A stretch of 64,000 nucleotides of DNA from positions 1-64,000 of the forward strand of contig JAPLDF010000072.1 in NCBI GenBank assembly GCA_026391835.1, given 5' to 3'. The position numbers and the translations under genes were made by a program. Numbering within the stretch: the first letter of the stretch is position 1; the number at the start of each line of letters is the position of its first letter. The notes beneath the pieces are model-generated. The model did no database searches. It saw only the letters and a program-made list of their open reading frames with translations, and had not been told where the DNA came from. Origin of the DNA: Bacteroidota bacterium. GTDB lineage: Bacteria > Bacteroidota > Bacteroidia > Bacteroidales > FEN-979. Positions 1 to 64,000 of the stretch are shown one piece after another.

Positions 1-2872
1 CATACACGGCTGCTTTTAATCCCTGGAACTTCACATCAGAGATCTGGTAATCGTTATATTCATCATATATTATCGGGATGTCACGAAATCGTTCAAGACT
101 CGTGAAGAACGCGGCATCGGTGCCCGAATTAAGGTTAAACAGTGGGGCACCATACATGAAAGGAGCCCGGATACTTTCGGCAATTCTTGACTTGCCGGAT
201 TCGGTAGGACCTATGAAAAACAATGATGTAAAAAAACGTTCGATCGGAAAAATAACACTTCTGTGAGCGGATAAAATAGAGAAAAGAAGTGCCCACATGC
301 CATTACCATTATATTTATAGACATTGTTCATCAGTGTGGACCACTCTACCCATGAGGTTCGTTGTTCATGTTTGTAAACCAAAAAACGATCATACTCGTA
401 TCTGTCATTGTCAGACCGCTGATCCTTATAAATATTACTAAATGCAGGAGAGTAGTAGGTTACGTTTTTAAATGTCACCAATCCGAGTTCATCAACCTCA
501 GTAAAAGAATTACCAGCAATAATGCCATTTGCAAATGCAAAGAAACCCTCAGGTTGCCAACCGAATGTTGAAAATTCCCAGCACTTGGGGAATTGCAGTG
601 CAATACTTTCAAGTATTTTCTCATGATGAAAGGGTTTGCCATTTGTAAAAATATAGCCTCCGTTATTCCATAGAAATTTCTTGAACTGTTGCAATTCAAC
701 CATATCAGCACTCTTGAACTCAACATACTCCTCTTTTTTAAGTTCTGAATGAATAAGCTTAACAACTCTTTTATTCTTTACAGGATCAGCATCATACACC
801 TGAAACAAAGGTTCCATGAAGAAATTCCCAACCTTCACCAGGGTATTTTCGAGTGTGCGGAACACATAGAATATCTTGTTCCCGCTTTTATTTTGTGCTG
901 CAAAGAAACCATACCTTTGAAAAAAAGCCTGGTTAACATATGATGGAAGGTGCCCTATATCGAAGACAAATTGTTGATCATCAATAACAACTTGTTCCTG
1001 CCTCTGAACTGCCAGGTTCTTGCACTTCTCAACATAAGGGCGCAATATTTTTGAAAATGCGGACTGAGTGAGGTCGAATTGTTTGGCAATCCAATTGGTC
1101 TTGATATGGATAATGGTGTTGTCAAGTTTGGACAAAAACTCGGCAACCATCTCTACAAACTTCTTGGAACGTTTTGTGTCGGGTTGTCGTTTCAACGGAA
1201 TGACTAAACCACCCACATAAAAATCAAGGAAATCAATGTACACAACAGAATCATGATCGTCACTCAACGTATCAAAGGCATTCTCTTCAAGTACTTCAAC
1301 CTGCAGCCCATTTTCGGTCAGGAGCCGTCCAGCCTCGGCCAGCGGAAATTCAACATCATTTTCATCAACGATAAGTTTAAGGCCTTGAATTTTAACATTC
1401 TTTGTCAATTTTGCCAGCCGGGAAATATCATCTTTCTTAAGCGGACCATCCGGCAGACTGATGGTGTTTTCGTTTCCTTCGGCATGACATGAAACAACTC
1501 CTCCCGGGTCTGGTAGCAAAACAGCAAAGCCTTTGTCCTTAATCATCTCTTCTGCTGCATCAAGTCCGAAAAAACCTTTTTCCGGATGCTTGATTTTTGG
1601 AAGTTGCTTTTTTACATGCCGCTCAATGTCAGAGAGGTTCACATCCAGTTTTTTCGCAATGTCGCTGGTCAGATATCCCCGTGTTTCCTCATCTCCAATA
1701 AGTGAAACCTGGGAGACAAGTTCTTTGACCAGCTTTGCTTTTTGCAGTGGGTCCTGATCCACCTGCTCCTTAATCATATCGATGCGGAACGAAACGATAT
1801 CCTTCCGGTTATCTTCGATGAACGCCTTCAGGGTTTCAGCGCCATGTTTTAATACGAAAGAATCGGGATCTTCCCCTTCCGGCAAGACAACAATGTAAAC
1901 ATCAAGCCCCATTTGAAGTGGTGTATTGAGGTTAGCGGTGCTGGCCCTGATTCCGGTCGGGTCGCCATCATACACAATTGTGATGCAATTGGTGAACGAT
2001 TGTATCATCTTAACCTGATCTTCGCTCAGTGCAGTTCCAGAACCGGCCACTACATTCCTGATCCCGGCCAGGTGCCAACTGATCAGGTCGGTTTGACCTT
2101 CCACCAGCAGGCAATCATTCTCCTTCATGATCTCCTTTTTAGACTGGAATAGTCCATAAAGAGCCTTGCTCTTTTTGAATACTTCAGTATCCGGGCTGTT
2201 CAGGTACTTTTGTTTATCCTTTTCATTTGTAAGAATCCTTCCGGTAAAGCCTATCACCCGACCTGAACGATCGTAAAACGGGAACATGATCCGTTTTTGG
2301 AAGTAATCATAATACTGGCCTTGATCATTCTTCCTGATCAAGCCGGCGGACAATAAAATTTCATTTGAATACCCGGCCTGCCTGGCTGCTTTAAGCAGGT
2401 TATTACCGGTTTCAGCATAACCAATCTTAAATAGGTCAATCGCATTATTGAGTTTCCTTTCCTGGAGGTATTCCAGGGCCGGCTTGTTTTTCTCAATGTT
2501 TTCAGAGAAATGTTCCCGGGCCCAGTTCAGAACGGCAAAGATTCCATCACGCCGTTTTTGTGCATCGGAATAGTCTGCATCATTGCTATTCCTGGTGATG
2601 GCGATGCCATACTTACCAGCAATATAGGTGAGTGCTTCGGTATAACTCATTGCCTCATGCTCCCGAAGGAACTCGATGGCGTCGCCTGACTTGCCACATC
2701 CGAAACATTTGTATGAACCGCGAACCAGATTCACCATGAAGCTTGGTGTCTTTTCATGATGAAACGGGCAACAGGCTGTGTAATTAACACCCTTCTTTTT
2801 AAGTGTGATAAAATCACCAATGATATCGGCAATTTGGACAGCACCTTTCATTTCTTCTGCGTTCGATATCAT
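1..2872 (-). CDS. CHC2-Toprim primase with C-terminal P-loop ATPase domain (3' end outside window)
   Basis: This reads as the primase, probably primase-helicase, of an integrated element. The frame is open from the ATG at 2872 to the left edge, about 957 codons, with no interruption at the points I checked. The N-terminus has a DnaG-type zinc finger: CCPFHHEKTPSF near residues 33-44 and CFGCG about 15 residues later. A Toprim domain follows, with the glutamate in LVEGQTDL (around residue 258) and the DGD triad in IVYDGDPTG (around 300). Near the edge are a Walker A motif, GPTESGKS (codons around 211-188), and a Walker B-like IPIIYDEYN. Chromosomal DnaG has no C-terminal P-loop domain, so this fits the primases of plasmids, phages or ICEs. 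The two HTH genes upstream are on the same strand and may be co-transcribed. The ATPase subfamily cannot be fixed because the end is missing. Confidence 0.85.
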   Translation of the reverse strand, partial: MISNAEEMKGAVQIADIIGDFITLKKKGVNYTACCPFHHEKTPSFMVNLVRGSYKCFGCGKSGDAIEFLREHEAMSYTEALTYIAGKYGIAITRNSNDADYSDAQKRRDGIFAVLNWAREHFSENIEKNKPALEYLQERKLNNAIDLFKIGYAETGNNLLKAARQAGYSNEILLSAGLIRKNDQGQYYDYFQKRIMFPFYDRSGRVIGFTGRILTNEKDKQKYLNSPDTEVFKKSKALYGLFQSKKEIMKENDCLLVEGQTDLISWHLAGIRNVVAGSGTALSEDQVKMIQSFTNCITIVYDGDPTGIRASTANLNTPLQMGLDVYIVVLPEGEDPDSFVLKHGAETLKAFIEDNRKDIVSFRIDMIKEQVDQDPLQKAKLVKELVSQVSLIGDEETRGYLTSDIAKKLDVNLSDIERHVKKQLPKIKHPEKGFFGLDAAEEMIKDKGFAVLLPDPGGVVSCHAEGNENTISLPDGPLKKDDISRLAKLTKNVKIQGLKLIVDENDVEFPLAEAGRLLTENGLQVEVLEENAFDTLSDDHDSVVYIDFLDFYVGGLVIPLKRQPDTKRSKKFVEMVAEFLSKLDNTIIHIKTNWIAKQFDLTQSAFSKILRPYVEKCKNLAVQRQEQVVIDDQQFVFDIGHLPSYVNQAFFQRYGFFAAQNKSGNKIFYVFRTLENTLVKVGNFFMEPLFQVYDADPVKNKRVVKLIHSELKKEEYVEFKSADMVELQQFKKFLWNNGGYIFTNGKPFHHEKILESIALQFPKCWEFSTFGWQPEGFFAFANGIIAGNSFTEVDELGLVTFKNVTYYSPAFSNIYKDQRSDNDRYEYDRFLVYKHEQRTSWVEWSTLMNNVYKYNGNGMWALLFSILSAHRSVIFPIERFFTSLFFIGPTESGKSRIAESIRAPFMYGAPLFNLNSGTDAAFFTSLERFRDIPIIYDEYNDYQISDVKFQGLKAAVY

Positions 2873-2943
2873 GTTGATGTTTTTAATAATTGAATCTGGC
2901 GGTAAAATTTGACACCCTGCTAGTAGTTTAACCGAATTGTTTA

Positions 2944-3123
2944 TCAGCACTTTCTTAAGTCCTCCATTACTTCACTTTGAAAGTAAAATAGTTTGCCCCC
3001 AATTTTATGTGAGCGGACGAGACCTGCCTTACTCCATTTATGAAGTGCAGGTCTGCTAACTCCGATCATTTTACAGACGTATGGAGCCGTAACAGGTTTT
3101 TCAATTATTGGTTTTTCGTTCAT
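2944..3123 (-). CDS. Small excisionase-like HTH protein (copy 2)
   Basis: A 59-residue protein that is almost entirely a MerR/Xis-type helix-turn-helix (HTH_17). The helix reads VCKMIGVSRPALHKWSKAG and is followed by a wing, HKIGGKLFYF. The start at MNEKPIIEKPV was chosen because it matches the start of the neighbouring paralogue; an upstream ATG at 3150 would add nine residues without similarity. The family acts as excisionases or small regulators of mobile elements. It lies 71 bp upstream of the primase on the same strand. About 70% of its residues match the gene at 3369-3551, so the two arose by tandem duplication. Whether it controls excision, replication or transcription is not visible. 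Confidence 0.75.
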   Translation of the reverse strand: MNEKPIIEKPVTAPYVCKMIGVSRPALHKWSKAGLVRSHKIGGKLFYFQSEVMEDLRKC

Positions 3124-3178
3124 TTTGTTTATTTGAATTAACAGCAGCAAAAGTATGAATCATGAAATTAACTATACA

Positions 3179-3195
3179 ATAAAGTTATCAACAAC
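3179..3195 (-). promoter_or_regulatory. Conserved upstream element of the HTH genes, copy near 2944-3123 gene
   Basis: A 17-bp sequence, ATAAAGTTATCAACAAC, lies 56 bp upstream of the start of this HTH gene. The identical sequence occurs at 3608-3624, 57 bp upstream of the other HTH gene, and nearby GCAAAAGTAT is also shared. It contains TTATCAACA, one mismatch from the DnaA box TTATCCACA. Conservation at a fixed distance from both starts suggests a shared operator, promoter part or replication-protein site. The alternative is unselected carry-over from the duplication. Confidence 0.5.
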
Positions 3196-3203
3196 TACTT
3201 GAT

Positions 3204-3258
3204 TAACAATACACTAACAATAAACTGACAATAAACCAACAATAAACTAACAGTAACC
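3204..3258. repeat. Five contiguous 11-bp iteron-like repeats
   Basis: Five head-to-tail 11-bp units occupy 3204-3214, 3215-3225, 3226-3236, 3237-3247 and 3248-3258. Units 2-4 read NNACAATAAAC (TAACAATAAAC, TGACAATAAAC, CAACAATAAAC); the outer units have two or three changes. An 11-bp period places one unit on each helical turn, so a protein would meet every unit on the same DNA face. The array lies between the two HTH genes and immediately beside the DnaA-box-like element. Iterons for a replication protein, or tandem Xis sites, are the most likely roles; both are inference. Confidence 0.6.
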
Positions 3259-3368
3259 GAAACATCAATTAATCCGTAAAAACTCCTATAAACGGGACAA
3301 AATTTGGTTGCCGATTTATTGAATAATTCAGCCCAAGTATACTTGGGCCATAATGCGGTGTTCCTTGA

Positions 3369-3551
3369 TCATTGGCACTTCCTTAGGTCCTCCATTACTT
3401 CACTTTCAAAGTAAAAAAGCTTACCACCAAGTTTATAATGGCGGACGAGGCCTGCCTTGCTGTATCTATGGAGGGCAGGTCTGCTAATTCCGATCATTTT
3501 ACAGACATAGTTTGCCGTAACCGGTTTTTCAATTGTTGTCATTTTGACCAT
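3369..3551 (-). CDS. Small excisionase-like HTH protein (copy 1)
   Basis: A 60-residue single-domain HTH_17 (MerR/Xis-type) protein with the helix VCKMIGISRPALHRYSKAG and wing YKLGGKLFYF. It is the upstream paralogue of the gene at 2944-3123; both end in SEVMEDLRKC. The start could be at 3551 (MVKMTTIEK) or at 3542 (MTTIEK). Paired small HTH proteins ahead of a primase are common in integrative elements, one often acting as excisionase and the other as regulator. No integrase is in the window; it would be expected to the left. Confidence 0.7.
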   Translation of the reverse strand: MVKMTTIEKPVTANYVCKMIGISRPALHRYSKAGLVRHYKLGGKLFYFESEVMEDLRKCQ

Positions 3552-3947
3552 GGTGTTTATATAAAATTACAAGAGGCAAAAGTATCAAACCAGGAATCAA
3601 AAAATTCATAAAGTTATCAACAACACGCTGATTATTAACGTGTTATTACTTGTATTTGCTGCCATTTACCCAGATTGGCAAACATTTACTGAAACAACAT
3701 GAAAGGAAGGGTGAAAAAAAGAGCAATTGTCCTTTTTGGCAATGCAGTTTTAGAGCGAAAAACCTTGTTGAAATTACAATAGGAAAATATTGTAGCCGAT
3801 CCCTTCAGCAGAGCTATGACTGCTATTACATTTTTAAAGAACCGTTTTAGGGGATGTGAAGTTTATTGTAAAAGCTTCATCATCAAGATAAACCTGAGTA
3901 TGATGATGAATTAAACAATAATTAAAATGTCTTTGGGATTAATAACT
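3552..3947. other. Intergenic stretch without recognised gene
   Basis: An AT-rich stretch of about 400 bp between the HTH gene and the HEPN gene. It holds the 17-bp upstream element at 3608-3624. I see no other motif. A short open frame at 3650-3850 has no recognisable domain or plausible composition. Confidence 0.5.
3608..3624 (-). promoter_or_regulatory. Conserved upstream element of the HTH genes, copy near 3369-3551 gene
   Basis: Second, identical copy of ATAAAGTTATCAACAAC, 57 bp upstream of the first HTH gene. It again contains TTATCAACA, close to a DnaA box. There are no iteron-like units beside this copy, so the array at 3204-3258 is not simply part of the duplicated segment. Confidence 0.5.
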
Positions 3948-4337
3948 TTAACCAGCAATCCGGGACATAACTTTTTCCCGGATTTGATTGACGATGAGCA
4001 TCAGCTCATTTATTTCCATAAAGGAAGGCTCAAGAAAATCACCCGGATACCTGACCTCAATACCATAATCGGTAAGATTCAGGGGATCAATTTCAGAAAA
4101 GCTGGCATCAATTGCAGCACAACGTTGCAGGAGGAATTCCAGATTATGCGTTCGTTCAGGCTCAATTCCATTAAAAATCAGGTAAGCTTTGAGATATTTT
4201 TCGGTGGCCTGCTGACAATGAAACCCCATGGTACCCCGGGCGATTGAATCGGCCTCCAGCAATTGATGAACAACCAACCGGTCCTCATCTGCTTTTTCAA
4301 TCCATTGTTGAACGTATCTCTTTAATTCGTCGTTCAT
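3948..4337 (-). CDS. HEPN-domain protein, partner of MNT nucleotidyltransferase
   Basis: A 129-residue HEPN protein (PF05168 type), recognised from the block FHCQQATEKYLKAYLIFNG (residues 39-57) and PERTHNLEFLL. HEPN proteins are often RNase toxins paired with minimal nucleotidyltransferases. Its ATG overlaps the stop of the upstream MNT gene by 4 bp, so the two are translated as a unit. The usual C-terminal R-x4-6-H catalytic motif is not apparent. The only match is R34-x5-H40, which lies in the conserved second-helix block, not where the catalytic motif is normally found. The R-x4-H-x-Y motif that MntA modifies in HepT is also absent. RNase activity is therefore uncertain. It is cargo just inside the proposed element boundary at 4949. 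Confidence 0.8.
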   Translation of the reverse strand: MNDELKRYVQQWIEKADEDRLVVHQLLEADSIARGTMGFHCQQATEKYLKAYLIFNGIEPERTHNLEFLLQRCAAIDASFSEIDPLNLTDYGIEVRYPGDFLEPSFMEINELMLIVNQIREKVMSRIAG

Positions 4338-4654
4338 ACATATACTCCTTCCTTCATCGCTGATCGTACAATATGGCCAGGAAGGTTGCTCTTTGCTTCA
4401 ATATCGTTTCTGGATTGGATAATGATATCAGCAAGTATGCACAATTTGGCAAGTGATTTTCTGATGAGTGCCTGAAAGTAAAGGCGCTGGTGGTCATCCA
4501 TGGGGTCTTTGGAAACAACCAGGAAATCATAATCGGAATTGATTTGATTGTCCCCTCTTGCCCTGGAGCCAAACATGATCACCTCAGATTCAGGTAAAAA
4601 ATTGCTGATGACCTTTTTAATTTCCGTAATTTTGTTTACTTCGGATACCATCAT
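4334..4654 (-). CDS. MNT-type minimal nucleotidyltransferase (antitoxin-like)
   Basis: A 106-residue minimal nucleotidyltransferase. It carries G29-S30 (FGSRARG), ten residues, then D41-x-D43 (SDYDFLVV), which is exactly the GSX10DXD pattern of MntA-like enzymes. A third carboxylate is likely in LADIII. MntA-type partners neutralise HEPN toxins by AMPylation; this is family knowledge and not visible here. The start was placed at 4654 (MMVSEVNK); 4684 is possible but adds a hydrophobic stretch unlike the family. It is the first gene of the two-gene unit, with a 4-bp overlap to the HEPN gene. Confidence 0.8.
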   Translation of the reverse strand: MMVSEVNKITEIKKVISNFLPESEVIMFGSRARGDNQINSDYDFLVVSKDPMDDHQRLYFQALIRKSLAKLCILADIIIQSRNDIEAKSNLPGHIVRSAMKEGVYV

Positions 4655-4862
4655 GAACCTAATTATAACAGCAAAGGTAAACAATGTTCTATCAAATCGG
4701 AGTTCAACACATCTAATAATTACTTGCTGTTTGATTATCCTTTGTAAATTTACTTAATTTGCCTTACACGTATTGAAATTTCGGAAAGGATAGGATATCG
4801 GAAAGCACAGAACCCCTGACCCATTCAGGTCAGCTTAAAAACTGTTAAAAAACCCGGCTAAG

Positions 4863-4949
4863 AAGTTGCCACAACACCCGACTGACATCCGGAAACATCA
4901 GTAAAATCAATACACCCCTGAGGCGGTTCGAATCCCTCACATCCCACCA
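4863..4949 (+). other. tRNA 3'-end-like attachment site (attR-like)
   Basis: The segment 4920-4949 looks like the last part of a tRNA: a T-loop GGTTCGAATCC, a seven-base acceptor half ACATCCC, discriminator A and CCA at 4947-4949. No 5' half (it would start GGGATGT) or anticodon arm precedes it, and the T-stem has a mismatch, so this is not a functional tRNA. Tyrosine integrases commonly use tRNA 3' ends and leave such a fragment at one junction. The primase, HTH genes and HEPN/MNT pair lie on the left, so this would be the right junction, with the complete tRNA and the integrase beyond the left edge. AAGTTGCCACAA at 4863, 64 bp before the T-loop, recurs at 9137 and may be an integrase arm site. 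Confidence 0.55.
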
Positions 4950-4950
4950 T

Positions 4951-4980
4951 AAAGCACTGACATTCAGTGCTTTATTTTTT
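4951..4980 (+). terminator. Rho-independent terminator after the tRNA-like fragment
   Basis: A perfect 10-bp stem, AAAGCACTGA (4951-4960) with TCAGTGCTTT (4964-4973), has a three-base loop and is followed by a T-run. It starts one base after the CCA at 4947-4949, the place where the original tRNA gene would have had its terminator. This supports the junction lying at or just before 4949. Confidence 0.75.
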
Positions 4981-4996
4981 TTAGATAATGATTGTA

Positions 4997-5286
4997 ATCA
5001 AGTGGAATTACTGGGGAGAAGGAAATATCGGATTTCAGATATCAGATTTCACATTTGAACAACTTTTCAACATACCCTTCATTTTTTATGCCACAACCCT
5101 GATTAACCATAAAAAAGTATGGACACAATGGAAAATCAGGACAAATCAACATTTAACGACCATCTGCGTGAAAGAACCATTCAGAGCAATGAAATCAAAG
5201 ATTAAGATAAAAAATGGGGGTCAAAGATGTGAAATATGAAATGTGAATTTTGCTTTGCTACATTCCCCCCAAAAATTCCTCTTGAT
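4997..5286. repeat. MITE-like element with terminal inverted repeats (290 bp)
   Basis: The left end, ATCAAGTGGAATTACTGGGG, matches the reverse complement of the right end, ATCAAGAGGAATTTTTGGGG, with three mismatches. Inside are GGATTTCAGAT-type and GTGAAATATGAAATGTG-type stretches that also occur in the related element at 24801-24964 and partly at 10803-10860. The two short open frames inside have no recognisable domain. Terminal inverted repeats, no coding capacity and several copies fit a miniature transposable element. No target-site duplication was established. Confidence 0.5.
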
Positions 5287-5366
5287 CCGAAACCCGGTTG
5301 TTGTGGCGATGATCCCGCTGCCATCATTTTTCGGATCTCCTTGATTCACAATAAGTGTAAAAGTTA

Positions 5367-8105
5367 TTAAAAAGCCCGGATAGCCCGGACAGAGATTATG
5401 AAGTATTTATCGCTTTCGTATACGTCCCCATTGAAGAAGACATGGACCCATACCTGGGTAGCACTGATTTCGGTGGAACTCCAATAGGTGCCGGTAGTAA
5501 AGTTACCAACCACGGTTTTTTGTAAGTATAACAAATTCAATTCATATTTAGACGGTAAATACCAATCACCATATGTAACACCATCAACTGTTACTGAATA
5601 TTCATTACACAGGGTAGCGGCAAAGTTGTTTCCATCCACCGGACCCTGATTGGCGATGATGATGGCTGTGTTTTTTAATCCTGCACCCACGCCATCAGCT
5701 CTGGCACGTGTATTTGTATTTGAACCACCGTACCATCTTATGTTATTACTTTGGTCAGATGTGGCTGCAATCAGTCCGTGCCTTCCTCCGTCATAAACAT
5801 AAAACACGATGCCACCACCATAACTGTCGCCAATGGCATGGGTTGATCCATCTAATTTTGCTTTATCAGCAGCGCTCATAGTTCCGGCAGCGATTGTGGT
5901 GGCTGCCGAAATTGAAATAGCCGGAGTGGTGGTTCCTGTAGCCACACTTATCGGAGCAGTGCCCGTTACCGCTGTTACTGTTCCATTTCCAGTACCGGCG
6001 CCAATGGTTGTCCTTACTGTAGCCGCATTGGCATCGTTCAATATGTCGAAAGCAAAATCAGTGATAGGGTAAGCCGTTATGTTTCCGGTGCTTTTCCGGG
6101 ATGGAAAAGTGTTGGCCGTAAGTGAAAGGTCGGCTGGTACTGCCGATGCGGCTGTATTGTTTACCTTTATAGTGTTAGCTGCCATATTTGCCATCTTGAC
6201 ATTGGTGACCGCACTTGCAGAAATGGCAGCAGGAAAACTTCCTGTACCCGAGCCTGTTACATCGCCGGTAAGGGTGATGGTTTGGTTTCCTGTATTTGTA
6301 CCTGTTATTGCATCTAATTTTGTTTTATCAGCAGCGCTCATGCTTCCGGCGGTTGAGGCAGTGGCAGCCGAAACTGAAATGGCTGGAGCACTTCCGCCAG
6401 ATGACACAATTGGTGCTGTTCCTGTAACTCCTGTAACTGTGCCATTACCTGTACCGGCACCAATGGTTGTCCTTACCGATGTAGCATCAGCGTCATTCAA
6501 AATGTCGAAAGCAAAATCGGTGATAGGGTTAGCCGTGATGTTCCCTGTACTTTTCCGGGAAGGAAATGTATTGGCAATAATTGGAAAATCAGATGGAGTA
6601 GCCAGAGAACCTGTTGAATTTACTTTTATAGAATTGCTGAGCATAGGCGCCATCTTTGGATTCGTGACCGATGCAGCGGAAATTGTTGCAGCAAAACTGC
6701 CTGTTCCCGAACCAGTAACATCGCCGGTAAGGGTGATGGTTTGGTCACCGGTATTTGTGCCTGTTATTGCATTTAGTTTTGTTTTATCCGCCGCGCTCAT
6801 GCTTCCGGCTGCAGAAGTTGTTGCTGCTGAGATTGAAATGACAGGAGCGCTTCCGCCGGATGAAACAATTGGAGTTGTTCCGGTAACACCTGTAACGGTT
6901 CCAACTGACGGAGCAGTCCAGCTTGTGCCACCGCTGCCGTTGGTTGTAAGTACATATCCGCTTGTCCCCCGTGTTGCAGGCAGTTCAAGACTTGTTCCCA
7001 TTCCGTTTCCATTGATGGTCAATAAACCGCCAATGGTTGTATTGGCGTTTTTTTGAATCACAAAAGCATTGCTTCTGCTACCTGTACCTGTGCCATTTCC
7101 TACAACAAAAACCCTGTCGGTAATATTATTCGCAACGGAATAAGTAGTAGGGTAATTACCAACGGCTGCTTCACCATCAGAAAACGCAATACTGCCAATT
7201 CCAGTTGCAAATGTATAGTTACCTAAGGCAGTATTACCCTGACCTGTAGCGGTTGAACCGATTCCGGAGGCAGAATTATCCTTTCCCGCCGCAAAGGAAT
7301 AAAAACCAAATGCAGTATTACCCTGACCAAACGCTGTTGACGCAAGTCCTGATGAGTTATTACCTATACCCGAAACCGTTGAATAATTCCCATTGGCAGT
7401 ATTTGTGCTGCCACCTGATACAACCGAAGCAGTGCCGTTTGCAGTGTTGTTTTCACCACCCCCAACTACTGACCCATCCCCACTTGACACCATGGAACTG
7501 CTCATTCTTGAAATTTGAAGATCAACAGCATATTGCCCCCTGTTCATTCCGCCAGCCGATGTCCCATCGGGTTGCTTGGCAAGGATGGCGCCGTTTCCTT
7601 TGGGCGAAAGCACAAAATTCACATTGGCCTGGGCATCGTTTCGTGCCAACAGTTTTACTCCGTATCTGGCGTTGAAGGAGTAATTGCTTTCGGTGAAGTT
7701 GGGGGTAAATTTCACGTATTTCGTTCCATTGTATTTCAGAATATCGTCCGTTAACGAACCACTTAAATTAAAGTTAGCTGTAAAAAAAGGGTCGGTTTCG
7801 GTTTCAATTCCTGAGCCGATACTTTTCCATGCAGTGCCATTGTAATAATAAAAACCAGGTGTCACATCGCTGACTGTTGCGGTATTGTACACCAATAAGC
7901 TTGCAGCAGGTGAAATAACAGTTGTTACATCAGTGGTCCCTGTAAGCGCTATTCGTGGTATTAACAAACCCTTATTTGCTGCACTCACATCGAGCATGGC
8001 ACTGTTGTCGGCATTGGCTCCCGTGCTGTTGATCCCCACCTGTGCCTGTGCTGAAATGGAAACCACGAAAAGAAAAATTGCGATAAATCTGCTGGTCATT
8101 TTCAT
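5367..8105 (-). CDS. Secreted surface protein with tail-fibre-like and YadA-head repeats, C-terminal DUF1566-like domain
   Basis: A 912-residue protein with a clear signal peptide (MKMTSRFIAIFLFVVSISAQ, cleavage after AQAQ). The mature N-terminus has the QVGIN...AMLDV...GLLIPR block seen in many Bacteroidota surface proteins and shared with the gene at 11294-14359. Residues of about 210-320 contain short repeats such as STAFGQGNTAFG and STATGQGNTALG, typical of the YadA head (a left-handed roll). Residues of about 400-760 hold two copies, about 165 residues long, of a Thr/Ser/Gly-rich fibre-like repeat (SAADKTKL, TGDVTGSGTGSF, TFPSRKSTGNITA), plus part of a third. The last 150 residues (GGGIVFYVYDGGRHGLIAA, WYLPSKYELNLLY, YWSSTEI) look like a DUF1566/Lcl C-terminal lectin-like domain. 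An adhesin or surface filament is the likely role; the ligand is unknown. Confidence 0.75.
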   Translation of the reverse strand: MKMTSRFIAIFLFVVSISAQAQVGINSTGANADNSAMLDVSAANKGLLIPRIALTGTTDVTTVISPAASLLVYNTATVSDVTPGFYYYNGTAWKSIGSGIETETDPFFTANFNLSGSLTDDILKYNGTKYVKFTPNFTESNYSFNARYGVKLLARNDAQANVNFVLSPKGNGAILAKQPDGTSAGGMNRGQYAVDLQISRMSSSMVSSGDGSVVGGGENNTANGTASVVSGGSTNTANGNYSTVSGIGNNSSGLASTAFGQGNTAFGFYSFAAGKDNSASGIGSTATGQGNTALGNYTFATGIGSIAFSDGEAAVGNYPTTYSVANNITDRVFVVGNGTGTGSRSNAFVIQKNANTTIGGLLTINGNGMGTSLELPATRGTSGYVLTTNGSGGTSWTAPSVGTVTGVTGTTPIVSSGGSAPVISISAATTSAAGSMSAADKTKLNAITGTNTGDQTITLTGDVTGSGTGSFAATISAASVTNPKMAPMLSNSIKVNSTGSLATPSDFPIIANTFPSRKSTGNITANPITDFAFDILNDADATSVRTTIGAGTGNGTVTGVTGTAPIVSSGGSAPAISVSAATASTAGSMSAADKTKLDAITGTNTGNQTITLTGDVTGSGTGSFPAAISASAVTNVKMANMAANTIKVNNTAASAVPADLSLTANTFPSRKSTGNITAYPITDFAFDILNDANAATVRTTIGAGTGNGTVTAVTGTAPISVATGTTTPAISISAATTIAAGTMSAADKAKLDGSTHAIGDSYGGGIVFYVYDGGRHGLIAATSDQSNNIRWYGGSNTNTRARADGVGAGLKNTAIIIANQGPVDGNNFAATLCNEYSVTVDGVTYGDWYLPSKYELNLLYLQKTVVGNFTTGTYWSSTEISATQVWVHVFFNGDVYESDKYFIISVRAIRAF

Positions 8106-8161
8106 TGTAAAGAATAGTTAGGCAATGTAGCTGTTATTTATTTGATACAATGTGAGTTATG

Positions 8162-8755
8162 CTATTGGCGTTTTATTTTACCCTGGCGGCTGGTCGTTTT
8201 ATAGGCCAGTAAACCAACGATCAATGCACCTGCCACGATGGAAAAAACCCAATCGTACCAGTGAAAGAACGGCAGGGCAGTAAGGAATGTTAGCGTACCA
8301 AGCGGCAGCAACAAAACACAATTTGTGATCAAACCGGGATTATAGACAGGCTTCGCGGGTTGAAAAATGATTGTATGCATTAAATTGTTTATTGTTAATT
8401 CAAACAACATCATTGAAAAACCAACCCAAGGTGCAACGTTGTAAAGTAAAGCGCCGATGATGACCATCGGCCATGCAATGATAATGTTTACCTGAAATAC
8501 ATAGCCTTCATCAAGCGGGTAGTTGCGGTCGGTTCCGGAACCAAAAGGCGTTTTTAAATTGAAAAATTCTTTAAAACTTAAAGGGGATAAAACATACTCC
8601 TCAATTTCATGAATCATTAAAAAGGGCAGATGAAGCCATAAAAGAAACTGATAAAAGGTCATTGCATCTCTGAAATAAATCAGAATGACCAATAATACCG
8701 GAGCAATGAACAAATTTGCGCTTTGCCAGAATCGGTTAACTTTTTGAATATTCAT
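8162..8755 (-). CDS. HXXEE-domain membrane protein
   Basis: A 197-residue integral membrane protein with about five hydrophobic segments. The signature H49-E-I-E52-E53 (MIHEIEEYVL) is that of the HXXEE family (PF13787), and a second histidine motif, NNLMHT, lies in a later helix. The family has no established function; the histidines and glutamates may bind a metal. It is a single gene on the minus strand, 57 bp upstream of the large surface protein. The following DNA on its 5' side leads into regulatory gene debris. Confidence 0.75.
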   Translation of the reverse strand: MNIQKVNRFWQSANLFIAPVLLVILIYFRDAMTFYQFLLWLHLPFLMIHEIEEYVLSPLSFKEFFNLKTPFGSGTDRNYPLDEGYVFQVNIIIAWPMVIIGALLYNVAPWVGFSMMLFELTINNLMHTIIFQPAKPVYNPGLITNCVLLLPLGTLTFLTALPFFHWYDWVFSIVAGALIVGLLAYKTTSRQGKIKRQ

Positions 8756-8922
8756 AAAACCTCCTTTTAAGAATTTGAATTTAAAAAAGATGAAATGTCT
8801 TTTCCCGTATAATTCCGCAAAAATAATGATTCGCTGAGGTTTCTTTTCAGACTCAGAAAGGATAAAAAGTCACTTCTTTGTACCACTTTTGAAAAACGGT
8901 ACAAATTTGCAATGGCTGGAGA

Positions 8923-9108
8923 CTATCCGGTGAATTGAGTCGCAAAAGCCCCGGGTGAAATTCCTTCAGCTTTTTTAAATGCGGTAAACAAGGTGTTTTG
9001 CGATGAAAATCCTGACAATAGTCCGATCGCTTCCAGGGTAAGTTCATTGACCTTTCCATCTTTGATCAGGTATTTGGCATTGTTTATTCGCCAATCATTA
9101 ACCAGAAA
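8923..9108 (-). pseudogene. C-terminal fragment of an AraC-family regulator
   Basis: An open frame ending at the TAG at 8923-8925 encodes the second half of an AraC DNA-binding domain: NDWRINNAKYLI, LTLEAIGLLSGF, NTLFTAFKKAEGISPGAF. A stop codon (9109-9111) precedes it in frame, and no sensor or first HTH can be found upstream, so the gene has lost its N-terminus. The break lies about 30 bp from the second att-like sequence, which suggests that the truncation is linked to an insertion there. Confidence 0.7.
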
Positions 9109-9136
9109 TCAAGCACGAGGAAATTTCCCGCCAATA

Positions 9137-9226
9137 AAGTTGCCACAATCGGTGTCAACCCTTCCAAAATAGGAGTAAATCCTATTGACACAGGAGGTGG
9201 TTCGATTTCCTCACAACATCCCACAA
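9137..9226 (+). other. Second, decayed copy of the attR-like junction
   Basis: AAGTTGCCACAA (9137-9148) and a T-loop-like GAGGTGGTTCGATTTCCTCAC (9194-9214) repeat the layout of 4863-4949 with the same 64-bp distance from the arm motif to TTCGA. The 21-bp T-arm region differs at three positions, and ATCCCAC follows. CCA is degraded and no terminator follows. It also contains a strong hairpin, AATAGGA-GTAAA-TCCTATT. I read it as the relic of an earlier related integration, or as a diverged duplicate of the first junction. Confidence 0.5.
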
Positions 9227-9307
9227 CACAATCCCTGAAAACCAAGGAAAATCTATGAAAACCGCCGCTCCTGGCGATTTTTCTTTTACACCCCTTTTCA
9301 CCATTTT

Positions 9308-9520
9308 CCAATCATAACTTCGCAACTGCCGGTTGTAAACTGGTACGACATCATCAGGGAGCAAACCATCGTTGACGCAATCCCTGACCGCAGTGTTAAG
9401 GATGCCCACAGGATCGAGTTTAACGATGAATCTTTGAGAAAAAGATACGGAATGAAAACGGCAATGAACATAATACCGAAAAATAAAGTATACTTTTGCT
9501 TATGGCACTCTCAGGTATGA
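9308..9520 (+). pseudogene. 3' remnant of an IS21-family istB
   Basis: The frame PIITSQLPVVNWYDIIREQ followed by TIVDAIPDRSVKDAHRIEF and NDESLRK matches the C-terminal end of IstB, the AAA+ helper of IS21-type transposition, in which ITSQLPV, DAILDR and HRIEL are conserved. It ends at the TGA at 9518-9520 with an extended tail. The Walker motifs and all upstream parts, as well as istA, are missing, so this is only an IS footprint. It has no start codon of its own. Confidence 0.7.
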
Positions 9521-9761
9521 TAAATCTTAAATCAGGGCTGTTAACATTGGGGGGCAATTTGAAGCGCACAAGAAGGGTTAATTAGAGCGTAAAATCCACC
9601 AACCAGCTGAAGAATTATTTTAAAAAAAATCAAGCTAAGTTTCACCATGGTTATTGTGCGATTTTAGAATTTGATGATGGATAGAAAATTTAAACCGACA
9701 TACTATACTAACACTTACCTGGGAGGGATTGCCTCTGAGATGATTTAAATGTCAACACCTG

Positions 9762-10202
9762 ATGGAAAGCATTCCATCCATTATTGCTGGAAAAACAATC
9801 AAAACTGATGAGTTAAGATTAACTATCGCAGATAAAACCGGTACAATTTTATACATAGAAGACAATGTTTCAAACATCGAATTGATCGAACAAATTCTAG
9901 CTGATCAGCGTTCAGGAATCCAGTTAATTACCACCATCAATGGAAATCAGGCTGTATGTCTGGCAAAAGAATATTCACCCGATTTAATCCTGCTTGATCT
10001 GAACCTGCCTGATATTCATGGCAGTAAGGTACTACAGCTGCTTCTTGCTGAAATACAGACCAGGGATATTCCTGTTGTTGTAATTAGCGCAGATGCCATG
10101 TCCCATCAGGTGCAATTGTTGCTAAAAGCAGGAGCCAGGAATTATTTGACCAAACCTATTGATATTGTCTCATTTTTGAAGGTGGTAGACGAATGGATTT
10201 GA
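9762..10202 (+). CDS. Single-domain response regulator (possibly a remnant of a hybrid kinase)
   Basis: A 146-residue protein consisting of a receiver domain: acidic pocket E33-D34, phospho-acceptor D79 (LILLDLNLPD) and K131 (YLTKPID). The sequence TGTILYIEDNVSNIELIEQIL is typical of the last receiver of hybrid histidine kinases. The first 25 residues match nothing, and no output domain follows. It could work as a stand-alone phosphate shuttle, but its position amid truncated genes makes a surviving fragment equally likely. Confidence 0.6.
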   Translation: MESIPSIIAGKTIKTDELRLTIADKTGTILYIEDNVSNIELIEQILADQRSGIQLITTINGNQAVCLAKEYSPDLILLDLNLPDIHGSKVLQLLLAEIQTRDIPVVVISADAMSHQVQLLLKAGARNYLTKPIDIVSFLKVVDEWI

Positions 10203-10271
10203 AAAAAGTTAATAACTTACAATTAATAGTAAATCATTATAAAATTTCCGCCAAAAAGTAATCATGATTGA

Positions 10272-10673
10272 TTCAGCATCAAAACAGCAAAGATTCTGAT
10301 TGTGGATGATAAGCAATCAAACATTGACATTCTGGAGGGGCTGCTGGAGGAAACGGGATACAAACATTTTAAATCAACCACCGCCCCCCGGTTGGTCCAG
10401 GAGAAACATGCCATGCTGCAAAAAAAGTTGATAAATACTTCTGCAATATTCAATCAGGTTGTCGAACTTCTGCAGCCGGAAACACAAAACCGCAATGTCA
10501 CCTTCAAGATCAAAAAACTGTATAATTGTATGGGCAACGAGCAACTTATCAGGCTGGTGTGGCTCAACCTGATTTCTAATGCAATTAAATATACCGCCAA
10601 GAGCATCAGGCGGTTTTCCCATCGTGGCATCGGCGCCTCGGCATGCGGACTCGAGGCTTTGGAGCAGTCCTGA
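10272..10673 (+). pseudogene. Collapsed receiver/histidine-kinase fusion remnant
   Basis: The frame begins with a receiver N-terminus, AKILIVDDKQSNIDILEGLL, and after about 35 residues runs into the middle of a kinase, INTSAIFNQVVELLQPETQ, then the ATPase N-box, RLVWLNLISNAIKYTAK. The rest of the receiver, including its phosphorylated Asp, the HisKA histidine and the G-boxes after the N-box are absent. The tail after NAIKYTAK is unlike any kinase. Only GTG or ATT starts are available. Internal deletions of a hybrid two-component gene explain it best. Confidence 0.65.
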
Positions 10674-10802
10674 CTTCTGACGCTTCTCTATTTTAATGCG
10701 ATGACATTTTTTAAGTAATTGAATTTGAATGATATAAAATTATTAATTGTTATTTTTACCGCACTAACGCCCATTTTAAATACGAAATACAAATTGTTTG
10801 AA

Positions 10803-10860
10803 TGTGAGATGTGAGATGTGAAATCTGAAATTCCCTTCTCCCCGGAAATTCCTTTTGATC
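10803..10860. repeat. Partial copy of the MITE-like repeat (right end only)
   Basis: The segment contains GTGAGATGTGAAATCTGAAAT and ends AAATTCCTTTTGATC. The end matches the terminal repeat of the elements at 4997-5286 and 24801-24964. No matching left end was found upstream, so this looks like a solo end or a decayed copy. Confidence 0.4.
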
Positions 10861-10948
10861 CGGTATGCCATGATTCATTCTGAGCATGTACGAAGCATGG
10901 TCCTTATTTGGTCCTTATGTGTAGGATAAACGGTAAAACCATGGTGTG

Positions 10949-11030
10949 AGGATGGAGAAGCATGGTAACAGGATGGAAAAGCATGGTAACAGGATGGAGA
11001 AGCATGGTAAACCCATGGAGAAAGATGGTG
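10949..11030 (+). repeat. 21-bp tandem repeat (about four units)
   Basis: Units at 10949-10969, 10970-10990 and 10991-11011 read AGGATGGAGAAGCATGGTAAC with one change each; a shorter, diverged unit follows to 11030. In one plus-strand frame it would encode repeats of NRMEKHG, but the frame has no recognisable protein around it. I treat it as a non-coding minisatellite. Confidence 0.6.
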
Positions 11031-11163
11031 TAAAAATTTTCTTACCACCACATTTTGTGATGATCACAACATATAAATCCTGGATGATTTATTTTCATGT
11101 TAGTGACCGGATGGTTGGCGGGATTGCGACGCCGACTGCATTAAAAACGTCAGCACATATTCA
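11030..11163 (+). repeat. Direct repeat flanking the 1021-aa surface protein, copy 1
   Basis: Two blocks, 11030-11072 (CTTACCACCACATTTTGTGA) and 11080-11163 (GGTTGGCGGGATTGC, AAAACGTCAGCACATATTC), recur at 14531-14571 and 14761-14843 with roughly 85-90% identity. The copies lie on both sides of the gene at 11294-14359. The region 11164-11293 shows no gene. Confidence 0.6.
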
Positions 11164-11293
11164 CAAAAGATGGTGTCGCCATTGCCGTCCAGAATTGCAC
11201 CTGCAACCATATGGTTTAAATCCGGCCGGTGATCTTTGGTACATCATGAAAACTACAAAAGCGGATTTCAATTGGTCAAATTGGCAGACAGTC

Positions 11294-14200
11294 TCAGAAA
11301 TTCCGCACGCAACGCACAGAAAACCCGTGAAATAGCGCACCGCTTATTCTGTATACATTGCTGTAGCCATAATGTAAGTTCCGGCCCCAGGCAGAATAAA
11401 TATCGTACTCAGACGAACTCCACCAGTAGCCGCTATTGCCAAGGTCAAGGTAGACTGATGAACCGTTGCTGTAGCGTTGGCCTGCCGGAACGGCTGAAAA
11501 GCCACTTTCGTTGGTTGCCCCGTAATTAGGTGTGTTCCATAACCCGGTGCCTGCCTGGATTGTGCCGGTAGATTTCATCTTTCCTCCTGCATTTGTTCCG
11601 CTAATACCAGACACTCCACAATTCACAGTCGGATCTAAAAATTGAGTTACGGTACACCAGTCCCCTTCTGTTGGAATATGCCAGCCGGTGGGACATATTC
11701 CCTGAACGCCAGCTGTGGTAGCATATTGCATCATTTCAGTCCATTGGTATAATCCACCGTATATATTGCAATTCGATTCAAGGTCGTTGTAGCAGTATTT
11801 CTCAATTATGCTGTTATTTGTTTGCTCCAGAGCTCCATTTATCCTTGTTCCGATATTCAGGTTTTCTTTGAACCAGCACTGTGGGCCTATTTGAACAGTG
11901 TTGTAAGTTTGGCCACCATAAGATACAGTGGGTGTTCCCGTGCATGGTGCTCCCGGACAGGTCGAAGTAGTTTGATTTAAGGTGACCGGGGTAGAAGTCC
12001 CGCAGGCATTGTAAGCCCAGGCATAGCGTGTGTATGCAGTGGAACAGGCCAGTCCTGTTTCGGTATTGGTTATGGCAGTGCCCATGTCAGTTGCTCCGGC
12101 GTAATTGTTCACCGTGTTCCACTTGTAACCGGTGGCGCTGGCAACGGCGTTCCAGTTCCAGGTGATCTGGGTTGACAATGGCACATGTGTTCCTGCGGTT
12201 GGCGCTGCAGGGGGATTGAGTAATGTTGACTGGGTAAGGGTAACCGGGGTGGAATTCCCGCAGGCATTGTAAGCCCAGGCATAGCGCGTGTATGCAGTGT
12301 TACATGTCAATCCGGTTTCAGTTTTTGTGACGGCCGTTCCCATATCAATCGCATCGGCATAACTATTGGTTGTATTCCATTTATAACTGGTTCCCCAAGC
12401 CACTGTGTTCCAGTTCCAGGTGATCTGGGTTGGCAATGGCACCTGGGTTCCTGCGGTTGGCGCAGCAGGGGGAGATAATGTTGATTGGGTAAGGGTAACC
12501 GGGGTGGAATTTGCACAGGCAGTGTAAGCCCACGCATAACGGGTGTAAGCCGTGTTACAGGTCAGCCCGGTTTCAGTTTTTGTGAGGACCATTCCCATGT
12601 CAATCGCATCGGCATAACTATTGGTTGTACTCCATTTATATCCTGTTGCATCCGAAACGGTATTCCAGTTCCAGGTGATCTGCGTGGCGGATGGTGTGTG
12701 GGAGCCGGAAGTAGGGCTGATCAATGTAGGGGAGCAAGTGATGCAGCGGATGGAATAGCCTGACGCCCTGACGCCGTAATAATTCATGCCACTCCCGCCA
12801 CTGCTGAAGGTCAGGCTCCAGCCGTTCGTCACTGAGGGATAATCACTGCTCCAGTAGTTGCCGTTAACACCCCTGCTGACAAGTGACCCTGTGGCGTCGC
12901 TGAGGGAGCCGGCGGAATGTAACTTGAGTCCGGAGCCCCACGGGCCATTCCAGTTGCCCCATCCTCCGGCATTGTCAACATTATACCATTCAGTATAAGT
13001 AGGGATATGCCAGGTGATGCCTAACTCGATGCTGCACGGGTCGTTTGCTGTTATCCAGGCAGATGGTTCATTAATACCGGTTATCGTCCATGATGGGGTA
13101 ACGGTTAAGCCATCATGCCTGTATCCCTGCTTGCGGTTATACTGCCAATACCAGCCTGCCGAGGCCTCAGTCGCATCATTAACTGAATTTGCCTGGTGAT
13201 CTGATCCTAGGTTGCTGGTAATCCAGCATTTTGATGGTTCTCCGGGAATATCGATCACTGTGCCATATATAATTGTTTTTGTAACCGGAGCAATGGTGCC
13301 GGCCACATGATTTACTGTTATTGAAGTACCGCATGTCCATGCCAGCGTAGATTGTGTTAAGCTCATCGCTACCGACACCCCGCAGTCATTGTATGCCCAA
13401 ATATATCTTGTATAAGCGGTTCCTGGGGTCAGCCCGGTTTCGGTCTTTATAAGGGATGTTCCCATGTCAGTCGCCGAGGCATAAACATTGGTTGTGCCCC
13501 ATTTATACCCGGTTGCACCGGATACTGTGTTCCAGTTCCAGGTGATCTGAGTTGGCAATGGCACGTGTACTCCCGGGGTTGGTACCGGCAATGAACCCAC
13601 AACCAACAACTTACACCAGGAGGTTCCATTGTAGAACTCTATGGCATCTGAATTTAAATTGTAGATTGCAAGTCCATATGCAGGGAGCAGGGCATTACGC
13701 TGATTTTCTGTAAGTCTCGGTATTAAAACACCTTTATTATTCGCCGATACATCGAGGATGGCAGATGGATGGATTGGTGACCCATCTGAATTAATTGTAA
13801 CCCCAATTGGATTTTGGCTGCCTGCACCTCCCGGCACCCCGGTTGATGAGGCACACAACTCCTTCCAGGCATTTCCGTTAAAATAATTGATACGGTTTGT
13901 CGCAACATTATAAAGGATTAAACCTCTCGCCGGTATTGCAATCGAATCAGGAATTGTTCTTGGAATCAGGATGCCCCTGCTGGGATTGTTAACGTCGAGC
14001 ATGGCAGAACCATCAGGTAACGAATTGGGTGAGATATTTATTGAAACCCCTCCACCGGGATGCACCGATCCCGTTGTGACGGTGGTAACTGAAGTTGAAA
14101 TTTGAACCCATTGACTGCCATTGAAATAATTTAAAAGATTTGTGGAAATGTTATAAATCAAAAGCCCGGTAACGGGTGAAGGGATTACATTCCGGTCGGC

Positions 14201-14359
14201 ATTTGAAAGCCGGGGAAATAAAATCCCCATACTGGTTGATTTCACATCAAGCATAGCCGATTGATCAGGATCGCTGCCATCGGCATTGATACCAACCTGT
14301 GCAATTACATTGAAACCTGTAAAAAGGAACAAGAATAAAAATGCACTGACTTTCTTCAT
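11294..14359 (-). CDS. Large secreted surface protein with FISUMP domains and fibronectin-like repeats
   Basis: A 1021-residue secreted protein with a signal peptide (MKKVSAFLFLFLFTGFNVIA). Residues of about 20-240 hold three AMLDV...GILIPR / YFNG-W units, related to the N-terminus of the 5367-8105 protein. Then come repeats of about 75 residues with TQITWNWNTV, GYKW and TETGLTCNTAYTRYAWAY, which look like fibronectin type III modules; they occur once before and four times after a central domain. The centre (about 350-545) and the C-terminus (about 815-1021) are FISUMP-type domains (Fibrobacter succinogenes major paralogous), with YNTVQIGPQCWFKENLN, CPTGWHIPTEGDW, GYWWSSSEY and FSVRCVRNF. I see no type IX sorting domain. 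A cell-surface binding role is likely; the substrate is unknown. Confidence 0.8.
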   Translation of the reverse strand: MKKVSAFLFLFLFTGFNVIAQVGINADGSDPDQSAMLDVKSTSMGILFPRLSNADRNVIPSPVTGLLIYNISTNLLNYFNGSQWVQISTSVTTVTTGSVHPGGGVSINISPNSLPDGSAMLDVNNPSRGILIPRTIPDSIAIPARGLILYNVATNRINYFNGNAWKELCASSTGVPGGAGSQNPIGVTINSDGSPIHPSAILDVSANNKGVLIPRLTENQRNALLPAYGLAIYNLNSDAIEFYNGTSWCKLLVVGSLPVPTPGVHVPLPTQITWNWNTVSGATGYKWGTTNVYASATDMGTSLIKTETGLTPGTAYTRYIWAYNDCGVSVAMSLTQSTLAWTCGTSITVNHVAGTIAPVTKTIIYGTVIDIPGEPSKCWITSNLGSDHQANSVNDATEASAGWYWQYNRKQGYRHDGLTVTPSWTITGINEPSAWITANDPCSIELGITWHIPTYTEWYNVDNAGGWGNWNGPWGSGLKLHSAGSLSDATGSLVSRGVNGNYWSSDYPSVTNGWSLTFSSGGSGMNYYGVRASGYSIRCITCSPTLISPTSGSHTPSATQITWNWNTVSDATGYKWSTTNSYADAIDMGMVLTKTETGLTCNTAYTRYAWAYTACANSTPVTLTQSTLSPPAAPTAGTQVPLPTQITWNWNTVAWGTSYKWNTTNSYADAIDMGTAVTKTETGLTCNTAYTRYAWAYNACGNSTPVTLTQSTLLNPPAAPTAGTHVPLSTQITWNWNAVASATGYKWNTVNNYAGATDMGTAITNTETGLACSTAYTRYAWAYNACGTSTPVTLNQTTSTCPGAPCTGTPTVSYGGQTYNTVQIGPQCWFKENLNIGTRINGALEQTNNSIIEKYCYNDLESNCNIYGGLYQWTEMMQYATTAGVQGICPTGWHIPTEGDWCTVTQFLDPTVNCGVSGISGTNAGGKMKSTGTIQAGTGLWNTPNYGATNESGFSAVPAGQRYSNGSSVYLDLGNSGYWWSSSEYDIYSAWGRNLHYGYSNVYRISGALFHGFSVRCVRNF

Positions 14360-14530
14360 GAGCTGAGAATTTGCTGTGAATTTTATAACAGTATGATATT
14401 TAATCTAATACGACACAATTTTACAACTATTATTTGGTTATAATCTATATTATTATTTATTGAAACAATGTAATCTGGATCTTCTACAGTAGTATTTCGT
14501 AACAAATTCATTTATAATTTCATAGCATCT

Positions 14531-14843
14531 GTAAAAATTTCCTTACCACCACATGTTGTAATGATCACAACATTTGAGAGACTGTTTAAATTTAATCGAT
14601 TGCAAATAGCCTTTAACAAATCAGAAAACAGGAAAAGAAATGTATCAAGAGCAGCCTCCAAGGGGTCGGTGAGAGTTCATTTACAACAAGTTAATCATGC
14701 AAATTATCGCATTGACGACCTGGATATTTCAACTGAAAGATTTTTAAACAGACTAATAATTCTGGATGATTTATTTTCACGTTAGTGACCAGATGGTTGG
14801 CGGGATTGCAAAGCCGACTGACTTAAAAACGTCAGCACATATT
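14531..14843 (+). repeat. Direct repeat flanking the 1021-aa surface protein, copy 2
   Basis: The same two blocks as at 11030-11163, but here they are separated by about 190 bp (14572-14760) with no counterpart in copy 1. A plus-strand frame across this insert has no recognisable domain. The copy lies about 170 bp upstream of the start of the surface-protein gene, so the gene sits between direct repeats about 3.5 kb apart. Confidence 0.55.
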
Positions 14844-15277
14844 CCCCGGCAGGCTGTTCTGATTGAGATCTGTGATTGGTCTTCTGTAAGGATTACTTCT
14901 CTTAATTCGGATGAGGCAAGGTTCGTATTGGTTTGCAATACCCATTTGCCACCAAACCTCCGGCCTTCAACCACCTTTTTCCTGTCAATTTTAAAGGGGC
15001 CCCCTGTTATTTTTAAATACCTCCCATATCCTTTGCAGGTAAGAACCTATACTCTCCCACAATAAACTCCTTAAAATCAATAAAAATCAATAAACACAGC
15101 AGTTCCAGGCGTTTTTCTCATATCCTGCCCAACTGTTTACGTATCAGGCGGAAAATCGGGAGGGGATAACGCCTGCAGATCCTGCTTTGGTTGCCGGCAT
15201 TGTTGGCACAGTGCATCATTTCAAATGTTTATCATAAACACGTCCATCCTGTTCACATAATTCTCAAAACCAACCGA
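14844..15277. other. Intergenic stretch without recognised gene
   Basis: About 430 bp between the repeat and the hydrolase remnant. I see no conserved motif or domain in either strand; it may contain decayed coding sequence continuing from the hydrolase fragment or the repeat. Confidence 0.4.
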
Positions 15278-15560
15278 TTAATCCCATTCTACCCCATGCC
15301 CGGCATTCCTGACAATCCATATCTCTTTTTCTCCTGCTAATTTTGCATAGATCTCTTCAGCCCCTTCCGGAGGTGTGACTTTATCAAGTGCCCCGGTTAT
15401 CATGAAACAGGGTTTATTCACTTTATCAGCAATGTTTATTGGATAATAATCTGTTTTATAGTCAGAAGGCAGATTAACAGCGTGTTTATCCTTTTTAACC
15501 CAATAATCTCTGATGCCTTCATAGTTGGCGGACAATGCCCGGCCTATAAAACACTTTAAA
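15278..15560 (-). pseudogene. C-terminal fragment of an alpha/beta hydrolase
   Basis: The last 90 or so residues of an alpha/beta hydrolase: a lid-like ALSANYEGIRDYWVKKDKH, the catalytic-acid strand CFMITGALDKVTPPEGAEEI and the catalytic histidine in IWIVRNAGHGVEWD. The N-terminal half with the nucleophile elbow (GxSxG) is missing; the upstream DNA to about 15700 only opens in other frames. It is therefore a truncated or frameshifted relic. Confidence 0.6.
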
Positions 15561-15799
15561 TTTTGATTTTGCTGAAATACCGGGTATGATAATTATCGTT
15601 GCCCGTTTCTGATTGTCAAGTACTGCATATTCATGCTTTTGAGGATTTTTCCGGTTTGCCGAAACCCAAACCTTCGGCAAGGTATCCTGGGCAGGAAAAA
15701 CCAATCGTTAAGTTTCAGATATTTTACACTATGTGCTTCCTGGTGTCCTGGAGGTTTTTGATGTTGGCTGTTCGTTTTTATTCACACCAAATCCCGGTG

Positions 15800-17341
15800 C
15801 TATTTTTGCTTCAATGCTTCCAAAGCCTTTTTTGAATCTTCATTTTGGGGATTTATCAGGAGAGATTTTTTATACATTATAATTGCTTCTTCTTTTCTGC
15901 CTGATCCAGCCAATGCTTCGCCATAGCTGTTAAACAAATTATCACTTGAGGGGAACAGTACCAGTGCAGAACGAAAAACCTCGAAGGCCAAATCCTCCTT
16001 TTTGATATTTAAAAATTCGTACCCAAGTTCATTCAATTCATTTTCATCCATGATGAAATTTGAAGTGTCAGACGACATTTCAATCAGATTGGCAAACGCT
16101 TTATTCTCGTCGTTTTTTACCAATTGCCGGCCATAAATAACAGCAACGTGTTTTTTTGCCTTTTTAACAACAGCCGCTTTACCGTTTACAATATCCAATG
16201 CTCCAAAAATATTATCCATTGCTGAACTACTTTCCATATTGTTAAGCCATATAATTACCTGATGCCTGGTTAAATTAATGATCATATTTGCAGAACAACC
16301 TGGCATTCCGCCACTTTCCCATACAATTTTTCCCACGGTACTATCTAAAGAAATACGATTCCCAAGCCCCCAGTAGAAATCACCGATCACTCCTATTTCG
16401 GACCCAAGGCCGCGCAGGATTATTTTTCTTCCGTTGTTCTTTGTTGAGGGACTTACAAGTAGATTAAGGTTATTTTGTTTCAACAGGATCCCATTATACA
16501 ACGCTCTATCAAAATTTAACAGGTCGGTGACAGAAGTATAAATATTTGCATCGCCTTCAGAAGGCCAGGTTTTGTAATGTACTGTATAATCATTAATTGC
16601 AAACGAATCAACCCTGACTGGTGTTGTAGAAAATCTAAAAGGCAGTGCATAATTAAATGCTACGTTCGGCCGGCTATATGGATTTGTTCCCGAGGTTTTC
16701 ATAAAAGTATTGTTCATTCCGGCGGGTTGGAAAATCATCTTTGTAAGATAGCGATCAAATTTATCGCCACTGGTTTTTTCAACCAAAAGAGCCAGCAAAA
16801 CATAGTTGGTATTAGAATATTCCCAGGCGTCTCCTGGCTTGAAATTAAGGGGTAACTTGCTAATTTTGAGTGCAGGAATAACATCATTCAAGGTAAAAAT
16901 GGTGTCGCGGTTTAACCGCCATAAGGGTGTAAATAAATCGCCTATATCCGGAATTCCTGATGTATTTGAAAGTATTTGTTTTATTGTAACCTCGGGATAT
17001 GGGAAATCGGTAAAATATTTTGAGAACTGGTCTGTTAATTCCAACCTTTGTTGTTCGAACAATTGAAGAATTGCAATTGCAGTAAATAGTTTGGATACAG
17101 AAGCAATTTGAAACAGAGTATTTGCTGTGTTAGGAATTTTATTTTGCGCATCAGCATAGCCCAAAGATTTTTGGTACAGGGTTTTTCCATTTTCAGCTAC
17201 CAATATGCTACCACTAATATCCCAATTTTTGTCTATTGCAGCAAAGAATGATTCCAATGCTGATTCACGGGTCTGGGCCCGGGAAAACTGAGGAAACAAG
17301 GTTAGAACAAGCGATAAAAATAAAATATGACGTTTAATCAT
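15800..17341 (-). CDS. Serine beta-lactamase-like hydrolase with C-terminal TPR region
   Basis: A 513-residue secreted protein starting at MIKRHILFLSLVLTLFPQFS, a clear signal peptide; an ATG 117 bp upstream would add residues with no signal. It belongs to the beta-lactamase/class C penicillin-binding family, with the nucleophile motif S81-V-S-K84 and the Y175-S-N177 motif. The last 80 residues (GYEFLNIKKEDLAFEVFRSA, EEAIIMYKKSLLINPQNEDS) form one or two TPR units. Such proteins are usually esterases or D-peptide hydrolases of unknown substrate and not antibiotic resistance enzymes. It stands alone on the minus strand. The gap to the patatin gene (17342-17625) shows no gene. Confidence 0.85.
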   Translation of the reverse strand: MIKRHILFLSLVLTLFPQFSRAQTRESALESFFAAIDKNWDISGSILVAENGKTLYQKSLGYADAQNKIPNTANTLFQIASVSKLFTAIAILQLFEQQRLELTDQFSKYFTDFPYPEVTIKQILSNTSGIPDIGDLFTPLWRLNRDTIFTLNDVIPALKISKLPLNFKPGDAWEYSNTNYVLLALLVEKTSGDKFDRYLTKMIFQPAGMNNTFMKTSGTNPYSRPNVAFNYALPFRFSTTPVRVDSFAINDYTVHYKTWPSEGDANIYTSVTDLLNFDRALYNGILLKQNNLNLLVSPSTKNNGRKIILRGLGSEIGVIGDFYWGLGNRISLDSTVGKIVWESGGMPGCSANMIINLTRHQVIIWLNNMESSSAMDNIFGALDIVNGKAAVVKKAKKHVAVIYGRQLVKNDENKAFANLIEMSSDTSNFIMDENELNELGYEFLNIKKEDLAFEVFRSALVLFPSSDNLFNSYGEALAGSGRKEEAIIMYKKSLLINPQNEDSKKALEALKQK

Positions 17342-17625
17342 ATTTACTAAACAAGGTTGTAAGTTGTCTCTGCCTGAAAGTATGTCAAATAGTCCCATAA
17401 TTAAATGTTTATTGAAACGGAATGCCTGTTTACAAGGCCTGCCAACGTTTCTCCCCAACTACCGTTTTAGGCCATTTTGCCCTGGATGCAATGTTAATTT
17501 GAAGCCTGAGCCGTAAAATTAAAGCTTAATTCGAATATCATCACGATAATTCTTATTCCGGCAGGATATTTCATTTCTTATCAAATGGCGGACACAAATT
17601 GAGACAAAGCGATCTTGATTGTCAT

Positions 17626-18372
17626 TCAGGGCTTCTGGAACAACCCCTGGGTAAAATGATACCCTACGTCAAATATCTCCTGGATCTTTTTGACATCGAA
17701 CATGCCATAGCCATTTAATTCTGTTGGCTCAATAAACAAAAAACAGCCGTCGGATGACCGGATCACCTTTTCGCGGAAACTTAAATGGATCGCCCTGTCC
17801 ATCACTTCAAACACACTCTCGTCGGGTTTAAATATTCTGACCGGATTGACATAAATACTGACGGTCTCGCTCTTTTTCTTTCCGAAAGGCTCAATTGGCA
17901 AATTGTTTGACAAACCTCCGTCAACGTAGGGAATACCCTCAATCAGTACAGGAGGGAATACAACAGGTATCGAACTGGATGCAATGATCGCATCAATGAT
18001 GTTCCCTTTGCTGAAAATGTGCTGGCTGCCATCGGCAAAATTGGTTGCAGTTGCATACAAGGGGATTGGCATATCTTCAAATTTCTTATGGCGCAAATTT
18101 TCCTGTAAAAATATCCTGATGTTTTTCATAGACACCAGCCCCGTTTTAAACCCGTTCCAGGATAGCATGCCTATTTTCAACTTGTCGATGAAGAGGTCTT
18201 TGATTTCATCGGGGGTCAAGCCGCCGGCTAAAAATGCCCCGGCAATGGCACCTCCGCTCGTACCTGAAATTTCGGAAGGGACAATATCGTGTTCCTGCAA
18301 CGCTTTTACGACACCCAGTTGGGCAAAACAACGACATCCCCCGCCGGAGAGTACAAAGAATTTTTTTTTCAT
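17626..18372 (-). CDS. Patatin-like phospholipase
   Basis: A 248-residue patatin-family lipid acyl hydrolase with a Ser-Asp dyad: oxyanion loop SGGGCRC (residues 9-15), nucleophile elbow G-T-S39-G-G and the D151-G-G motif. The usual arginine of the oxyanion loop is kept, although CRC replaces the common ARG. It has no signal peptide and ends after the catalytic domain, without the Omp85 barrel that many Bacteroidota patatins carry. The start at 18372 (MKKKFFVLSGGG) fits the family; 18396 is an alternative. Confidence 0.85.
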   Translation of the reverse strand: MKKKFFVLSGGGCRCFAQLGVVKALQEHDIVPSEISGTSGGAIAGAFLAGGLTPDEIKDLFIDKLKIGMLSWNGFKTGLVSMKNIRIFLQENLRHKKFEDMPIPLYATATNFADGSQHIFSKGNIIDAIIASSSIPVVFPPVLIEGIPYVDGGLSNNLPIEPFGKKKSETVSIYVNPVRIFKPDESVFEVMDRAIHLSFREKVIRSSDGCFLFIEPTELNGYGMFDVKKIQEIFDVGYHFTQGLFQKP

Positions 18373-18561
18373 TTCTCGACAATTGGGATGATCCATTTTA
18401 TCATTTCAGGGCCATTATCTGCAACACGGGAACAAAGGTTCCTCCTTTATTTGCCTTGTGCATTACACAATTCGTGGAAAGATTTACATGATTCACACTT
18501 TCCCGGAAACCCGGGTACATCCCGACAGGAGCAACCGGAACCACCCGTGCTGACTATGTAA

Positions 18562-18996
18562 TTACTGGTTCCCTTTTTTCAGGAAGAAGATCCCCATACT
18601 GGCAACGATGATGCCCTGCAGCGGACCAAGTCCGAAATTGGAGAGTTTCATCAGATCAATGGGATTTGCCTGTGTCAGGGGACAAATTAAAAAGACCAGG
18701 CTGATCGCGGCAAGATAAACCAGCGAAAGCGCGAATGTGAGGATGTAAAAAAAATTGTCAACGGATTTGTCCGGCTTGTCCTGGTCAAGTGCATCGTTGA
18801 CAAAAACAGCTGTTATCAAAGAAAGCGTTGGGAATATTGTGGGCAGGAACCATGACCAGGCCTGGTCCACCTTGTCACCGTAATAGCTTGTTAAAAGCGT
18901 TTGAAGAAACAGGATAAGAAAAAGGAACCCGCCGAAAATAAACCAAAGAATTGCCAATCTTTTCCTGGCAGTCCGCATTAAAATTTGTGTCTTCAT
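18562..18996 (-). CDS. Membrane protein with four transmembrane segments, unknown function
   Basis: A 144-residue protein with hydrophobic segments at about 15-37 (LAILWFIFGGFLFLILFLQ), 52-72, 85-110 and 120-140. I recognise no family. Its ATG overlaps the stop of the lipoprotein gene upstream (ATGA), so the two are translationally coupled and may act together at the envelope. The C-terminus is positively charged (KKGNQ). Confidence 0.65.
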   Translation of the reverse strand: MKTQILMRTARKRLAILWFIFGGFLFLILFLQTLLTSYYGDKVDQAWSWFLPTIFPTLSLITAVFVNDALDQDKPDKSVDNFFYILTFALSLVYLAAISLVFLICPLTQANPIDLMKLSNFGLGPLQGIIVASMGIFFLKKGNQ

Positions 18997-19784
18997 TTGG
19001 CGATCTCCTCCCATATTTTTGATTTCACAAGATGTTGTTTTCCGTCGACCAGGCTTGGAATTTGTAAAACGGCAGCTGAATTCATCGATTTCTGCTCAAA
19101 CTCGTAAATCTTTGTGGTGCAGTTGAATTTTGCCGAAAACTTTATGTTCCCGATCGCCGGTGGCAAATCGCTGTTGCCTGCATGCACCAGTTTAGCGGCT
19201 GTATCCTTGGGCATCTTATAGCCGCTTTCACTAAAAGGTTCGGAAGTGAAGATGAATACAATTATCCTGAAATAACCCGGCCTGGATGTGAAAAGTGCTG
19301 TAATGTAAGATTTCAGATCAAACACCCTTGCTTTTTGATACTGAACGGACCACCGGTCCGGGTCGGTTTTCGGTGTGCCGTCCGCATTGATTTGTTCAAG
19401 TTGCGAAACCATGGCGAATCCTGACGGAACATAAAAATAGCTGAAGGACACATACCCGGCGTTCGTCAGTGCAGATTCAAATTCCCGGGCAACCTGGAAA
19501 AGCGTATTGTTTTCATTTGGTTTAACAATAAAATTCCGGGGTATTTTTACTGAAGCAGAGGCGGGTGGCGGTGGCCAGGGGAAATGTGGCATCGTCCGGG
19601 ATGCAATCGAATCGGCGATCCGTTGTTGCTCAGCCTGGATCATTGCCAGTGAATCGGCCACCCTGATGGAATCATTTACGGCCGAAGTTTCCCGTTCTTT
19701 CGCTGACGGCGCACATGATGAAATGCAAATGGCCAGTGCGACGGATACAATAAAACCAATCTTCAGGAAGGGTATATTTTTCAT
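18993..19784 (-). CDS. Putative lipoprotein of unknown function
   Basis: A 263-residue protein with a lipoprotein signal ending in ISSCAPS, so a lipid-anchored cysteine near residue 24 is likely. A coiled-coil-like, Ala/Asp-rich stretch (ADSLAMIQAEQQRIADSIAS) and a proline-rich segment (PHFPWPPPP) lead to a globular domain with many aromatic residues. No family is recognised. The stop overlaps the start of the four-TM protein, indicating a two-gene unit. Confidence 0.65.
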   Translation of the reverse strand: MKNIPFLKIGFIVSVALAICISSCAPSAKERETSAVNDSIRVADSLAMIQAEQQRIADSIASRTMPHFPWPPPPASASVKIPRNFIVKPNENNTLFQVAREFESALTNAGYVSFSYFYVPSGFAMVSQLEQINADGTPKTDPDRWSVQYQKARVFDLKSYITALFTSRPGYFRIIVFIFTSEPFSESGYKMPKDTAAKLVHAGNSDLPPAIGNIKFSAKFNCTTKIYEFEQKSMNSAAVLQIPSLVDGKQHLVKSKIWEEIAK

Positions 19785-19940
19785 GACACGCAAAATTAAT
19801 CTTAGAACATGAATGCGATAACAAATATAATAAAAAACATTACAATTCCAATTTTATATTTTTAAAGTGTACAGGATACCCGTTTTGAAAAATAGATTAC
19901 CTTTACCTTCCAAACCATACATTGACTTATATTCCAGCTA

Positions 19941-21332
19941 ATGAAAATCACCTTCTATGGCGCTGCCGGCGGTGTAACCGGAACCGCTTATTACTGTGAA
20001 TCTTCCGGCGCCCGCATCATGATCGATTGCGGAATGTTCCAGGGTGGAAGGCGCGACGAATCGAGGAATAAGGCTGCCCCCCCTGTCAATTACACCACGC
20101 TCGATGCGATTGTGCTTACCCATGCACACCTCGATCACTGCGGGAGGCTGCCGCTCGCGGTCCGCGCAGGTTACCGCGGACCTATATTCGGAACGCCAGC
20201 CACGCTCGATCTGTCGGCCCTCGTTCTTCGCGACTCACTCAAAGTGCAAACCAGCGACCTCGATAAACAGAACCGTATGCTGGTCCGCAACGGCAAGTCA
20301 AAAATAAAACCGGCTTTCGAAGAGGCCGACGTGGAAGGGGCCATCCTGCAAATGAGACCACTCCCCTACCACCAGGCCTTCGGCGTTGCACCAGGCATGG
20401 AGATCACTGTAGATGAGGCCGGCCATATCCTGGGATCGGGTAGTCTAAAACTGACGGTGGAGGAACGGTCGCAAAAAAAATCGGTGATCTTTTCGGGCGA
20501 TCTCGGAGCCGCCGGGATGCCCATTGTGCGCGACCCCGAGCCCTTCAGGGAGGCAAACATGGTGATCATGGAATCGACCTACGGCGACCGCGACCACAAG
20601 CCATTGCAGGAGACCATCGATGAAGCAATCGGCATTATCAGGGAGGCACTGCATACCAAAGGAAAAATCCTGGTACCCTCTTTTGCCATCGGCCGTACCC
20701 AGGATCTCATCTATTATTTTGAACAGGCATTCAGGAAAGGGGGATTGCCCCGGTTTCCGATATACATCGACAGCCCGATGGCCATCGAAGCTTCGAGGAT
20801 CTATGCAAATCACCCCGAACTGTTTGACGATGAGATGAATGAATTCATTCGCAGCGGCGAAATGGAGCGGGATAAAGGGTTAATACGTCCAACACCTACC
20901 GCCGAAGAGTCGAAACATCTCAACGATGTGCCGGGGCCCAGCATGATCATCGCCGGCTCGGGAATGTGCAATGCAGGCAGGATCAGGCATCACCTGCGCC
21001 ACAATTTGTGGAAACCGGAAACCTCCGTGCTCATTGTCGGATACCAGGCTGAAGGGACGCTCGGCAGGAAACTGGTCGACGGGAACCAATCGGTGAACAT
21101 TTTCGGTGAGCGGATTGCCGTACGGGCACAAATCCACAAACTCGGCGGGTTCAGCGCGCATGCCGGTCAAACTGATCTGCTGAAATGGTTCAATGTGCTT
21201 GCACCCGACCGCCCGCGGGTTGTCCTGACACACGGTGAAGAAAAAGCCAGGCTGCCCCTGGCTGAAATTATCCGCCACCGGTATGGCATACAGCCATACC
21301 TGCCACAATATGGAGACAGTATCGAACTTTAA
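19941..21332 (+). CDS. Beta-CASP metallo-beta-lactamase (RNase J/CPSF-like)
   Basis: A 463-residue cytoplasmic nuclease of the metallo-beta-lactamase/beta-CASP class. The metal site is visible as THAHLDHCG (residues 60-68), AGHILGSGS and SGDLGAAG. The beta-CASP region shows ESTYGDR, the GSGMCNAGR loop, GGFSAHAG and VVLTHGEE. The length and motif order match the archaeal-type CPSF/YSH1-like group found in many bacteria, which process or degrade RNA. It is 10 bp upstream of pyruvate kinase, so the two are probably one operon. Confidence 0.9.
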   Translation: MKITFYGAAGGVTGTAYYCESSGARIMIDCGMFQGGRRDESRNKAAPPVNYTTLDAIVLTHAHLDHCGRLPLAVRAGYRGPIFGTPATLDLSALVLRDSLKVQTSDLDKQNRMLVRNGKSKIKPAFEEADVEGAILQMRPLPYHQAFGVAPGMEITVDEAGHILGSGSLKLTVEERSQKKSVIFSGDLGAAGMPIVRDPEPFREANMVIMESTYGDRDHKPLQETIDEAIGIIREALHTKGKILVPSFAIGRTQDLIYYFEQAFRKGGLPRFPIYIDSPMAIEASRIYANHPELFDDEMNEFIRSGEMERDKGLIRPTPTAEESKHLNDVPGPSMIIAGSGMCNAGRIRHHLRHNLWKPETSVLIVGYQAEGTLGRKLVDGNQSVNIFGERIAVRAQIHKLGGFSAHAGQTDLLKWFNVLAPDRPRVVLTHGEEKARLPLAEIIRHRYGIQPYLPQYGDSIEL

Positions 21333-21342
21333 CCCTATTCAT

Positions 21343-22761
21343 ATGAAGACACAGTACCGCCGCACAAAAATTGTCGCAACCATCGGCCCCGCAAGCAGCT
21401 CTCCCGAAATGATCCGGCTGTTGATTGAAGCCGGGATGGATGTGGCCCGGCTTAATTTCTCCCATGGAAAATATGAGGACCATGCACAGGTGATCAGGTC
21501 GCTCAGGATAATTTCCGATGAACTGAACAAACCCGTTACGATCATGCAGGACCTCCAGGGGCCGAAAATCAGGGTAGGGTCGCTTCCCGGCGGGAAAATG
21601 GACATCACCCGCGGGGATATCGTCACCCTGTTGCCCCAGGCAGAATATACGTCGGCGGCAGCCACCATCCCGATCGATTATCCCTATGTTGCCGAAGAGG
21701 CCAAGCCCGGCATGCAGGTATTGCTTGCCGATGGGTTGTTTGAACTGGAGGTTACCGAAATCGCCGGGCATGATGTGTTATGCAGGGTAATTGAAGGAGG
21801 TTGCCTCACCGACCACAAAGGGGTGAACTTCCCAAACCTCAACCTCCGGCTTCCGTCGTTGACGGAAAAAGATGTCAGGGACCTGGAATTCGGTCTTTCA
21901 CAGGATGTTGACTGGATATCCCTGAGTTTTGTCCGGTCGGCCGAAGATGTGATCGCCCTGAAAGCCCTGATCACGGAACAGGGGTATATGAAGCCCATCA
22001 TCGCCAAAATTGAGAAGCCGCAGGCCATCGATCACCTCGAAGAGATTGTAAATGTTGTGAATGGCATCATGGTTGCCCGTGGCGACCTGGGCGTTGAAAT
22101 GAGCCCCGACAAGGTCCCGATGCTCCAGAAACGCATCATAGAGCTTTGCAACCGCACCGGTAAAACAGTCATCACGGCCACGCAGATGCTCGAGAGCATG
22201 ATCCATGAGCCGCGTCCCACGCGCGCCGAGGCAAGCGATGTTGCCAATGCCATCATCGACGGAACGGATGCCATCATGCTTTCGGGAGAAACAGCCATGG
22301 GTGAATACCCGGTGAAAGCCATCGAGATGATGGTCCGGATCGCCCTGGATGTTGAAGCCAAGATCGAATTCAAGGTATACCCGCCTGCCGGTCACTCCGA
22401 CATCATTGCCCTTTGCCGTGCCGCAAACCAGATGGAAGATGTGATCAATCCTCAATGCATCGTGGTGATGACCACCGGCGGAAGGAGCGCGCAGTTCATC
22501 GCCGCGGAACGTCCAAAGTCCCCGGTATTCGCCTTCACCACGCACATCAAGGTATACCACGCGCTCAATTTGCTCTGGGGAGTCAACCCGATTTTGATCG
22601 AAGACCACCCTGATACCTTTGAGGAGATGGTCGTCATTGCTGAAAAGAACCTCCTTGCCAGGAACCTTGTCACCCCGGGAGATAAGATCCTTTTGCTGGG
22701 CGGAATTCCGGCACATGAGGCCGGGGGGACGAATTTCATCAATGTTCATACGATCCGCTGA
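21343..22761 (+). CDS. pyk: Pyruvate kinase
   Basis: A 472-residue glycolytic enzyme that converts phosphoenolpyruvate and ADP to pyruvate and ATP. It begins MKTQYRRTKIVATIGPASSS, and earlier in-frame ATGs would run into the nuclease gene. Landmarks are RLNFSHG, the substrate/metal site IIAKIEKPQAI and MVARGDLGVEM, and the signature KTVITATQMLESM. The C-terminal domain is present. The length is normal. The RNase-like gene directly upstream hints at joint expression, although a functional link is not known. Confidence 0.96.
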   Translation: MKTQYRRTKIVATIGPASSSPEMIRLLIEAGMDVARLNFSHGKYEDHAQVIRSLRIISDELNKPVTIMQDLQGPKIRVGSLPGGKMDITRGDIVTLLPQAEYTSAAATIPIDYPYVAEEAKPGMQVLLADGLFELEVTEIAGHDVLCRVIEGGCLTDHKGVNFPNLNLRLPSLTEKDVRDLEFGLSQDVDWISLSFVRSAEDVIALKALITEQGYMKPIIAKIEKPQAIDHLEEIVNVVNGIMVARGDLGVEMSPDKVPMLQKRIIELCNRTGKTVITATQMLESMIHEPRPTRAEASDVANAIIDGTDAIMLSGETAMGEYPVKAIEMMVRIALDVEAKIEFKVYPPAGHSDIIALCRAANQMEDVINPQCIVVMTTGGRSAQFIAAERPKSPVFAFTTHIKVYHALNLLWGVNPILIEDHPDTFEEMVVIAEKNLLARNLVTPGDKILLLGGIPAHEAGGTNFINVHTIR

Positions 22762-22794
22762 TCGCAGGTCATCCGTCAATAATTTCTGCACTTA

Positions 22795-22826
22795 TTTGTA
22801 AATTCAATCGTTCTGTTTATATTTGC
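22795..22826 (+). promoter_or_regulatory. Bacteroidota sigma-70-type promoter
   Basis: TTTG at 22795-22798, a 20-bp spacer and TATATTTG at 22819-22826 match the Bacteroidota -33/-7 consensus (TTTG, N19-21, TAnnTTTG). The start codon of the outer-membrane protein follows 17 bp later, so the leader would be about 10 nt. Confidence 0.6.
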
Positions 22827-22842
22827 TTTAAATTTTAAAGAT

Positions 22843-23481
22843 ATGAAAAAACTTCTTACATTTTTTGCAGTTTTGATCTGTATTCCCTTTATCCTCAAAT
22901 CACAGAGTGTCGAGGTGACTCCGTTCGGAGGGTATGTGTTTCCGGGAACCCTGAATGCCGATGGCGGCGATGTCAGGTTTTTAGGCAACGCCCAATATGG
23001 TGGCATGATCAGTATCGGGGTGAGCCGGGTAATGGACGTTGATTTAATCTACAATCGTATTGATACCAAGGCCGATGTGAATATATACAGCTGGAATAAC
23101 AGTTACAATTATGACCAGGTTCCTTTAAGCATTAATTATATGATGATCGGGTTCACCAAGAATTTCAGGGTTAATCCGACCGTATCGCCTTTTATCGGGT
23201 TTAACCTTGGCGCAACCCTCTTTTATCCAAAGGAAGATGCGGGTAAGCAATACCAGGAAGCCTGGTTCTTTGCCATGGGAATGAACGGTGGTGCGAAAGT
23301 TTATTTCAGCAAGCGTGTCGGTTTGCGCCTCCAGGCACAGTTGCTCCTTCCTGTACAGGGAGCCGGATTCTACATGTTTGCAGGCACCGGAGGGTCAGGT
23401 GGCGGAGTTTCAGTTTACTCAACTCTTGTACAGTTCGGCTTTACAGGCGGGCTGATCTTCAGGCTGGGACATATACAATAA
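22843..23481 (+). CDS. Small outer-membrane beta-barrel protein
   Basis: A 212-residue protein with a signal peptide (MKKLLTFFAVLICIPFILKS) and a C-terminal part with alternating hydrophobic residues, ending FTGGLIFRLGHIQ, typical of an 8-stranded OmpA/OmpW-like barrel. Repeated aromatic and glycine positions (GGMISIGVSRVMDVDLIYNR, MMIGFTKNFRVN) support this. No specific family or ligand is recognised. A good promoter precedes it and a terminator follows, so it is a single-gene unit. Confidence 0.75.
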   Translation: MKKLLTFFAVLICIPFILKSQSVEVTPFGGYVFPGTLNADGGDVRFLGNAQYGGMISIGVSRVMDVDLIYNRIDTKADVNIYSWNNSYNYDQVPLSINYMMIGFTKNFRVNPTVSPFIGFNLGATLFYPKEDAGKQYQEAWFFAMGMNGGAKVYFSKRVGLRLQAQLLLPVQGAGFYMFAGTGGSGGGVSVYSTLVQFGFTGGLIFRLGHIQ

Positions 23482-23526
23482 ACCTGCTGAGTTGCCTGTA
23501 TCGGTTATTGTTTAAAGCATTGTATG

Positions 23527-23562
23527 AAGAGGGCCACCTAAAAGGGCGTCCTCTTTTTTATT
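23527..23562 (+). terminator. Rho-independent terminator after the barrel gene
   Basis: AAGAGGGCCACC, an A-rich loop and GGGCGTCCTCTT form an imperfect stem followed by a run of T. It ends the transcription unit of 22843-23481. Confidence 0.6.
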
Positions 23563-23604
23563 GCAGGCTATAAACAATCTGTACAATAACCCATATCCGT
23601 CATA

Positions 23605-23685
23605 AATCCCGTCAGGGATTAAATCCGGGAAGCAGGCGATTGGCAGAGAGGGTATTTCGTCCCGTATGGGACGAGATTGAACGGG
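23605..23685 (-). repeat. Dispersed palindromic repeat (GGGACGAAATACC family), copy 1
   Basis: Read on the minus strand, this segment has GGGACGAAATACC, a variable middle and CTTCCCGGATTTAATC. The same order occurs on the plus strand at 24753-24799. It also contains the palindrome GTCCCGTATGGGAC (23659-23672) and CCCGTCAGGG. This looks like a REP-type intergenic repeat. Confidence 0.5.
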
Positions 23686-23688
23686 ATC

Positions 23689-24321
23689 CTAATACTCGCC
23701 GAATTTATAACTTATTCCGAGGTTGAGCACCGAATTAGTTCCAATGCCAAACTCGCCGTAAAAGCTGATGGCCCTGCCGAAACGGAAACCAAGCAGGGTG
23801 AGTTGTGCGGAAGGAAATATTTTCTGTCCTTTTGAAACAAAGACTCCTCCGTCGGCTTTTGTTTTCTCAAAGTAATCCATTACCACGCCCAGGCCTACAC
23901 CCGAATACATGCAAAATGAGGGTTTGTTGAGATACTGGAAACGGATACTGGCAATCCCCTGCCACAGGTTATCTGACATATTAATGTCATATGATGTAGA
24001 ATTATACGACACATTATTATAATCATAGAAGGTTCCCGTGCGGCCAATATTTGTATAACTCAGTTGAAAACCAACAGCAATCACAGGGATCAGCGAACGC
24101 GAAAATCCCAGTATGAATGTACCATTCGTTGTATTGGCCTTGCATTCCTCATTGTCAATGTAATATAAAAATGTACCGACCCCATAAGACAAATAAAGGT
24201 TGTTGGCCATGTCTGCCTGGCTTTTAGGTTTATCGGCCTTCGCTGCTTCTTTGTCCTGGCCAAATGTACAGGCAATGCCTGTGAAAATAAGCGCCATGGT
24301 GAAAAGGATCGTCTTTTTCAT
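23689..24321 (-). CDS. Outer-membrane beta-barrel protein
   Basis: A 210-residue protein with a signal peptide (MKKTILFTMALIFTGIACTF, cleavage after FGQ) and a short charged linker rich in Lys/Ala. The barrel-like remainder has NNLYLSYGVGTFLYYI, VGFQLSYTNIG and a terminal strand NSVLNLGISYKFGEY. No family name can be given. The start at MKKTIL was preferred to an ATG 42 bp upstream because it gives a proper signal. It is 26 bp downstream of ppnP on the same strand. Confidence 0.7.
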   Translation of the reverse strand: MKKTILFTMALIFTGIACTFGQDKEAAKADKPKSQADMANNLYLSYGVGTFLYYIDNEECKANTTNGTFILGFSRSLIPVIAVGFQLSYTNIGRTGTFYDYNNVSYNSTSYDINMSDNLWQGIASIRFQYLNKPSFCMYSGVGLGVVMDYFEKTKADGGVFVSKGQKIFPSAQLTLLGFRFGRAISFYGEFGIGTNSVLNLGISYKFGEY

Positions 24322-24347
24322 CTCGTTGTTTTTAGGTTTGACTTCAG

Positions 24348-24629
24348 TTACAGGTACAGGCAAAAATAGGCCGCGTCGAATGCGATGCGCAACCTGAACT
24401 TCTTATCCTTAGGGACAATAAACATCTCAAACGGGTTGAACTCCTTCCACTCCTGTTCGCCGGGCAGCTGAACCACCATCACGCCGGAGATCACGGTCAT
24501 GTGTTCGACCGTGGAGGTTCCGAATTCATATTCCCCGGGAGCCATCACGCCCATGGTTGCAGGTCCTTCAAGCGTTGTAAAGGCGATTGATTTCACCTTG
24601 CCGTCAAAATATTCATTCGTTTTAAACAT
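24348..24629 (-). CDS. ppnP: Pyrimidine/purine nucleoside phosphorylase PpnP
   Basis: A 93-residue single-domain cupin that matches E. coli PpnP (YaiE, DUF1255) along its length: NEYFDGKVKSIAF, GVMAPGEYEF, EHMTVISGVM, FIVPKDKKF and the C-terminal YFCLYL. PpnP performs phosphorolysis of several nucleosides to base and ribose-1-phosphate, acting in nucleoside salvage. The length is typical. It precedes the barrel gene on the minus strand. Confidence 0.92.
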   Translation of the reverse strand: MFKTNEYFDGKVKSIAFTTLEGPATMGVMAPGEYEFGTSTVEHMTVISGVMVVQLPGEQEWKEFNPFEMFIVPKDKKFRLRIAFDAAYFCLYL

Positions 24630-24752
24630 AGGTTAGTGTGTTGGTACATGATCGTTGATTTGTAAAATTAATATAAATTGTCAATGTTAATCAACCGGCC
24701 GAGAATTATTTTTCAGCTGTTCCGGAAATAAAAGAGGTTGTCTGAAAAGTCC

Positions 24753-24799
24753 GGGACGAAATACCATCTCCCATAATCACTTGCTACCTGGATTTAATC
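24753..24799 (+). repeat. Dispersed repeat (GGGACGAAATACC family), copy 2
   Basis: GGGACGAAATACCATCTC followed by CTTGCTACCTGGATTTAATC matches the minus strand of 23605-23685. It abuts the left end of the MITE-like element at 24801, so the MITE may have inserted at the edge of this repeat. Confidence 0.45.
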
Positions 24800-24800
24800 G

Positions 24801-24964
24801 GATCAAAAGGAATTTCTTGGGGGGGGGCAGGAATTTCGGATTTCAGATTTCGGATTTTAGATTTCACATCTCACACAGGGTAAAAAAAATTTGAAATCTG
24901 AAATTTGAAATCTGAATTGCGAATTTTATGCTTTGCTACCTCCCACCAGACATTTCTCTTGATC
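24801..24964. repeat. MITE-like element with terminal inverted repeats (164 bp)
   Basis: The left end GATCAAAAGGAATTTCTTGG and the reverse complement of the right end, GATCAAGAGAAATGTCTGG, match at most positions. The inside contains GGATTTCAGATTTC and its inverse GAAATCTGAAATTTGAAATC, so the transcript would fold into a long hairpin. It is related to 4997-5286, which shares the ends and the GCTTTGCTAC segment near the right end. Confidence 0.5.
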
Positions 24965-24999
24965 AGCGATCCATTGACAAGGCCGTCACGCCTGATGGC

Positions 25000-25034
25000 A
25001 AAAAATAAAAAAAGGGCGACCCTTTGGGCGCCCT
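25000..25034 (-). terminator. Rho-independent terminator (minus strand)
   Basis: AGGGCG (25013-25018) and CGCCCT (25029-25034) form a stem; read on the minus strand it is followed by a T-run (A-run 25000-25012 on the plus strand). It lies 26 bp beyond the stop of the barrel gene at 25060, which it should terminate together with the DUF4136 gene upstream. Confidence 0.7.
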
Positions 25035-25059
25035 CTCTGCAAGGTATTATAACGGACCG

Positions 25060-25710
25060 TTAACGAACGATCAGCACCAGCCCGACTTTCAGGTTAAGCA
25101 TTTGCAGATCCTTTGATGCGAAATTTTTGGCAAATTCGATTTTGTTGGTGGTCCATTTATAGTTGAACGCAACCAGGCCACCCCAGCTGGAGTAATTGCC
25201 GAATTTGATCAGTGCCCCGATTTCAGGTGTAAGGGAGAAATCCCACCGCGTTTTATACAGATCATATTCCTGGACCATCAGGTGATGCTCCATGTAATCG
25301 CCGCCAATACCAAGTCCAACATACGGAGAGACCATGCTTCCCGGCATCAGGTGGTAGGCAATTACAGCCTGGAAAGGAACCATCCAGGTAAAGCGGTAAT
25401 TTGTTGCGGTAATGGCCGATCCATCGGTACCATAATAGGTTTGGTACCCATAACTCTGGCTTACGCGTTGCCACATGATGTTGAACCCGGCAGCAAGCCC
25501 GCCCTTGATGAAATAACGGCCGCCAAGGTCAAAACCGGCCGGGCTGGCGTTGCCTACCCATTTGTTGAAATCACCCATGGTAAATGTGGTGTTCCATGAA
25601 AAGGTATAGTAGGAACTTGGTGTGAAACCCAGTGATGCAGGTTTGTCCTGTGCCTGCGCGATGCCTGTCATCAGGACCAGCGCCAAAAGTGCAATGAATA
25701 TCTTTTTCAT
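25060..25710 (-). CDS. Outer-membrane beta-barrel protein
   Basis: A 216-residue protein with a signal peptide (MKKIFIALLALVLMTGIAQAQ). The mature part has a start typical of small porin-like barrels (ASLGFTPSSYYTFSWNTTF), glycine- and aromatic-rich strands, and a last strand LQMLNLKVGLVLIVR. No specific family is recognised. It lies 22 bp downstream of the DUF4136 lipoprotein and shares its direction, and both end at the terminator at 25000-25034, so they form an operon. Confidence 0.7.
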   Translation of the reverse strand: MKKIFIALLALVLMTGIAQAQDKPASLGFTPSSYYTFSWNTTFTMGDFNKWVGNASPAGFDLGGRYFIKGGLAAGFNIMWQRVSQSYGYQTYYGTDGSAITATNYRFTWMVPFQAVIAYHLMPGSMVSPYVGLGIGGDYMEHHLMVQEYDLYKTRWDFSLTPEIGALIKFGNYSSWGGLVAFNYKWTTNKIEFAKNFASKDLQMLNLKVGLVLIVR

Positions 25711-25732
25711 ATCGAATATCGTTTTTATATGA

Positions 25733-26356
25733 TTAATGGCCTGGGAAACCCTTTGTTTGTTTAAAAGCCTGGTCAACGCTCTGGTTTATCTGGGCTGTCG
25801 TGTGACTCCCCGTGAGCAGGCCACGGATATAGGCATTCCAGCAAACGGGATACTTACCGCCCACCATGTCCTCTTTATTGACATTGATTAGATCAAGCAG
25901 CACGGTACCTACCGAATAGGAAGTTATGTAGGCAGGATAGTACGGGTAATAACCGCTTCCGCCCCAATAATAGGGAGGATAATAACCCCAGTACCAACCG
26001 GGATAGTATACATTGACATTAACGTTCACCATGTAGGAGGCAGCGAGAAACAGGTCGATACTTGTATCGCTGGAATTGGTCACTCTTGTATACCCCAGGT
26101 TCTTCATATTCACTGCAATTTCGTCGGTTAGTGACTTTACCTGCGCATTGTAATACATGCCACTGTCCTTGTCACTGATTTTGACAATGGAGTCGTTCAT
26201 GTAGTACTTCTTGAATTTTGCAAAGTTAACCGTCGTATCATATTTGGTGTAGATCGCCAGGTCTTCGAGCAATCTGTCTGATGACGGCGGATACTTGGTG
26301 CAGGAGGCCAGGATCAGGCCCGCACCCAGGAATAACAGGATCAGTTTTGTTTTCAT
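25733..26356 (-). CDS. DUF4136 lipoprotein
   Basis: A 207-residue lipoprotein: signal MKTKLILLFLGAGLILASC with the lipobox cysteine at residue 19. It matches the DUF4136 pattern, with a D-Y/F-A-x-Y-T-T-type N-terminus (YTKYDTTVNFAKFKKYY), LTDEIAVNMKNLGYTRV and a Tyr/Gly/Pro-rich insert (YYPGWYWGYYPPYYWGG). The function of the family is unknown; it is usually an envelope protein. It leads the two-gene operon with the barrel at 25060. Confidence 0.8.
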   Translation of the reverse strand: MKTKLILLFLGAGLILASCTKYPPSSDRLLEDLAIYTKYDTTVNFAKFKKYYMNDSIVKISDKDSGMYYNAQVKSLTDEIAVNMKNLGYTRVTNSSDTSIDLFLAASYMVNVNVNVYYPGWYWGYYPPYYWGGSGYYPYYPAYITSYSVGTVLLDLINVNKEDMVGGKYPVCWNAYIRGLLTGSHTTAQINQSVDQAFKQTKGFPGH

Positions 26357-26550
26357 ATTTTTAGTTTTTCTTGGTGCAAATATAATGAATATCCAATAAA
26401 ATAGCACACAATACAGTGCCGGTTTAAAATATTTTCAAATGATAACATTACCCCCATGATAATCAATTGCTAACGCCTAAAATTAGACATTCTGAAACCT
26501 CAGAATGACACATCCGGGCACAAACCAGGCTAATTGTAAAGATATTTCCT

Positions 26551-26558
26551 TAATTTTG
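26551..26558 (+). promoter_or_regulatory. -7 promoter element before the cytochrome operon
   Basis: TAATTTTG fits the Bacteroidota -7 consensus TAnnTTTG. It is 41 bp upstream of the cytochrome b start. I find no good -33 TTTG at the expected spacing, so confidence is low. Confidence 0.35.
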
Positions 26559-26599
26559 AACATCAGGTTGCCAGGCAATCCATCTCTTAATTTTTCTGA

Positions 26600-27862
26600 A
26601 TGCGTAGTGTCTTATTGCATCTTCACCCGGCAAAGGTCAGTGCCGCAGCCCTTCGCCTCCGCAGAACTTTCGGGCTCGGCGGGATGGCTGCACTGCTGAT
26701 CTTCATGCAGGTTATCACAGGGATCATGCTGCGGTTTTATTATGTGCCGAACCCCGCTGAGGCATACAATTCAATCTTGTTGCTGAAAAACCATGTGCTG
26801 TTCGGCCAGTTTATCCGCAACATCCATTACTGGAGCGGGGTATTCCTCCTGCTTATCGCTTTCCTGCATTTTCTCAGGGTATTCTTTACCGGGGCGTACC
26901 GGGGAATCCGGACAATCAACTGGTTATTCGGGCTCATTCTGCTCATCCTGATCGTGGCTGCAAATTTCACCGGGTACCTGCTCCCCTGGGACCAGCTGGC
27001 CTACTGGGCGATTACGGTGAGTACGAACATCATCGGCTACCTGCCATGGGCAGGGAAGAGCCTCAGAACATTCATCATCGGCGGCAGGGAACTGGATGCA
27101 GGTACCCTCCAAAACTTCTTTACATTTCACACTGCCGTGGTACCATTGCTGCTGATTACCCTGGCGATCTATCATTTCTGGCGGGTCCGCAAGGCAGGCG
27201 GGATTTTGCTCCCCGGATCAACTGAAAAACCAGACATGGTTCCCGTTGTTCCGAACCTGGTTTTCAGGGAGCTGATTGCATCGCTGTTGCTCATGGCGGT
27301 GCTCTTTACCTTTGCAGCCGTCTTCAACGCGCCGCTGCTTGAGAAGGCAAACCCGGCATACAGCATGAACCCGACCAAGGCGCCCTGGTATTTTGGCGGG
27401 GTACAGGAGTTGCTGATGCACTTCCACCCATTTTTCGCCGCTTTTGTCATTCCGTTGGCAGTATTGGTTTTCCTGTCAGCGATCCCTTTTATAAAGTATG
27501 ACGAAGAACCTGTTGGCCAGTGGTTTTACTCTGATTTGGGGAAAAAATCATCAAAATCGACCATGTTGTTTGCCGGATTCATCACCCTGGCAGGCATCCT
27601 GTTCAATGCATATGTTTTTAATTTCGAGATTATGATGCCGGGGATGCCTGCCGTTATCAGCAACGGGATCATCCCGCTGCTGATCCTGCTCCTGTTTATG
27701 ACAGCCTATTACCGGTTTTGCCTGGGACCACTCAAGCTTTCAAAACCTGAACTGGTGCAGGCTGCCTTTGTATTCATCATGATTGCTTTTATCGTATTGA
27801 CAGTGGTCGGGGTGTTTTTCAGGGGAAAAGATATGGAACTTACATGGCCATGGAGGGTTTAA
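26600..27862 (+). CDS. Cytochrome b (b6-like N-domain fused to C-domain), quinol oxidase core of a bc-type complex
   Basis: A 420-residue membrane protein with about eight helices. Four histidines suitable for two hemes are H76 and H90 (14 apart) and H177 and H192 (15 apart). The 14/15 spacing is that of cytochrome b6, whereas bc1 has 14/14. Quinol-site features include the KAPWYFGG loop, corresponding to PEWY. The C-terminal half, corresponding to subunit IV, is fused in the same chain. Such proteins oxidise menaquinol and pass electrons to the Rieske protein. The genes for the Rieske protein and an octaheme cytochrome follow with 5-bp spacing and a 4-bp overlap, so the three should form one complex. 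Confidence 0.9.
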   Translation: MRSVLLHLHPAKVSAAALRLRRTFGLGGMAALLIFMQVITGIMLRFYYVPNPAEAYNSILLLKNHVLFGQFIRNIHYWSGVFLLLIAFLHFLRVFFTGAYRGIRTINWLFGLILLILIVAANFTGYLLPWDQLAYWAITVSTNIIGYLPWAGKSLRTFIIGGRELDAGTLQNFFTFHTAVVPLLLITLAIYHFWRVRKAGGILLPGSTEKPDMVPVVPNLVFRELIASLLLMAVLFTFAAVFNAPLLEKANPAYSMNPTKAPWYFGGVQELLMHFHPFFAAFVIPLAVLVFLSAIPFIKYDEEPVGQWFYSDLGKKSSKSTMLFAGFITLAGILFNAYVFNFEIMMPGMPAVISNGIIPLLILLLFMTAYYRFCLGPLKLSKPELVQAAFVFIMIAFIVLTVVGVFFRGKDMELTWPWRV

Positions 27863-27867
27863 ATTGA

Positions 27868-28398
27868 ATGAAAAAAACTGATCAAACCAGGCAACCGGGC
27901 CATCCCGGGGGTTCCCCTTCGGGGGTTGTCAGCCGTCGTGATTTTTTCGGACTGGCGTGGAAAGGACTTGGCCTGGTTGCAGCGGTTGAGGTTCTCGGAA
28001 TGGTGTCGGCCTACTTTTTCTCAGGGAAGAAAAAAAACGGTGCACCACCGAAACAATTGCTCGAAGCCGGTCCTGTGGATTCCTTCGCACGGGGTTCAGT
28101 CAACGCATTCATGGGTGGGAGATTTTTCCTGGCTCGGCAGCTTGATGGCGGCTTTATTGCCCTGTCGCTGCGATGCACCCACCTGGGTTGTTCGGTATCA
28201 TGGGAAGAGCATAAAAAAAGGTTCATCTGCCCGTGCCACTCCTCGGCCTTCGACATCAGCGGTGAAGTGCTGAACCCTCCTGCCGCCCGGGCCCTGGACT
28301 ATTACCCTGTGATGATCGAAAACGGGCTGGTGAAGGTGGATATCGCCACCCTGAAGGAGCGGAAAACATTCAGAAAAGACCAATTAATCTACGCATGA
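27868..28398 (+). CDS. Rieske iron-sulphur protein of the bc-type complex
   Basis: A 176-residue protein with a twin-arginine signal (VVSRRDFFGLA, R23-R24) that also serves as membrane anchor. The Rieske cluster motifs are C103-T-H105-L-G-C108 and C121-P-C-H124-S-S. By analogy with known Rieske proteins, C103, H105, C121 and H124 bind the 2Fe-2S cluster, and C108 and C123 form the disulphide. The protein accepts electrons from quinol at the Qo site. It is the second gene of the operon; its TGA overlaps the ATG of the multiheme cytochrome. Confidence 0.93.
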   Translation: MKKTDQTRQPGHPGGSPSGVVSRRDFFGLAWKGLGLVAAVEVLGMVSAYFFSGKKKNGAPPKQLLEAGPVDSFARGSVNAFMGGRFFLARQLDGGFIALSLRCTHLGCSVSWEEHKKRFICPCHSSAFDISGEVLNPPAARALDYYPVMIENGLVKVDIATLKERKTFRKDQLIYA

Positions 28399-30701
28399 TG
28401 ATCACGAACCACAGATCCTGGAAGATGGCCGGACTGGTTGCCACAGTGGTTATTGTGCTCAGCTTCCCGCTTTCACTGCTGCTCAACCACAACCAGGGCG
28501 GATCTGAGCAGCCGGCAGCTTCATTCACCGGCGGGAAGGCCTGCATCGAATGCCATCAGAAAGAGTACAGGCTGTGGAAAGGTTCTGATCACGACAATGC
28601 CATGAGCATCGCCTCGGATACCTCAGTTTTGGGTGATTTTAACAATACTTCATTCACCTTCAATGGCAAGACTTCGAAATTTTATAAACGCAACGGGAAG
28701 TTCTACGTTTTTACCGAAGCCACAGGCGGCAGGATGATGGAGCTGCAGGTTTCCCATACATTCGGCATCAGGCCGCTCCAGCAGTACCTGGTCCCTTTCG
28801 GCAATGGCCGCTACCAGTGCCTGCCCATCGCCTGGAATACCGTTGAGAAGAAATGGTTCCAGATGGCAGCCATGGTTTACAAACCGGAAGACCTGGAACC
28901 TGTCAACTGGCTTTACTGGACCAACCAGGCCCAGAACTGGAACAGCATGTGCGCTGAATGCCACTCCACAAACCTGCAGAAAAATTTCGACATTACCACA
29001 AAATCGTACCATACCACCTTCAACGACATCAATGTGAATTGTGAAGCGTGCCACGGACCAGGTTCGGCGCATATTGAATGGGCCAGGCTCCCGGAACTGG
29101 CAAGACCGGTCGGCATCAATGCGGGCCTCCTGGTAAAAACCAGCAGCATCACTTCGCGCCAGTACGTGGAATCGTGTGCCCCGTGCCATGCCCGCCGGAG
29201 TTCGACCGGTCCTTACGACCACAATCACCCGGAATTCCTTAATTATGCAATTCCACAGTTACCTGTCCGCCCGGCATACAACATCGACGGGCAGTTTAAG
29301 GACGAAGACTATGAGTATGGCTCATTCACCCAGAGCAAGATGTACATGAAGGATGTACGCTGCGGCGACTGCCACGATCCGCACAGCCTGAAACGGAAAT
29401 TTGAAGGGAACGCCCTGTGTACCCAATGCCACCGTGCTGATGAGTACGATACCTACAACCACCACCTGCATAAATCAAAAGGTGAGGCGGGCACTTCGTT
29501 CATCAACAAAGCGGGACAGAAACTCGGACCGGGCGACGGGAACCTTTGCCGTGACTGCCACATGCCGGGCCGGTTTTATATGGGTGTCGACCGGAGGTAC
29601 GACCACAGCATGCGGATCCCCCGGCCTGACCTCTCGCTGCAGCTCGGAACACCCAATGCCTGCACCAACTGCCATGACGACAAGTCTGACCAGTGGGCAC
29701 TGCAGAATGTCAACAAATGGTATGGTGAAAGGAAAAAGGCGCATTATGCCACCATCCTGGCTGCGGCCGCATCGGGAACACCCGGTGCCGATTCCGGTCT
29801 GCTCAGGATCATCAACAGCAACCTCTATCCCGAAATTATCAGGGCAACGGCCATCGGGTATCTTTCCGGTTACCCGGGGGTAAAAGCGCAGGAGGTGGTG
29901 CGCAGGGCACTTGGCGATCCCGATCCCCTGCTGCGGCATACGGCAGTTGAAGACTTTGCCTCTTCCGATTCTGCAGGCTTGATGCGCATTCTTGTTTCCA
30001 TGCTCGGCGATCCTGTGAAATCGGTGCGAATGGAGGCTGCAAACAGGCTGTCAACTTACCCCGAAACTGCCTTTAACCAGATCCAGTATCCCCTGTTCCT
30101 GAAAGCACTTGACGAATATAAACAGGCGCAGGAGTATGTTGCCGATTTCCCGACAGGCCGGTACAACCTGGGCAATTTTTACTCTAAAAGAAAAGATTAT
30201 GCCAAAGCCGAAGAAAACTATCGCGAAGCCATCTCCATCGACAACCTGTTTTATCCGGCCAAAGTAAACCTTGCGATCCTCTATTATAAACAGGGCAAGT
30301 CGGAATTGGCCGAACAACTGTTCCGCGACCTGGTTCTCAACCATTCAGCCTTCACCGACGGGTATTACTATCTCGCTTTGCTTTACGGCGAACAGAAAAA
30401 ATATCCCGAAGCCATTGCATTGCTCGAAACGGCGGTGACCAAACCCGGCATCAATCCAAGGATCTGGTATAACCTTGGGCTGCTGTACCAGATGACTGGC
30501 CAGGATGAGAAGTGTATAACCACCCTGGCGAAAGGGCTCCAAGCCGATCCATGCAACTACGACCTGCTCTATGCGTTGTTTGCCTATTACATGAACAGGA
30601 ATGAACGGGATAAAGCTGCTCCCTATATCAACAAAATGAGATCCTGCTTCCCGGCCGAAAAGGTTGTGCAGGAGATGTATGCCAGGTTCCTGCACAAATG
30701 A
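28395..30701 (+). CDS. Octaheme c-type cytochrome with HEAT and TPR repeats
   Basis: A 768-residue protein with an N-terminal membrane anchor (about residues 11-30) and eight CXXCH motifs: CIECH (from residue 50), CAECH, CEACH, CAPCH, CGDCH, CTQCH, CRDCH and CTNCH. All lie in the first 440 or so residues; the fold resembles the cytochrome c554 family. Residues of about 480-560 look like HEAT-type helical repeats (RRALGDPDPLLRHTAVEDFA, SMLGDPVKSVRMEAANRLS). The last 170 residues hold four TPR-like units (YNLGNFYSKRKDYAKAEENY). In this operon it takes the place of cytochrome c1 or f, so it probably accepts electrons from the Rieske protein. The repeats may bind a partner. The acceptor is unknown. 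Confidence 0.88.
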   Translation: MMITNHRSWKMAGLVATVVIVLSFPLSLLLNHNQGGSEQPAASFTGGKACIECHQKEYRLWKGSDHDNAMSIASDTSVLGDFNNTSFTFNGKTSKFYKRNGKFYVFTEATGGRMMELQVSHTFGIRPLQQYLVPFGNGRYQCLPIAWNTVEKKWFQMAAMVYKPEDLEPVNWLYWTNQAQNWNSMCAECHSTNLQKNFDITTKSYHTTFNDINVNCEACHGPGSAHIEWARLPELARPVGINAGLLVKTSSITSRQYVESCAPCHARRSSTGPYDHNHPEFLNYAIPQLPVRPAYNIDGQFKDEDYEYGSFTQSKMYMKDVRCGDCHDPHSLKRKFEGNALCTQCHRADEYDTYNHHLHKSKGEAGTSFINKAGQKLGPGDGNLCRDCHMPGRFYMGVDRRYDHSMRIPRPDLSLQLGTPNACTNCHDDKSDQWALQNVNKWYGERKKAHYATILAAAASGTPGADSGLLRIINSNLYPEIIRATAIGYLSGYPGVKAQEVVRRALGDPDPLLRHTAVEDFASSDSAGLMRILVSMLGDPVKSVRMEAANRLSTYPETAFNQIQYPLFLKALDEYKQAQEYVADFPTGRYNLGNFYSKRKDYAKAEENYREAISIDNLFYPAKVNLAILYYKQGKSELAEQLFRDLVLNHSAFTDGYYYLALLYGEQKKYPEAIALLETAVTKPGINPRIWYNLGLLYQMTGQDEKCITTLAKGLQADPCNYDLLYALFAYYMNRNERDKAAPYINKMRSCFPAEKVVQEMYARFLHK

Positions 30702-30864
30702 CCAAATGACCCTCAAATTTGTAATTAAAAAATGTTGTATCTTTCGTAAGATTTCCGGGCTACACCTGCAGCGGTATAAACCCGCCCCGGGAGCGGTTTT
30801 CGACATCAGGAAACAACAGGTTGCAACATGACCATGTATATTATAACCACTTAAAAATATTTAT

Positions 30865-31821
30865 ATGAAAACAACATTCAATGCGATACGGATGACGACT
30901 TTGTTGTCTGTCTTAACTGTCGTATTCCTTTTTCTGCCAACAGTGAATGCCCAGCGGAATGGCGGACACTCCGGCGGTGGCAATAACCGGGCAGTATCGA
31001 AGCCGGCGTCGGCTCCAACCAAACAGGGCACCAGGGACGTTCAGAAACCAGCCACGCATCAGAAAGATGCGACAAGGACAACTGCCCCGGCAAGCAAACC
31101 GTCGACACGCGAGGCTGGTTCGACCCAGCGGAATCCTCAGGACCAGAAACCGGGCGGCAACAATGTGTCAACCGGAAACAGGACAAACGTCTCCACCGGC
31201 AACAAAACCAATGTCAGCGGGAATAATGTGAATGTAAACAACAGTAAGAATGTGAATGTAAACGTCAACAACAGGAGTACCGTTGTCGTAGCCAATCCCA
31301 GGCCCTACCCGAGGCCGCCATACGCTTACGGCGGACACAGCTACTACGCCTATCATCCCTACCATTACCACCCCTACACACCTTATCACTATGGGCCTTA
31401 CTATCACCCGGCAGGATTCTTCCTGGTTGCACTCGCTGCAACAGCCATCGTCGTGACTGCTGCCAGCCAGCAGTACCACTACGACCAGGGAGTCTATTAT
31501 GTTGCATCAAATGGCGGTTATACAGTGGTTCCGGCCCCGGTAGGTGCAACAATTACCACATTACCCCCCGGTTCACAAACAGTGGTGATCAATGAAACCA
31601 CCAACAACTACTATTACGGTGGCACTTATTATGAAAAGAAACCGGAGGGGTATACCGTTGTGCCTCCTACCGCCGGATCTGTTGTGGAAAATCTCCCTGA
31701 AGGTGGGAAAGAGGTGAAAATCGGGGAGGTTTCCTATGTCCAGGTCGGAGAGACCTATTACCAGCCGATCACCCAGGATGGCAAGAGCATGTACGAAGTG
31801 GTTGATGTAAAAACGGAATAG
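30865..31821 (+). CDS. DUF6515-like secreted protein, Asn/Tyr-rich
   Basis: A 318-residue exported protein (signal to about residue 29, VNAQ). It has a low-complexity basic region (about 30-110), an Asn/Val-rich stretch (NVNVNNSKNVNVNVNNRS), a Tyr/His/Pro-rich segment (YHPYHYHPYTPYHYGPYYHP), a transmembrane-like segment, and C-terminal repeats of GYTVVPAP and GATITTLPPG type, as in DUF6515 proteins. The function is unknown. A -7-like TATCTTTC lies upstream near 30738. It follows the cytochrome operon by 163 bp but with a separate composition, and is probably independent. Confidence 0.7.
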   Translation: MKTTFNAIRMTTLLSVLTVVFLFLPTVNAQRNGGHSGGGNNRAVSKPASAPTKQGTRDVQKPATHQKDATRTTAPASKPSTREAGSTQRNPQDQKPGGNNVSTGNRTNVSTGNKTNVSGNNVNVNNSKNVNVNVNNRSTVVVANPRPYPRPPYAYGGHSYYAYHPYHYHPYTPYHYGPYYHPAGFFLVALAATAIVVTAASQQYHYDQGVYYVASNGGYTVVPAPVGATITTLPPGSQTVVINETTNNYYYGGTYYEKKPEGYTVVPPTAGSVVENLPEGGKEVKIGEVSYVQVGETYYQPITQDGKSMYEVVDVKTE

Positions 31822-31853
31822 CAGCGATCAACGGCCTGGGGCGACTCAATGCT

Positions 31854-33005
31854 TCAGAACCCCTGCCCGATCCCGATATAAAACCCGTAGTCCTTCCTTG
31901 CGATGGCTGCATCCAGGCATACCCGCATGTTCCTGCGCGGAATGACATTGAGATAGAGTCGGATGCCTCCGAAATGGAGCCATGCCGATTGCCCGAACAC
32001 CGTATATGAACGAAACACTTTGCCGGTACCGGCATAGCCACCCAACGCGATAAATTTCCATAGGTCATACCGCAACTCGGTCTGAACGGTCGTTTCGGAA
32101 TAATTCACGTACTTTCCCCCGGTATAACCGGTCACTTCATCACCATGGCCGTAATTGGCATAGATCCGGTAAGGCAAATCGCCCCACCCGGCCTGCATAT
32201 AAAGGTGCCAGGCGATTGTAAGCCGTGTGCTGCTCCTCAGCAGGCTGTGGTAGCCGTTTACCCAGCCCGAAAGTATGGAGTAATCCTTTGAACTGAAGAG
32301 CGACCTGTTTGAAAACTGCAGGCTGAGGCTCGCATAGTAACCTTTTACCGACCAGAAAATGTTGTCGCGGTTATCCCAAACAAATGCGGGGATCAGGACC
32401 GTCTGGGATAATTTTCCTGTAGGCACTCCATCACCGGTAAGTTCCATGGTGCTTGCCGAATCTGAACCCTGGTAGTTGGACAACGAATAATGGTATTCCA
32501 GCCCGCCGTACAATCCCCTGAAAATCTTCCTGAAACAGACCAGTGAAACAATAAACTCCTTCTGCCGTGTCCAAACATAATTAGTATCGTTGTTGCCCAC
32601 CACCACGGTATCATTCCCGATGCCAAAGTATTTCAGTTTCAGGTCGCCGACCCCCATGCTGAAGAATGCTCTCCACTTGTTTTGATTCCAGTAAATGCTC
32701 TGCTTGACGGCGGTTTCCCAGCTACCGTGAAAATCGAAATAGAAGAGAATGGCAGTCGAAGAGGGCGGCGAAACCTTATCCGTTTTGCTCAGGTTGTAAA
32801 CAACCATTGGCAGCACGGCAAAGCCAAGTTTGTCGGCAGCCCCGAACGTAGGCCCTGGAACAATCGTAAAATTGACGTTTTTACTGACCTTTTTAAGGGC
32901 TGATTCTACAAAGACGATGCTGTCGTGCGAAATAAACGGGTTCTGGCCCATGGCCGGGAACATGAGATGTGCGAATAGGATGATAAGCTGGATTGCCCGC
33001 CGCAT
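31854..33005 (-). CDS. Omp85-like outer-membrane beta-barrel protein without POTRA domains
   Basis: A 383-residue protein with a signal peptide (MRRAIQLIILFAHLMFPAMG) and then a barrel. It begins near the family's GAADKLGFAVLPMVVYN and has LIPAFVWDNRDNIFWSVKGYY and a terminal strand RKDYGFYIGIGQGF. The DNRDN and PxKGxY motifs are those of the C-terminal barrel of BamA/TamA (bacterial surface antigen family). No POTRA repeats precede it. It is a distant relative of the genes at 33179 and 43791. The role of such barrel-only proteins is unknown. Confidence 0.75.
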   Translation of the reverse strand: MRRAIQLIILFAHLMFPAMGQNPFISHDSIVFVESALKKVSKNVNFTIVPGPTFGAADKLGFAVLPMVVYNLSKTDKVSPPSSTAILFYFDFHGSWETAVKQSIYWNQNKWRAFFSMGVGDLKLKYFGIGNDTVVVGNNDTNYVWTRQKEFIVSLVCFRKIFRGLYGGLEYHYSLSNYQGSDSASTMELTGDGVPTGKLSQTVLIPAFVWDNRDNIFWSVKGYYASLSLQFSNRSLFSSKDYSILSGWVNGYHSLLRSSTRLTIAWHLYMQAGWGDLPYRIYANYGHGDEVTGYTGGKYVNYSETTVQTELRYDLWKFIALGGYAGTGKVFRSYTVFGQSAWLHFGGIRLYLNVIPRRNMRVCLDAAIARKDYGFYIGIGQGF

Positions 33006-33164
33006 TGGATTGTAAAATAATTACAAAGCTAAAATAAACATAGATAAGATTAAAATTCCCGGTGTTCGTATTAATATTTCCGAAAATCTTGCTGGCAGTT
33101 GTTGTGATTGCTCCCATGCATACCATATCGCAACCTGACAATCTTCCAATCCTAAATTTGTTTT

Positions 33165-33172
33165 TATCTTTG
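33165..33172 (+). promoter_or_regulatory. -7 promoter element immediately before a start codon
   Basis: TATCTTTG is a perfect match to TAnnTTTG and ends 6 bp before the ATG at 33179. If used, transcription would begin at about the A of the ATG, giving a leaderless mRNA. No clear -33 element was found. Confidence 0.4.
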
Positions 33173-33178
33173 CCGCCC

Positions 33179-34483
33179 ATGCCACTCTTCAAATTGTTAC
33201 GAACCTTCTGCATTGCCTGTGCGCTGCTCATGGCAACTGCTGTTATCCAAGCCCAGTCGCCAGGCAAGTCATTCAAACAGGATGATGTCTGGAGCATCTT
33301 TACCAGGGAAAAGAATGCGGCAAAACGCGACAGCGCCAGTGCCGAGCCAATGGTGCTTTACAAACCATACCTGGCAATAACCCCGTTCGTCGGGTACAAT
33401 CCGGCCTATGGAATGCTCATCGGCGTTGGGAGTTCGATCGGGATGTTCCTTGGGAACCCTGAAACAACGCCGATATCATCAGCTTCGGTGGTTGTCAATT
33501 TCACTGCTAAATCTCAGAAAATCATCAACCTGCGAACCATTGCCATCACAAGCGAATCCCGCTTTATTTTGCGCGGCGACTGGCGATTCCTCATCTTCTC
33601 CCAGCCAACCTACGGCCTGGGATCGGGAATCAAACATGCAGACGAAGGTGACATTATTTTTGGCGAAGGCGGGCAGACAGATCCCTTTTCGGGGAAGACA
33701 CAGCCATTAAATTATGATTACATCAGGCTCTACGAAACCTTTTATTTCAGGATCACCCGAAAGCTATATGCCGGTATTGGCTATTGCCTTGACAACTATT
33801 CAAGAATTGTGGATCACAAGTTGGACCTTGATACAGTTCCCCCGCAAATTACCAGCCATTATAAATACTCCACCGACAACAGCTTTAACCCTGGGCATCA
33901 AACCATTTCAGGACTGAGCATTGAACTGCTTCTGGATAGCCGGGATAATTCCATCAGGCCTGTAAAGGGGGTTTTCGCCAACATCGCGTTCAGGCCAAAT
34001 TTCAAATTCCTGGGGAGTTCCATGAACAGCCTGATGCTGAATACAGAATTCAGGGCATACCTTTCCCTCTCAAAACGCCGCCAGGAACACCTCATCGGGT
34101 TCTGGTATATCGGCCAGTTCACGCAAAAAGGAAAGGTGCCTTATCTTGGCCTGCCTGCCATTGGCTGGGATATGTTCAACCGCACCGGGCGGGGGTATGT
34201 GCAGGGAAGCATCAGGGGAATTAACTTTCTCTATGCCGAATCGGAATACCGTTTCCCGATCAGCCGCTATACCGGGATCCTTGGTGGTGTCCTGTTCCTA
34301 AATGCCACAACAGCCAGTTCCGACGATGGCGCAAGGAGGCTCTTCGAATATATAGATCCGGCCGCAGGACTAGGGTTACGGGTAATGTTCAGCAGGAAAA
34401 CCCTGTCAAACCTCACCGTTGACTGCGGATTCGGTGCCAACGGCAGCATCGGGATCTATTTCAACCTGAATGAAACCTTTTGA
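33179..34483 (+). CDS. Omp85-like outer-membrane barrel protein
   Basis: A 434-residue secreted barrel, started at MPLFKLLRTFCIACALLMAT (signal peptide); upstream in-frame ATGs lie before the probable promoter. Barrel landmarks are LLDSRDNSIRPVKGVFANI, GRGYVQGSIRGINFLYAESE and YRFPISRYTGILGGVLF, all characteristic of the BamA/TamA barrel and its lid-lock region. No POTRA domains are present. It is a clear paralogue of 43791-45101, from which it differs by moderate divergence along the whole length. It is divergent from the 31854-33005 gene, with about 170 bp between them. Confidence 0.78.
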   Translation: MPLFKLLRTFCIACALLMATAVIQAQSPGKSFKQDDVWSIFTREKNAAKRDSASAEPMVLYKPYLAITPFVGYNPAYGMLIGVGSSIGMFLGNPETTPISSASVVVNFTAKSQKIINLRTIAITSESRFILRGDWRFLIFSQPTYGLGSGIKHADEGDIIFGEGGQTDPFSGKTQPLNYDYIRLYETFYFRITRKLYAGIGYCLDNYSRIVDHKLDLDTVPPQITSHYKYSTDNSFNPGHQTISGLSIELLLDSRDNSIRPVKGVFANIAFRPNFKFLGSSMNSLMLNTEFRAYLSLSKRRQEHLIGFWYIGQFTQKGKVPYLGLPAIGWDMFNRTGRGYVQGSIRGINFLYAESEYRFPISRYTGILGGVLFLNATTASSDDGARRLFEYIDPAAGLGLRVMFSRKTLSNLTVDCGFGANGSIGIYFNLNETF

Positions 34484-34505
34484 AAGAAAGTATTTAAGCC
34501 TGCAT

Positions 34506-37500
34506 TTACTTCATCAGTTCCTTTACCGCCTCTTCAATCTGCTGATCACGGCCTGACGACAGGATGCCCGGATCATTTGGAACCCTGATATCAGGCTCCA
34601 GCTGATTGTTTTCACAAAATTTGCCATCGGCTGTGCGCCATCCCCCCATCGGGATACCGAAGGTAAGCGTGGGATCGATCTGTGCCTCCCACCACACAAA
34701 GGTGCCGGTGCCGGGTACGGGCATGCCAAGTGTTTTGCCGGTATTCTTCAGCTTGTAGGCTACCGGGAATAGATGCGCGTCGGAATAGTTGCTTTCGCCC
34801 ATCAGGACAATGGAAGGCTTCACCCATTTGTCGTAGGGTTCCGATCCGATGTACTGTCCGTGCGGCACAATATCGATGTATTTCCTGCCACTGAGGAAGT
34901 CGGAAAGCTGCTCATGTATATTTCCGCCACCGTTGAACCGGGTGTCGATGATGATGGCCTTCTTCTCAAAATTGCGCCCCAGCGCCTCCTCAAAAACGTT
35001 GCGCATGCTCGCATCATCCATCGAACGCACATGCACGTAACCCACCTTGCCATTTGATAAACGTTCTGTCTCGTTGCGGCGGTTTTTCACCCAGCGCTGG
35101 TATAGCAATTCATTGGCATCACCGATGCTGACAGGTTTCAGGCTTTCATCCCACCGTTCGCCGGTTGCAGGGTTGAATACCGAAATCAGCGTGAGCTTCC
35201 CGGTTTTGCGATTCAGCATTTTATAAAAATCCAGCGAGTCAGAAATGGCCTCCCCATCTATTTTTTCCAGGATGCAGCCTGCCTTTGCCTTTGCCTCGGC
35301 CCTGTCGAGCGGTCCGCCTTCAACCACCTCTGCGATTTTCAGACCCGGCCCGGTAAAACCATAGTCGAAAAATACCCCCAGGTCGGCGGTCTGGTCCATG
35401 TTGGGCCTGCTCGCACGATACCCGCAGCCGGTGTGGGATGCATTCATCTCCCCGAGCATTTCGCTCAGCATCTCGGCGAAATCATAGTTGTTGCTGATAA
35501 ACGGAAGGAATTTTTTATAGGCCGTGTAATAATAATCCCAGTCAACACCCTGCAAATCTTCCACATAGAACTTCTCCTTGAACTGTCGCCATGAATGATC
35601 AAAGATGTAGCTGCGCTCTTCGGCCGGCTTCAACAGCATTTCGCCGCTGGTTTTCAGGGATTCCGATTTCCCGCCTTCCACCTCAACTTTCATGGGCTTC
35701 CCATCGGCCAGGATCAGGATGAACTTCCCGTCGGACGACATTTCCATCCCGGTCCGCTTAAGCCCCAGTTTGGCAAGGACTTTCGTTTCATGGGTTCTCA
35801 GTTCGATCACCCAGAGATCGTTGTCCTTTTCAAAACTTGTCAGGTAGAACAGTTTTTCCCCATCCTTCGAAAGCAGCCAGTCCCTTACCCCTGAAGTGTG
35901 ACTGGTCAGCTTTATCTTGCGTTCCGTCAGGTTGTCCCAGTCGATCGCAACGTCAACCGAATCCTTCGTTGTTTTGGCGGTGCTATCCTCCTTGCTTTTC
36001 TGGTCTTTACCCGTTTTATCTTTCTCCTCCTTTTTTTTCTTCTCCTTTTCGGTTTTCTCCTCCTGGTCTTTTACCAGGGCAAGTTCTTCCTTCGAAAGCC
36101 TGAACCGGTCATATGCCGCTTTGGTGAAAAACATGGCATACACGTCGGCACTCGACAAATTACCTCCCTGTTCACGGTCGCTGTTCCGGTCGGAGCCCCA
36201 GATCATCGCCTTCCCTCCCATCGACCATTTGGGCACATAATCGTCATACCCGCTCAGGGTGAGGTTCCTGATCTCACCCTTCCCATCGGCAGAAACCAGT
36301 CCGACCTCCGGGCTGAAGATCCTGTCGGGAAACGCATAATTAACCAGGAACCATTTGCCGTCGGGCGACCACTGGTAGTATTGGTCGCCATCGGCGTAGG
36401 AGTAGTTGACATTGGCCGGCATGATGGTCCGGGTCTTTTTATCCGCCAGGTTGATCACCTTCAGGACTACCCTGTTTTCGAGGTAGGCCACCTCTTTGCC
36501 ATCAGGGGAGTATTCGGGCTGGAACTCCTCCGCCGCGGTGGCCACAACAGGCTCGGTCTTCAATACTGTGGATGCATAAAAGTAAGGCTCTTCCTTGCGG
36601 ATTATAGCAGTTGCATATACATTCCAGCTGTTGTCGACCTCGGCTGCATACACCAGCGACCGGCCATCGGGGCTGAAGCTCACACTGCGTTCCTGGTATG
36701 GCGTGTTGGTGATGCGCTTGGTATAGCCCCCGTCAATGCTGCTTACAAACACCTCCCCGCGGAAAATGTAGGCATACTCCTTCCCATTGGATGATAGCCT
36801 CATTTCGGTAAATCCTTCATTCACAGGAACAATCCGTTCCTGTGTTGACCGGCCGTCGGCAAATACCTTCACCGCGACCTTAACCGGTTCACTGCCCGGT
36901 CGAAGGGTGTAGATCTCGCCGTCGTAGGTGAAGCAAAGGATGTTGTTGCCGCTGCGGCTGAGGAACCTCACCGGGTGTTTGGTAAACCTGGTTATGGCAG
37001 TATAGGCAGAAGTATCTGCGATGGATCCCTGGAAAACATTGAAAGATCCGCTTCGCTCGCTCAGGAAGTAGAAATCCTGGTTGTTTGCGGCAAAAACCGG
37101 GTTCCGGTCTTCTCCCCTGAAATGGGTAAGCTGCGTATATTTTTTAGCATTGAAATCGTAAAGCCAGATGTCGCGGGCAATGGCCGACGTGTGATGCTTG
37201 CGCCACTCGTTTTCATATCCTTTGATATCCTCGTAAAGAATTTTATCGCCGGTACTTGTCGGGCACACTTGCAGGGCCGGTGTGGGCAGGAGCATCGAAA
37301 CCTTTCCCCCTGCAACCGGTACGGTATAGAGTTCGCTCATCAGCGAAATCGGGAACTGGGCATTGGTCGGCAAATCCTGCCGGTAGGCTGAAAAAATGAC
37401 GGCCTTGTTATCGGCCGTAAAACCGGAAGGGACCTCCTTGTTCGAGCTGAATGTCAGTCGCCTGGCCTCCCCGCCCCCGGCAGCCATGGTGAAAATATCA

Positions 37501-37763
37501 TAATTCCCATTACGGTCTGAAGCAAAGGCAATGTTTTTCCCGTCATGGCTCCACACCGGGGCGTATTCATACGATTCGGTGAGCGTAACCGGAATCGCGG
37601 TGCCACCGGCGGCCGGCACCGACCAGATATCGCCCTTGTAACAGAACAGGATGGTTTGTCCATCCGGTGAAATTGCTGTGTAACGCATCCACAGCGGGTG
37701 CTCCTGTGAAATAGCCTGCAAGGTCACCAGCAGGAAAATATAAAAAGCAAGAATTTTTTTCAT
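34506..37763 (-). CDS. Tricorn-type S41 protease with beta-propeller and PDZ domains
   Basis: A 1085-residue secreted protein (signal MKKILAFYIFLLVTLQAISQ). The first 500 residues hold PD40/WD40-like blades (ISPDGQTILFCYKGDIW, WSHDGKNIAFASDRNGNYDI, FSPDGRSLVYAAE). A Lys/Glu-rich linker around 580-610 leads to a second propeller segment. Then come a PDZ-like region (about 790-860, DRAEAKAKAGCILEKIDG) and the S41 core with VGYVHVRSMDDASM, IIDTRFNGGGNIHEQL and the nucleophile serine in LMGESNYSDAHLFP. Tricorn homologues degrade peptides; in Bacteroidota they are periplasmic. It is transcribed alone. The domain order and length match the family. Confidence 0.92.
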   Translation of the reverse strand: MKKILAFYIFLLVTLQAISQEHPLWMRYTAISPDGQTILFCYKGDIWSVPAAGGTAIPVTLTESYEYAPVWSHDGKNIAFASDRNGNYDIFTMAAGGGEARRLTFSSNKEVPSGFTADNKAVIFSAYRQDLPTNAQFPISLMSELYTVPVAGGKVSMLLPTPALQVCPTSTGDKILYEDIKGYENEWRKHHTSAIARDIWLYDFNAKKYTQLTHFRGEDRNPVFAANNQDFYFLSERSGSFNVFQGSIADTSAYTAITRFTKHPVRFLSRSGNNILCFTYDGEIYTLRPGSEPVKVAVKVFADGRSTQERIVPVNEGFTEMRLSSNGKEYAYIFRGEVFVSSIDGGYTKRITNTPYQERSVSFSPDGRSLVYAAEVDNSWNVYATAIIRKEEPYFYASTVLKTEPVVATAAEEFQPEYSPDGKEVAYLENRVVLKVINLADKKTRTIMPANVNYSYADGDQYYQWSPDGKWFLVNYAFPDRIFSPEVGLVSADGKGEIRNLTLSGYDDYVPKWSMGGKAMIWGSDRNSDREQGGNLSSADVYAMFFTKAAYDRFRLSKEELALVKDQEEKTEKEKKKKEEKDKTGKDQKSKEDSTAKTTKDSVDVAIDWDNLTERKIKLTSHTSGVRDWLLSKDGEKLFYLTSFEKDNDLWVIELRTHETKVLAKLGLKRTGMEMSSDGKFILILADGKPMKVEVEGGKSESLKTSGEMLLKPAEERSYIFDHSWRQFKEKFYVEDLQGVDWDYYYTAYKKFLPFISNNYDFAEMLSEMLGEMNASHTGCGYRASRPNMDQTADLGVFFDYGFTGPGLKIAEVVEGGPLDRAEAKAKAGCILEKIDGEAISDSLDFYKMLNRKTGKLTLISVFNPATGERWDESLKPVSIGDANELLYQRWVKNRRNETERLSNGKVGYVHVRSMDDASMRNVFEEALGRNFEKKAIIIDTRFNGGGNIHEQLSDFLSGRKYIDIVPHGQYIGSEPYDKWVKPSIVLMGESNYSDAHLFPVAYKLKNTGKTLGMPVPGTGTFVWWEAQIDPTLTFGIPMGGWRTADGKFCENNQLEPDIRVPNDPGILSSGRDQQIEEAVKELMK

Positions 37764-37956
37764 ATCGGTTGTTTTCGAATTGACTGTGTTTAACTGATGA
37801 GAACGCTGTATACTAAGCGATTGAATAGTTCCTTAAGAAAGCAAATATATAAATAATCTCACGCATGGAAAACGAAATTAATTTGAGTGCCGGAATCTTC
37901 CACCCATCGATTCATATTTTATTTAAATTGGCATCTGTTTTGGAACCAGAGAAATT

Positions 37957-39621
37957 ATGAAACACAAGAGGCTTATTTACCTCCTTATCAGCGTGTTGAC
38001 CCTATGCACCTTCGTTTCAGCCGGGGCGGCAACAGACACAACAGCCGGTAAGACAACCCCTTCAGGTGAAGAGGCAGGCAAACACCCCAAAGGCTCGGTA
38101 GTGGCTCCGTTCGGAACCCCGATCTTTAACGTCTATACCTGGGTGGGGCCATTTTCGCCGCAAGACAGGGCAAAATTCATTGAACTAAAGATTAAAAAAA
38201 TTGCCGGCGATCCTTTCTACAGGAACGACTCTATCAGGATTTCCAACGGGGAGAATACCTGCGATGTCATGTACGGTGAAATTGTGATCACCTCAATAAC
38301 TGACGCTGATGCCAAAGCTGAAGGCACAACGCGTGAACTCGTGGCAAACGCCCGCAGGACAAAAATAATCTATGCCATTCACCAGTACCGGACTGTGACT
38401 ACTGTCGGGGCAATTATAAAGAATATTGGCATATCAATTGGAATCTTACTTGCGCTTATCATCGTCATTACCCTGATCAACAAACTTTTCAGGTTACTTA
38501 GCCGTAAAGCCGAAGGATGGCAGGAAAAGATCATGAAGGGCATGCGAATGCGGGACTACGAATTTTTCAACCGCCAGCGACAACTGGCCATCCTGCTGTT
38601 TATCCTGAAATTTTTCAAATGGGTGCTGATCCTTTTCCTGCTGATCATCAACCTTCTGTATGTATTCTACCTGCTCCCGTGGACAAAATCGTTCAGCATC
38701 GCCATCCTTGGTTTTGTGATCAATCCGCTGAAAAATATGATGCTTGCTTTCTGGCGTTATATCCCCAACCTGATTACCATCATCGTGATCCTCATCGTTG
38801 CACGGCTTGTGATCAAACTGTTTAAATTCCTGAAAAGTGAAGTCGAAAAAGAGACGCTGAAACTCCCGGGGTTTTACCCCGACTGGGCTTTGCCTACATT
38901 CAACATCCTGAGGGTACTCATCATTATCTTCACCATCGTGGCAGTTTGGCCATATCTTCCAGGCTCGGGTTCCCAGGTTTTCCAGGGTGTTTCAGTTTTT
39001 TTCGGGCTGGTATTTTCGCTGACCTCGGCCAGTGCCCTTTCCAATTTCATGGCCGGGTTAACCATCACCTATACGCGTTCCTTCAAATTGGGCGACCGGG
39101 TAAAGATTGGGGAAGTAACCGGGGATATCATCGAAAAATCGATGCTTGTTACAAAAATAAAAACCATTAAAAACGAGGAGATCACTGTTCCGAACACAAA
39201 AATAATGAACTCCGAGGTGATCAATTACAGTACCTGTGCCCCCGATGAGGGACTGATCCTGCATACGACGGTCACCATTGGCTACGACGCCCCCTGGCGC
39301 CGGATCCACCAGTTGCTGATCGACGCGGCGCTCAACACTGACCTCATTATGAAAAAACCGCTCCCCTTTGTATTGCAGACTGCCCTCAACGACTTTTATA
39401 TCAGCTACCAGCTGAATGCCTATACCCGCAACCCCAACGAGATGGCTGTGATCTTCTCCCAGCTTCACCAGAATATCCAGGATTCATTCAACAACGCCGG
39501 TGTCGAGATCATGTCGCCGCATTACAAGGCGCTCCGCGACGGCAATGCCATTGCAATCCCCGAAGAGTACCGCGACAAGGACTATCGTGCCCCTTCATTC
39601 GGGGTGGAAAACAAGGACTGA
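37957..39621 (+). CDS. MscS-family mechanosensitive ion channel
   Basis: A 554-residue protein with a signal peptide (to about residue 25), a periplasmic domain of about 120 residues, and five or so transmembrane helices (residues about 150-175, 210-245, 265-290, 315-340, 345-370). The pore helix and beta-domain are recognisable: FGLVFSLTSASALSNFMAGL, FKLGDRVKIGEVTGDIIEKS and VPNTKIMNSEVINYS. It would release solutes on hypo-osmotic shock. It is larger than E. coli MscS (286) because of the periplasmic extension. It stops 2 bp before the convergent DUF421 gene. Confidence 0.9.
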   Translation: MKHKRLIYLLISVLTLCTFVSAGAATDTTAGKTTPSGEEAGKHPKGSVVAPFGTPIFNVYTWVGPFSPQDRAKFIELKIKKIAGDPFYRNDSIRISNGENTCDVMYGEIVITSITDADAKAEGTTRELVANARRTKIIYAIHQYRTVTTVGAIIKNIGISIGILLALIIVITLINKLFRLLSRKAEGWQEKIMKGMRMRDYEFFNRQRQLAILLFILKFFKWVLILFLLIINLLYVFYLLPWTKSFSIAILGFVINPLKNMMLAFWRYIPNLITIIVILIVARLVIKLFKFLKSEVEKETLKLPGFYPDWALPTFNILRVLIIIFTIVAVWPYLPGSGSQVFQGVSVFFGLVFSLTSASALSNFMAGLTITYTRSFKLGDRVKIGEVTGDIIEKSMLVTKIKTIKNEEITVPNTKIMNSEVINYSTCAPDEGLILHTTVTIGYDAPWRRIHQLLIDAALNTDLIMKKPLPFVLQTALNDFYISYQLNAYTRNPNEMAVIFSQLHQNIQDSFNNAGVEIMSPHYKALRDGNAIAIPEEYRDKDYRAPSFGVENKD

Positions 39622-39623
39622 TG

Positions 39624-40145
39624 TTAACTTTGTTCTGAGAGTACTTTGTGCGCTTTCCGGCGGCGGTTCGACTGTTTCTTAAAATCATGCGACAGCACGC
39701 TCACATTGCCGTCGACCTCAAGCACTGCCAGGTCCACTTCGCCGATTGTTGCAACACCATGCTCCCGAACCGCCTGCATGACCTCCTCCTCCGAGATTCC
39801 GGCCATGCGGAGATGCGAAGGAATGACTTTTCCATGGTACACCAGCATGATGGCATCACCCTGGACAAGTTTGCCAAATTTTGGAAACCTGAGCTGCAGC
39901 TTTTTAAGCAGGTAGTTCACCGCAAACAGCGATAAAGCCGCGGTAATCCCGCCTAAAAGCGTTTCGTTGCCCAGCACCATGGCATTCTGCACGGCATTGC
40001 TGATAAGCAGGATGAACACAAGATCAAAAACAGATAGTTGCGACAGCTCCTTTTTGCCAAACAAACGGATGGCGAGGATGATGAAGATATAGACACCTAT
40101 AGAACTCAGGATGATCTGCAGGTAAGAATTGTGAAGGAATTCCAT
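39624..40145 (-). CDS. DUF421 (YetF-like) membrane protein
   Basis: A 173-residue protein with three transmembrane helices (YLQIILSSIGVYIFIILAIR, LVFILLISNAVQNAM, GGITAALSLFAVNYLL) followed by a cytoplasmic YetF-type domain (GDAIMLVYHGKVIPSHLRMAGISEEEVMQAVRE). RLFGKKELSQLSVFDLVFI is the family signature. The function of DUF421 proteins is not known. The start at MEFLHNS was chosen; an ATG 27 bp upstream is less likely. Confidence 0.85.
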   Translation of the reverse strand: MEFLHNSYLQIILSSIGVYIFIILAIRLFGKKELSQLSVFDLVFILLISNAVQNAMVLGNETLLGGITAALSLFAVNYLLKKLQLRFPKFGKLVQGDAIMLVYHGKVIPSHLRMAGISEEEVMQAVREHGVATIGEVDLAVLEVDGNVSVLSHDFKKQSNRRRKAHKVLSEQS

Positions 40146-40174
40146 GGCTGTAATTTTTGCTAAAGATAGCAAAT

Positions 40175-40924
40175 CTACATGTTCAGGGCCTGCTTCAATA
40201 TTTTATACCCTGAAGTGCTCGCCCGTAACTTGGCGCCGTTCTTGGTGAGCACTGCATAATTCTCCTTGTCATAGTATTCAATACGGTCGATGTACCTGGC
40301 ATTTACGATAAAGGAGCGATGGATGCGGATAAACTGGGAAGGGTCGAGATGGGTTTCAAAATACTTCATAGTCTTCTCCTTCAAATGCTTGGCATCTTTG
40401 GTATGCAGCATCACATAGTCGCCCTCGGCCTCCAGGTAGATGATCTCATCAATCGGGACCACGCTGACTTTGTGGCGTGATTTCACAGCAATCCGCTGAA
40501 GGAATTCGGGATTCTCGTCAAGCGTTTTAACAAGGTTCTGAACCGGGTCCGCCATCCTGATCCCGCTGCCGGCCTGTGCAAGCGCCTTCTGAACGGCCTG
40601 TGTGAACCGTTCTTTCGAATAAGGCTTCAGAAGGTAATCGATGGCATTCATTTCGAAGGCTTTGATGGCGTACTGGTCGTATGCCGTGCTGAAGATGATC
40701 AGCGGGGGCTGGTCGAGCAGGTCGAGCAACTCAAGACCGGTGAGCTTGGGCATCTGCACATCCAGGAAAACCAGGTCGGGTTTCAGGTCCTGGATCGCTT
40801 TCAGGCCGCTGAAGCCATCGGTGAATTCACCAAGAACCTCTATTTCAGGAAAATCCTTCAGGTAATGATTCACAACATCCCGGGCGGGCTGTTCGTCATC
40901 AATCAAAATGGTGCGGAGTGGCAT
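40175..40924 (-). CDS. LytTR-family response regulator
   Basis: A 249-residue two-component regulator. The receiver has IDDEQPARD, the phospho-acceptor in DLVFLDVQMPK (around residue 55) and YLLKPYSK. The LytTR DNA-binding domain follows from about residue 145 (IIYLEAEGDYVMLHT, FIRIHRSFIVNARYIDRIE). It is the last gene of a three-gene unit with the LytS-like kinase and the LiaF-like membrane protein, so it probably responds to envelope or cell-wall stress. The target genes are not visible. Confidence 0.93.
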   Translation of the reverse strand: MPLRTILIDDEQPARDVVNHYLKDFPEIEVLGEFTDGFSGLKAIQDLKPDLVFLDVQMPKLTGLELLDLLDQPPLIIFSTAYDQYAIKAFEMNAIDYLLKPYSKERFTQAVQKALAQAGSGIRMADPVQNLVKTLDENPEFLQRIAVKSRHKVSVVPIDEIIYLEAEGDYVMLHTKDAKHLKEKTMKYFETHLDPSQFIRIHRSFIVNARYIDRIEYYDKENYAVLTKNGAKLRASTSGYKILKQALNM

Positions 40925-40960
40925 AAATAATTGAGAATTAAAAATTAAAAATTACGGTCC

Positions 40961-41009
40961 TGTCACTTGTCACTTGTCACTTGTCACTTGTCACTGGTCA
41001 CTGGTCACC
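40961..41009. repeat. Heptanucleotide array (7 units) between kinase and regulator
   Basis: Seven contiguous 7-bp units: five TGTCACT followed by GGTCACT and GGTCACC. On the minus strand this is (AGTGACA)n, i.e. TGACAAG in another phase. The first unit on the minus strand includes the TGA stop codon (41005-41007) of the kinase gene. Similar arrays occur at 42953-43036 and 53888-53908. Confidence 0.8.
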
Positions 41010-42066
41010 CTTTATTATCCGTATTTGGCAAACTCAAATATACAGTAAATCTCGTTCCCTCCACCACGGTCCGGAGCAGTTTGTCATTTTTATAGAGCAG
41101 TCTTAACCGTTCGCGGATGTTGTTGAGCCCGATGCCGGTACCTTTGCGCGGGTGGGCATTGGGATCAAAATCATTCACGATGCGGATTTCAAGATATCCC
41201 TCTTTGTATTCACACTCCATTTCGATGCTTACCTGTTCGGTACTCTCATAAACCCCGTGTTTAATGGCATTTTCAAACAACGGCTGCAACAGCATCACCG
41301 GGATCTGGTGGTTGCGGCACGACCCGTCGAGTTTAAAGCCAAACACCAGCTTATCGCCAAAACGCACTTTCTCAATCTCAAGATAGCGCCGGATATTGGC
41401 CATCTCCGTCTCCAGGGTCGTAAAACTCGTCGTGTTGTTTGAAACAGAATATCTGAGGAAATCCGATAGTTTGATGACCATCTCCCGCGCCTTTTCCGGG
41501 TTGGTTATGGTGAGCGAACTGATTGAATTGAGGCTGTTGAACAGAAAATGAGGATTGATCTGCGATTTGAGCATATTGAGTTCGGTCTCCTTGAGCACCA
41601 TGCGCAGGCGCGATTCGATTTTGACTTTTTCCTGGAGATTGATGTAGTAGATAAAAAGATAATAAGCCAGGGCGATAACCGTATAGAAGATGATGCCGCT
41701 GATGATCTTGTTGGGTATCGAAACCATCAGCAGATCCATATAAACCTTGTTCTTGCTGAAGACGGTGCTCAGGATCGTGTACGAGAGGCCGTTCCATACA
41801 ACCAGGGTAAGCGTCAGGAACGAAACATGGTTGAACACCACGTTCCAGAGATTTTTCTGGTCGGGAATGCTGTACCTGACAATATACCACAGGGAGATCC
41901 CCACACAGGCAAACAATCCGTTAAATACGAGGCTGTCGGCCAGTGATACTTCGATGGGGAGGTAATAGATAAAATAAAAAACAGAAAAGTGGGCCCCTGC
42001 GATCAGGGCCCACAAACCAAAATAAACGGAAACGGATCTTTTGTTGAGAAATACCGGGTGTTGCAT
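41005..42066 (-). CDS. LytS-type sensor histidine kinase
   Basis: A 353-residue kinase with four transmembrane helices (about residues 12-150), then the His_kinase region (PF06580) with the phospho-accepting histidine in KSQINPHFLFNSLNS. The ATPase region has MLLQPLFENAIKHGV and GTGIGLNNIRERLRLLY. It would phosphorylate the LytTR regulator downstream. The stop codon lies in a heptanucleotide array that separates it from the regulator (80 bp). Its start follows the LiaF-like gene by 17 bp. Confidence 0.93.
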   Translation of the reverse strand: MQHPVFLNKRSVSVYFGLWALIAGAHFSVFYFIYYLPIEVSLADSLVFNGLFACVGISLWYIVRYSIPDQKNLWNVVFNHVSFLTLTLVVWNGLSYTILSTVFSKNKVYMDLLMVSIPNKIISGIIFYTVIALAYYLFIYYINLQEKVKIESRLRMVLKETELNMLKSQINPHFLFNSLNSISSLTITNPEKAREMVIKLSDFLRYSVSNNTTSFTTLETEMANIRRYLEIEKVRFGDKLVFGFKLDGSCRNHQIPVMLLQPLFENAIKHGVYESTEQVSIEMECEYKEGYLEIRIVNDFDPNAHPRKGTGIGLNNIRERLRLLYKNDKLLRTVVEGTRFTVYLSLPNTDNKG

Positions 42067-42083
42067 ACGCGTCAGTTAAATGT

Positions 42084-42827
42084 TCAGTAGCTTTTAATCT
42101 CACCGCCGCCAAAAATGGTGCTTCCTTTGATAATAAGCATCCTTGTAGGATCGGGACTCTCCTTGACATAGGAGCGTTTATCTGAAAACCCGCCCATGAT
42201 CGAGGTCATCTTCAGCTGCACCTTCCAGTCGGCAGGAACGATGAGCGTAACACCTCCAAAAATCGTGTTTACTTCCAGTTCGCTTACGCCTTCGGCAAGC
42301 GTGGCCTGGGTAAGATCTACTTCGGAACCGCCAAACACGCAATTGATATGCCCGCCACGAAATACCTGGTGCATCACACGCTGTTTTCCGCCGCTGAAAA
42401 TATTCTCTTCATGGATATAGCCGTCGCGCAGGTCGTTGTTGTTCATGGTATTGTTGAACTGGAAACGCCTCTGCCACATGTTTCCCGGCGACCGTTTGAC
42501 AAGGATCACCACACCTATGACAATGAGCACCAGCGGCCATCCAAGGTGCATGACATTGAATGACAGTTCAAAAATGCGGGACAGGAGAAAGACACCGCCG
42601 ATCAGGATCAGGATGGTTCCGGGGGTGCGGCTTTCGCTGCTGGCAAAACTGACCACGCCAATGGCGATGAGCAGCATCGGCCATGAAAAGATGATATGTT
42701 GAATTTCAAAAGGCAGGAAACCTGTTTTTTCTATCAGCAGCAGAATTCCCGCTATGATGACAATAACACCGAGGGCATACTTTTTTCTTTGCTGTCCATT
42801 GTAGTTGTTAACTTCTTTGGGGTCCAT
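42084..42827 (-). CDS. LiaF-like membrane protein
   Basis: A 247-residue protein with four transmembrane helices in two pairs (VIVIIAGILLLIEK, IIFSWPMLLIAIGVVSF, GTILILIGGVFLLSRI, LGWPLVLIVIGVVILVK), then a soluble C-terminal domain with repeated beta-strand units such as INCVFGGSEVDLTQA, LEVNTIFGGVTLIVP and ITFGGG-like strands, as in LiaF/VraT. In LiaFSR systems this protein restrains the kinase. Here it heads the operon with the LytS-like kinase, so it is probably the sensor partner. The start is at MDPKEVNNYNG. Confidence 0.85.
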   Translation of the reverse strand: MDPKEVNNYNGQQRKKYALGVIVIIAGILLLIEKTGFLPFEIQHIIFSWPMLLIAIGVVSFASSESRTPGTILILIGGVFLLSRIFELSFNVMHLGWPLVLIVIGVVILVKRSPGNMWQRRFQFNNTMNNNDLRDGYIHEENIFSGGKQRVMHQVFRGGHINCVFGGSEVDLTQATLAEGVSELEVNTIFGGVTLIVPADWKVQLKMTSIMGGFSDKRSYVKESPDPTRMLIIKGSTIFGGGEIKSY

Positions 42828-42952
42828 GGCTTCTGGTTTTAATGAGCTGTTAATAATTTGATGAAGCAAAAATAGTCCTGTTTGTTAGGGTGTCAAACGA
42901 ATAATCGATAAAGGGGGGTAAAATCCCGATAAACAGGCCCATGAGGATTGGC

Positions 42953-43036
42953 AGGTGACAAGTGACAAGGGACAAGTGACAAGGGACGAGCGACAAGTGA
43001 CAAGTGACGAGTGACGATTGACGAATGATGAATGTA
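42953..43036. repeat. Heptanucleotide array, degenerate (about 11 units)
   Basis: Consecutive 7-bp units of TGACAAG and variants (GGACAAG, TGACGAG, CGACAAG, TGACGAT, TGACGAA) run from about 42953 to 43036 in the intergenic region upstream of the LiaF-like gene. Degeneration increases towards the right end. It is the same unit as at 40961-41009, in opposite orientation. Confidence 0.75.
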
Positions 43037-43056
43037 AATCATGAGTTAAAAATATA

Positions 43057-43240
43057 ATGTAGGCTGCTTTTGCTGACTGCTAATGAAGAGCGATTTATTG
43101 CAGTCTGCTTCAGCTGACTGCTACATTGACAATTCGGCATCGCTGGGGCTTTAGCCCCATTATTAAGAAAAACATTCATTGGGGCTAAAGCCCAAAGAAT
43201 TGCATCAACCTTAATCAGTTGGCTAAAGCCAACTGCAATA
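43057..43240. repeat. Cluster of REP-like palindromes
   Basis: The gap holds GGGGCTTTAGCCCC (43145-43158), GGGGCTAAAGCCC (43181-43193) and CAGTTGGCTAAAGCCAACTG (43216-43235, 9-bp arms), together with related GCTGACTGC units at about 43071 and 43113. The core GGCTTTAGCC or GGCTAAAGCC is shared, so this resembles a REP/BIME cluster. The whole stretch from 42828 to 43284 has no gene. Confidence 0.7.
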
Positions 43241-43284
43241 GATGAAAGCATTTAATGTAGTTTATATTTCTGGTTCATTTATAG

Positions 43285-43779
43285 TTATTGGTACAATTGC
43301 AGGTATTCGTAGGAATTGCCGGTGAATTGAAGAAATTTTTCAAAATCCCCGAATGAGATCACCAGGGAGGCGGTGTTGATGCAAGGATGGAAACTGATTT
43401 TGAGGGAACTGCGAAGGTGCTGGTCGATAAATACATGAACATGCCTGCCGGTGTCGTTGATCAGGCCGAATGGTGAAACGGAACCGGGCGTCAGCCCGAG
43501 ATATTTTATCATCCTTTCATCCGAAGCAAAGCTAAGTTTTCCCTGTTTAAGGCGTTGTTCAAGGTCGTGAATGACAAGGTCATGGTCATGCTCAATGATC
43601 ACCAGGTAATGGCGGTTTCCCTTGTGGTTTCGAAAAAACAGGTTCTTGCAGTGGGTGGCCACGATGTCTTTCCAGTAAACCCGTGCAAGTTCGATGGTAG
43701 GTGCAGCCGGGTGCTCATAATATTCATATGAAATTCCAAGTTTCCCGAGGATGTTGTAAAGTGCCGGATCTCCGTTCAT
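43285..43779 (-). CDS. YbaK/ProX-type prolyl-tRNA editing protein
   Basis: A 164-residue stand-alone editing domain, YbaK/prolyl-tRNA deacylase family: YEYYEHPAAPTIELA at the N-terminus, KNLFFRNHKGNRHYLVI, GSVSPFGLINDTGRHVHVFID and HPCINTASLVIS. These proteins hydrolyse mischarged tRNA such as Ala-tRNA(Pro) in the cytoplasm. HPCxN and the K in CKNLF are typical of the ProX/PrdX subtype. It lies 11 bp from the barrel gene on the same strand, a possible two-gene unit. Confidence 0.9.
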   Translation of the reverse strand: MNGDPALYNILGKLGISYEYYEHPAAPTIELARVYWKDIVATHCKNLFFRNHKGNRHYLVIIEHDHDLVIHDLEQRLKQGKLSFASDERMIKYLGLTPGSVSPFGLINDTGRHVHVFIDQHLRSSLKISFHPCINTASLVISFGDFEKFLQFTGNSYEYLQLYQ

Positions 43780-43790
43780 GGTGCTGTTTG

Positions 43791-45101
43791 TTAAAAGACT
43801 TCCTGTGCCTGGAGGTAAAGTCCCTGCGAAAGCTGGCCAAGGCCGAAATCGATCAGGATATTTGTGCGGTCATGCTTTCCGACCATGATGCGCAGGCCAA
43901 AGCCGCATCCCGGCTTGAAATATCCGAATACCGGGACATGCATGGCATTGTTTGAGGCTGTGGTGACGTTCGCAAAAAGAACACCCCCGACAATCCTTGA
44001 GCACGGGGAGATTGGGAACCGGTATTCGACTTCTCCGTAGGCAAAATTTTCGCCGCGCCAGCGTCCCTGCGTATAGCCTCGCCCGGAAGAGTTAATCGGG
44101 TCGAACCCGTTCGACATCAGGTTCAGGTAGGGCAGCTCCCCGGTGATATTGAAACTGCCGAATACCCTGAAAGCCAGGACATGACGCGGAACCCGTTTTG
44201 ACAGGCCCACATAGGTGCGGAACTCGGTCCAGAGTTGCGATCCGTTGCGATTGCTGCCCAGGAAAATAAAATTATACAGGTAACTGGCATTGATATAAAA
44301 ACCCTTGTAAGCATTGATGATGTTGTCGCGCGAATCATACGAAAAGTTGACGCTGATCCCTGAAGTGGTATATGTTTGGGTATTGAAACCATTCATGGTG
44401 GAATAGGCGTAATGCGGCGTTATGATTTGCGTGGTTGAATCGAGGTTAAGGTTATCGTCCTTGATATCATAATAGTGATCGAGATGGTATCCCAAACCCG
44501 CATAAAAACTGGTGGCCACCTCCATGAATAAAATGTTGTGGATCTTTACCCAGTTAAATTTCATCGGGAACCTGCCGCCGGCGTAACTTACGAGACATGC
44601 AGGAGTCTCCTGATCTCCGGGGAGCAACGGAATGTTGTCGGCCGGGCCGGTACCCAGACCATAGGTTGGCAGCCGGAGCAGGTACCAGCGCCAGTCGGTC
44701 TGTAAAAACCACTTGTTCTCGTTGAAAAACATGTTGGTCCGCACATAGGAGATCAGCTGCCGCTCGGTTGTCCATAGCAGTTGTACTGAACCCGCCGAAA
44801 GATTGGTGAGCGGATTGCGGCCAATCGTCCATGAAAGCGATGATCCGGCGCCAAGCTGAACGCCTGTACCGGGTGAATAGGCGACCAGGGGTAAAATGAT
44901 TGCCCTCACCTTCCGCGAGGGAATTTCAGGGGCGTGCAACTTTTCCTTTGTGAGAATGTCGAAGATGTCCTTCTGTGGGCACACGGCAATCGTGCTGAGC
45001 GAATCGGGCTCCAGGCGCGGACCTTCTCCCTGCCCGAAAGAAATAGTTGTCAACCCCAACAAGATGAAAATGAAAATAAACCGGAAAATTGTTTGCTTCA
45101 T
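43791..45101 (-). CDS. Omp85-like outer-membrane barrel protein
   Basis: A 436-residue secreted barrel (signal MKQTIFRFIFIFILLGLTTI). The sequence has LPLVAYSPGTGVQLGAGSS, NFSYDSRDNIINAYKGFYI, GRGYTQGRWRGENFAYGEVE and YRFPISPCSRIVGGVLFANV. It is a paralogue of 33179-34483. There are no POTRA domains. The molecule may be an outer-membrane channel or assembly factor; nothing in the context says more. Confidence 0.78.
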   Translation of the reverse strand: MKQTIFRFIFIFILLGLTTISFGQGEGPRLEPDSLSTIAVCPQKDIFDILTKEKLHAPEIPSRKVRAIILPLVAYSPGTGVQLGAGSSLSWTIGRNPLTNLSAGSVQLLWTTERQLISYVRTNMFFNENKWFLQTDWRWYLLRLPTYGLGTGPADNIPLLPGDQETPACLVSYAGGRFPMKFNWVKIHNILFMEVATSFYAGLGYHLDHYYDIKDDNLNLDSTTQIITPHYAYSTMNGFNTQTYTTSGISVNFSYDSRDNIINAYKGFYINASYLYNFIFLGSNRNGSQLWTEFRTYVGLSKRVPRHVLAFRVFGSFNITGELPYLNLMSNGFDPINSSGRGYTQGRWRGENFAYGEVEYRFPISPCSRIVGGVLFANVTTASNNAMHVPVFGYFKPGCGFGLRIMVGKHDRTNILIDFGLGQLSQGLYLQAQEVF

Positions 45102-45136
45102 TGGCCGGCAAAAGTAATAAATTAATTGCTTTTCGT

Positions 45137-45144
45137 TAGTTTTG
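45137..45144 (+). promoter_or_regulatory. -7 promoter element before dapF
   Basis: TAGTTTTG fits TAnnTTTG and is 16 bp upstream of the dapF ATG, so the leader would be about 10 nt. A matching -33 element is not clear. This promoter would serve the run of genes from dapF to the small HD hydrolase. Confidence 0.35.
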
Positions 45145-45160
45145 TAGATTCAACAGACGT

Positions 45161-45946
45161 ATGAAAATCCCATTTTCAAAATACCATGGAACGGGCAATG
45201 ATTTTATTATCATTGACAACCGTTTGATCCATTGGAAGCCAACAACGGCGGAGGTTGCATTTCTCTGCGACCGGCATACCGGGATCGGTGCCGATGGCCT
45301 GATGCTGCTTTCGGCAATGCGTGGTTTCGATTTTGCCATGGCCTATTACAATTCCGACGGGAATGAGAGTACCATGTGCGGCAACGGCGGGCGTTGCATG
45401 ACTGCTTTCGCCAATTCGCTGGGAATCATTGGCAGCGAGGCACATTTTTGGGCAGTGGACGGGGTCCATCAGGCTGAGATTGCAAGCAACCGCGGGACAG
45501 GTATTTACCGGATTCAAATGAAGGACTCCCGGATCGGCAAAATATATGATGACGGGTACTTCCTTGATACAGGTTCGCCACATTTTGTGCGGTATGTGCA
45601 TGATGCCGCGGCGACGGACGTTTTCAATACGGGTACTGCCTGTCGTCATGATCCCCGGTTCAGCCCCGGAGGCACCAATGTCGATTTTGTTGAGATACAG
45701 GACGACGGGCTGTTTGTGCGATCGTTTGAACGGGGTGTTGAAAATGAAACCCTTTCATGCGGCACGGGCGTGACGGCTTCGGCCCTGGTCAATGCATTCA
45801 GGAACCCGGCAAACCCCGGTTTTTATCACATTAAAACTTTGGGAGGCCCGCTGATGGTCAGCTTCGTCCAGGACGGGGATCAGTTTACCGGCATCTGGCT
45901 GGAAGGAGCGGCGAAGTTCGTTTTTACAGGAGAGATCAGCATCTAG
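45161..45946 (+). CDS. dapF: Diaminopimelate epimerase
   Basis: A 261-residue enzyme that converts LL- to meso-diaminopimelate in lysine and peptidoglycan synthesis. Both catalytic cysteines are present: C73 in TMCGNGGRCM and C200 in LSCGTGVTASA. The N-terminus MKIPFSKYHGTGNDFIIIDN is typical. The length is normal for the family. It starts a plus-strand series (dapF, GNAT, mltG, DUF2279 and so on) that includes mltG, another peptidoglycan gene. Confidence 0.96.
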   Translation: MKIPFSKYHGTGNDFIIIDNRLIHWKPTTAEVAFLCDRHTGIGADGLMLLSAMRGFDFAMAYYNSDGNESTMCGNGGRCMTAFANSLGIIGSEAHFWAVDGVHQAEIASNRGTGIYRIQMKDSRIGKIYDDGYFLDTGSPHFVRYVHDAAATDVFNTGTACRHDPRFSPGGTNVDFVEIQDDGLFVRSFERGVENETLSCGTGVTASALVNAFRNPANPGFYHIKTLGGPLMVSFVQDGDQFTGIWLEGAAKFVFTGEISI

Positions 45947-45994
45947 TTGAAAACGAAGGATTGGATAAAATTGAAAAACAGATGACAGCAAAAT

Positions 45995-46540
45995 ATGCAG
46001 GATAACCTCCTTACCGGTATTCATGTCAGGTTGCGGGCGCTGGAGCCCGGCGATGCCGAAGTGTTGTACGCCTGGGAAAATGACACCTCCATCTGGAATG
46101 TCAGCAACACGCTCGCCCCCTTTTCACGTTTTCAGCTGGAGGAGTATGTCCTGAATGCCCAGAATGACATTTTTGCGTCAAAGCAGCTGCGCATGATGAT
46201 CGACCTCGTTGGGCCGGGCGCAGAAGGCCAACCGGTGGGGACAATCGATCTTTTCGATTTTGATCCGCTTCATCATCGTGCCGGGGCAGGTATCCTCATC
46301 CGTGAGCCATACCGCTCACAAGGCTATGGCTTTGAAGCCATGGAGCTTTTCATCCGGTATGCGTTTGGAACCCTGCGCCTCCACCAGCTATACTGCAATA
46401 TCCTGCCGGATAACGTTGCCAGCCTGCAGCTGTTTGAGAAACTGGGCTTTGTAAGGTGCGGCATTAAAAAAGAGTGGGTGCACGACGGACTGCAATGGCA
46501 GGATGAATGGATGTTTCAACTGCTCAATCATGACGGGTAA
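45995..46540 (+). CDS. GNAT-family N-acetyltransferase (RimJ-like)
   Basis: A 181-residue acetyltransferase. The N-terminus, VRLRALEPGDAEVLYAWEND, and the acetyl-CoA loop, IREPYRSQGYGFEAMELFI, match the RimJ/RimL and SpeG-like group; LRLHQLYCNILPDNVASLQLFEKLGF is the usual C-terminal motif. Its substrate is unknown. The gene overlaps the mltG start (46530) by 11 bp, so the two are translated together. Confidence 0.9.
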   Translation: MQDNLLTGIHVRLRALEPGDAEVLYAWENDTSIWNVSNTLAPFSRFQLEEYVLNAQNDIFASKQLRMMIDLVGPGAEGQPVGTIDLFDFDPLHHRAGAGILIREPYRSQGYGFEAMELFIRYAFGTLRLHQLYCNILPDNVASLQLFEKLGFVRCGIKKEWVHDGLQWQDEWMFQLLNHDG

Positions 46541-47612
46541 GGCGGCCGCCCATGCAACCGGTACGCCGCGTAACCCGCGCCCGGGAGTTACTAAGGCTTA
46601 TGTTGCAGCCATCGCCGCAGCCCTCCTGGCCGGCTCTGTTTTGCTTTGGTATTATGTGCGCATTACAAAACCGGTGATCGACCTGAAAGAAAAGAAGTCC
46701 TGCTATTTTTACATCCATACGGGCTCCGGGTTCACAGCAGTAAAAGATTCACTGGTAAAAAGAGGTTATCTTACCGATGCCGAGGCATTTGAATGGCTTG
46801 CCAGGCGAAAGCATTACGAACAGCATGTAAAACCGGGACGGTACCGGCTGGTAAACGGGATGCACAACAATGCCCTCGTCAACCTTTTAAGGTCGGGGAA
46901 GCAGGAACCTGTGCGTATCGTCATTCAGAATGTCCGGACGCGGGAAGAGCTGGCCGGTAAAATCGGCAACCACCTGGAGGTTGATTCAGCCAGGCTCAGC
47001 AAGCTGTTTAACGACCGCGCCTACCTGGCGCAGTTTGGGGTATCCCCCCCTACCCTGCTCGTACTCTTTATTCCCGACACCTATGAATTTTTCTGGAACA
47101 CTTCGGGAGCGCAGTTGTTTAGCCGTATCTTCAGGGAATACAATCAGTTCTGGACTCCCGGGCGGAGGCACCGGGCCGATTCCCTGCATCTTTCGCTGCA
47201 GGAAGTTGTCACACTGGCGTCCATCGTTGAGAAAGAGAGCAACAAAAAGGATGAAAAACCGGCGATCGCCGGCGTATATCTCAACCGCCTGAAAAGACAG
47301 ATGCCGCTTCAGGCCGACCCTACGGTGATTTTCGCCTGGAACGATTACCGTATCCGAAGGGTTCTGAAAGTGCACACGCAAATACAATCACCATACAATA
47401 CCTACGTCCATGCCGGGCTTCCGCCGGGCCCCATCTGCCTGCCCTCAACTGTATCGGTTGACGCCGTGCTGGATGCCGCGAACCATAACTATATCTATTT
47501 CTGTGCAAGGGAGGATCTGTCGGGGTACCACAACTTCGCGGCCGACCTGGATGCACACAACCGCAATGCCAGGAAATACCAGCAGGCGCTGAATAAAATG
47601 AACATCAAGTGA
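46530..47612 (+). CDS. mltG: Endolytic murein transglycosylase MltG
   Basis: A 360-residue inner-membrane enzyme that cuts nascent glycan strands and so sets their length. One membrane helix near the N-terminus (YVAAIAAALLAGSVLLWYY), a LysM-like region, and the YceG/MltG core with TLASIVEKESNKKDEKP carry the catalytic glutamate (around E234 in this numbering); YLNRLKRQMPLQADPTVIFA and GLPPGPICLPSTVSVDAVL follow. The ATG at 46530 within the end of the GNAT gene was chosen over 46503. The length is normal. Confidence 0.93.
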   Translation: MTGKAAAHATGTPRNPRPGVTKAYVAAIAAALLAGSVLLWYYVRITKPVIDLKEKKSCYFYIHTGSGFTAVKDSLVKRGYLTDAEAFEWLARRKHYEQHVKPGRYRLVNGMHNNALVNLLRSGKQEPVRIVIQNVRTREELAGKIGNHLEVDSARLSKLFNDRAYLAQFGVSPPTLLVLFIPDTYEFFWNTSGAQLFSRIFREYNQFWTPGRRHRADSLHLSLQEVVTLASIVEKESNKKDEKPAIAGVYLNRLKRQMPLQADPTVIFAWNDYRIRRVLKVHTQIQSPYNTYVHAGLPPGPICLPSTVSVDAVLDAANHNYIYFCAREDLSGYHNFAADLDAHNRNARKYQQALNKMNIK

Positions 47613-47626
47613 GTGCCACGGCCCGG

Positions 47627-48559
47627 ATGTGGAAACCCAGCCTGGTTTCAACATGGCTGTTGCTGCTGTACATGGTCATCCCGTCGCCGGCGAAAGCCCA
47701 TGCAAATGATTCCCTGAATGCAGATACCGCCGGAATCCATAAAGCCCGCCTTGCAGGGGTGCTGATCGCCCAGGGGACCTTGTACGTCGCCTCGGTGACC
47801 GGCCTCTATTTCGCTTGGTACAAAGATTACCCGCAATCGTCGCTTCACCTTTTCAATGACGGGAATGAATGGATGCAGGTCGACAAATGCGGTCATGCCA
47901 TCACCGCGTATTACATCAGCAGGATCGGGTATGCCACTTACCGGTGGTCGGGGGTGAAAGAAAAGCAGGCTGCATGGTTCGGGGGCCTGCTCGGGTTTGC
48001 CTACATGCTCAACATCGAAATCCTCGACGGGTTTTCGTCGGAATGGGGCTTCTCGCCGGGCGACCTCACGGCGAATACCCTGGGCAGCATGATCTTTGTC
48101 GGGCAGCAACTGGCCTGGCACGAGCAGCGGTTTTCACTGAAATATTCGTTTCATCAAACGAAATATGCGCAATACCGGCCCGATTTGCTGGGCGATAACC
48201 TGGTCCAGAACATGATCAAGGATTACAATGGCCATTCATACTGGATCTCGGGCAACATCTCCTCCTTTCTTCCAGAACACACAAGGTTCCCGAAATGGCT
48301 CAACATCGCCGTGGGATACGGGGCCGAAGGGATGACCGGCGCTTTCAGCAACACGGCAGGACACAACGGGCAGCCTGTGCCGGAATACCGCAGGTACCGG
48401 AAATTTTTTCTTTCGGTCGATGTCGACCTGACAAGGATCCCGACAAAATCAAAGGTGCTCAGGGGCATCTTCACCGTGCTGAGTTTTATCAAAATACCAG
48501 CCCCGGCACTTGAATACAACACGCTCGGACAATTTAAGGTCCACCCTTTCTATTATTGA
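47627..48559 (+). CDS. DUF2279 protein
   Basis: A 310-residue exported or membrane protein (signal MWKPSLVSTWLLLLYMVIPSPAKA) of the DUF2279 family. Typical sequences are QVDKCGHAITAYYISRIGY, GFAYMLNIEILDGFSSEWG and FSPGDLTANTLGSMIF, with histidine and aspartate at a membrane-buried position. The function is unknown; in Bacteroidota this family is often near mltG or dapF. A GTG at 47609 overlapping the mltG stop is an alternative start, but the ATG at 47627 gives a proper signal peptide. Confidence 0.82.
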   Translation: MWKPSLVSTWLLLLYMVIPSPAKAHANDSLNADTAGIHKARLAGVLIAQGTLYVASVTGLYFAWYKDYPQSSLHLFNDGNEWMQVDKCGHAITAYYISRIGYATYRWSGVKEKQAAWFGGLLGFAYMLNIEILDGFSSEWGFSPGDLTANTLGSMIFVGQQLAWHEQRFSLKYSFHQTKYAQYRPDLLGDNLVQNMIKDYNGHSYWISGNISSFLPEHTRFPKWLNIAVGYGAEGMTGAFSNTAGHNGQPVPEYRRYRKFFLSVDVDLTRIPTKSKVLRGIFTVLSFIKIPAPALEYNTLGQFKVHPFYY

Positions 48560-48591
48560 TAAAATCTTGTACCTTTACTGTTTTATTCACC

Positions 48592-48963
48592 ATGGAAAAT
48601 CAATCAGGCCAGACTCAGCCGGGGAAAGCTCCTGTTTTTCAGCAGAATCCGGTTCCGCAGAACCTTCCCAATGCCAATTTGATCCTGGTTCTCGGCGTAT
48701 TATCGATCCTGCTGTGCTGGTGGCATTTCGTCTCCATAGCCGGCATCGCCCTCGGGTTCATTGCCCTGGTGCTTGCCGGCCGTGAGACAAAAACATACCA
48801 TGCCAACCCGGCCGCCTATACAACAAGTTCCCTGAACAGTGTCAGAACCGGGCGGACCTGCGCCATCATCGGTTTGACCATTTCGGTCATTGTATTCTCT
48901 TTTGTCATGCTGCTGATTTTCGGCATTTTAGTTACCCTGCCCTTCTGGGGTATGATCCATTGA
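48592..48963 (+). CDS. Small membrane protein, DUF4190-like
   Basis: A 123-residue protein with an unstructured Gln/Pro-rich N-terminus (about 40 residues) and three hydrophobic segments (LILVLGVLSILLCWWHFVS, IAGIALGFIALVLAG, AIIGLTISVIVFSFVMLLI). It fits the DUF4190-like group that Bacteroidota annotation calls CCC-motif membrane proteins, but has only one cysteine in the first helix. The function is unknown. A -7-like TACCTTTA lies upstream near 48571. It is 2 bp from the nnr gene and probably co-transcribed. Confidence 0.7.
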   Translation: MENQSGQTQPGKAPVFQQNPVPQNLPNANLILVLGVLSILLCWWHFVSIAGIALGFIALVLAGRETKTYHANPAAYTTSSLNSVRTGRTCAIIGLTISVIVFSFVMLLIFGILVTLPFWGMIH

Positions 48964-48965
48964 AC

Positions 48966-50519
48966 ATGAAAATTCTACCAGTACCCCTGATCCGCGAGGC
49001 AGATGCCTATACCATTGTCCATGAGCCCATCTCCGACATCGACCTGATGGAGCGTGCGGCCGGGGCATGTTTTGGCTGGCTGAAGGATCACATTTCAGCG
49101 GATCAGAAGATTATGGTGTTTTGCGGTTCGGGAAACAATGGCGGCGACGGGCTTGCCATCGGGCGGATGCTGGTGGCATCGGGATTCCGGGTGGCAGTAT
49201 ATATGCTCTCAGGGCCGGAAAAGATGTCGGAGAGCTGCCGTGTGAATTTTCAAAGAATACAGGAATATGCGAACCAGGGAACAGGCGAACCAGGGAACGA
49301 AGGACTGACAGAGTGCCGGATCCTGGAGGATTCAAGGGATTTCCCGGTGATCGGCGCGACGGATGTGATAATTGACGCGCTCTTTGGCAGCGGGCTCGCC
49401 CGGCCGGTCGAGGGGATTGCAGCGTCGGTGATCTACCACATCAATTCAGGCAGCGCAATGGTTGTTGCCATTGATGTACCCTCCGGACTTTTTTGCGATG
49501 TCACATCGCACGCAACCCCCGGGCATCTCGTTGTATGTGCCGACTATACCCTGACCTTCTCCCCCCCGAAACTCGCTTTTTTCTTTCCTGAAAACGATCC
49601 GTTTGTCGGGAACTGGCAACTGCTCGATATTGGCATCCACCCCGATTTCATCGGTTCGGCAAAGGTTCAGAATTTCATGCCGGGGGCAGTTGACATTGCC
49701 CCGCTCCTGAAAATACGTAATAAATATGCCCATAAGGGGACCTTCGGCCATGTGCTCCTGGTTGCCGGAAGTACCGGGAAAATGGGCGCAGCGGTATTGT
49801 CCGCCAGGGCCTGCCTGCGTTCGGGGCCTGGCCTGGTCACCATACGGATCCCAAAATCAGGAATTTCCATCCTGCAGACTTCGGTTCCTGAAGCCATGCT
49901 TGCCATCGACCCACACGAGGACCTTTTTACGGAAGCACCCGACATCACCGCCTACTCGGCCATCGCGATCGGTCCGGGCATTGGTACAGCAACACAAACC
50001 GCCAGTGCCCTGAAAATCATGATCCAGCACGCGAAAATCCCCATACTCTTCGACGCGGATGCCATCAACATCCTTGCGGAAAACAAGACCTGGCTCGGCT
50101 TCATTTCAAAGGGATCGGTATTTACCCCCCACCCCAAAGAGTTTGAGCGGCTGGTGGGAAGAAGCAGCAACAACTTTGAGCAGAACCGGCTGCAACGCGA
50201 TTTCTCGTTCAGGTACCAGTGTTATGTGGTCCTGAAAGGGGCGCATACCGCCATTACCACCCCCGATGGACAATGCTATTTCAATACTACCGGCAATCCG
50301 GGGATGGCGACAGGCGGGAGCGGTGATGTCCTCACCGGGATCATCGCCGGCCTCATGGCACAGGGATATACCCCGCTGGCATCCTGCCTGCTCGGGGTGT
50401 ACGTACATGGACTGGCTGGCGACATCGCGTTGTCGGACCAGGGATTTGAAGCGCTGATCGCCGGCGATATCATCACTAACCTCGGAAAATCATTTCAATC
50501 ACTCTATGGAAAACTTTGA
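48966..50519 (+). CDS. nnr: Bifunctional NAD(P)H-hydrate epimerase / ADP-dependent dehydratase
   Basis: A 517-residue repair enzyme with two parts. The N-terminal YjeF domain (epimerase) has GSGNNGGDGLAIGRM and the VVAIDVPSGLFCDVT strand. The C-terminal kinase-like domain (dehydratase) has YAHKGTFGHVLLVAGSTGKM, GPGIGT and TGNPGMATGGSGDVLTGII. Together they return damaged hydrated NAD(P)H to the reduced cofactor. The start is the ATG at 48966; a TTG at 48960 is unlikely. It overlaps the next gene by 14 bp. Confidence 0.93.
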   Translation: MKILPVPLIREADAYTIVHEPISDIDLMERAAGACFGWLKDHISADQKIMVFCGSGNNGGDGLAIGRMLVASGFRVAVYMLSGPEKMSESCRVNFQRIQEYANQGTGEPGNEGLTECRILEDSRDFPVIGATDVIIDALFGSGLARPVEGIAASVIYHINSGSAMVVAIDVPSGLFCDVTSHATPGHLVVCADYTLTFSPPKLAFFFPENDPFVGNWQLLDIGIHPDFIGSAKVQNFMPGAVDIAPLLKIRNKYAHKGTFGHVLLVAGSTGKMGAAVLSARACLRSGPGLVTIRIPKSGISILQTSVPEAMLAIDPHEDLFTEAPDITAYSAIAIGPGIGTATQTASALKIMIQHAKIPILFDADAINILAENKTWLGFISKGSVFTPHPKEFERLVGRSSNNFEQNRLQRDFSFRYQCYVVLKGAHTAITTPDGQCYFNTTGNPGMATGGSGDVLTGIIAGLMAQGYTPLASCLLGVYVHGLAGDIALSDQGFEALIAGDIITNLGKSFQSLYGKL

Positions 50520-51090
50520 AAAAGACATCCTGGCCGGCATGGTCATTGCCCCGTATCTCCAGAAAGCCACCGCACTGCGGGGCGTGAAACGCTATGTTGG
50601 CGGGAACCAGTTCCGCCACGCATTTGCCACGCTGGCCATTTTAATTGATTACCATTACATGGATGCGGTTTTGCTGAAAGCCTCCGTAATTCATGATCTG
50701 ATCGAAGATGTTCAATGTGTTTCATACGATGAGATCAGGGCAATTGACAAGGATGGCCAGCAGGTACTTGAACTGGTGCTTGAAGTGACCCGGCACAAAC
50801 CAGAGTCAAAGCAGGATTTCCTGAAACGGATACTCGAAGAGGGATCTGACCTGGCAAAAATCCTGAAATGCGCCGACCGCATCAGCAACCTCACCGATCT
50901 CCACCCCGACATTTTTGACAAGGAATACATTAAAAATATGATGGCCGACACAAAAAGATGGGTGATCCCCATGGCCAAACAGGTGAACAAGGATATGTTG
51001 TTTGAACTGGAGGACCTGATCAAACGGCGCGAAACAAATATGAAATACTCCTCGGCGATCTGGCCGATGAAGCGGAACGACAAGGGTTAG
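50506..51090 (+). CDS. Small alarmone-hydrolase-like HD domain protein
   Basis: A 194-residue HD-superfamily phosphohydrolase, recognised as the RelA/SpoT hydrolase type: H38 (FRHAF), H63-D64 with E67-D68 (IHDLIEDV) and D124 (KCADRISNL). These positions match the manganese site of ppGpp hydrolases (HDTVEDT and KLADRxxN in SpoT). No synthetase, TGS or ACT domain follows, so it resembles a Mesh1/SAH-type protein that would degrade (p)ppGpp or a related nucleotide. It starts inside the end of nnr (overlap 14 bp) and converges with parE (4 bp overlap at the 3' ends). Confidence 0.82.
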
Positions 51091-52943
51091 ACAGCCACCG
51101 CCTCTTCTATGATGTCGGCCTCCACCCGCAGGTTGTCGATGATGAAATTCTGACGCTCCGGCGTATTCTTTCCCATGTAAAAAGTGAGCACATCCAGTAC
51201 GGCCGACTCCTTCGTCAGGATGACGGGATCGAGGCGGATATCTTTGCCAATGAAATACTGGAACTCGTCGGGTGAGATTTCACCCAAGCCTTTGAACCGG
51301 GTTATCTCAGGATTTACCCCGAGTTTTTCCATGGCCGCCCGCTTTTCTTCTTCCGAATAACAATAGATCGTCTTTTGCTTGTTGCGCACCCTGAACAGCG
51401 GAGTTTGCAGGATATACAGGTGCCCGTTGCGCACCAGGTCGGGGTAAAACTGCAGGAAAAAGGTGAGCAGCAGCAACCGGATGTGCATGCCGTCGACATC
51501 GGCATCGGTGGCAACCACCACGTAGTTGTAGCGCAGGTTTTCGAGCCCCTCCTCAACATTGAGGGCACTCTGGAGCAGGTTGAACTCCTCATTTTCATAC
51601 ACCACCCGCTTGCTTAAACCGAAACAGTTGAGCGGCTTGCCCTTGAGGCTGAATACCGCCTGGGTGTTGACATCGCGGGCTTTGGTGATGGAGCCGCTCG
51701 CAGAGTCGCCTTCGGTGATGAAGATGGATGATTCATAGCGACGCTCGTCGTGGTTGTTATAATGGATGCGGCAATCGCGCAGTTTCTTGTTGTGAAGGCT
51801 CACCTTCTTGACACTCTCCTTGGCGATCTTTTTTATGTTCGCCCACTCCTTGCGCTCCTTTTCGCTCTGCATGATCTTGCGGAGCAACGCCTCGGCGGCG
51901 TCGGTGTTCATATGCAGGAAATTGTCAAGCTGCTTTTTGACAATATCCATGATGTAGTTCCTGATGGTAATGCCATCGGGTTCGAGGTGGATGGAGCCAA
52001 GTTTAGTTTTCGTCTGCGACTCGAAGACCGGGTCCTGCACCTTGATGCTCAGCGCTGCAACGAGGGAAGCTTTGATATCGTTGGTGTCAAAATCCTTCTT
52101 GTAAAATTCCCTGATGGTCTTTACGAGCGCCTCCCTGAAAGCGGCCTGGTGCGTGCCCCCCTGGGTGGTATGCTGGCCGTTGACGAAGGAATAGTACTCT
52201 TCGCCGTACATTTCGCAATGGGTGAAGGCACATTCAAAATCGCCGTCGCGCAAATGGATGATGGGGTATATGACCGGGGTGTCGATGTAGCTGTTGAGCA
52301 GGTCGAGCAACCCGTTCTGGGCATGGAACCGCTCTCCGTTGAAGATGATGGTCAGCCCGTTGTTGAGGAACACGTAATTCCATAACATCTTCTGCACATA
52401 TTCGGGGATGTAATGGTATTTTCCAAAAATTTCCTCGTCAGGCATGAAGGTGATGATGGTGCCCGACCGTTGTTCCACCGGTTTCTCCGGATCGTCCGTG
52501 ACCACGTCGCCCTGGTGAAATTCCACGATGTGGGTCCTGCCTTCACGGATGGCCTGCACCTTGAACTGGGAGGAGAGCGCATTCACGGCCTTGGAACCAA
52601 CGCCATTCAGCCCCACCGCCTTTTTAAACACCTTTGAATCGTACTTGGCCCCGGTGTTGATCTTTGAAACACAATCAACCACTTTCCCCAGGGGGATGCC
52701 GCGGCCGTAATCGCGCACGCAAACCAGCTGGTCCTTGATGGTCACTTCGATCGTCTTGCCGTAACCCATCACGAATTCATCAATTGAATTGTCAAGTATC
52801 TCCTTGATCATCACATAGATGCCATCATCAGGAGAAGAACCGTCTCCCAGTTTCCCAATATACATTCCCGGGCGCAGGCGGATGTGTTCACTCCACTCCA
52901 GCGACCGGATACTATCTTCGGTATAGGTTTCAATATTGCTCAT
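51087..52943 (-). CDS. parE: DNA topoisomerase IV subunit B
   Basis: A 618-residue type IIA topoisomerase subunit. The GHKL ATPase has [25 protein letters not shown] and [14 protein letters not shown]. The Toprim domain has [11 protein letters not shown] and [14 protein letters not shown], and the C-terminal [13 protein letters not shown]. The length and motifs fit ParE, and the protein lacks the large insertion of some GyrB proteins. It would work with ParC to decatenate chromosomes. parC is not next to it: the downstream neighbour is convergent and the upstream one divergent. The start is at [10 protein letters not shown] (52943); 52958 is an alternative. Confidence 0.93.
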
Positions 52944-53046
52944 TATGTCCGTCCCCATTTAATCGTCAACTTCGCCCTGTTTTACCGGCAAAGGTAATGG
53001 AAAGCCCTGTCACTACTGAATAAAACTCGCAATATTTTCAACCAAG

Positions 53047-53079
53047 TTATACACAACTCGCGGGAAATGCGTTACTTTG
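53047..53079 (+). promoter_or_regulatory. Promoter region with DnaA-box-like sequence before the crotonase gene
   Basis: TTATACACA (53047-53055) fits the DnaA box TTATNCACA, and TTACTTTG (53072-53079) is one base from the -7 consensus. They lie between the divergent parE and crotonase genes. A single DnaA box by itself may be chance. Confidence 0.35.
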
Positions 53080-53110
53080 CACTCTGTTAAAAAGTTAACC
53101 AACAAAACAT

Positions 53111-53890
53111 ATGGCACTGGTATTAAAAGAACTGAAAGAGCACATCGGCTGGGTCACCCTGAATCATGACGCCAAGAGAAACGCGCTGAGCATCGACCTG
53201 CTCACTGAACTGCTGCAGGCACTTAAATCCCTGAAGGAGGAGAAGGCAAGGGTGATCATCATCCGGGCAAACAAAGGGATGAAGGTGTGGTCGTCGGGGT
53301 TTTTCATCGATGAACTTCCCCGCGACGGGAGTGATCCGCTTGCGTATGACAATCCGTTGCAAAAGGTGATCCGTGCCATCCAGGGCATCCCGGTGCCCGT
53401 GATCGCCATGGCCGAAGGAAGCATCTGGGGAGGAGCCTGTAACATTGCGTTCGTCTGCGACATGGTGATCGGCACGAAAGACACCTGCCTGGCCATCACA
53501 CCTGCAAAGATCGGGGTTCCCTACAACACCTCCGGAATTTTACAGTTCCTTGACATCATCGGGTCGCATATCGTGAAAGAGATGTTCTTTACCGCCGAGC
53601 CGATCTCCGCCCTGAAAGCACTGGAACTTGGCATCATCAACCACCTGGTGGATGCCGGCGACCTCGAAAACTTCACCATCAGGCTTGCCAACAAGATCAT
53701 CGCCAATTCGCCGCTCAGCATCCAGGTGATCAAGGAGCAGCTCAACATCCTGGGAAACGCCCTTCCGATGACCCCGCAGACTTTTGAACACATCGACATG
53801 CTCCGGCGCATTGCCGGGACCAGCGAAGATTACCTGGAAGGGATCAAGGCGTTTTATGAGAAAAGGAAGCCGGAGTTTAAGGGACAATGA
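53111..53890 (+). CDS. Crotonase-family enzyme, ScpB-like (methylmalonyl-CoA decarboxylase type)
   Basis: A 259-residue enzyme with the crotonase fold. Similarity to E. coli ScpB (methylmalonyl-CoA decarboxylase) is seen along its length: WVTLNHDAKRNALS, DPLAYDNPLQKVIRAIQGIP, EGSIWGGACNIAFVCDMVI, IGVPYNTSGI, IVKEMFFTAEPI, and the C-terminal YLEGIKAFYEKRKPEFKG. The oxyanion glycine in SIWGGA and the tyrosine in VPYN are kept. The histidine of the E. coli AGHDIHELP (residue His66 as I recall it) is a phenylalanine here (SGFFIDELP). The substrate may differ. It is a single gene; its stop codon begins a heptanucleotide array. Confidence 0.78.
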   Translation: MALVLKELKEHIGWVTLNHDAKRNALSIDLLTELLQALKSLKEEKARVIIIRANKGMKVWSSGFFIDELPRDGSDPLAYDNPLQKVIRAIQGIPVPVIAMAEGSIWGGACNIAFVCDMVIGTKDTCLAITPAKIGVPYNTSGILQFLDIIGSHIVKEMFFTAEPISALKALELGIINHLVDAGDLENFTIRLANKIIANSPLSIQVIKEQLNILGNALPMTPQTFEHIDMLRRIAGTSEDYLEGIKAFYEKRKPEFKGQ

Positions 53891-53908
53891 CAAGTGACAA
53901 GTGACAAG
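53888..53908. repeat. Heptanucleotide array (3 units) at the crotonase stop codon
   Basis: Three exact TGACAAG units, the first of which contains the TGA stop (53888-53890) of the crotonase gene. This repeats the arrangement at 41005, where a kinase stop codon is also part of the array. Confidence 0.8.
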
Positions 53909-53928
53909 TGGGGAGTGAAAGGAAGAGA

Positions 53929-54783
53929 TTACCTGAGTTCGAATTCTTTCAGGAGTTCTTCGAAAGTTTCCTTATGGGTTGGTGACTCAGCTTGTTTTGA
54001 CGCAGCTGCGTAGGCCTGGGCATACAGATCTTCGCGGTAATTGTAGATCTGCCATTCACCTTTATGGTATTCAAGTGCCGAGAGGTTCTCTACCCAATCG
54101 CCGGAATTCAAATACATGACCGACCCCTGGGCATTGCAGATCGTCCTCATTTCGGGCTGGTGAATATGCCCGCAGATCACATAACCATACCCTTTTGAGA
54201 TCGCAATATCGGCGGCGGTTTCTTCGAATTTGTTGATATACGAAACAGCACGCTTTACACTGTGTTTTATCCTGCGTGAAAAGGATATCTTTTGCCTGCC
54301 TATGCTTGTCAACAGGAAATTTGCGAAACTGTTCAGCAGGATCAGCAGGTCGTATCCGAAGGAACCAAATTTCGCCAGCCATTTGCTGTGCCGCATGGTG
54401 ATATCAAAAACGTCGCCGTGAAATATCCACGCTTTCTGCCCGTCAAGATCGATCAGCAACTTGTTCACCAGTTTGAATGAGCCCATGCTGAACCTGGTGA
54501 ACTTTCGCATCAGTTCATCGTGATTCCCGGTTATGTATATTATTTTGGTGTTTTTTGCGATCAGCCCGGTGAGGTGCCTGATCACCATCAGGTGCGATTT
54601 CGGGAAGTACCGCTTGCGAAATTGCCAGATGTCGATGATATCCCCGTTCAGGATCAGTGTTTTTGGCTTGATGCTTCTCAGGTATTTTAACAACTCCCTG
54701 GCATGACAGCCGAATGCCCCTAGATGAACATCGGAAATGATGACAAGGTCAACTTCGCGTTTGGGAAATGATTGGTGTTTCAT
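53929..54783 (-). CDS. LpxH-like metallophosphoesterase (UDP-2,3-diacylglucosamine hydrolase type)
   Basis: A 284-residue metallophosphoesterase. The metal motifs are IISDVHLGAFG, LNGDIIDIWQ, YITGNHDELM, IFHGDVFD and CGHIHQPEM, in the order of LpxH/LpxH2 enzymes that cleave UDP-2,3-diacylglucosamine in lipid A synthesis. It is cytoplasmic or peripheral to the membrane (FANFLLTS segment). The start at MKHQSFPKRE was chosen over an ATG 21 bp upstream. Specificity for the lipid A precursor is inferred only from the motif set. Confidence 0.8.
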   Translation of the reverse strand: MKHQSFPKREVDLVIISDVHLGAFGCHARELLKYLRSIKPKTLILNGDIIDIWQFRKRYFPKSHLMVIRHLTGLIAKNTKIIYITGNHDELMRKFTRFSMGSFKLVNKLLIDLDGQKAWIFHGDVFDITMRHSKWLAKFGSFGYDLLILLNSFANFLLTSIGRQKISFSRRIKHSVKRAVSYINKFEETAADIAISKGYGYVICGHIHQPEMRTICNAQGSVMYLNSGDWVENLSALEYHKGEWQIYNYREDLYAQAYAAASKQAESPTHKETFEELLKEFELR

Positions 54784-54925
54784 TGCTGGATGCAAAATTA
54801 CCATGTATGCATAATTGCAATGTTAACAGGGTATTACGAAAACATTAATTTACTGTTAAGAAATTATTAAGTTATCATGAACTTGAAAAATCTGCTGGTT
54901 TAATGCTGAAATTTGCACATAAATC

Positions 54926-55138
54926 ATGAACCATATGAAGAAAATTACAGGTCAATCAAGGGTGATCAACAGAATATCCAGGCGGGATAATCTTCCGGTC
55001 CTGCGTGGAATGTTCATCAGCCCGGGATCATCCGAAAAAAAAACCAGGCCTGTTCAAAGGCAGGTGAATTTTTATCTCACTTCAGAAGAAGAGTTGTACC
55101 TCACAGCGGATAAAGGATTTTACCTGGGAGAATATTGA
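54926..55138 (+). CDS. Small protein of unknown function upstream of the glycosyltransferase
   Basis: A possible 70-residue protein, positively charged, with RQVNFYLTSEEELYLTADKG near the C-terminus. No family is recognised. It ends 3 bp before the glycosyltransferase start and runs in the same direction, which is the main support that it is real. The sequence GAAATTTGCAC, like a -7 element, lies about 15 bp upstream of the ATG. Confidence 0.4.
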   Translation: MNHMKKITGQSRVINRISRRDNLPVLRGMFISPGSSEKKTRPVQRQVNFYLTSEEELYLTADKGFYLGEY

Positions 55139-55141
55139 AAG

Positions 55142-56332
55142 ATGACAGACACAATGGAAGTAAACACAGGGAAAGTGGAAACAACAGGCCGCCTGCTCTG
55201 GCTGACCGATACGTTTGGGGATCATAACGGGGTGTCGACCGTATTGAAGGCAATCCTTCTTGAGATCAGGCGTCGCAATTTGCCTGTTGACCTCCTTGTT
55301 TGCAGCAATACCATGCAACCGGAAGACCACCTCCTGGTTGTCAGGCCTGTGACTGAATTTACACTCCCGTTATACAGGCAGCAACCTTTCAGGATACCCA
55401 ACTACCTTTCGGTGCAACGCACTTTCAGGCGGGGCAACTATACCAGGGTCATCTGTTCTACCGAAGGTCCGATGGGCCTGGCAGCAATCTGGCTTAAAAA
55501 AGTGTTCCCGGTTGAAATTTTCTTTTACCTGCATACCGATTGGCTGATTTTTGCCAAAGAGGTGGTGTCGCTGGAGCAGAAAGGCATTAACAGGCTGCAA
55601 CGGATGCTGAAGTTCTATTATAAGAGATTTGGCAATGTATTCGTGCTTAACACCGACCACCAGCAATGGCTTACCGGCAAGACCATGGGGTTTGACGCTT
55701 CACGGGTGTTTCTGACCGCTCACTGGGCCGACAGGATTTTCTCTGAACCTTCTGAGACGAGTAGCCGGGAGATTCTTTTCGACAAGCTTAAGTTCGACAG
55801 TATGAAGCCCGTCATTCTCTATACAGGCCGGATCAGCAAAGAGAAGGGGGTTCTTGAACTTCCAGGCATTGTGAGCATGATCAGGTCGGTGGTCCCGGAA
55901 ATGCAAATGGTCATAGCCGGAACCGGCCCGGCAGAAGAAGAACTTAAAAAGGCGATGCCCGACGCACTTTATCTTGGCTGGGTTGACCGGGAGCACTTGC
56001 CGGCACTGTATCTCTCAGCAGATCTGCTGCTGCTGCCTTCACGTTTCGATACCTTCAGTTGTGTGGTCCTTGAAGCGCTGAGCAGTGGTTTGCCTGTTGT
56101 CGCATACAATGCCAAAGGACCAAAGGATATCCTGGAAGATTCGGTGAATGGTTTCCTGGTTGAGTCAGCCGAAGAAATGGCAGGGAAAGTGATTGGGTAT
56201 TTTCTTGATCCGGAATCCTGGGATAGGATGAAACAAGCAGCTCTGCAAAGGGCAGAAGCATACCAGGCCGATAAGATCATGGACCGGCTGCTGCAGGATG
56301 TGGGATTGAGAACCGAAGCCTGTACCTTATGA
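55142..56332 (+). CDS. GT4-family glycosyltransferase
   Basis: A 396-residue cytoplasmic retaining glycosyltransferase. The N-terminal Rossmann domain has LLWLTDTFGDHNGVSTVL. The C-terminal part has the GT4 signature: ILYTGRISKEKGVLELPGI, MVIAGTGPAEEEL, LYLSADLLLLPSRFDTFSCV, the E-x7-E motif in VLEALSSGLPVVA and GFLVES. The family uses UDP- or GDP-sugars for lipids or polysaccharides; the acceptor is unknown here. Its TGA overlaps the start of the GH13 gene by 4 bp, so the two are coupled. Confidence 0.9.
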   Translation: MTDTMEVNTGKVETTGRLLWLTDTFGDHNGVSTVLKAILLEIRRRNLPVDLLVCSNTMQPEDHLLVVRPVTEFTLPLYRQQPFRIPNYLSVQRTFRRGNYTRVICSTEGPMGLAAIWLKKVFPVEIFFYLHTDWLIFAKEVVSLEQKGINRLQRMLKFYYKRFGNVFVLNTDHQQWLTGKTMGFDASRVFLTAHWADRIFSEPSETSSREILFDKLKFDSMKPVILYTGRISKEKGVLELPGIVSMIRSVVPEMQMVIAGTGPAEEELKKAMPDALYLGWVDREHLPALYLSADLLLLPSRFDTFSCVVLEALSSGLPVVAYNAKGPKDILEDSVNGFLVESAEEMAGKVIGYFLDPESWDRMKQAALQRAEAYQADKIMDRLLQDVGLRTEACTL

Positions 56333-57945
56333 GCAAGAGCAAGACTGAACCATGGTTATGGTGGAAACATGGGGTGATCTATCATATATATCCCAGGAGT
56401 TTCCAGGATTCCGACGGCGACGGGATCGGAGATATCCGTGGCATCATCCGTCGCCTGGGTTACCTTAAGGAACTTGGCATTGACGGCATCTGGATATCGC
56501 CCATGTATAAGTCGCCCATGGTCGATTTTGGGTATGATGTTTCCAATTATCGTGAAATCGATCCTGTTTTCGGGACCATGGAAGATTTCATGGAACTTTT
56601 ACAAAAGGCCCATGAAGCAGGAATCAGGATTATCCTCGACATGATCCTGAACCATACATCCGACCAGCATCCCTGGTTCATTGAATCGTCATCCACGTTG
56701 TACAATCCAAAGCGGAACTGGTATATCTGGAAAGATCCGGTCCTGGGCAGCCCGCCAAACAACTGGAAGTCGACGGTTGGAGGAAGCGCCTGGAAATTTC
56801 ATGAACCTTCGGGACAGTATTACATGCACTCATTTTTTGAAGAACAGCCCGACCTGAACTGGAGGGACCCTGATCTCCATAAGGTCTTTTTTGAAGATAT
56901 GAAATTCTGGCTCGACCTCGGTGTGGATGGCTTTCGGCTGGACGTGATCAACATGATAGCAAAGGATAAAAAATTCAGGAGCAATCCTGTGCTCCTGGGA
57001 ATCCCTGCGCTCCAGAAACATATATTTACAAGAAACAGGAAACGGTCGGTCACCATCGTATCACAGATACGTGCATTACTTGACCGGTATGACAGCAGGG
57101 TCAGCATCGGAGAAATTTACGCGCATCCTCCCGGTGATGCGAAGGCAGCTGCAAGATACCTTGCAAAAGGGAAAGACGGGCTGCACCTGGCATTTGACTT
57201 TTCCCTGATTTTCAGCACATGGAATGCACATTCATACTTTAAAAGCATTAAGACCTGGTATGACAGCATCCCGGAGGGCGGCTGGCCTTGCAACGTCCTG
57301 TCGAACCACGATCTTTTCAGAAGCATCGACAGGTTCCCATGGCGCACAAACAGGGAAGAAAAGGCCAGGGTTGCAGCCACATTGCTCATGACCCTTATGG
57401 GCACACCCTTCATTTACTATGGCGAGGAGATCGGCATGCACAATACCCGTATTGCCAAAAGCCAGATCCGCGATCCTTTGGGCAAAAAGTTCTGGCCTTT
57501 ATTTACCGGCAGGGACAAGGCCCGTACGCCCATGCAGTGGGTGCCTGAAACCAGTGGAGGTTTTACAACCGGCATACCATGGTTGCCGCTCAACAAGGAT
57601 ACCAGGTTGCGTACAGTAAGGCAACAGGAGGGTGAACCATCCTCATTGCTGAACTTATACAGAAATCTTATCAAACTCAGGAAAACCAGTGAAGCGCTCC
57701 GGAAAGGCTCATGGGTCCCAATCAACAATGGACAGGATGGTATCCTTGCTTATTTCCGAACGACGGAAAGTGAACGCATCCTTGTGATCCTGAACTTTAT
57801 GGGTCGCCAGAACAATCTTTCATTGCAGGAGCATACGTATGGGAAAGTTCTTTTTTCGACGCACCGGGTACCCGAAGAATTCAGCTATTTCCAGAACATG
57901 CAGATTAGCCCGTTTGAGGCGACAGTATGGCTGGTTAGTGAGTGA
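56329..57945 (+). CDS. GH13 alpha-glucosidase (oligo-1,6-glucosidase-like)
   Basis: A 538-residue alpha-amylase-family enzyme of the alpha-glucosidase/oligo-1,6-glucosidase group. VIYHIYPRSFQDSDGDGIGD is the start of the barrel; the nucleophile is D205 (GFRLDVINM), the acid/base E262 (SIGEIYA) and the third acid D328 (LSNHD). ILDMILNHTS and PFIYYGEEIGMHN follow. No signal peptide is present, so it acts in the cytoplasm on maltose, isomaltose or a related glucoside. It overlaps the glycosyltransferase stop by 4 bp. Confidence 0.92.
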   Translation: MSKSKTEPWLWWKHGVIYHIYPRSFQDSDGDGIGDIRGIIRRLGYLKELGIDGIWISPMYKSPMVDFGYDVSNYREIDPVFGTMEDFMELLQKAHEAGIRIILDMILNHTSDQHPWFIESSSTLYNPKRNWYIWKDPVLGSPPNNWKSTVGGSAWKFHEPSGQYYMHSFFEEQPDLNWRDPDLHKVFFEDMKFWLDLGVDGFRLDVINMIAKDKKFRSNPVLLGIPALQKHIFTRNRKRSVTIVSQIRALLDRYDSRVSIGEIYAHPPGDAKAAARYLAKGKDGLHLAFDFSLIFSTWNAHSYFKSIKTWYDSIPEGGWPCNVLSNHDLFRSIDRFPWRTNREEKARVAATLLMTLMGTPFIYYGEEIGMHNTRIAKSQIRDPLGKKFWPLFTGRDKARTPMQWVPETSGGFTTGIPWLPLNKDTRLRTVRQQEGEPSSLLNLYRNLIKLRKTSEALRKGSWVPINNGQDGILAYFRTTESERILVILNFMGRQNNLSLQEHTYGKVLFSTHRVPEEFSYFQNMQISPFEATVWLVSE

Positions 57946-57968
57946 TTGGCTTGTGTAAATTATCCATT

Positions 57969-58814
57969 ATGAAAAAAAAAGAGATTGGTGAATTTTTGTA
58001 CCGCTTCTACAGGAAAAGGACTTCGTCGTTCCTGGCCCACGTTTACAAAGCCAGCATAACAGGAGATTCACGGGATATCCACCGGGCGAGACTTGATGTA
58101 AAACGGATCTTTGCATTATATGGTCTTTTTGAGATGCTGGATCCGGCTATTTTCAAACACCGGGGAGGGTACAAATTGTTCAGGCCATTGTACCGCCAGG
58201 CTGGTAAAATCCGGGAGATCCAGGTGAACTACATTTTACTTGCAAATCCGCTGCCTCACACTTTTGAATGCAGCTCCTTTACCCTATGGCTAAAGGAAGA
58301 AGAGCACAATGCTGCTTCGAAGTTCCTGCTAATGGTTAAAAAGTTCAAAGAGGCAGAGTTAACGGATACGGATAAAATGATAGAAAAAATTTGTCATTGC
58401 AGTTCCATATTCAAACTCCGCTCAAAGACAATGGCATACATTATAGACAAGGCAGAACAGGTTAAAGATTTACAATTGAACCAACCCGACGAAGACGATA
58501 TCCATAAAATCCGGAAGACACTGAAGGCGATGGCGACCATTTCCACCCTTGTTTATTCAGTCAAGTCCGGGAAATGGCTTGACCAGGTGATCACATCGCT
58601 GAATAAAACCGAAATGATGATCGGTGACTGGCATGACCGCGTTGTATTGAAGAAGTCGATTGAAAGGTTCCTGGCGGAAAACAGAAATGTACCGGAACCT
58701 GAATTGCATTCGCTGAATTTGCTCAAACAAACGCTTACTGATTATAATCTTAACCTTGTTCAGCATTTCATGCCTGAGGTGAAGGCAGTGGTGGAGACAG
58801 TCTTAACTATTTAA
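57969..58814 (+). CDS. CHAD-domain protein
   Basis: A 281-residue protein of the CHAD family (conserved histidine alpha-helical domain), which binds polyphosphate. Two repeat halves are visible: HRARLDVKRIFALYGLFEML and DIHKIRKTLKAMATISTLV, each with the conserved histidine and basic residues. It has no N-terminal CYTH domain. A GTG at 57942 that overlaps the GH13 stop (GTGA) is an alternative start. It is the third gene of the GT4-GH13-CHAD unit, a combination that suggests a link between sugar storage and polyphosphate, though this is inference. Confidence 0.83.
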   Translation: MKKKEIGEFLYRFYRKRTSSFLAHVYKASITGDSRDIHRARLDVKRIFALYGLFEMLDPAIFKHRGGYKLFRPLYRQAGKIREIQVNYILLANPLPHTFECSSFTLWLKEEEHNAASKFLLMVKKFKEAELTDTDKMIEKICHCSSIFKLRSKTMAYIIDKAEQVKDLQLNQPDEDDIHKIRKTLKAMATISTLVYSVKSGKWLDQVITSLNKTEMMIGDWHDRVVLKKSIERFLAENRNVPEPELHSLNLLKQTLTDYNLNLVQHFMPEVKAVVETVLTI

Positions 58815-59274
58815 ACTCTTCCCGGCTTGTTACCTGGCCGTTTTCATCCCTGATGATCCATACTCCCTTTTTCTCACCATTCTTATAAAACATTTCGTAC
58901 CGTTTTATACCCTGGTCATCCCACACATACCAGAATCCATCTTTCTTCCCATCTTTAAAACTGGCTTCCGCCGTCTTTTTTCCGGTTTCATTCCAGGTTG
59001 TCCAGATGCCATTTTTTTGCCCTTCCCGGTAGGACCGTATTTCTTTGATGGTCCCGGCAGGATAATAAATGGTGGTTGAGTCATCCAGCAGCCCGTTTTT
59101 AATACAAGTAGCTGATACAAGCCTGTTTTCTGAATCATATTCCTTAAAGACGCCGGTGTAGATTTTCCCGTTTTCGCGAAGTACATATTTGCCTTTTTTC
59201 AGGATAACATCCTGTGCAGCAATTGTATTAATCAGGGTAAGGAAAAGGATAAAAGGCAGGATCAGTTTTTTCAT
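58807..59274 (-). CDS. MORN-repeat (YwqK-like) exported protein
   Basis: A 155-residue protein with a signal peptide (MKKLILPFILFLTLINTIAA) and four or five MORN_2-type repeats of about 23 residues, each with a G-x-W or Y-x-x-G pattern (GKIYTGVFKEYDSENRLV, GQKNGIWTTWNETGKKTAEA, GKKDGFWYVWDDQG, GEKKGVWIIRDENGQ). YwqK-type proteins are sometimes named antitoxins, but here there is a signal peptide and no toxin gene, so I would not apply that name. It converges with the CHAD gene with an 8-bp overlap. Confidence 0.75.
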   Translation of the reverse strand: MKKLILPFILFLTLINTIAAQDVILKKGKYVLRENGKIYTGVFKEYDSENRLVSATCIKNGLLDDSTTIYYPAGTIKEIRSYREGQKNGIWTTWNETGKKTAEASFKDGKKDGFWYVWDDQGIKRYEMFYKNGEKKGVWIIRDENGQVTSREEFK

Positions 59275-59465
59275 GGTTTTATACATTGGTATTGCAAAAA
59301 TAAGCAATTGCGCGTGGCAACTGGTGAGTGAATAAGAATGTAATAATAATTTAACATGCGGGTAATCCGGAAGGCAGGAGCGGAATACAAAGAGTGAAAA
59401 GCCGGTTTCGCACCAACTTTCCACTCTGAAAATTCTCTCCGGATTTCAACAGTTACTGAACCGGA

Positions 59466-59822
59466 TCAGGGGGTGATGGGGTTAAGCAGGATCTTCAGTT
59501 TTTCTGTCTCCGATTTTGTGATTTTCACGGTGACTTCTTTGTCTTTATAGGAGATACAGTTAATTTTCACCTTGTAGGTTCCCGGTTCTATGCCATCGAG
59601 GTTAAATTCTCCCTTTGAGTTTGAATAGATCTTCTGGTCTGTGGACGCCAGTTGAATGGTAACCCCGGCAAGTTTCTCATTTGAGTCTTTATCAATGACA
59701 ACTCCTGAAATGGATGATTGTGTTGACGGTCCGGATGTTTTGGGGCTTTTATCAGCGGCGATGACATCGACATTGACCAGTGCAATCATGGCAATTGCGA
59801 CTATAATGGTTTTGGTTTTCAT
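59466..59822 (-). CDS. Small exported carboxypeptidase-regulatory-like domain protein
   Basis: A 118-residue protein with a signal peptide (MKTKTIIVAIAMIALVNVDV) followed by one carboxypeptidase-D-regulatory-like (Ig-like) domain: SSISGVVIDKDSNEKLAGVT, GEFNLDGIEPGTYKVKINC. The same domain type forms the N-terminus of TonB-dependent receptors, including the one at 61448. As a free-standing unit its role is unknown. It is transcribed alone on the minus strand; the 220 bp between it and the regulator at 60043 hold both promoters. Confidence 0.75.
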   Translation of the reverse strand: MKTKTIIVAIAMIALVNVDVIAADKSPKTSGPSTQSSISGVVIDKDSNEKLAGVTIQLASTDQKIYSNSKGEFNLDGIEPGTYKVKINCISYKDKEVTVKITKSETEKLKILLNPITP

Positions 59823-60042
59823 GGTTTCATTTTTTGACAAAGGTAGCTTGTGCGGCACGCTTCAATGTTAACGGATTATTAAATATTTATGAATTCTGTT
59901 CGCATTTCCGGCTGTCGAAATTGTTGTTGATTATTTAACCATTATTTATTAATTCGTTAACATTCAAATGCTTTGAACAAGTGATCTTTGCACATTGACT
60001 GTCACACGGTGTTTCCCGGATCAGTCAAGAAAATGAATCATA

Positions 60043-60729
60043 ATGGAGAATAGTGAGATTACTGTTTTACTGGTTGATGACGAGCCGGATATCCTTGAAT
60101 TCCTGGGATATAACCTGGAGAGGGAAGGATACAGGGTATTAACTGCCAAAAACGGGCAGAAGGGTCTGAAAATTGCCAGGGAGCAGAAACCCCAGTTGAT
60201 AATCCTGGATGTCATGATGCCGGTAATGGATGGCATGGAAACCTGCCATGAAATCAGGAAGATTCCCGAACTGGCCGATACACTGATCGCTTTTTTGACT
60301 GCAAGGGGGGAAGATTATTCACAGATTGCGGGTTTTGAGGCCGGGGCCGATGATTATATCACCAAGCCAATTAAACCGAAAGTGTTTGTGAGCCGCATCC
60401 AGGCGTTGTTAAGACGAATGAAGGAGGTGCCTGAAAACGCAAGTATCATAACACTGAACGGGTTTACGATTGATAAAGACCGGTACCTTATTATAAAGGA
60501 TGGTAAGGAGATCACGCTTGTCAGGATGGAGTTTGAATTGCTGGTATTCCTGGTTTCCCAACAGGGCAAAGTCGTATCCCGTGATGAAATATTTGACAAT
60601 GTATGGGGCAATGATGTTGTGGTTGGCGACCGGACAATCGATGTCCACATCCGCAGGATAAGGGAGAAATTGGGCATCAGCAGCATTAAAACCGTGAAAG
60701 GGATCGGGTATAAATTTTGGGAGGGATAA
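60043..60729 (+). CDS. OmpR/PhoB-type response regulator
   Basis: A 228-residue regulator: receiver with D12-D13, phospho-acceptor D56 (LIILDVMMPV) and K108 (YITKPI), followed by a winged-helix domain (EITLVRMEFELLVFLVSQQG, GDRTIDVHIRRIREKLG, TVKGIGYKF). It activates or represses genes through tandem binding sites. No histidine kinase is beside it in the window, so it is an orphan here. TGATCTTTGC, one base from the -7 consensus, lies about 50 bp upstream. Confidence 0.92.
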   Translation: MENSEITVLLVDDEPDILEFLGYNLEREGYRVLTAKNGQKGLKIAREQKPQLIILDVMMPVMDGMETCHEIRKIPELADTLIAFLTARGEDYSQIAGFEAGADDYITKPIKPKVFVSRIQALLRRMKEVPENASIITLNGFTIDKDRYLIIKDGKEITLVRMEFELLVFLVSQQGKVVSRDEIFDNVWGNDVVVGDRTIDVHIRRIREKLGISSIKTVKGIGYKFWEG

Positions 60730-60741
60730 CGACTCTGCTCC

Positions 60742-61101
60742 CTATTTCTTTTTCTTCTTGCTTTTCGTTTTCTTCTCTTCCTTCTTTTCTTTTACCTTTT
60801 TTTCTTTCTTTTCCTGTTTAACCGTTTCAGCTGGTTCCACAATTACCGGCTCTGCCTTTTTGCGGCTGGGGAAGAAGGAGAAGAAGATCAACCGGTACTC
60901 TTTTGCAAGCTGGTTGATGTCTTTCTGCAGGATCGGCTGAAATTTTTTCTCAATCTCCAGGTAAAATGAGCCCTCATCTCCGTCCTGGAAAATGACCAGG
61001 GTCTTTTTCCTGTTAACTCCTGAGATAAGTTTTTTTACATCCTTCAAATCTCCGAGGATATGAACCTCCGGCAAGCCTTTTATCAGTTTTTTCATTTTCA
61101 A
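60742..61101 (-). CDS. Lysine-rich protein of unknown function
   Basis: A 119-residue protein. The first 80 residues could form a folded domain with alternating strands (PEVHILGDLKDVKKLISGVN, KTLVIFQDGDEGSFYLEIEK, LIFFSFFPSRK); the last 35 residues are almost only lysine and glutamate. No signal peptide and no family is recognised. A basic tail of this type suggests binding to nucleic acid or to an acidic polymer. It converges with the regulator, 12 bp apart. Its own promoter should lie in the gap that follows. Confidence 0.55.
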   Translation of the reverse strand: MKMKKLIKGLPEVHILGDLKDVKKLISGVNRKKTLVIFQDGDEGSFYLEIEKKFQPILQKDINQLAKEYRLIFFSFFPSRKKAEPVIVEPAETVKQEKKEKKVKEKKEEKKTKSKKKKK

Positions 61102-61392
61102 ATTGGAATTTTGATTAATCCGGTAAAATTACAATTACACTTCAAGATAAATGTTAAATAACTATTAAATTATTCATGGTTCTTTACATGGCGGAAGTTC
61201 AGAATTTATTAAAAACGGGAAGAATCTTAATCCCGAATAAGCGTCAGGTTACCATATGTTAACTGTATATTAAATAAATGAATCCAGATCATGAACAAAT
61301 TCGCCATCTCCTTACGTATTCAACATAAGCATGATGTTTAAGCCAGAAAAACAGGCAGGTAAAACTTCATATACTGTTAACAAGGAGTTAAT

Positions 61393-61432
61393 CCACAGTT
61401 AACATGCCTGTGGAATCGGTGCGGTAATTTTG
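61393..61432 (+). promoter_or_regulatory. Inverted repeat and -7 element before the TonB-dependent receptor
   Basis: CCACAG (61393-61398) and CTGTGG (61408-61413) form an inverted repeat, and TAATTTTG (61425-61432) fits the -7 consensus TAnnTTTG. The start codon follows at 61448. The inverted repeat may be an operator. The rest of the gap from 61102 to 61392 shows no gene; it is AT-rich with scattered hairpins. Confidence 0.4.
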
Positions 61433-61447
61433 CCGCAAACAATTCCA

Positions 61448-64000
61448 ATGAAGCATTACATCATACTCTTAACTGTTTTATTTCTTGAATTTCTGTCGTT
61501 TACAGCACTGAGCCAGGGATCCATCCAGGGAAAGATCACAGATATTAAAACGAAGGAAAGCATTGTCGGTGCAAGCGTATTTCTGAAAGGTACCACCATT
61601 GGCGCCTCGACCGACATAGAAGGAAACTATCTTATTAAAAATGTCAAACCGGGTACCTATAATATAGTGGTCTCCTTTATCTCTTACAAAGTCGATACCA
61701 TCACCGGGGTTAAAGTCACAAAGGACAAAGTTACGACACTTGACCATGGCATAAGTGAGACCATGACACAGCTTTCAGAAGTTTCCGTTACCGCACGAAA
61801 AAAAACAGATACTGAAATCTCAGTCATCAGCGCCAGCAAGCAAAGCAATCTCATTATCGTGGGGGTTTCATCACAAATGATAGCCAAATCGCAGGATAAG
61901 GATGCATCGGAAGTCATCAGAAGGCTTCCGGGTGTGACCATCATGGGAGGAAGATTTGTGGTTGTGCGCGGACTCACCGAGCGTTACAACACCGTTTGGC
62001 TCAACAATGCGTCGACCCCGAGCAGCGAGACGGACCAGCGCGCATTTTCTTTCGACATACTACCCAGCAACATGATTGCCAACATGGTGATCTATAAAAC
62101 GCCCGCACCGGAAATACCGGCTGATTTTGCAGGGGCTTTCATACAGATATCCACAAAAAACATCCCAGAGAAGAACAGTCTGGGTTTTGGTTATACTGTA
62201 GGTTACAATGACGGCGCCTCCCTTAAGGAATTTCAAAAATATCAGGGTGGCAAAACCGACTGGCTTGGTTTTGACGATGGAACCCGCAAATTACCCGGCA
62301 TCATCCCATCCACAAATGAAGTACTTCAATTGCAGGATTACGGCGGCGGCGGGACACCCGAAGAGAATGCCTACCGCAAGCAGCGCATGCTTGACATTGC
62401 CCGTTCATTCAGTTCGATCTCCTCAAGTACCGGCAGAACGGCACCCCTTGACAATAAATTCAACGTTGATTTCAGCCACATCTTCAATGCCGGCAACATG
62501 AAAATAGGGAATATTACGGCATTGAGCTATAAATTAAGCCACAGCATTGACGAAATTGAGCGATTAAAGGTGGAATCATACGGAACCACGAATAGCGGTG
62601 TTACATATTCAAAATCATACCAGGATCTGGAGAATGATGAAGGTGTTGGTATCGGTGCCATTTCGAACTGGTCGCTGTCAACGGGAAAAAGTGTTTTTGA
62701 ATTCAACAATTTGTTTAACCAGACCGGCATCTCCTCCACCATTGTCCGGACCGGTATTGACCATTACCGCGATGACAACCGTGTATATAAAACGATGCTC
62801 GGGTACGCAAGCCGGACCATCTATTCCGGGTCGATCGGGGGAAGCCACAACATGAATGAATTTAACTCCCTTAAATGGACACTTGGATACTCCTACGCCA
62901 ACCAGAGTGAGCCCGATAACAGGCTGATCAACTATTATGCACCCAAAAAGAACGACAGTACCTATTACCCGTTTCAGCTTGACTATACTGCCACAGCAAA
63001 TGCCGACGGAAATGCCCGGCTTTTTACCGGTGTGAAAGAAAATATTTACAACGGGAACGTTAACTACCAGCATACTTTCAACTTTGGCAAGTTTACGCCG
63101 GAACTTAAAACCGGGATTTTCGGCGAACGGAAAAACCGTGATTTTTATGTTCGTCCGTTTGGCGTGATCTGGGCGAAAACCGGCGTGATCAACCAGGAGA
63201 TCCTTCATCAGCCGATTGACAGTGTCTATAATGAAACCAATTTCAATTTCCAGGACGGTGTAATCTATCGTGAAGTGTACGATCCGGGTTACCAGTATAA
63301 AATTGAAAACACTCTGCTGGCAGGCTATCTGGCACTTAGGATCCCCGTTGGGAAATTCCTGAACATTTATGGAGGCTTGCGGGTAGAAAACAACAAACTG
63401 GTCCTCTGGGGTCCGAATGCAAACCGGGAGATGGCAGTTCAGACAACGCGGGACACCCTGAACCTGTTTCCTTCGGTGAATATCACGTTTAATATCAACG
63501 AAAAAAACCTGATCAGGCTGGCCTATGGCAGAACCATAAACCGGCCTGAGTTCCGGGAAGTAGCCCCTTTTGCTTTTTACAACTTCAAGGAGAACGTAAC
63601 GGTTTACGGTAACCCGGGCATTAAATCATGTTACATCGACAATTATGACCTCCGTTATGAATGGTATCCCAGCCCGGGTGAAATGATCACCGTTGGGGCA
63701 TTCTATAAAAAATTTGACAGTCCCATCGAAGCAACCTGGGTTCCTGCTTCGGGCGGGGAGTGGGACCTCCATTACCTGAATGCACTCAACGGGAACAGCA
63801 TCGGGGCTGAAGTTGACATCAGGATTGGTCTTCAGAACTGGTCGAACAAGCATAATTTCCTGCGCACCTTCAGGAATTTTTCCTTCGTGCTCAATGCAGC
63901 TTACATCAGGTCGCGCGTGGAAACAAACCCGGAATACCTCTTCGTGCTCGATCATAACCGGCCCATGTACGGCCAGTCGCCCTACATTGTAAATGCCGGA
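61448..64000 (+). CDS. TonB-dependent outer-membrane receptor (3' end outside window)
   Basis: An open frame of 851 codons that reaches the right edge without a stop. It has a signal peptide (to about residue 22, LSQG), a carboxypeptidase-regulatory-like domain (IQGKITDIKTKESIVGASVF, GNYLIKNVKPGTYNIVVSF), and a plug domain with IRRLPGVTIMGGRFVVVRGL, TERYNTVWLNN and QISTKNIP, followed by a beta-barrel (GYSYANQSEPDNRLINYY, RLAYGRTINRPEFREVAPF). The plug resembles outer-membrane receptors that have no SusD partner, but the downstream gene is not visible. The substrate is unknown. No in-frame interruption was seen. Confidence 0.9.
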   Translation, partial: MKHYIILLTVLFLEFLSFTALSQGSIQGKITDIKTKESIVGASVFLKGTTIGASTDIEGNYLIKNVKPGTYNIVVSFISYKVDTITGVKVTKDKVTTLDHGISETMTQLSEVSVTARKKTDTEISVISASKQSNLIIVGVSSQMIAKSQDKDASEVIRRLPGVTIMGGRFVVVRGLTERYNTVWLNNASTPSSETDQRAFSFDILPSNMIANMVIYKTPAPEIPADFAGAFIQISTKNIPEKNSLGFGYTVGYNDGASLKEFQKYQGGKTDWLGFDDGTRKLPGIIPSTNEVLQLQDYGGGGTPEENAYRKQRMLDIARSFSSISSSTGRTAPLDNKFNVDFSHIFNAGNMKIGNITALSYKLSHSIDEIERLKVESYGTTNSGVTYSKSYQDLENDEGVGIGAISNWSLSTGKSVFEFNNLFNQTGISSTIVRTGIDHYRDDNRVYKTMLGYASRTIYSGSIGGSHNMNEFNSLKWTLGYSYANQSEPDNRLINYYAPKKNDSTYYPFQLDYTATANADGNARLFTGVKENIYNGNVNYQHTFNFGKFTPELKTGIFGERKNRDFYVRPFGVIWAKTGVINQEILHQPIDSVYNETNFNFQDGVIYREVYDPGYQYKIENTLLAGYLALRIPVGKFLNIYGGLRVENNKLVLWGPNANREMAVQTTRDTLNLFPSVNITFNINEKNLIRLAYGRTINRPEFREVAPFAFYNFKENVTVYGNPGIKSCYIDNYDLRYEWYPSPGEMITVGAFYKKFDSPIEATWVPASGGEWDLHYLNALNGNSIGAEVDIRIGLQNWSNKHNFLRTFRNFSFVLNAAYIRSRVETNPEYLFVLDHNRPMYGQSPYIVNAG

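Follow-up and report, generated by a model that had tools for sequence, protein, structure and literature searches.

What kind of respiratory complex is built when a cytochrome b and a Rieske protein are encoded together with an eight-heme cytochrome, and where would its electrons go? This question is raised by the stretch of DNA analyzed here (64,000 nucleotides of a Bacteroidota contig, hereafter the window), in which three genes appear to encode a complex III-related respiratory membrane complex with an eight-heme cytochrome replacing the usual small one. All three ORFs lie on the + strand and are spaced by +5 bp (b to Rieske) and -4 bp (Rieske to octaheme, an ATGA overlap); this arrangement had been noted in the initial annotation and was confirmed by ORF and Pfam analyses. 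No description of such a complex was found in the literature searched (titles and the starts of abstracts, with most subscription journals outside the coverage). Features of the first two genes are as follows.

26600..27862, + strand: cytochrome b of 420 aa, in which a b6-like N-half and a subunit-IV-like C-half form one chain (Pfam Cytochrome_B, PF00033, 5.2e-45)
27377..27391, + strand: KAPWY, in the position of the quinol-site motif PEWY (alignment)
27868..28398, + strand: Rieske 2Fe-2S protein, 176 aa, with an SRRDFF twin-arginine motif and a hydrophobic N-terminal stretch (PF00355, 9.5e-13)
28174..28245, + strand: Rieske cluster boxes CTHLGC ... CPCHSS (conserved in alignment)

Four heme-b histidines on two helices, as in Rieske/cytochrome b complexes, were found in the cytochrome b. 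The pairs H76/H90 (14 apart) and H177/H192 (15 apart) were invariant in 14/14 aligned sequences and, together with the single chain, bear out the b6-type 14/15 spacing and fused C-domain proposed initially. The Rieske protein contains both the C-x-H-x-G-C and C-x-C-H-x-S boxes, and its assignment as a Tat-type protein was upheld by the SRRDFF motif and the Pfam match. Cytochrome bc1 is characterized by a 14/14 histidine spacing and cytochrome c1, and cytochrome b6f by the c_N heme cysteine, cytochrome f, split b6 and subunit IV, and PEWY. The window matched neither type: the spacing is 14/15, the chain is fused, KAPWY stands for PEWY, Gly occupies the c_N Cys position of anammox b6, and no other CXXCH ORF was detected within 4 kb at any of 32 loci with the same gene order (hereafter linked loci), the scan reaching as far as the contigs, several of which were shorter. 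The last observation agrees with the earlier proposal that the octaheme stands in place of c1 or f. ExtP was the best NCBIfam match of the cytochrome b, yet the scores for both ExtP (251.1 bits, curated cut-off 290) and ExtQ (36.6 bits, cut-off 150) were below the curated cut-offs, and the protein was not assigned to ExtP. KAPWY is also present in anammox and Nitrospina-type multiheme Rieske/b complexes.

The third gene accounts for the unusual character of the locus.

28395..30701, + strand: c-type octaheme cytochrome of 768 aa that carries HEAT and TPR repeats (eight CXXCH, Pfam, AlphaFold2)
28410..28493, + strand: N-terminal helix, residues 6-33, putative membrane anchor, no lipobox cysteine (AlphaFold2 model)
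28527..29729, + strand: OcwA/MccA-type heme domain, residues 45-445 (HMM against OcwA, 2.9e-24; Foldseek)
28950..28964, + strand: heme 2 motif CAECH (alignment with OcwA)
29835..30044, + strand: HEAT repeats, residues 481-550 (PF13646, 5.6e-09)
30087..30689, + strand: TPR repeats, residues 565-765 (TPR models, up to 4.8e-17; helices in the model)

CXXCH motifs were located at residues 50, 186, 216, 261, 323, 342, 385 and 423, and Pfam matches were obtained with Cytochrome_C554, Cytochrome_C7, HEAT_2 and TPR models, as expected from the original description of an eight-heme cytochrome carrying HEAT and TPR repeats. Kinship with c1 or f was rejected, no such match occurring among the best 25 of 29 Pfam and 25 of 34 NCBIfam families. 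The structure prediction behind our preferred explanation is that of the octaheme folded alone (full-length AlphaFold2 model, mean pLDDT 90.2, pTM 0.86); TPR proteins were among the 50 Foldseek matches listed for this model. With a heme-domain model of moderate quality (pLDDT 69.1), Foldseek detected OcwA (4e-11) and MccA (9.2e-5). Eight matches had E < 0.001, at rmsd values of 13.7-15.8 A, and were taken as kinship only; the solved structures at this threshold were limited to OcwA (6i5b), the undecaheme 6qvm and the sulfite reductase MccA (4rkm). Judged by sequence and predicted fold, the heme domain is a member of the OcwA/MccA/NrfA superfamily, which includes sulfite and extracellular-metal reductases.

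Such a short list of solved relatives would suit a different role, in which the octaheme is a terminal reductase, its heme 2 serving as the site at which sulfite, nitrite, tetrathionate or another compound is bound and reduced. In MccA, heme 2 is attached through a CX15CH motif; this special attachment is absent from the window octaheme, whose heme 2 motif is CAECH, which argues against such a role. The octaheme hemes aligned with OcwA hemes 1-4 and 6-9, and the lack of a counterpart of OcwA heme 5, as in MccA, favors a reductase, as does the presence of only six invariant non-CXXCH histidines for eight hemes (78 octahemes). However, the match is not clean, as the invariant H356 falls, with an inferred numbering offset, on the His-His pocket belonging to the absent OcwA heme 5, and H357 (conserved in 73/78 octahemes) and H450 (53/78) could be further ligands. 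The counterpart of heme 2 is described as an active-site heme in OcwA, c554 and MccA, and the same report implies six bis-His, one His/Met and two open hemes in OcwA (PMC6703420). On balance, we regard a terminal reductase as somewhat unlikely.

The N-terminus is hydrophobic and free of a lipobox cysteine in all 36 octahemes of the linked clade (from the 32 linked loci, three contig-end loci and L082), 4 of which carry AxA, a possible cleavage site. We considered this putative anchor as a peculiarity of the linked clade and dropped the idea, given that the lipobox cysteine was also absent in 19/39 unlinked octahemes, 13 of which lacked AxA by a crude rule (4 loci with fewer than eight CXXCH were left out of the comparison). 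Several unlinked octahemes look anchored by eye, e.g., L090, L106, L124, L139 and L140. For these reasons, the anchor is treated as lesser evidence.

Conservation of gene order provides a different kind of evidence. The octaheme was present in 16/43 genomes of the same family and occurred within a b/Rieske/octaheme operon in 12, counting the window's genome. These 12 octahemes were 74-100% identical, and the order b, Rieske, octaheme was kept in 12/12, one of which sits on a chimeric contig; such conservation of three genes is far beyond chance. Beyond the family, the same order recurred in 32 of the 89 octaheme loci that were examined after removal of 5 duplicates (30 by ORFs, L088 and L104 by tblastn), a search for the three-gene order having been proposed in the initial annotation. 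The gap between b and Rieske was large in some relatives (717 bp and an extra ORF in locus L076). At three further contig-end loci Rieske lies directly upstream of the octaheme, and in L082, an octaheme from a draft genome without a cytochrome b match, the contig starts just upstream. A hybrid octaheme in genome G031 was rejected, the simplest reading being a mis-joined contig (C23, locus L036 = L061): its DNA is nearly identical to the window from 20824 to ~29395 and then drops to ~53-77% per 100 bases, and the other G031 copy (contig C28) stops at octaheme residue 311. L036 is outside the locus counts and its duplicate L061 inside, so that the 32 linked loci include one chimera; L061 was excluded from both trees described below.

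Alternatively, the octaheme might be a separate enzyme that shares no more than a transcript with a minimal cytochrome b/Rieske pair. In favor of this, no cytochrome b was nearby in 47/89 loci (a contig end truncates three or more of these) and cytochrome b was on the other strand in 10/89. Against it, the linked octahemes form one clade and so do the linked cytochromes b, and the vicinity offers no other c-type partner; we consider a separate enzyme very unlikely. In the octaheme tree (77 of the 89 loci and the window; 12 dropped as chimera, fragments, mis-extended starts or near-copies), linked proteins occupied one side of a 99% branch (33/78 rows). In the cytochrome b tree, the 32 linked sequences, including the window's, shared one 99% branch with a single row that had been detected through cytochrome b alone; in that row, from another class, Rieske and octaheme adjoin, and the octaheme has the same kind of N-terminus. 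Unlinked relatives were detected in anammox bacteria, Methylococcaceae, Planctomycetes, Nitrospinaceae and others, and no function was found for them. The octaheme family is widespread, and its arrangement with cytochrome b occurs in several bacterial groups.

The initial annotation had also held Rieske/cytochrome b complexes to be uncommon in Bacteroidota. With up to four first-look candidates scored per genome, cytochrome b relatives amounted to 9/395 in the window's class and 149/395 in its phylum; the claim is supported for the class and not for the phylum. Five other cytochrome b loci of the phylum have an anammox-type gene set. Complexes of the anammox type are marked by an NAD(P) oxidoreductase and a SEC8/Kustd1485-like cytochrome next to the Rieske/b pair, and the linked loci do not fit this type. 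A homolog of NAD(P) oxidoreductase was present in all five and in 2/2 Brocadia loci and in 0/32 linked loci, which also lack another CXXCH ORF within 4 kb, and a SEC8-like protein was found in 5/5 of these phylum loci and not in L217. In anammox bacteria, Kustd1480-1485 and Kuste4569-4574 are described as combining Rieske, a b6-like cytochrome and a hexa- or octaheme cytochrome replacing cytochrome f (PMC12954380). The likeness lies in the multiheme cytochrome used instead of f, and Brocadia counterparts share KAPWY and an N-terminal LHLHP with the window. Anammox complexes differ in having the NAD(P) oxidoreductase and split b6/subunit IV, as outlined in PMC12954380, as well as the c_N cysteine and Rieske before b. 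Their heme-c proteins are unrelated to the window octaheme, being cytochrome-c domains, or a six-heme protein with a hydrazine-dehydrogenase/HAO-like protein.

Might the locus simply encode the organism's complex III, with a small cytochrome c relaying electrons from the octaheme to oxidases? A suggested check for cytochrome c oxidase elsewhere in the genome was positive: it contains a cbb3 oxidase, a further COX1 within a cluster that was read by eye as aa3-like, and a single Cytochrome_B match. COX1-family genes were found in 11/11 same-family carriers tested, which also favors a complex III. On the other side, no COX1-family match was found in 8/29 carriers tested, including the isolate Plebeiobacterium marinum and two Desulfocapsa MAGs, and within the family the octaheme is confined to 16/43 genomes, 12 with the operon; this evidence is weakened by draft genomes and by gaps in MAGs. 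We view an ordinary complex III feeding the aa3-like and cbb3 oxidases as possible, if doubtful. The unusual acceptor proposed initially gains from the OcwA/MccA kinship and the carriers without COX1, and loses from the oxidases of this genome.

The presence of alternative complex III, usual in Bacteroidota according to the initial annotation, was addressed through the NrfD-family loci of the genome, six in number (four scanned, two viewed by eye). The four scanned loci comprised three DsrO/DsrP-like pairs, below curated cut-offs, and one PhsA-like molybdoenzyme; no ActA/ActB neighbors were recognized at NrfD loci (by eye, four scanned in part), the ActB model giving no signal in any control. 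Contig C61 carries a cluster composed of a seven-heme protein, an FeS/NrfD pair and a five-heme protein whose start resembles that of a lipoprotein; these could serve an extracellular electron route with the window complex as its inner-membrane start. OcwA is described as a cell-surface terminal reductase (PMC6703420), and the 6qvm protein is one too by its entry title (S-layer). However, an FeS/NrfD pair belongs to the C61 cluster itself, and nothing was seen to connect it to the window operon, making this route quite unlikely.

Several known systems resemble parts of the locus. We know of no link to a cytochrome b/Rieske operon for either OcwA of Thermincola or MccA of Wolinella. The window octaheme shares with both the heme-domain kinship and, in its model, a beta region between hemes 1 and 2, a beta domain being reported as common to OcwA and MccA (PMC6703420). 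It differs from OcwA in the missing heme 5, its operon context and its HEAT and TPR repeats, where OcwA is described as ending in a three-helix bundle (PMC6703420). In Geobacter GSU2930-2937, a b-type cytochrome and Rieske likewise adjoin multiheme cytochromes; these partners differ, with 2, 5, 10 and 12 hemes according to PMC2825233. In Caldithrix abyssi, Rieske/b was proposed to feed an octaheme or NapM; that octaheme differs in being named epsilonHao and lying within a Nap gene cluster (PMC5317091). Multiheme cytochromes have been considered early acceptors of Rieske proteins (Dibrova 2013, as cited in PMC5317091).

It is likely, in our assessment, that the three proteins form one inner-membrane menaquinol-oxidizing Rieske/cytochrome b complex in which Rieske reduces the octaheme. 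The data establish the identity and order of the genes, the kinship of the fold and inheritance together, from which physical assembly, anchoring, a Q-cycle, the electron path, the acceptor and a binding role of the helical repeats are inferred. Menaquinol would be oxidized at a site near KAPWY, one electron passing through the b hemes and the other through the Rieske cluster to the octaheme. Because of KAPWY and the missing c_N cysteine, standard Q-cycle chemistry is an assumption. The octaheme would take the c1/f place, held to the membrane by its N-terminal helix, and electrons would run from heme to heme until taken up by a periplasmic acceptor that docks via the HEAT/TPR tail. It would have been recruited, probably once, from a widespread OcwA/MccA-type family with TPR repeats, whose other members are lipoproteins or secreted proteins and perhaps, in some cases, anchored as well. 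Campylobacter QcrABC, described as a menaquinol Rieske/b complex feeding periplasmic reductases (PMC6195509), provides a precedent. An extension of this scheme, which we rate as unlikely, is a self-contained proton-motive reductase, in which an open heme 2 of the MccA/OcwA-type octaheme on the Rieske/b core would reduce the terminal acceptor without a soluble cytochrome c. If true, Q-cycle quinol oxidation and substrate reduction would occur within one three-subunit complex.

Our findings suggest that the c-type subunit in Rieske/b complexes can be provided in yet another way, by recruitment of an octaheme of a reductase superfamily. The linked clade offers a clue that the octaheme family belongs to respiratory electron transfer. 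It can now be tested whether electrons from a bc-type complex may enter a multiheme reductase directly, so that energy is conserved on non-oxygen acceptors.

The three genes lie close together on one strand of the window:

26600-27862, forward strand, cytochrome b (Pfam Cytochrome_B, 5.2e-45)
27868-28398, forward strand, Rieske protein (Pfam Rieske, 9.5e-13)
28395-30701, forward strand, octaheme, a multiheme protein with HEAT and TPR repeats (Pfam)

The open reading frames were found where the initial annotation had placed them, and the tight coupling it described was confirmed: cytochrome b and Rieske genes are separated by 5 bp, and Rieske and octaheme genes overlap by 4 bp (ATGA). The eight hemes proposed correspond to eight CXXCH motifs, and the b6-type spacing, with b-heme histidines 14 and 15 residues apart, was invariant in 14/14 sequences. 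Downstream of the operon is a gene for a DUF6515 protein (30865-31821), a homologue of which is likewise placed in L037, L040 and L046, three other octaheme loci; L044 and L045 instead have a DUF3575-like gene that runs over the stop of the octaheme gene (domain scan on the L044 copy).

The heme domain is related to OcwA and MccA. A profile of 36 heme domains matched OcwA (6i5b, 2.9e-24) and the undecaheme protein 6qvm (1.2e-13), and a Foldseek search with a model of this domain (pLDDT 69.1) returned only OcwA (4e-11), 6qvm (3.8e-7) and MccA (9.2e-5) at E < 0.001. The structural account of OcwA in PMC6703420 describes a beta domain common to OcwA and MccA, a correspondence of OcwA hemes 1-4 and 6-9 with those of MccA, and open hemes 2 and 5 with His-His motifs. 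A beta region is predicted in our model at residues 70-156, between hemes 1 and 2. In the best-scoring alignment, octaheme hemes 5-8 align with OcwA hemes 6-9, and therefore the missing heme would be OcwA heme 5; H356/H357 align with the pocket of this heme if, as we infer, chain and full-length numbering differ by 29. Six histidines outside CXXCH motifs (66, 226, 330, 356, 359 and 404) were invariant in 78/78 octahemes, as were Met 70, 316 and 396, whereas H357 occurred in 73/78 and H450 in 53/78. This histidine count leaves room, short of proof, for one heme lacking a histidine ligand. That the acceptor site is heme 2 of the octaheme itself, one of the two positions open in OcwA, appears unlikely.

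Relatives of the octaheme are widespread. A genome-collection scan with alignment A1 gave 493 loci encoding a relative; the best 80, minus 5 duplicates, plus 14 loci of the window's family made up 89 classified loci. Among these, cytochrome b was on the same strand in 32 (class A, or linked), on the other strand in 10 (class B) and absent from the stretch in 47 (class C), including three loci cut by a contig end with a Rieske gene directly upstream. Listed A loci came from Bacteroidales and Marinilabiliaceae, from a single MAG of Chlorobiota, and from MAGs of Desulfocapsa or with the label Deltaproteobacteria or Proteobacteria; Gammaproteobacteria, Planctomycetota (anammox bacteria among them) and Nitrospinaceae are represented among the listed C loci. 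When 78 octahemes were placed in a tree (quick search, midpoint root), a branch with 99% SH-aLRT support parted 33 rows (A, the three contig-end loci and L082, whose contig begins just upstream of the octaheme) from 45 (B and C). An arylsulfatase-like gene, in related copies, was near the octaheme in 16/89 loci listed, from several phyla (L039, L040, L042, L073, L047, L090, L092, L096, L103, L107, L109, L121, L127, L130, L134 and L139; tblastn 1e-40), or 27/89 by looser clustering, and in 0/12 control stretches, which cover 0.21 Mb versus 1.15 Mb, such that about 3 would be expected at equal density.

Compared with 36 C octahemes, the window protein had mean identities of 48% (heme domain), 32% (HEAT repeats) and 28% (TPR repeats). 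Greater divergence of the tail between clades might be expected if it fits different partners, a weak reading because helical repeats drift faster in general. The N-termini, sorted by a simple rule with four C loci excluded, had a hydrophobic stretch without cysteine in 36/36 A-type octahemes examined (one helix, residues 6-33, in the AlphaFold2 model of the octaheme) and a lipobox-like cysteine in 10/10 B and 20/39 C octahemes. Such cysteine-free N-termini are not a tidy mark of the A clade, because 19/39 C octahemes also lack the cysteine, several of which look anchored by eye. AxA was present in 6 of these 19 versus 4/36 A-type proteins, suggesting cleavage.

Cytochrome b gave a similar grouping. 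In a quick tree of 86 rows, with several long branches flagged, 32 A rows and L175, a locus from a genome of another class found by querying the whole phylum with just cytochrome b, shared one 99% branch. The surroundings of L175, retrieved after the tree (L217), encode, besides cytochrome b and Rieske, an eight-heme protein (starting MKNWKLTGFIATLIIVL) 48% identical to the window octaheme over 757 residues. Within five other phylum stretches (L218-L222), no octaheme of the window's family was found; all five encode Rieske, cytochrome b, a multiheme protein resembling SEC8 (described below) and a protein homologous (34-38% identity over ~600 residues) to that of the NAD(P) oxidoreductase-like gene in Brocadia. 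Neither L217 nor the 89 octaheme loci listed (0/89) had a homologue of this gene. These five loci look like the anammox type by gene content.

The window cytochrome b has KAPWY in place of PEWY, as do subunit-IV-type proteins of Brocadia, Jettenia and a Nitrospinaceae MAG. It shares an N-terminal LHLHP with two Brocadia b6 proteins but lacks their cysteine at the c_N place. The first histidine of LHLHP is His43 of a Brocadia protein; PMC12954380 reports a predicted extra heme at His43 of Kuste4571, and the two may be the same site. Linked cytochromes b also carry L-x-H-x-x-P (mostly HFHP or HxHP) right after KAPWYF (window 27413-27430, residues 272-277), a motif that the listed sequences of anammox, Nitrospina type and class B lack. 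The initial view that Rieske/cytochrome b is uncommon in Bacteroidota held for the class, with a cytochrome b relative in 9/395 genomes, but not for the phylum, with 149/395 (E <= 1e-20, at most four first-look candidates scored per genome). Only the window's own protein scored as A type in the class (715 bits versus <= 253).

In the window's family, 16/43 genomes carry the octaheme (E <= 1e-60). The proposed b/Rieske/octaheme order recurred in 12/43, the window's own included, with octaheme identities of 74-100%; one of these matches sits on a chimeric contig (L036, G031:C23, duplicated as L061). DNA of this contig is nearly identical to window 20824-30595 up to ~29395, beyond which, inside the octaheme gene, identity falls to 53-77% per 100 bases; a second octaheme copy in that genome (C28) stops at residue 311. 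L036 is probably a mis-joined MAG contig, joined at a conserved stretch. The remaining 4/16 carriers belong to genus g7 and have an octaheme of ~35-41% identity, in one case in two pieces, in another gene arrangement: in three (L048-L050) it is transcribed away from a cluster of Rieske, cytochrome b and a second eight-heme protein (SEC8), and in the fourth (L047) cytochrome b and the eight-heme protein were present and no Rieske ORF was seen. SEC8, whose L049 copy ends at a contig edge with six hemes left, has class-I cytochrome c domains and resembles a 946-aa eight-heme protein of a Brocadia Rieske/b cluster (blastp 2.7e-25). It may be the counterpart of Kustd1485, whose position in the anammox Rieske/b complex is described in PMC12954380.

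The window's genome has one Cytochrome_B match. Cytochrome c oxidase, which the initial annotation had raised as a point to check, is represented by three COX1-family matches: a cbb3 oxidase, a second in an aa3-like cluster (read by eye) beside a DsrO/DsrP-like FeS/NrfD pair, and a 749-aa protein unnamed by NCBIfam. CydAB-like genes were read by eye in L057, and one of six NrfD matches is beside a PhsA-like molybdoenzyme. No canonical ACIII was recognised on reading the NrfD neighbourhoods by eye and scanning four of them in part; an ActB model matched none of its controls. Menaquinone is taken to be the quinone on the basis of the phylum. Among octaheme-operon carriers tested, 21/29 had COX1-family matches and 8/29 had none, although genes may be missing from draft genomes. 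Electron delivery to a soluble cytochrome c and then an oxidase is a tentative possibility. A multiheme route outward is a still more doubtful outlet than either this or heme 2. Contig C61 of the same genome (L055, 8440-16028) may hold a further multiheme respiratory route: it encodes proteins with seven and with five hemes, the latter with a lipoprotein-like start, as well as two monoheme proteins and DsrO/DsrP-like FeS and NrfD proteins.

Rieske/b complexes that include multiheme cytochromes are already known (PMC5317091, PMC12954380 and PMC2825233), and in the literature searched we found no description of one whose multiheme subunit is of the OcwA/MccA type or carries TPR repeats. What appears new here is therefore the kind of octaheme in a Rieske/b setting; the multiheme partner as such is known. 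We consider it fairly likely that the three proteins form a single complex, in which the Rieske cluster would reduce the octaheme and the octaheme would pass electrons to a periplasmic acceptor.
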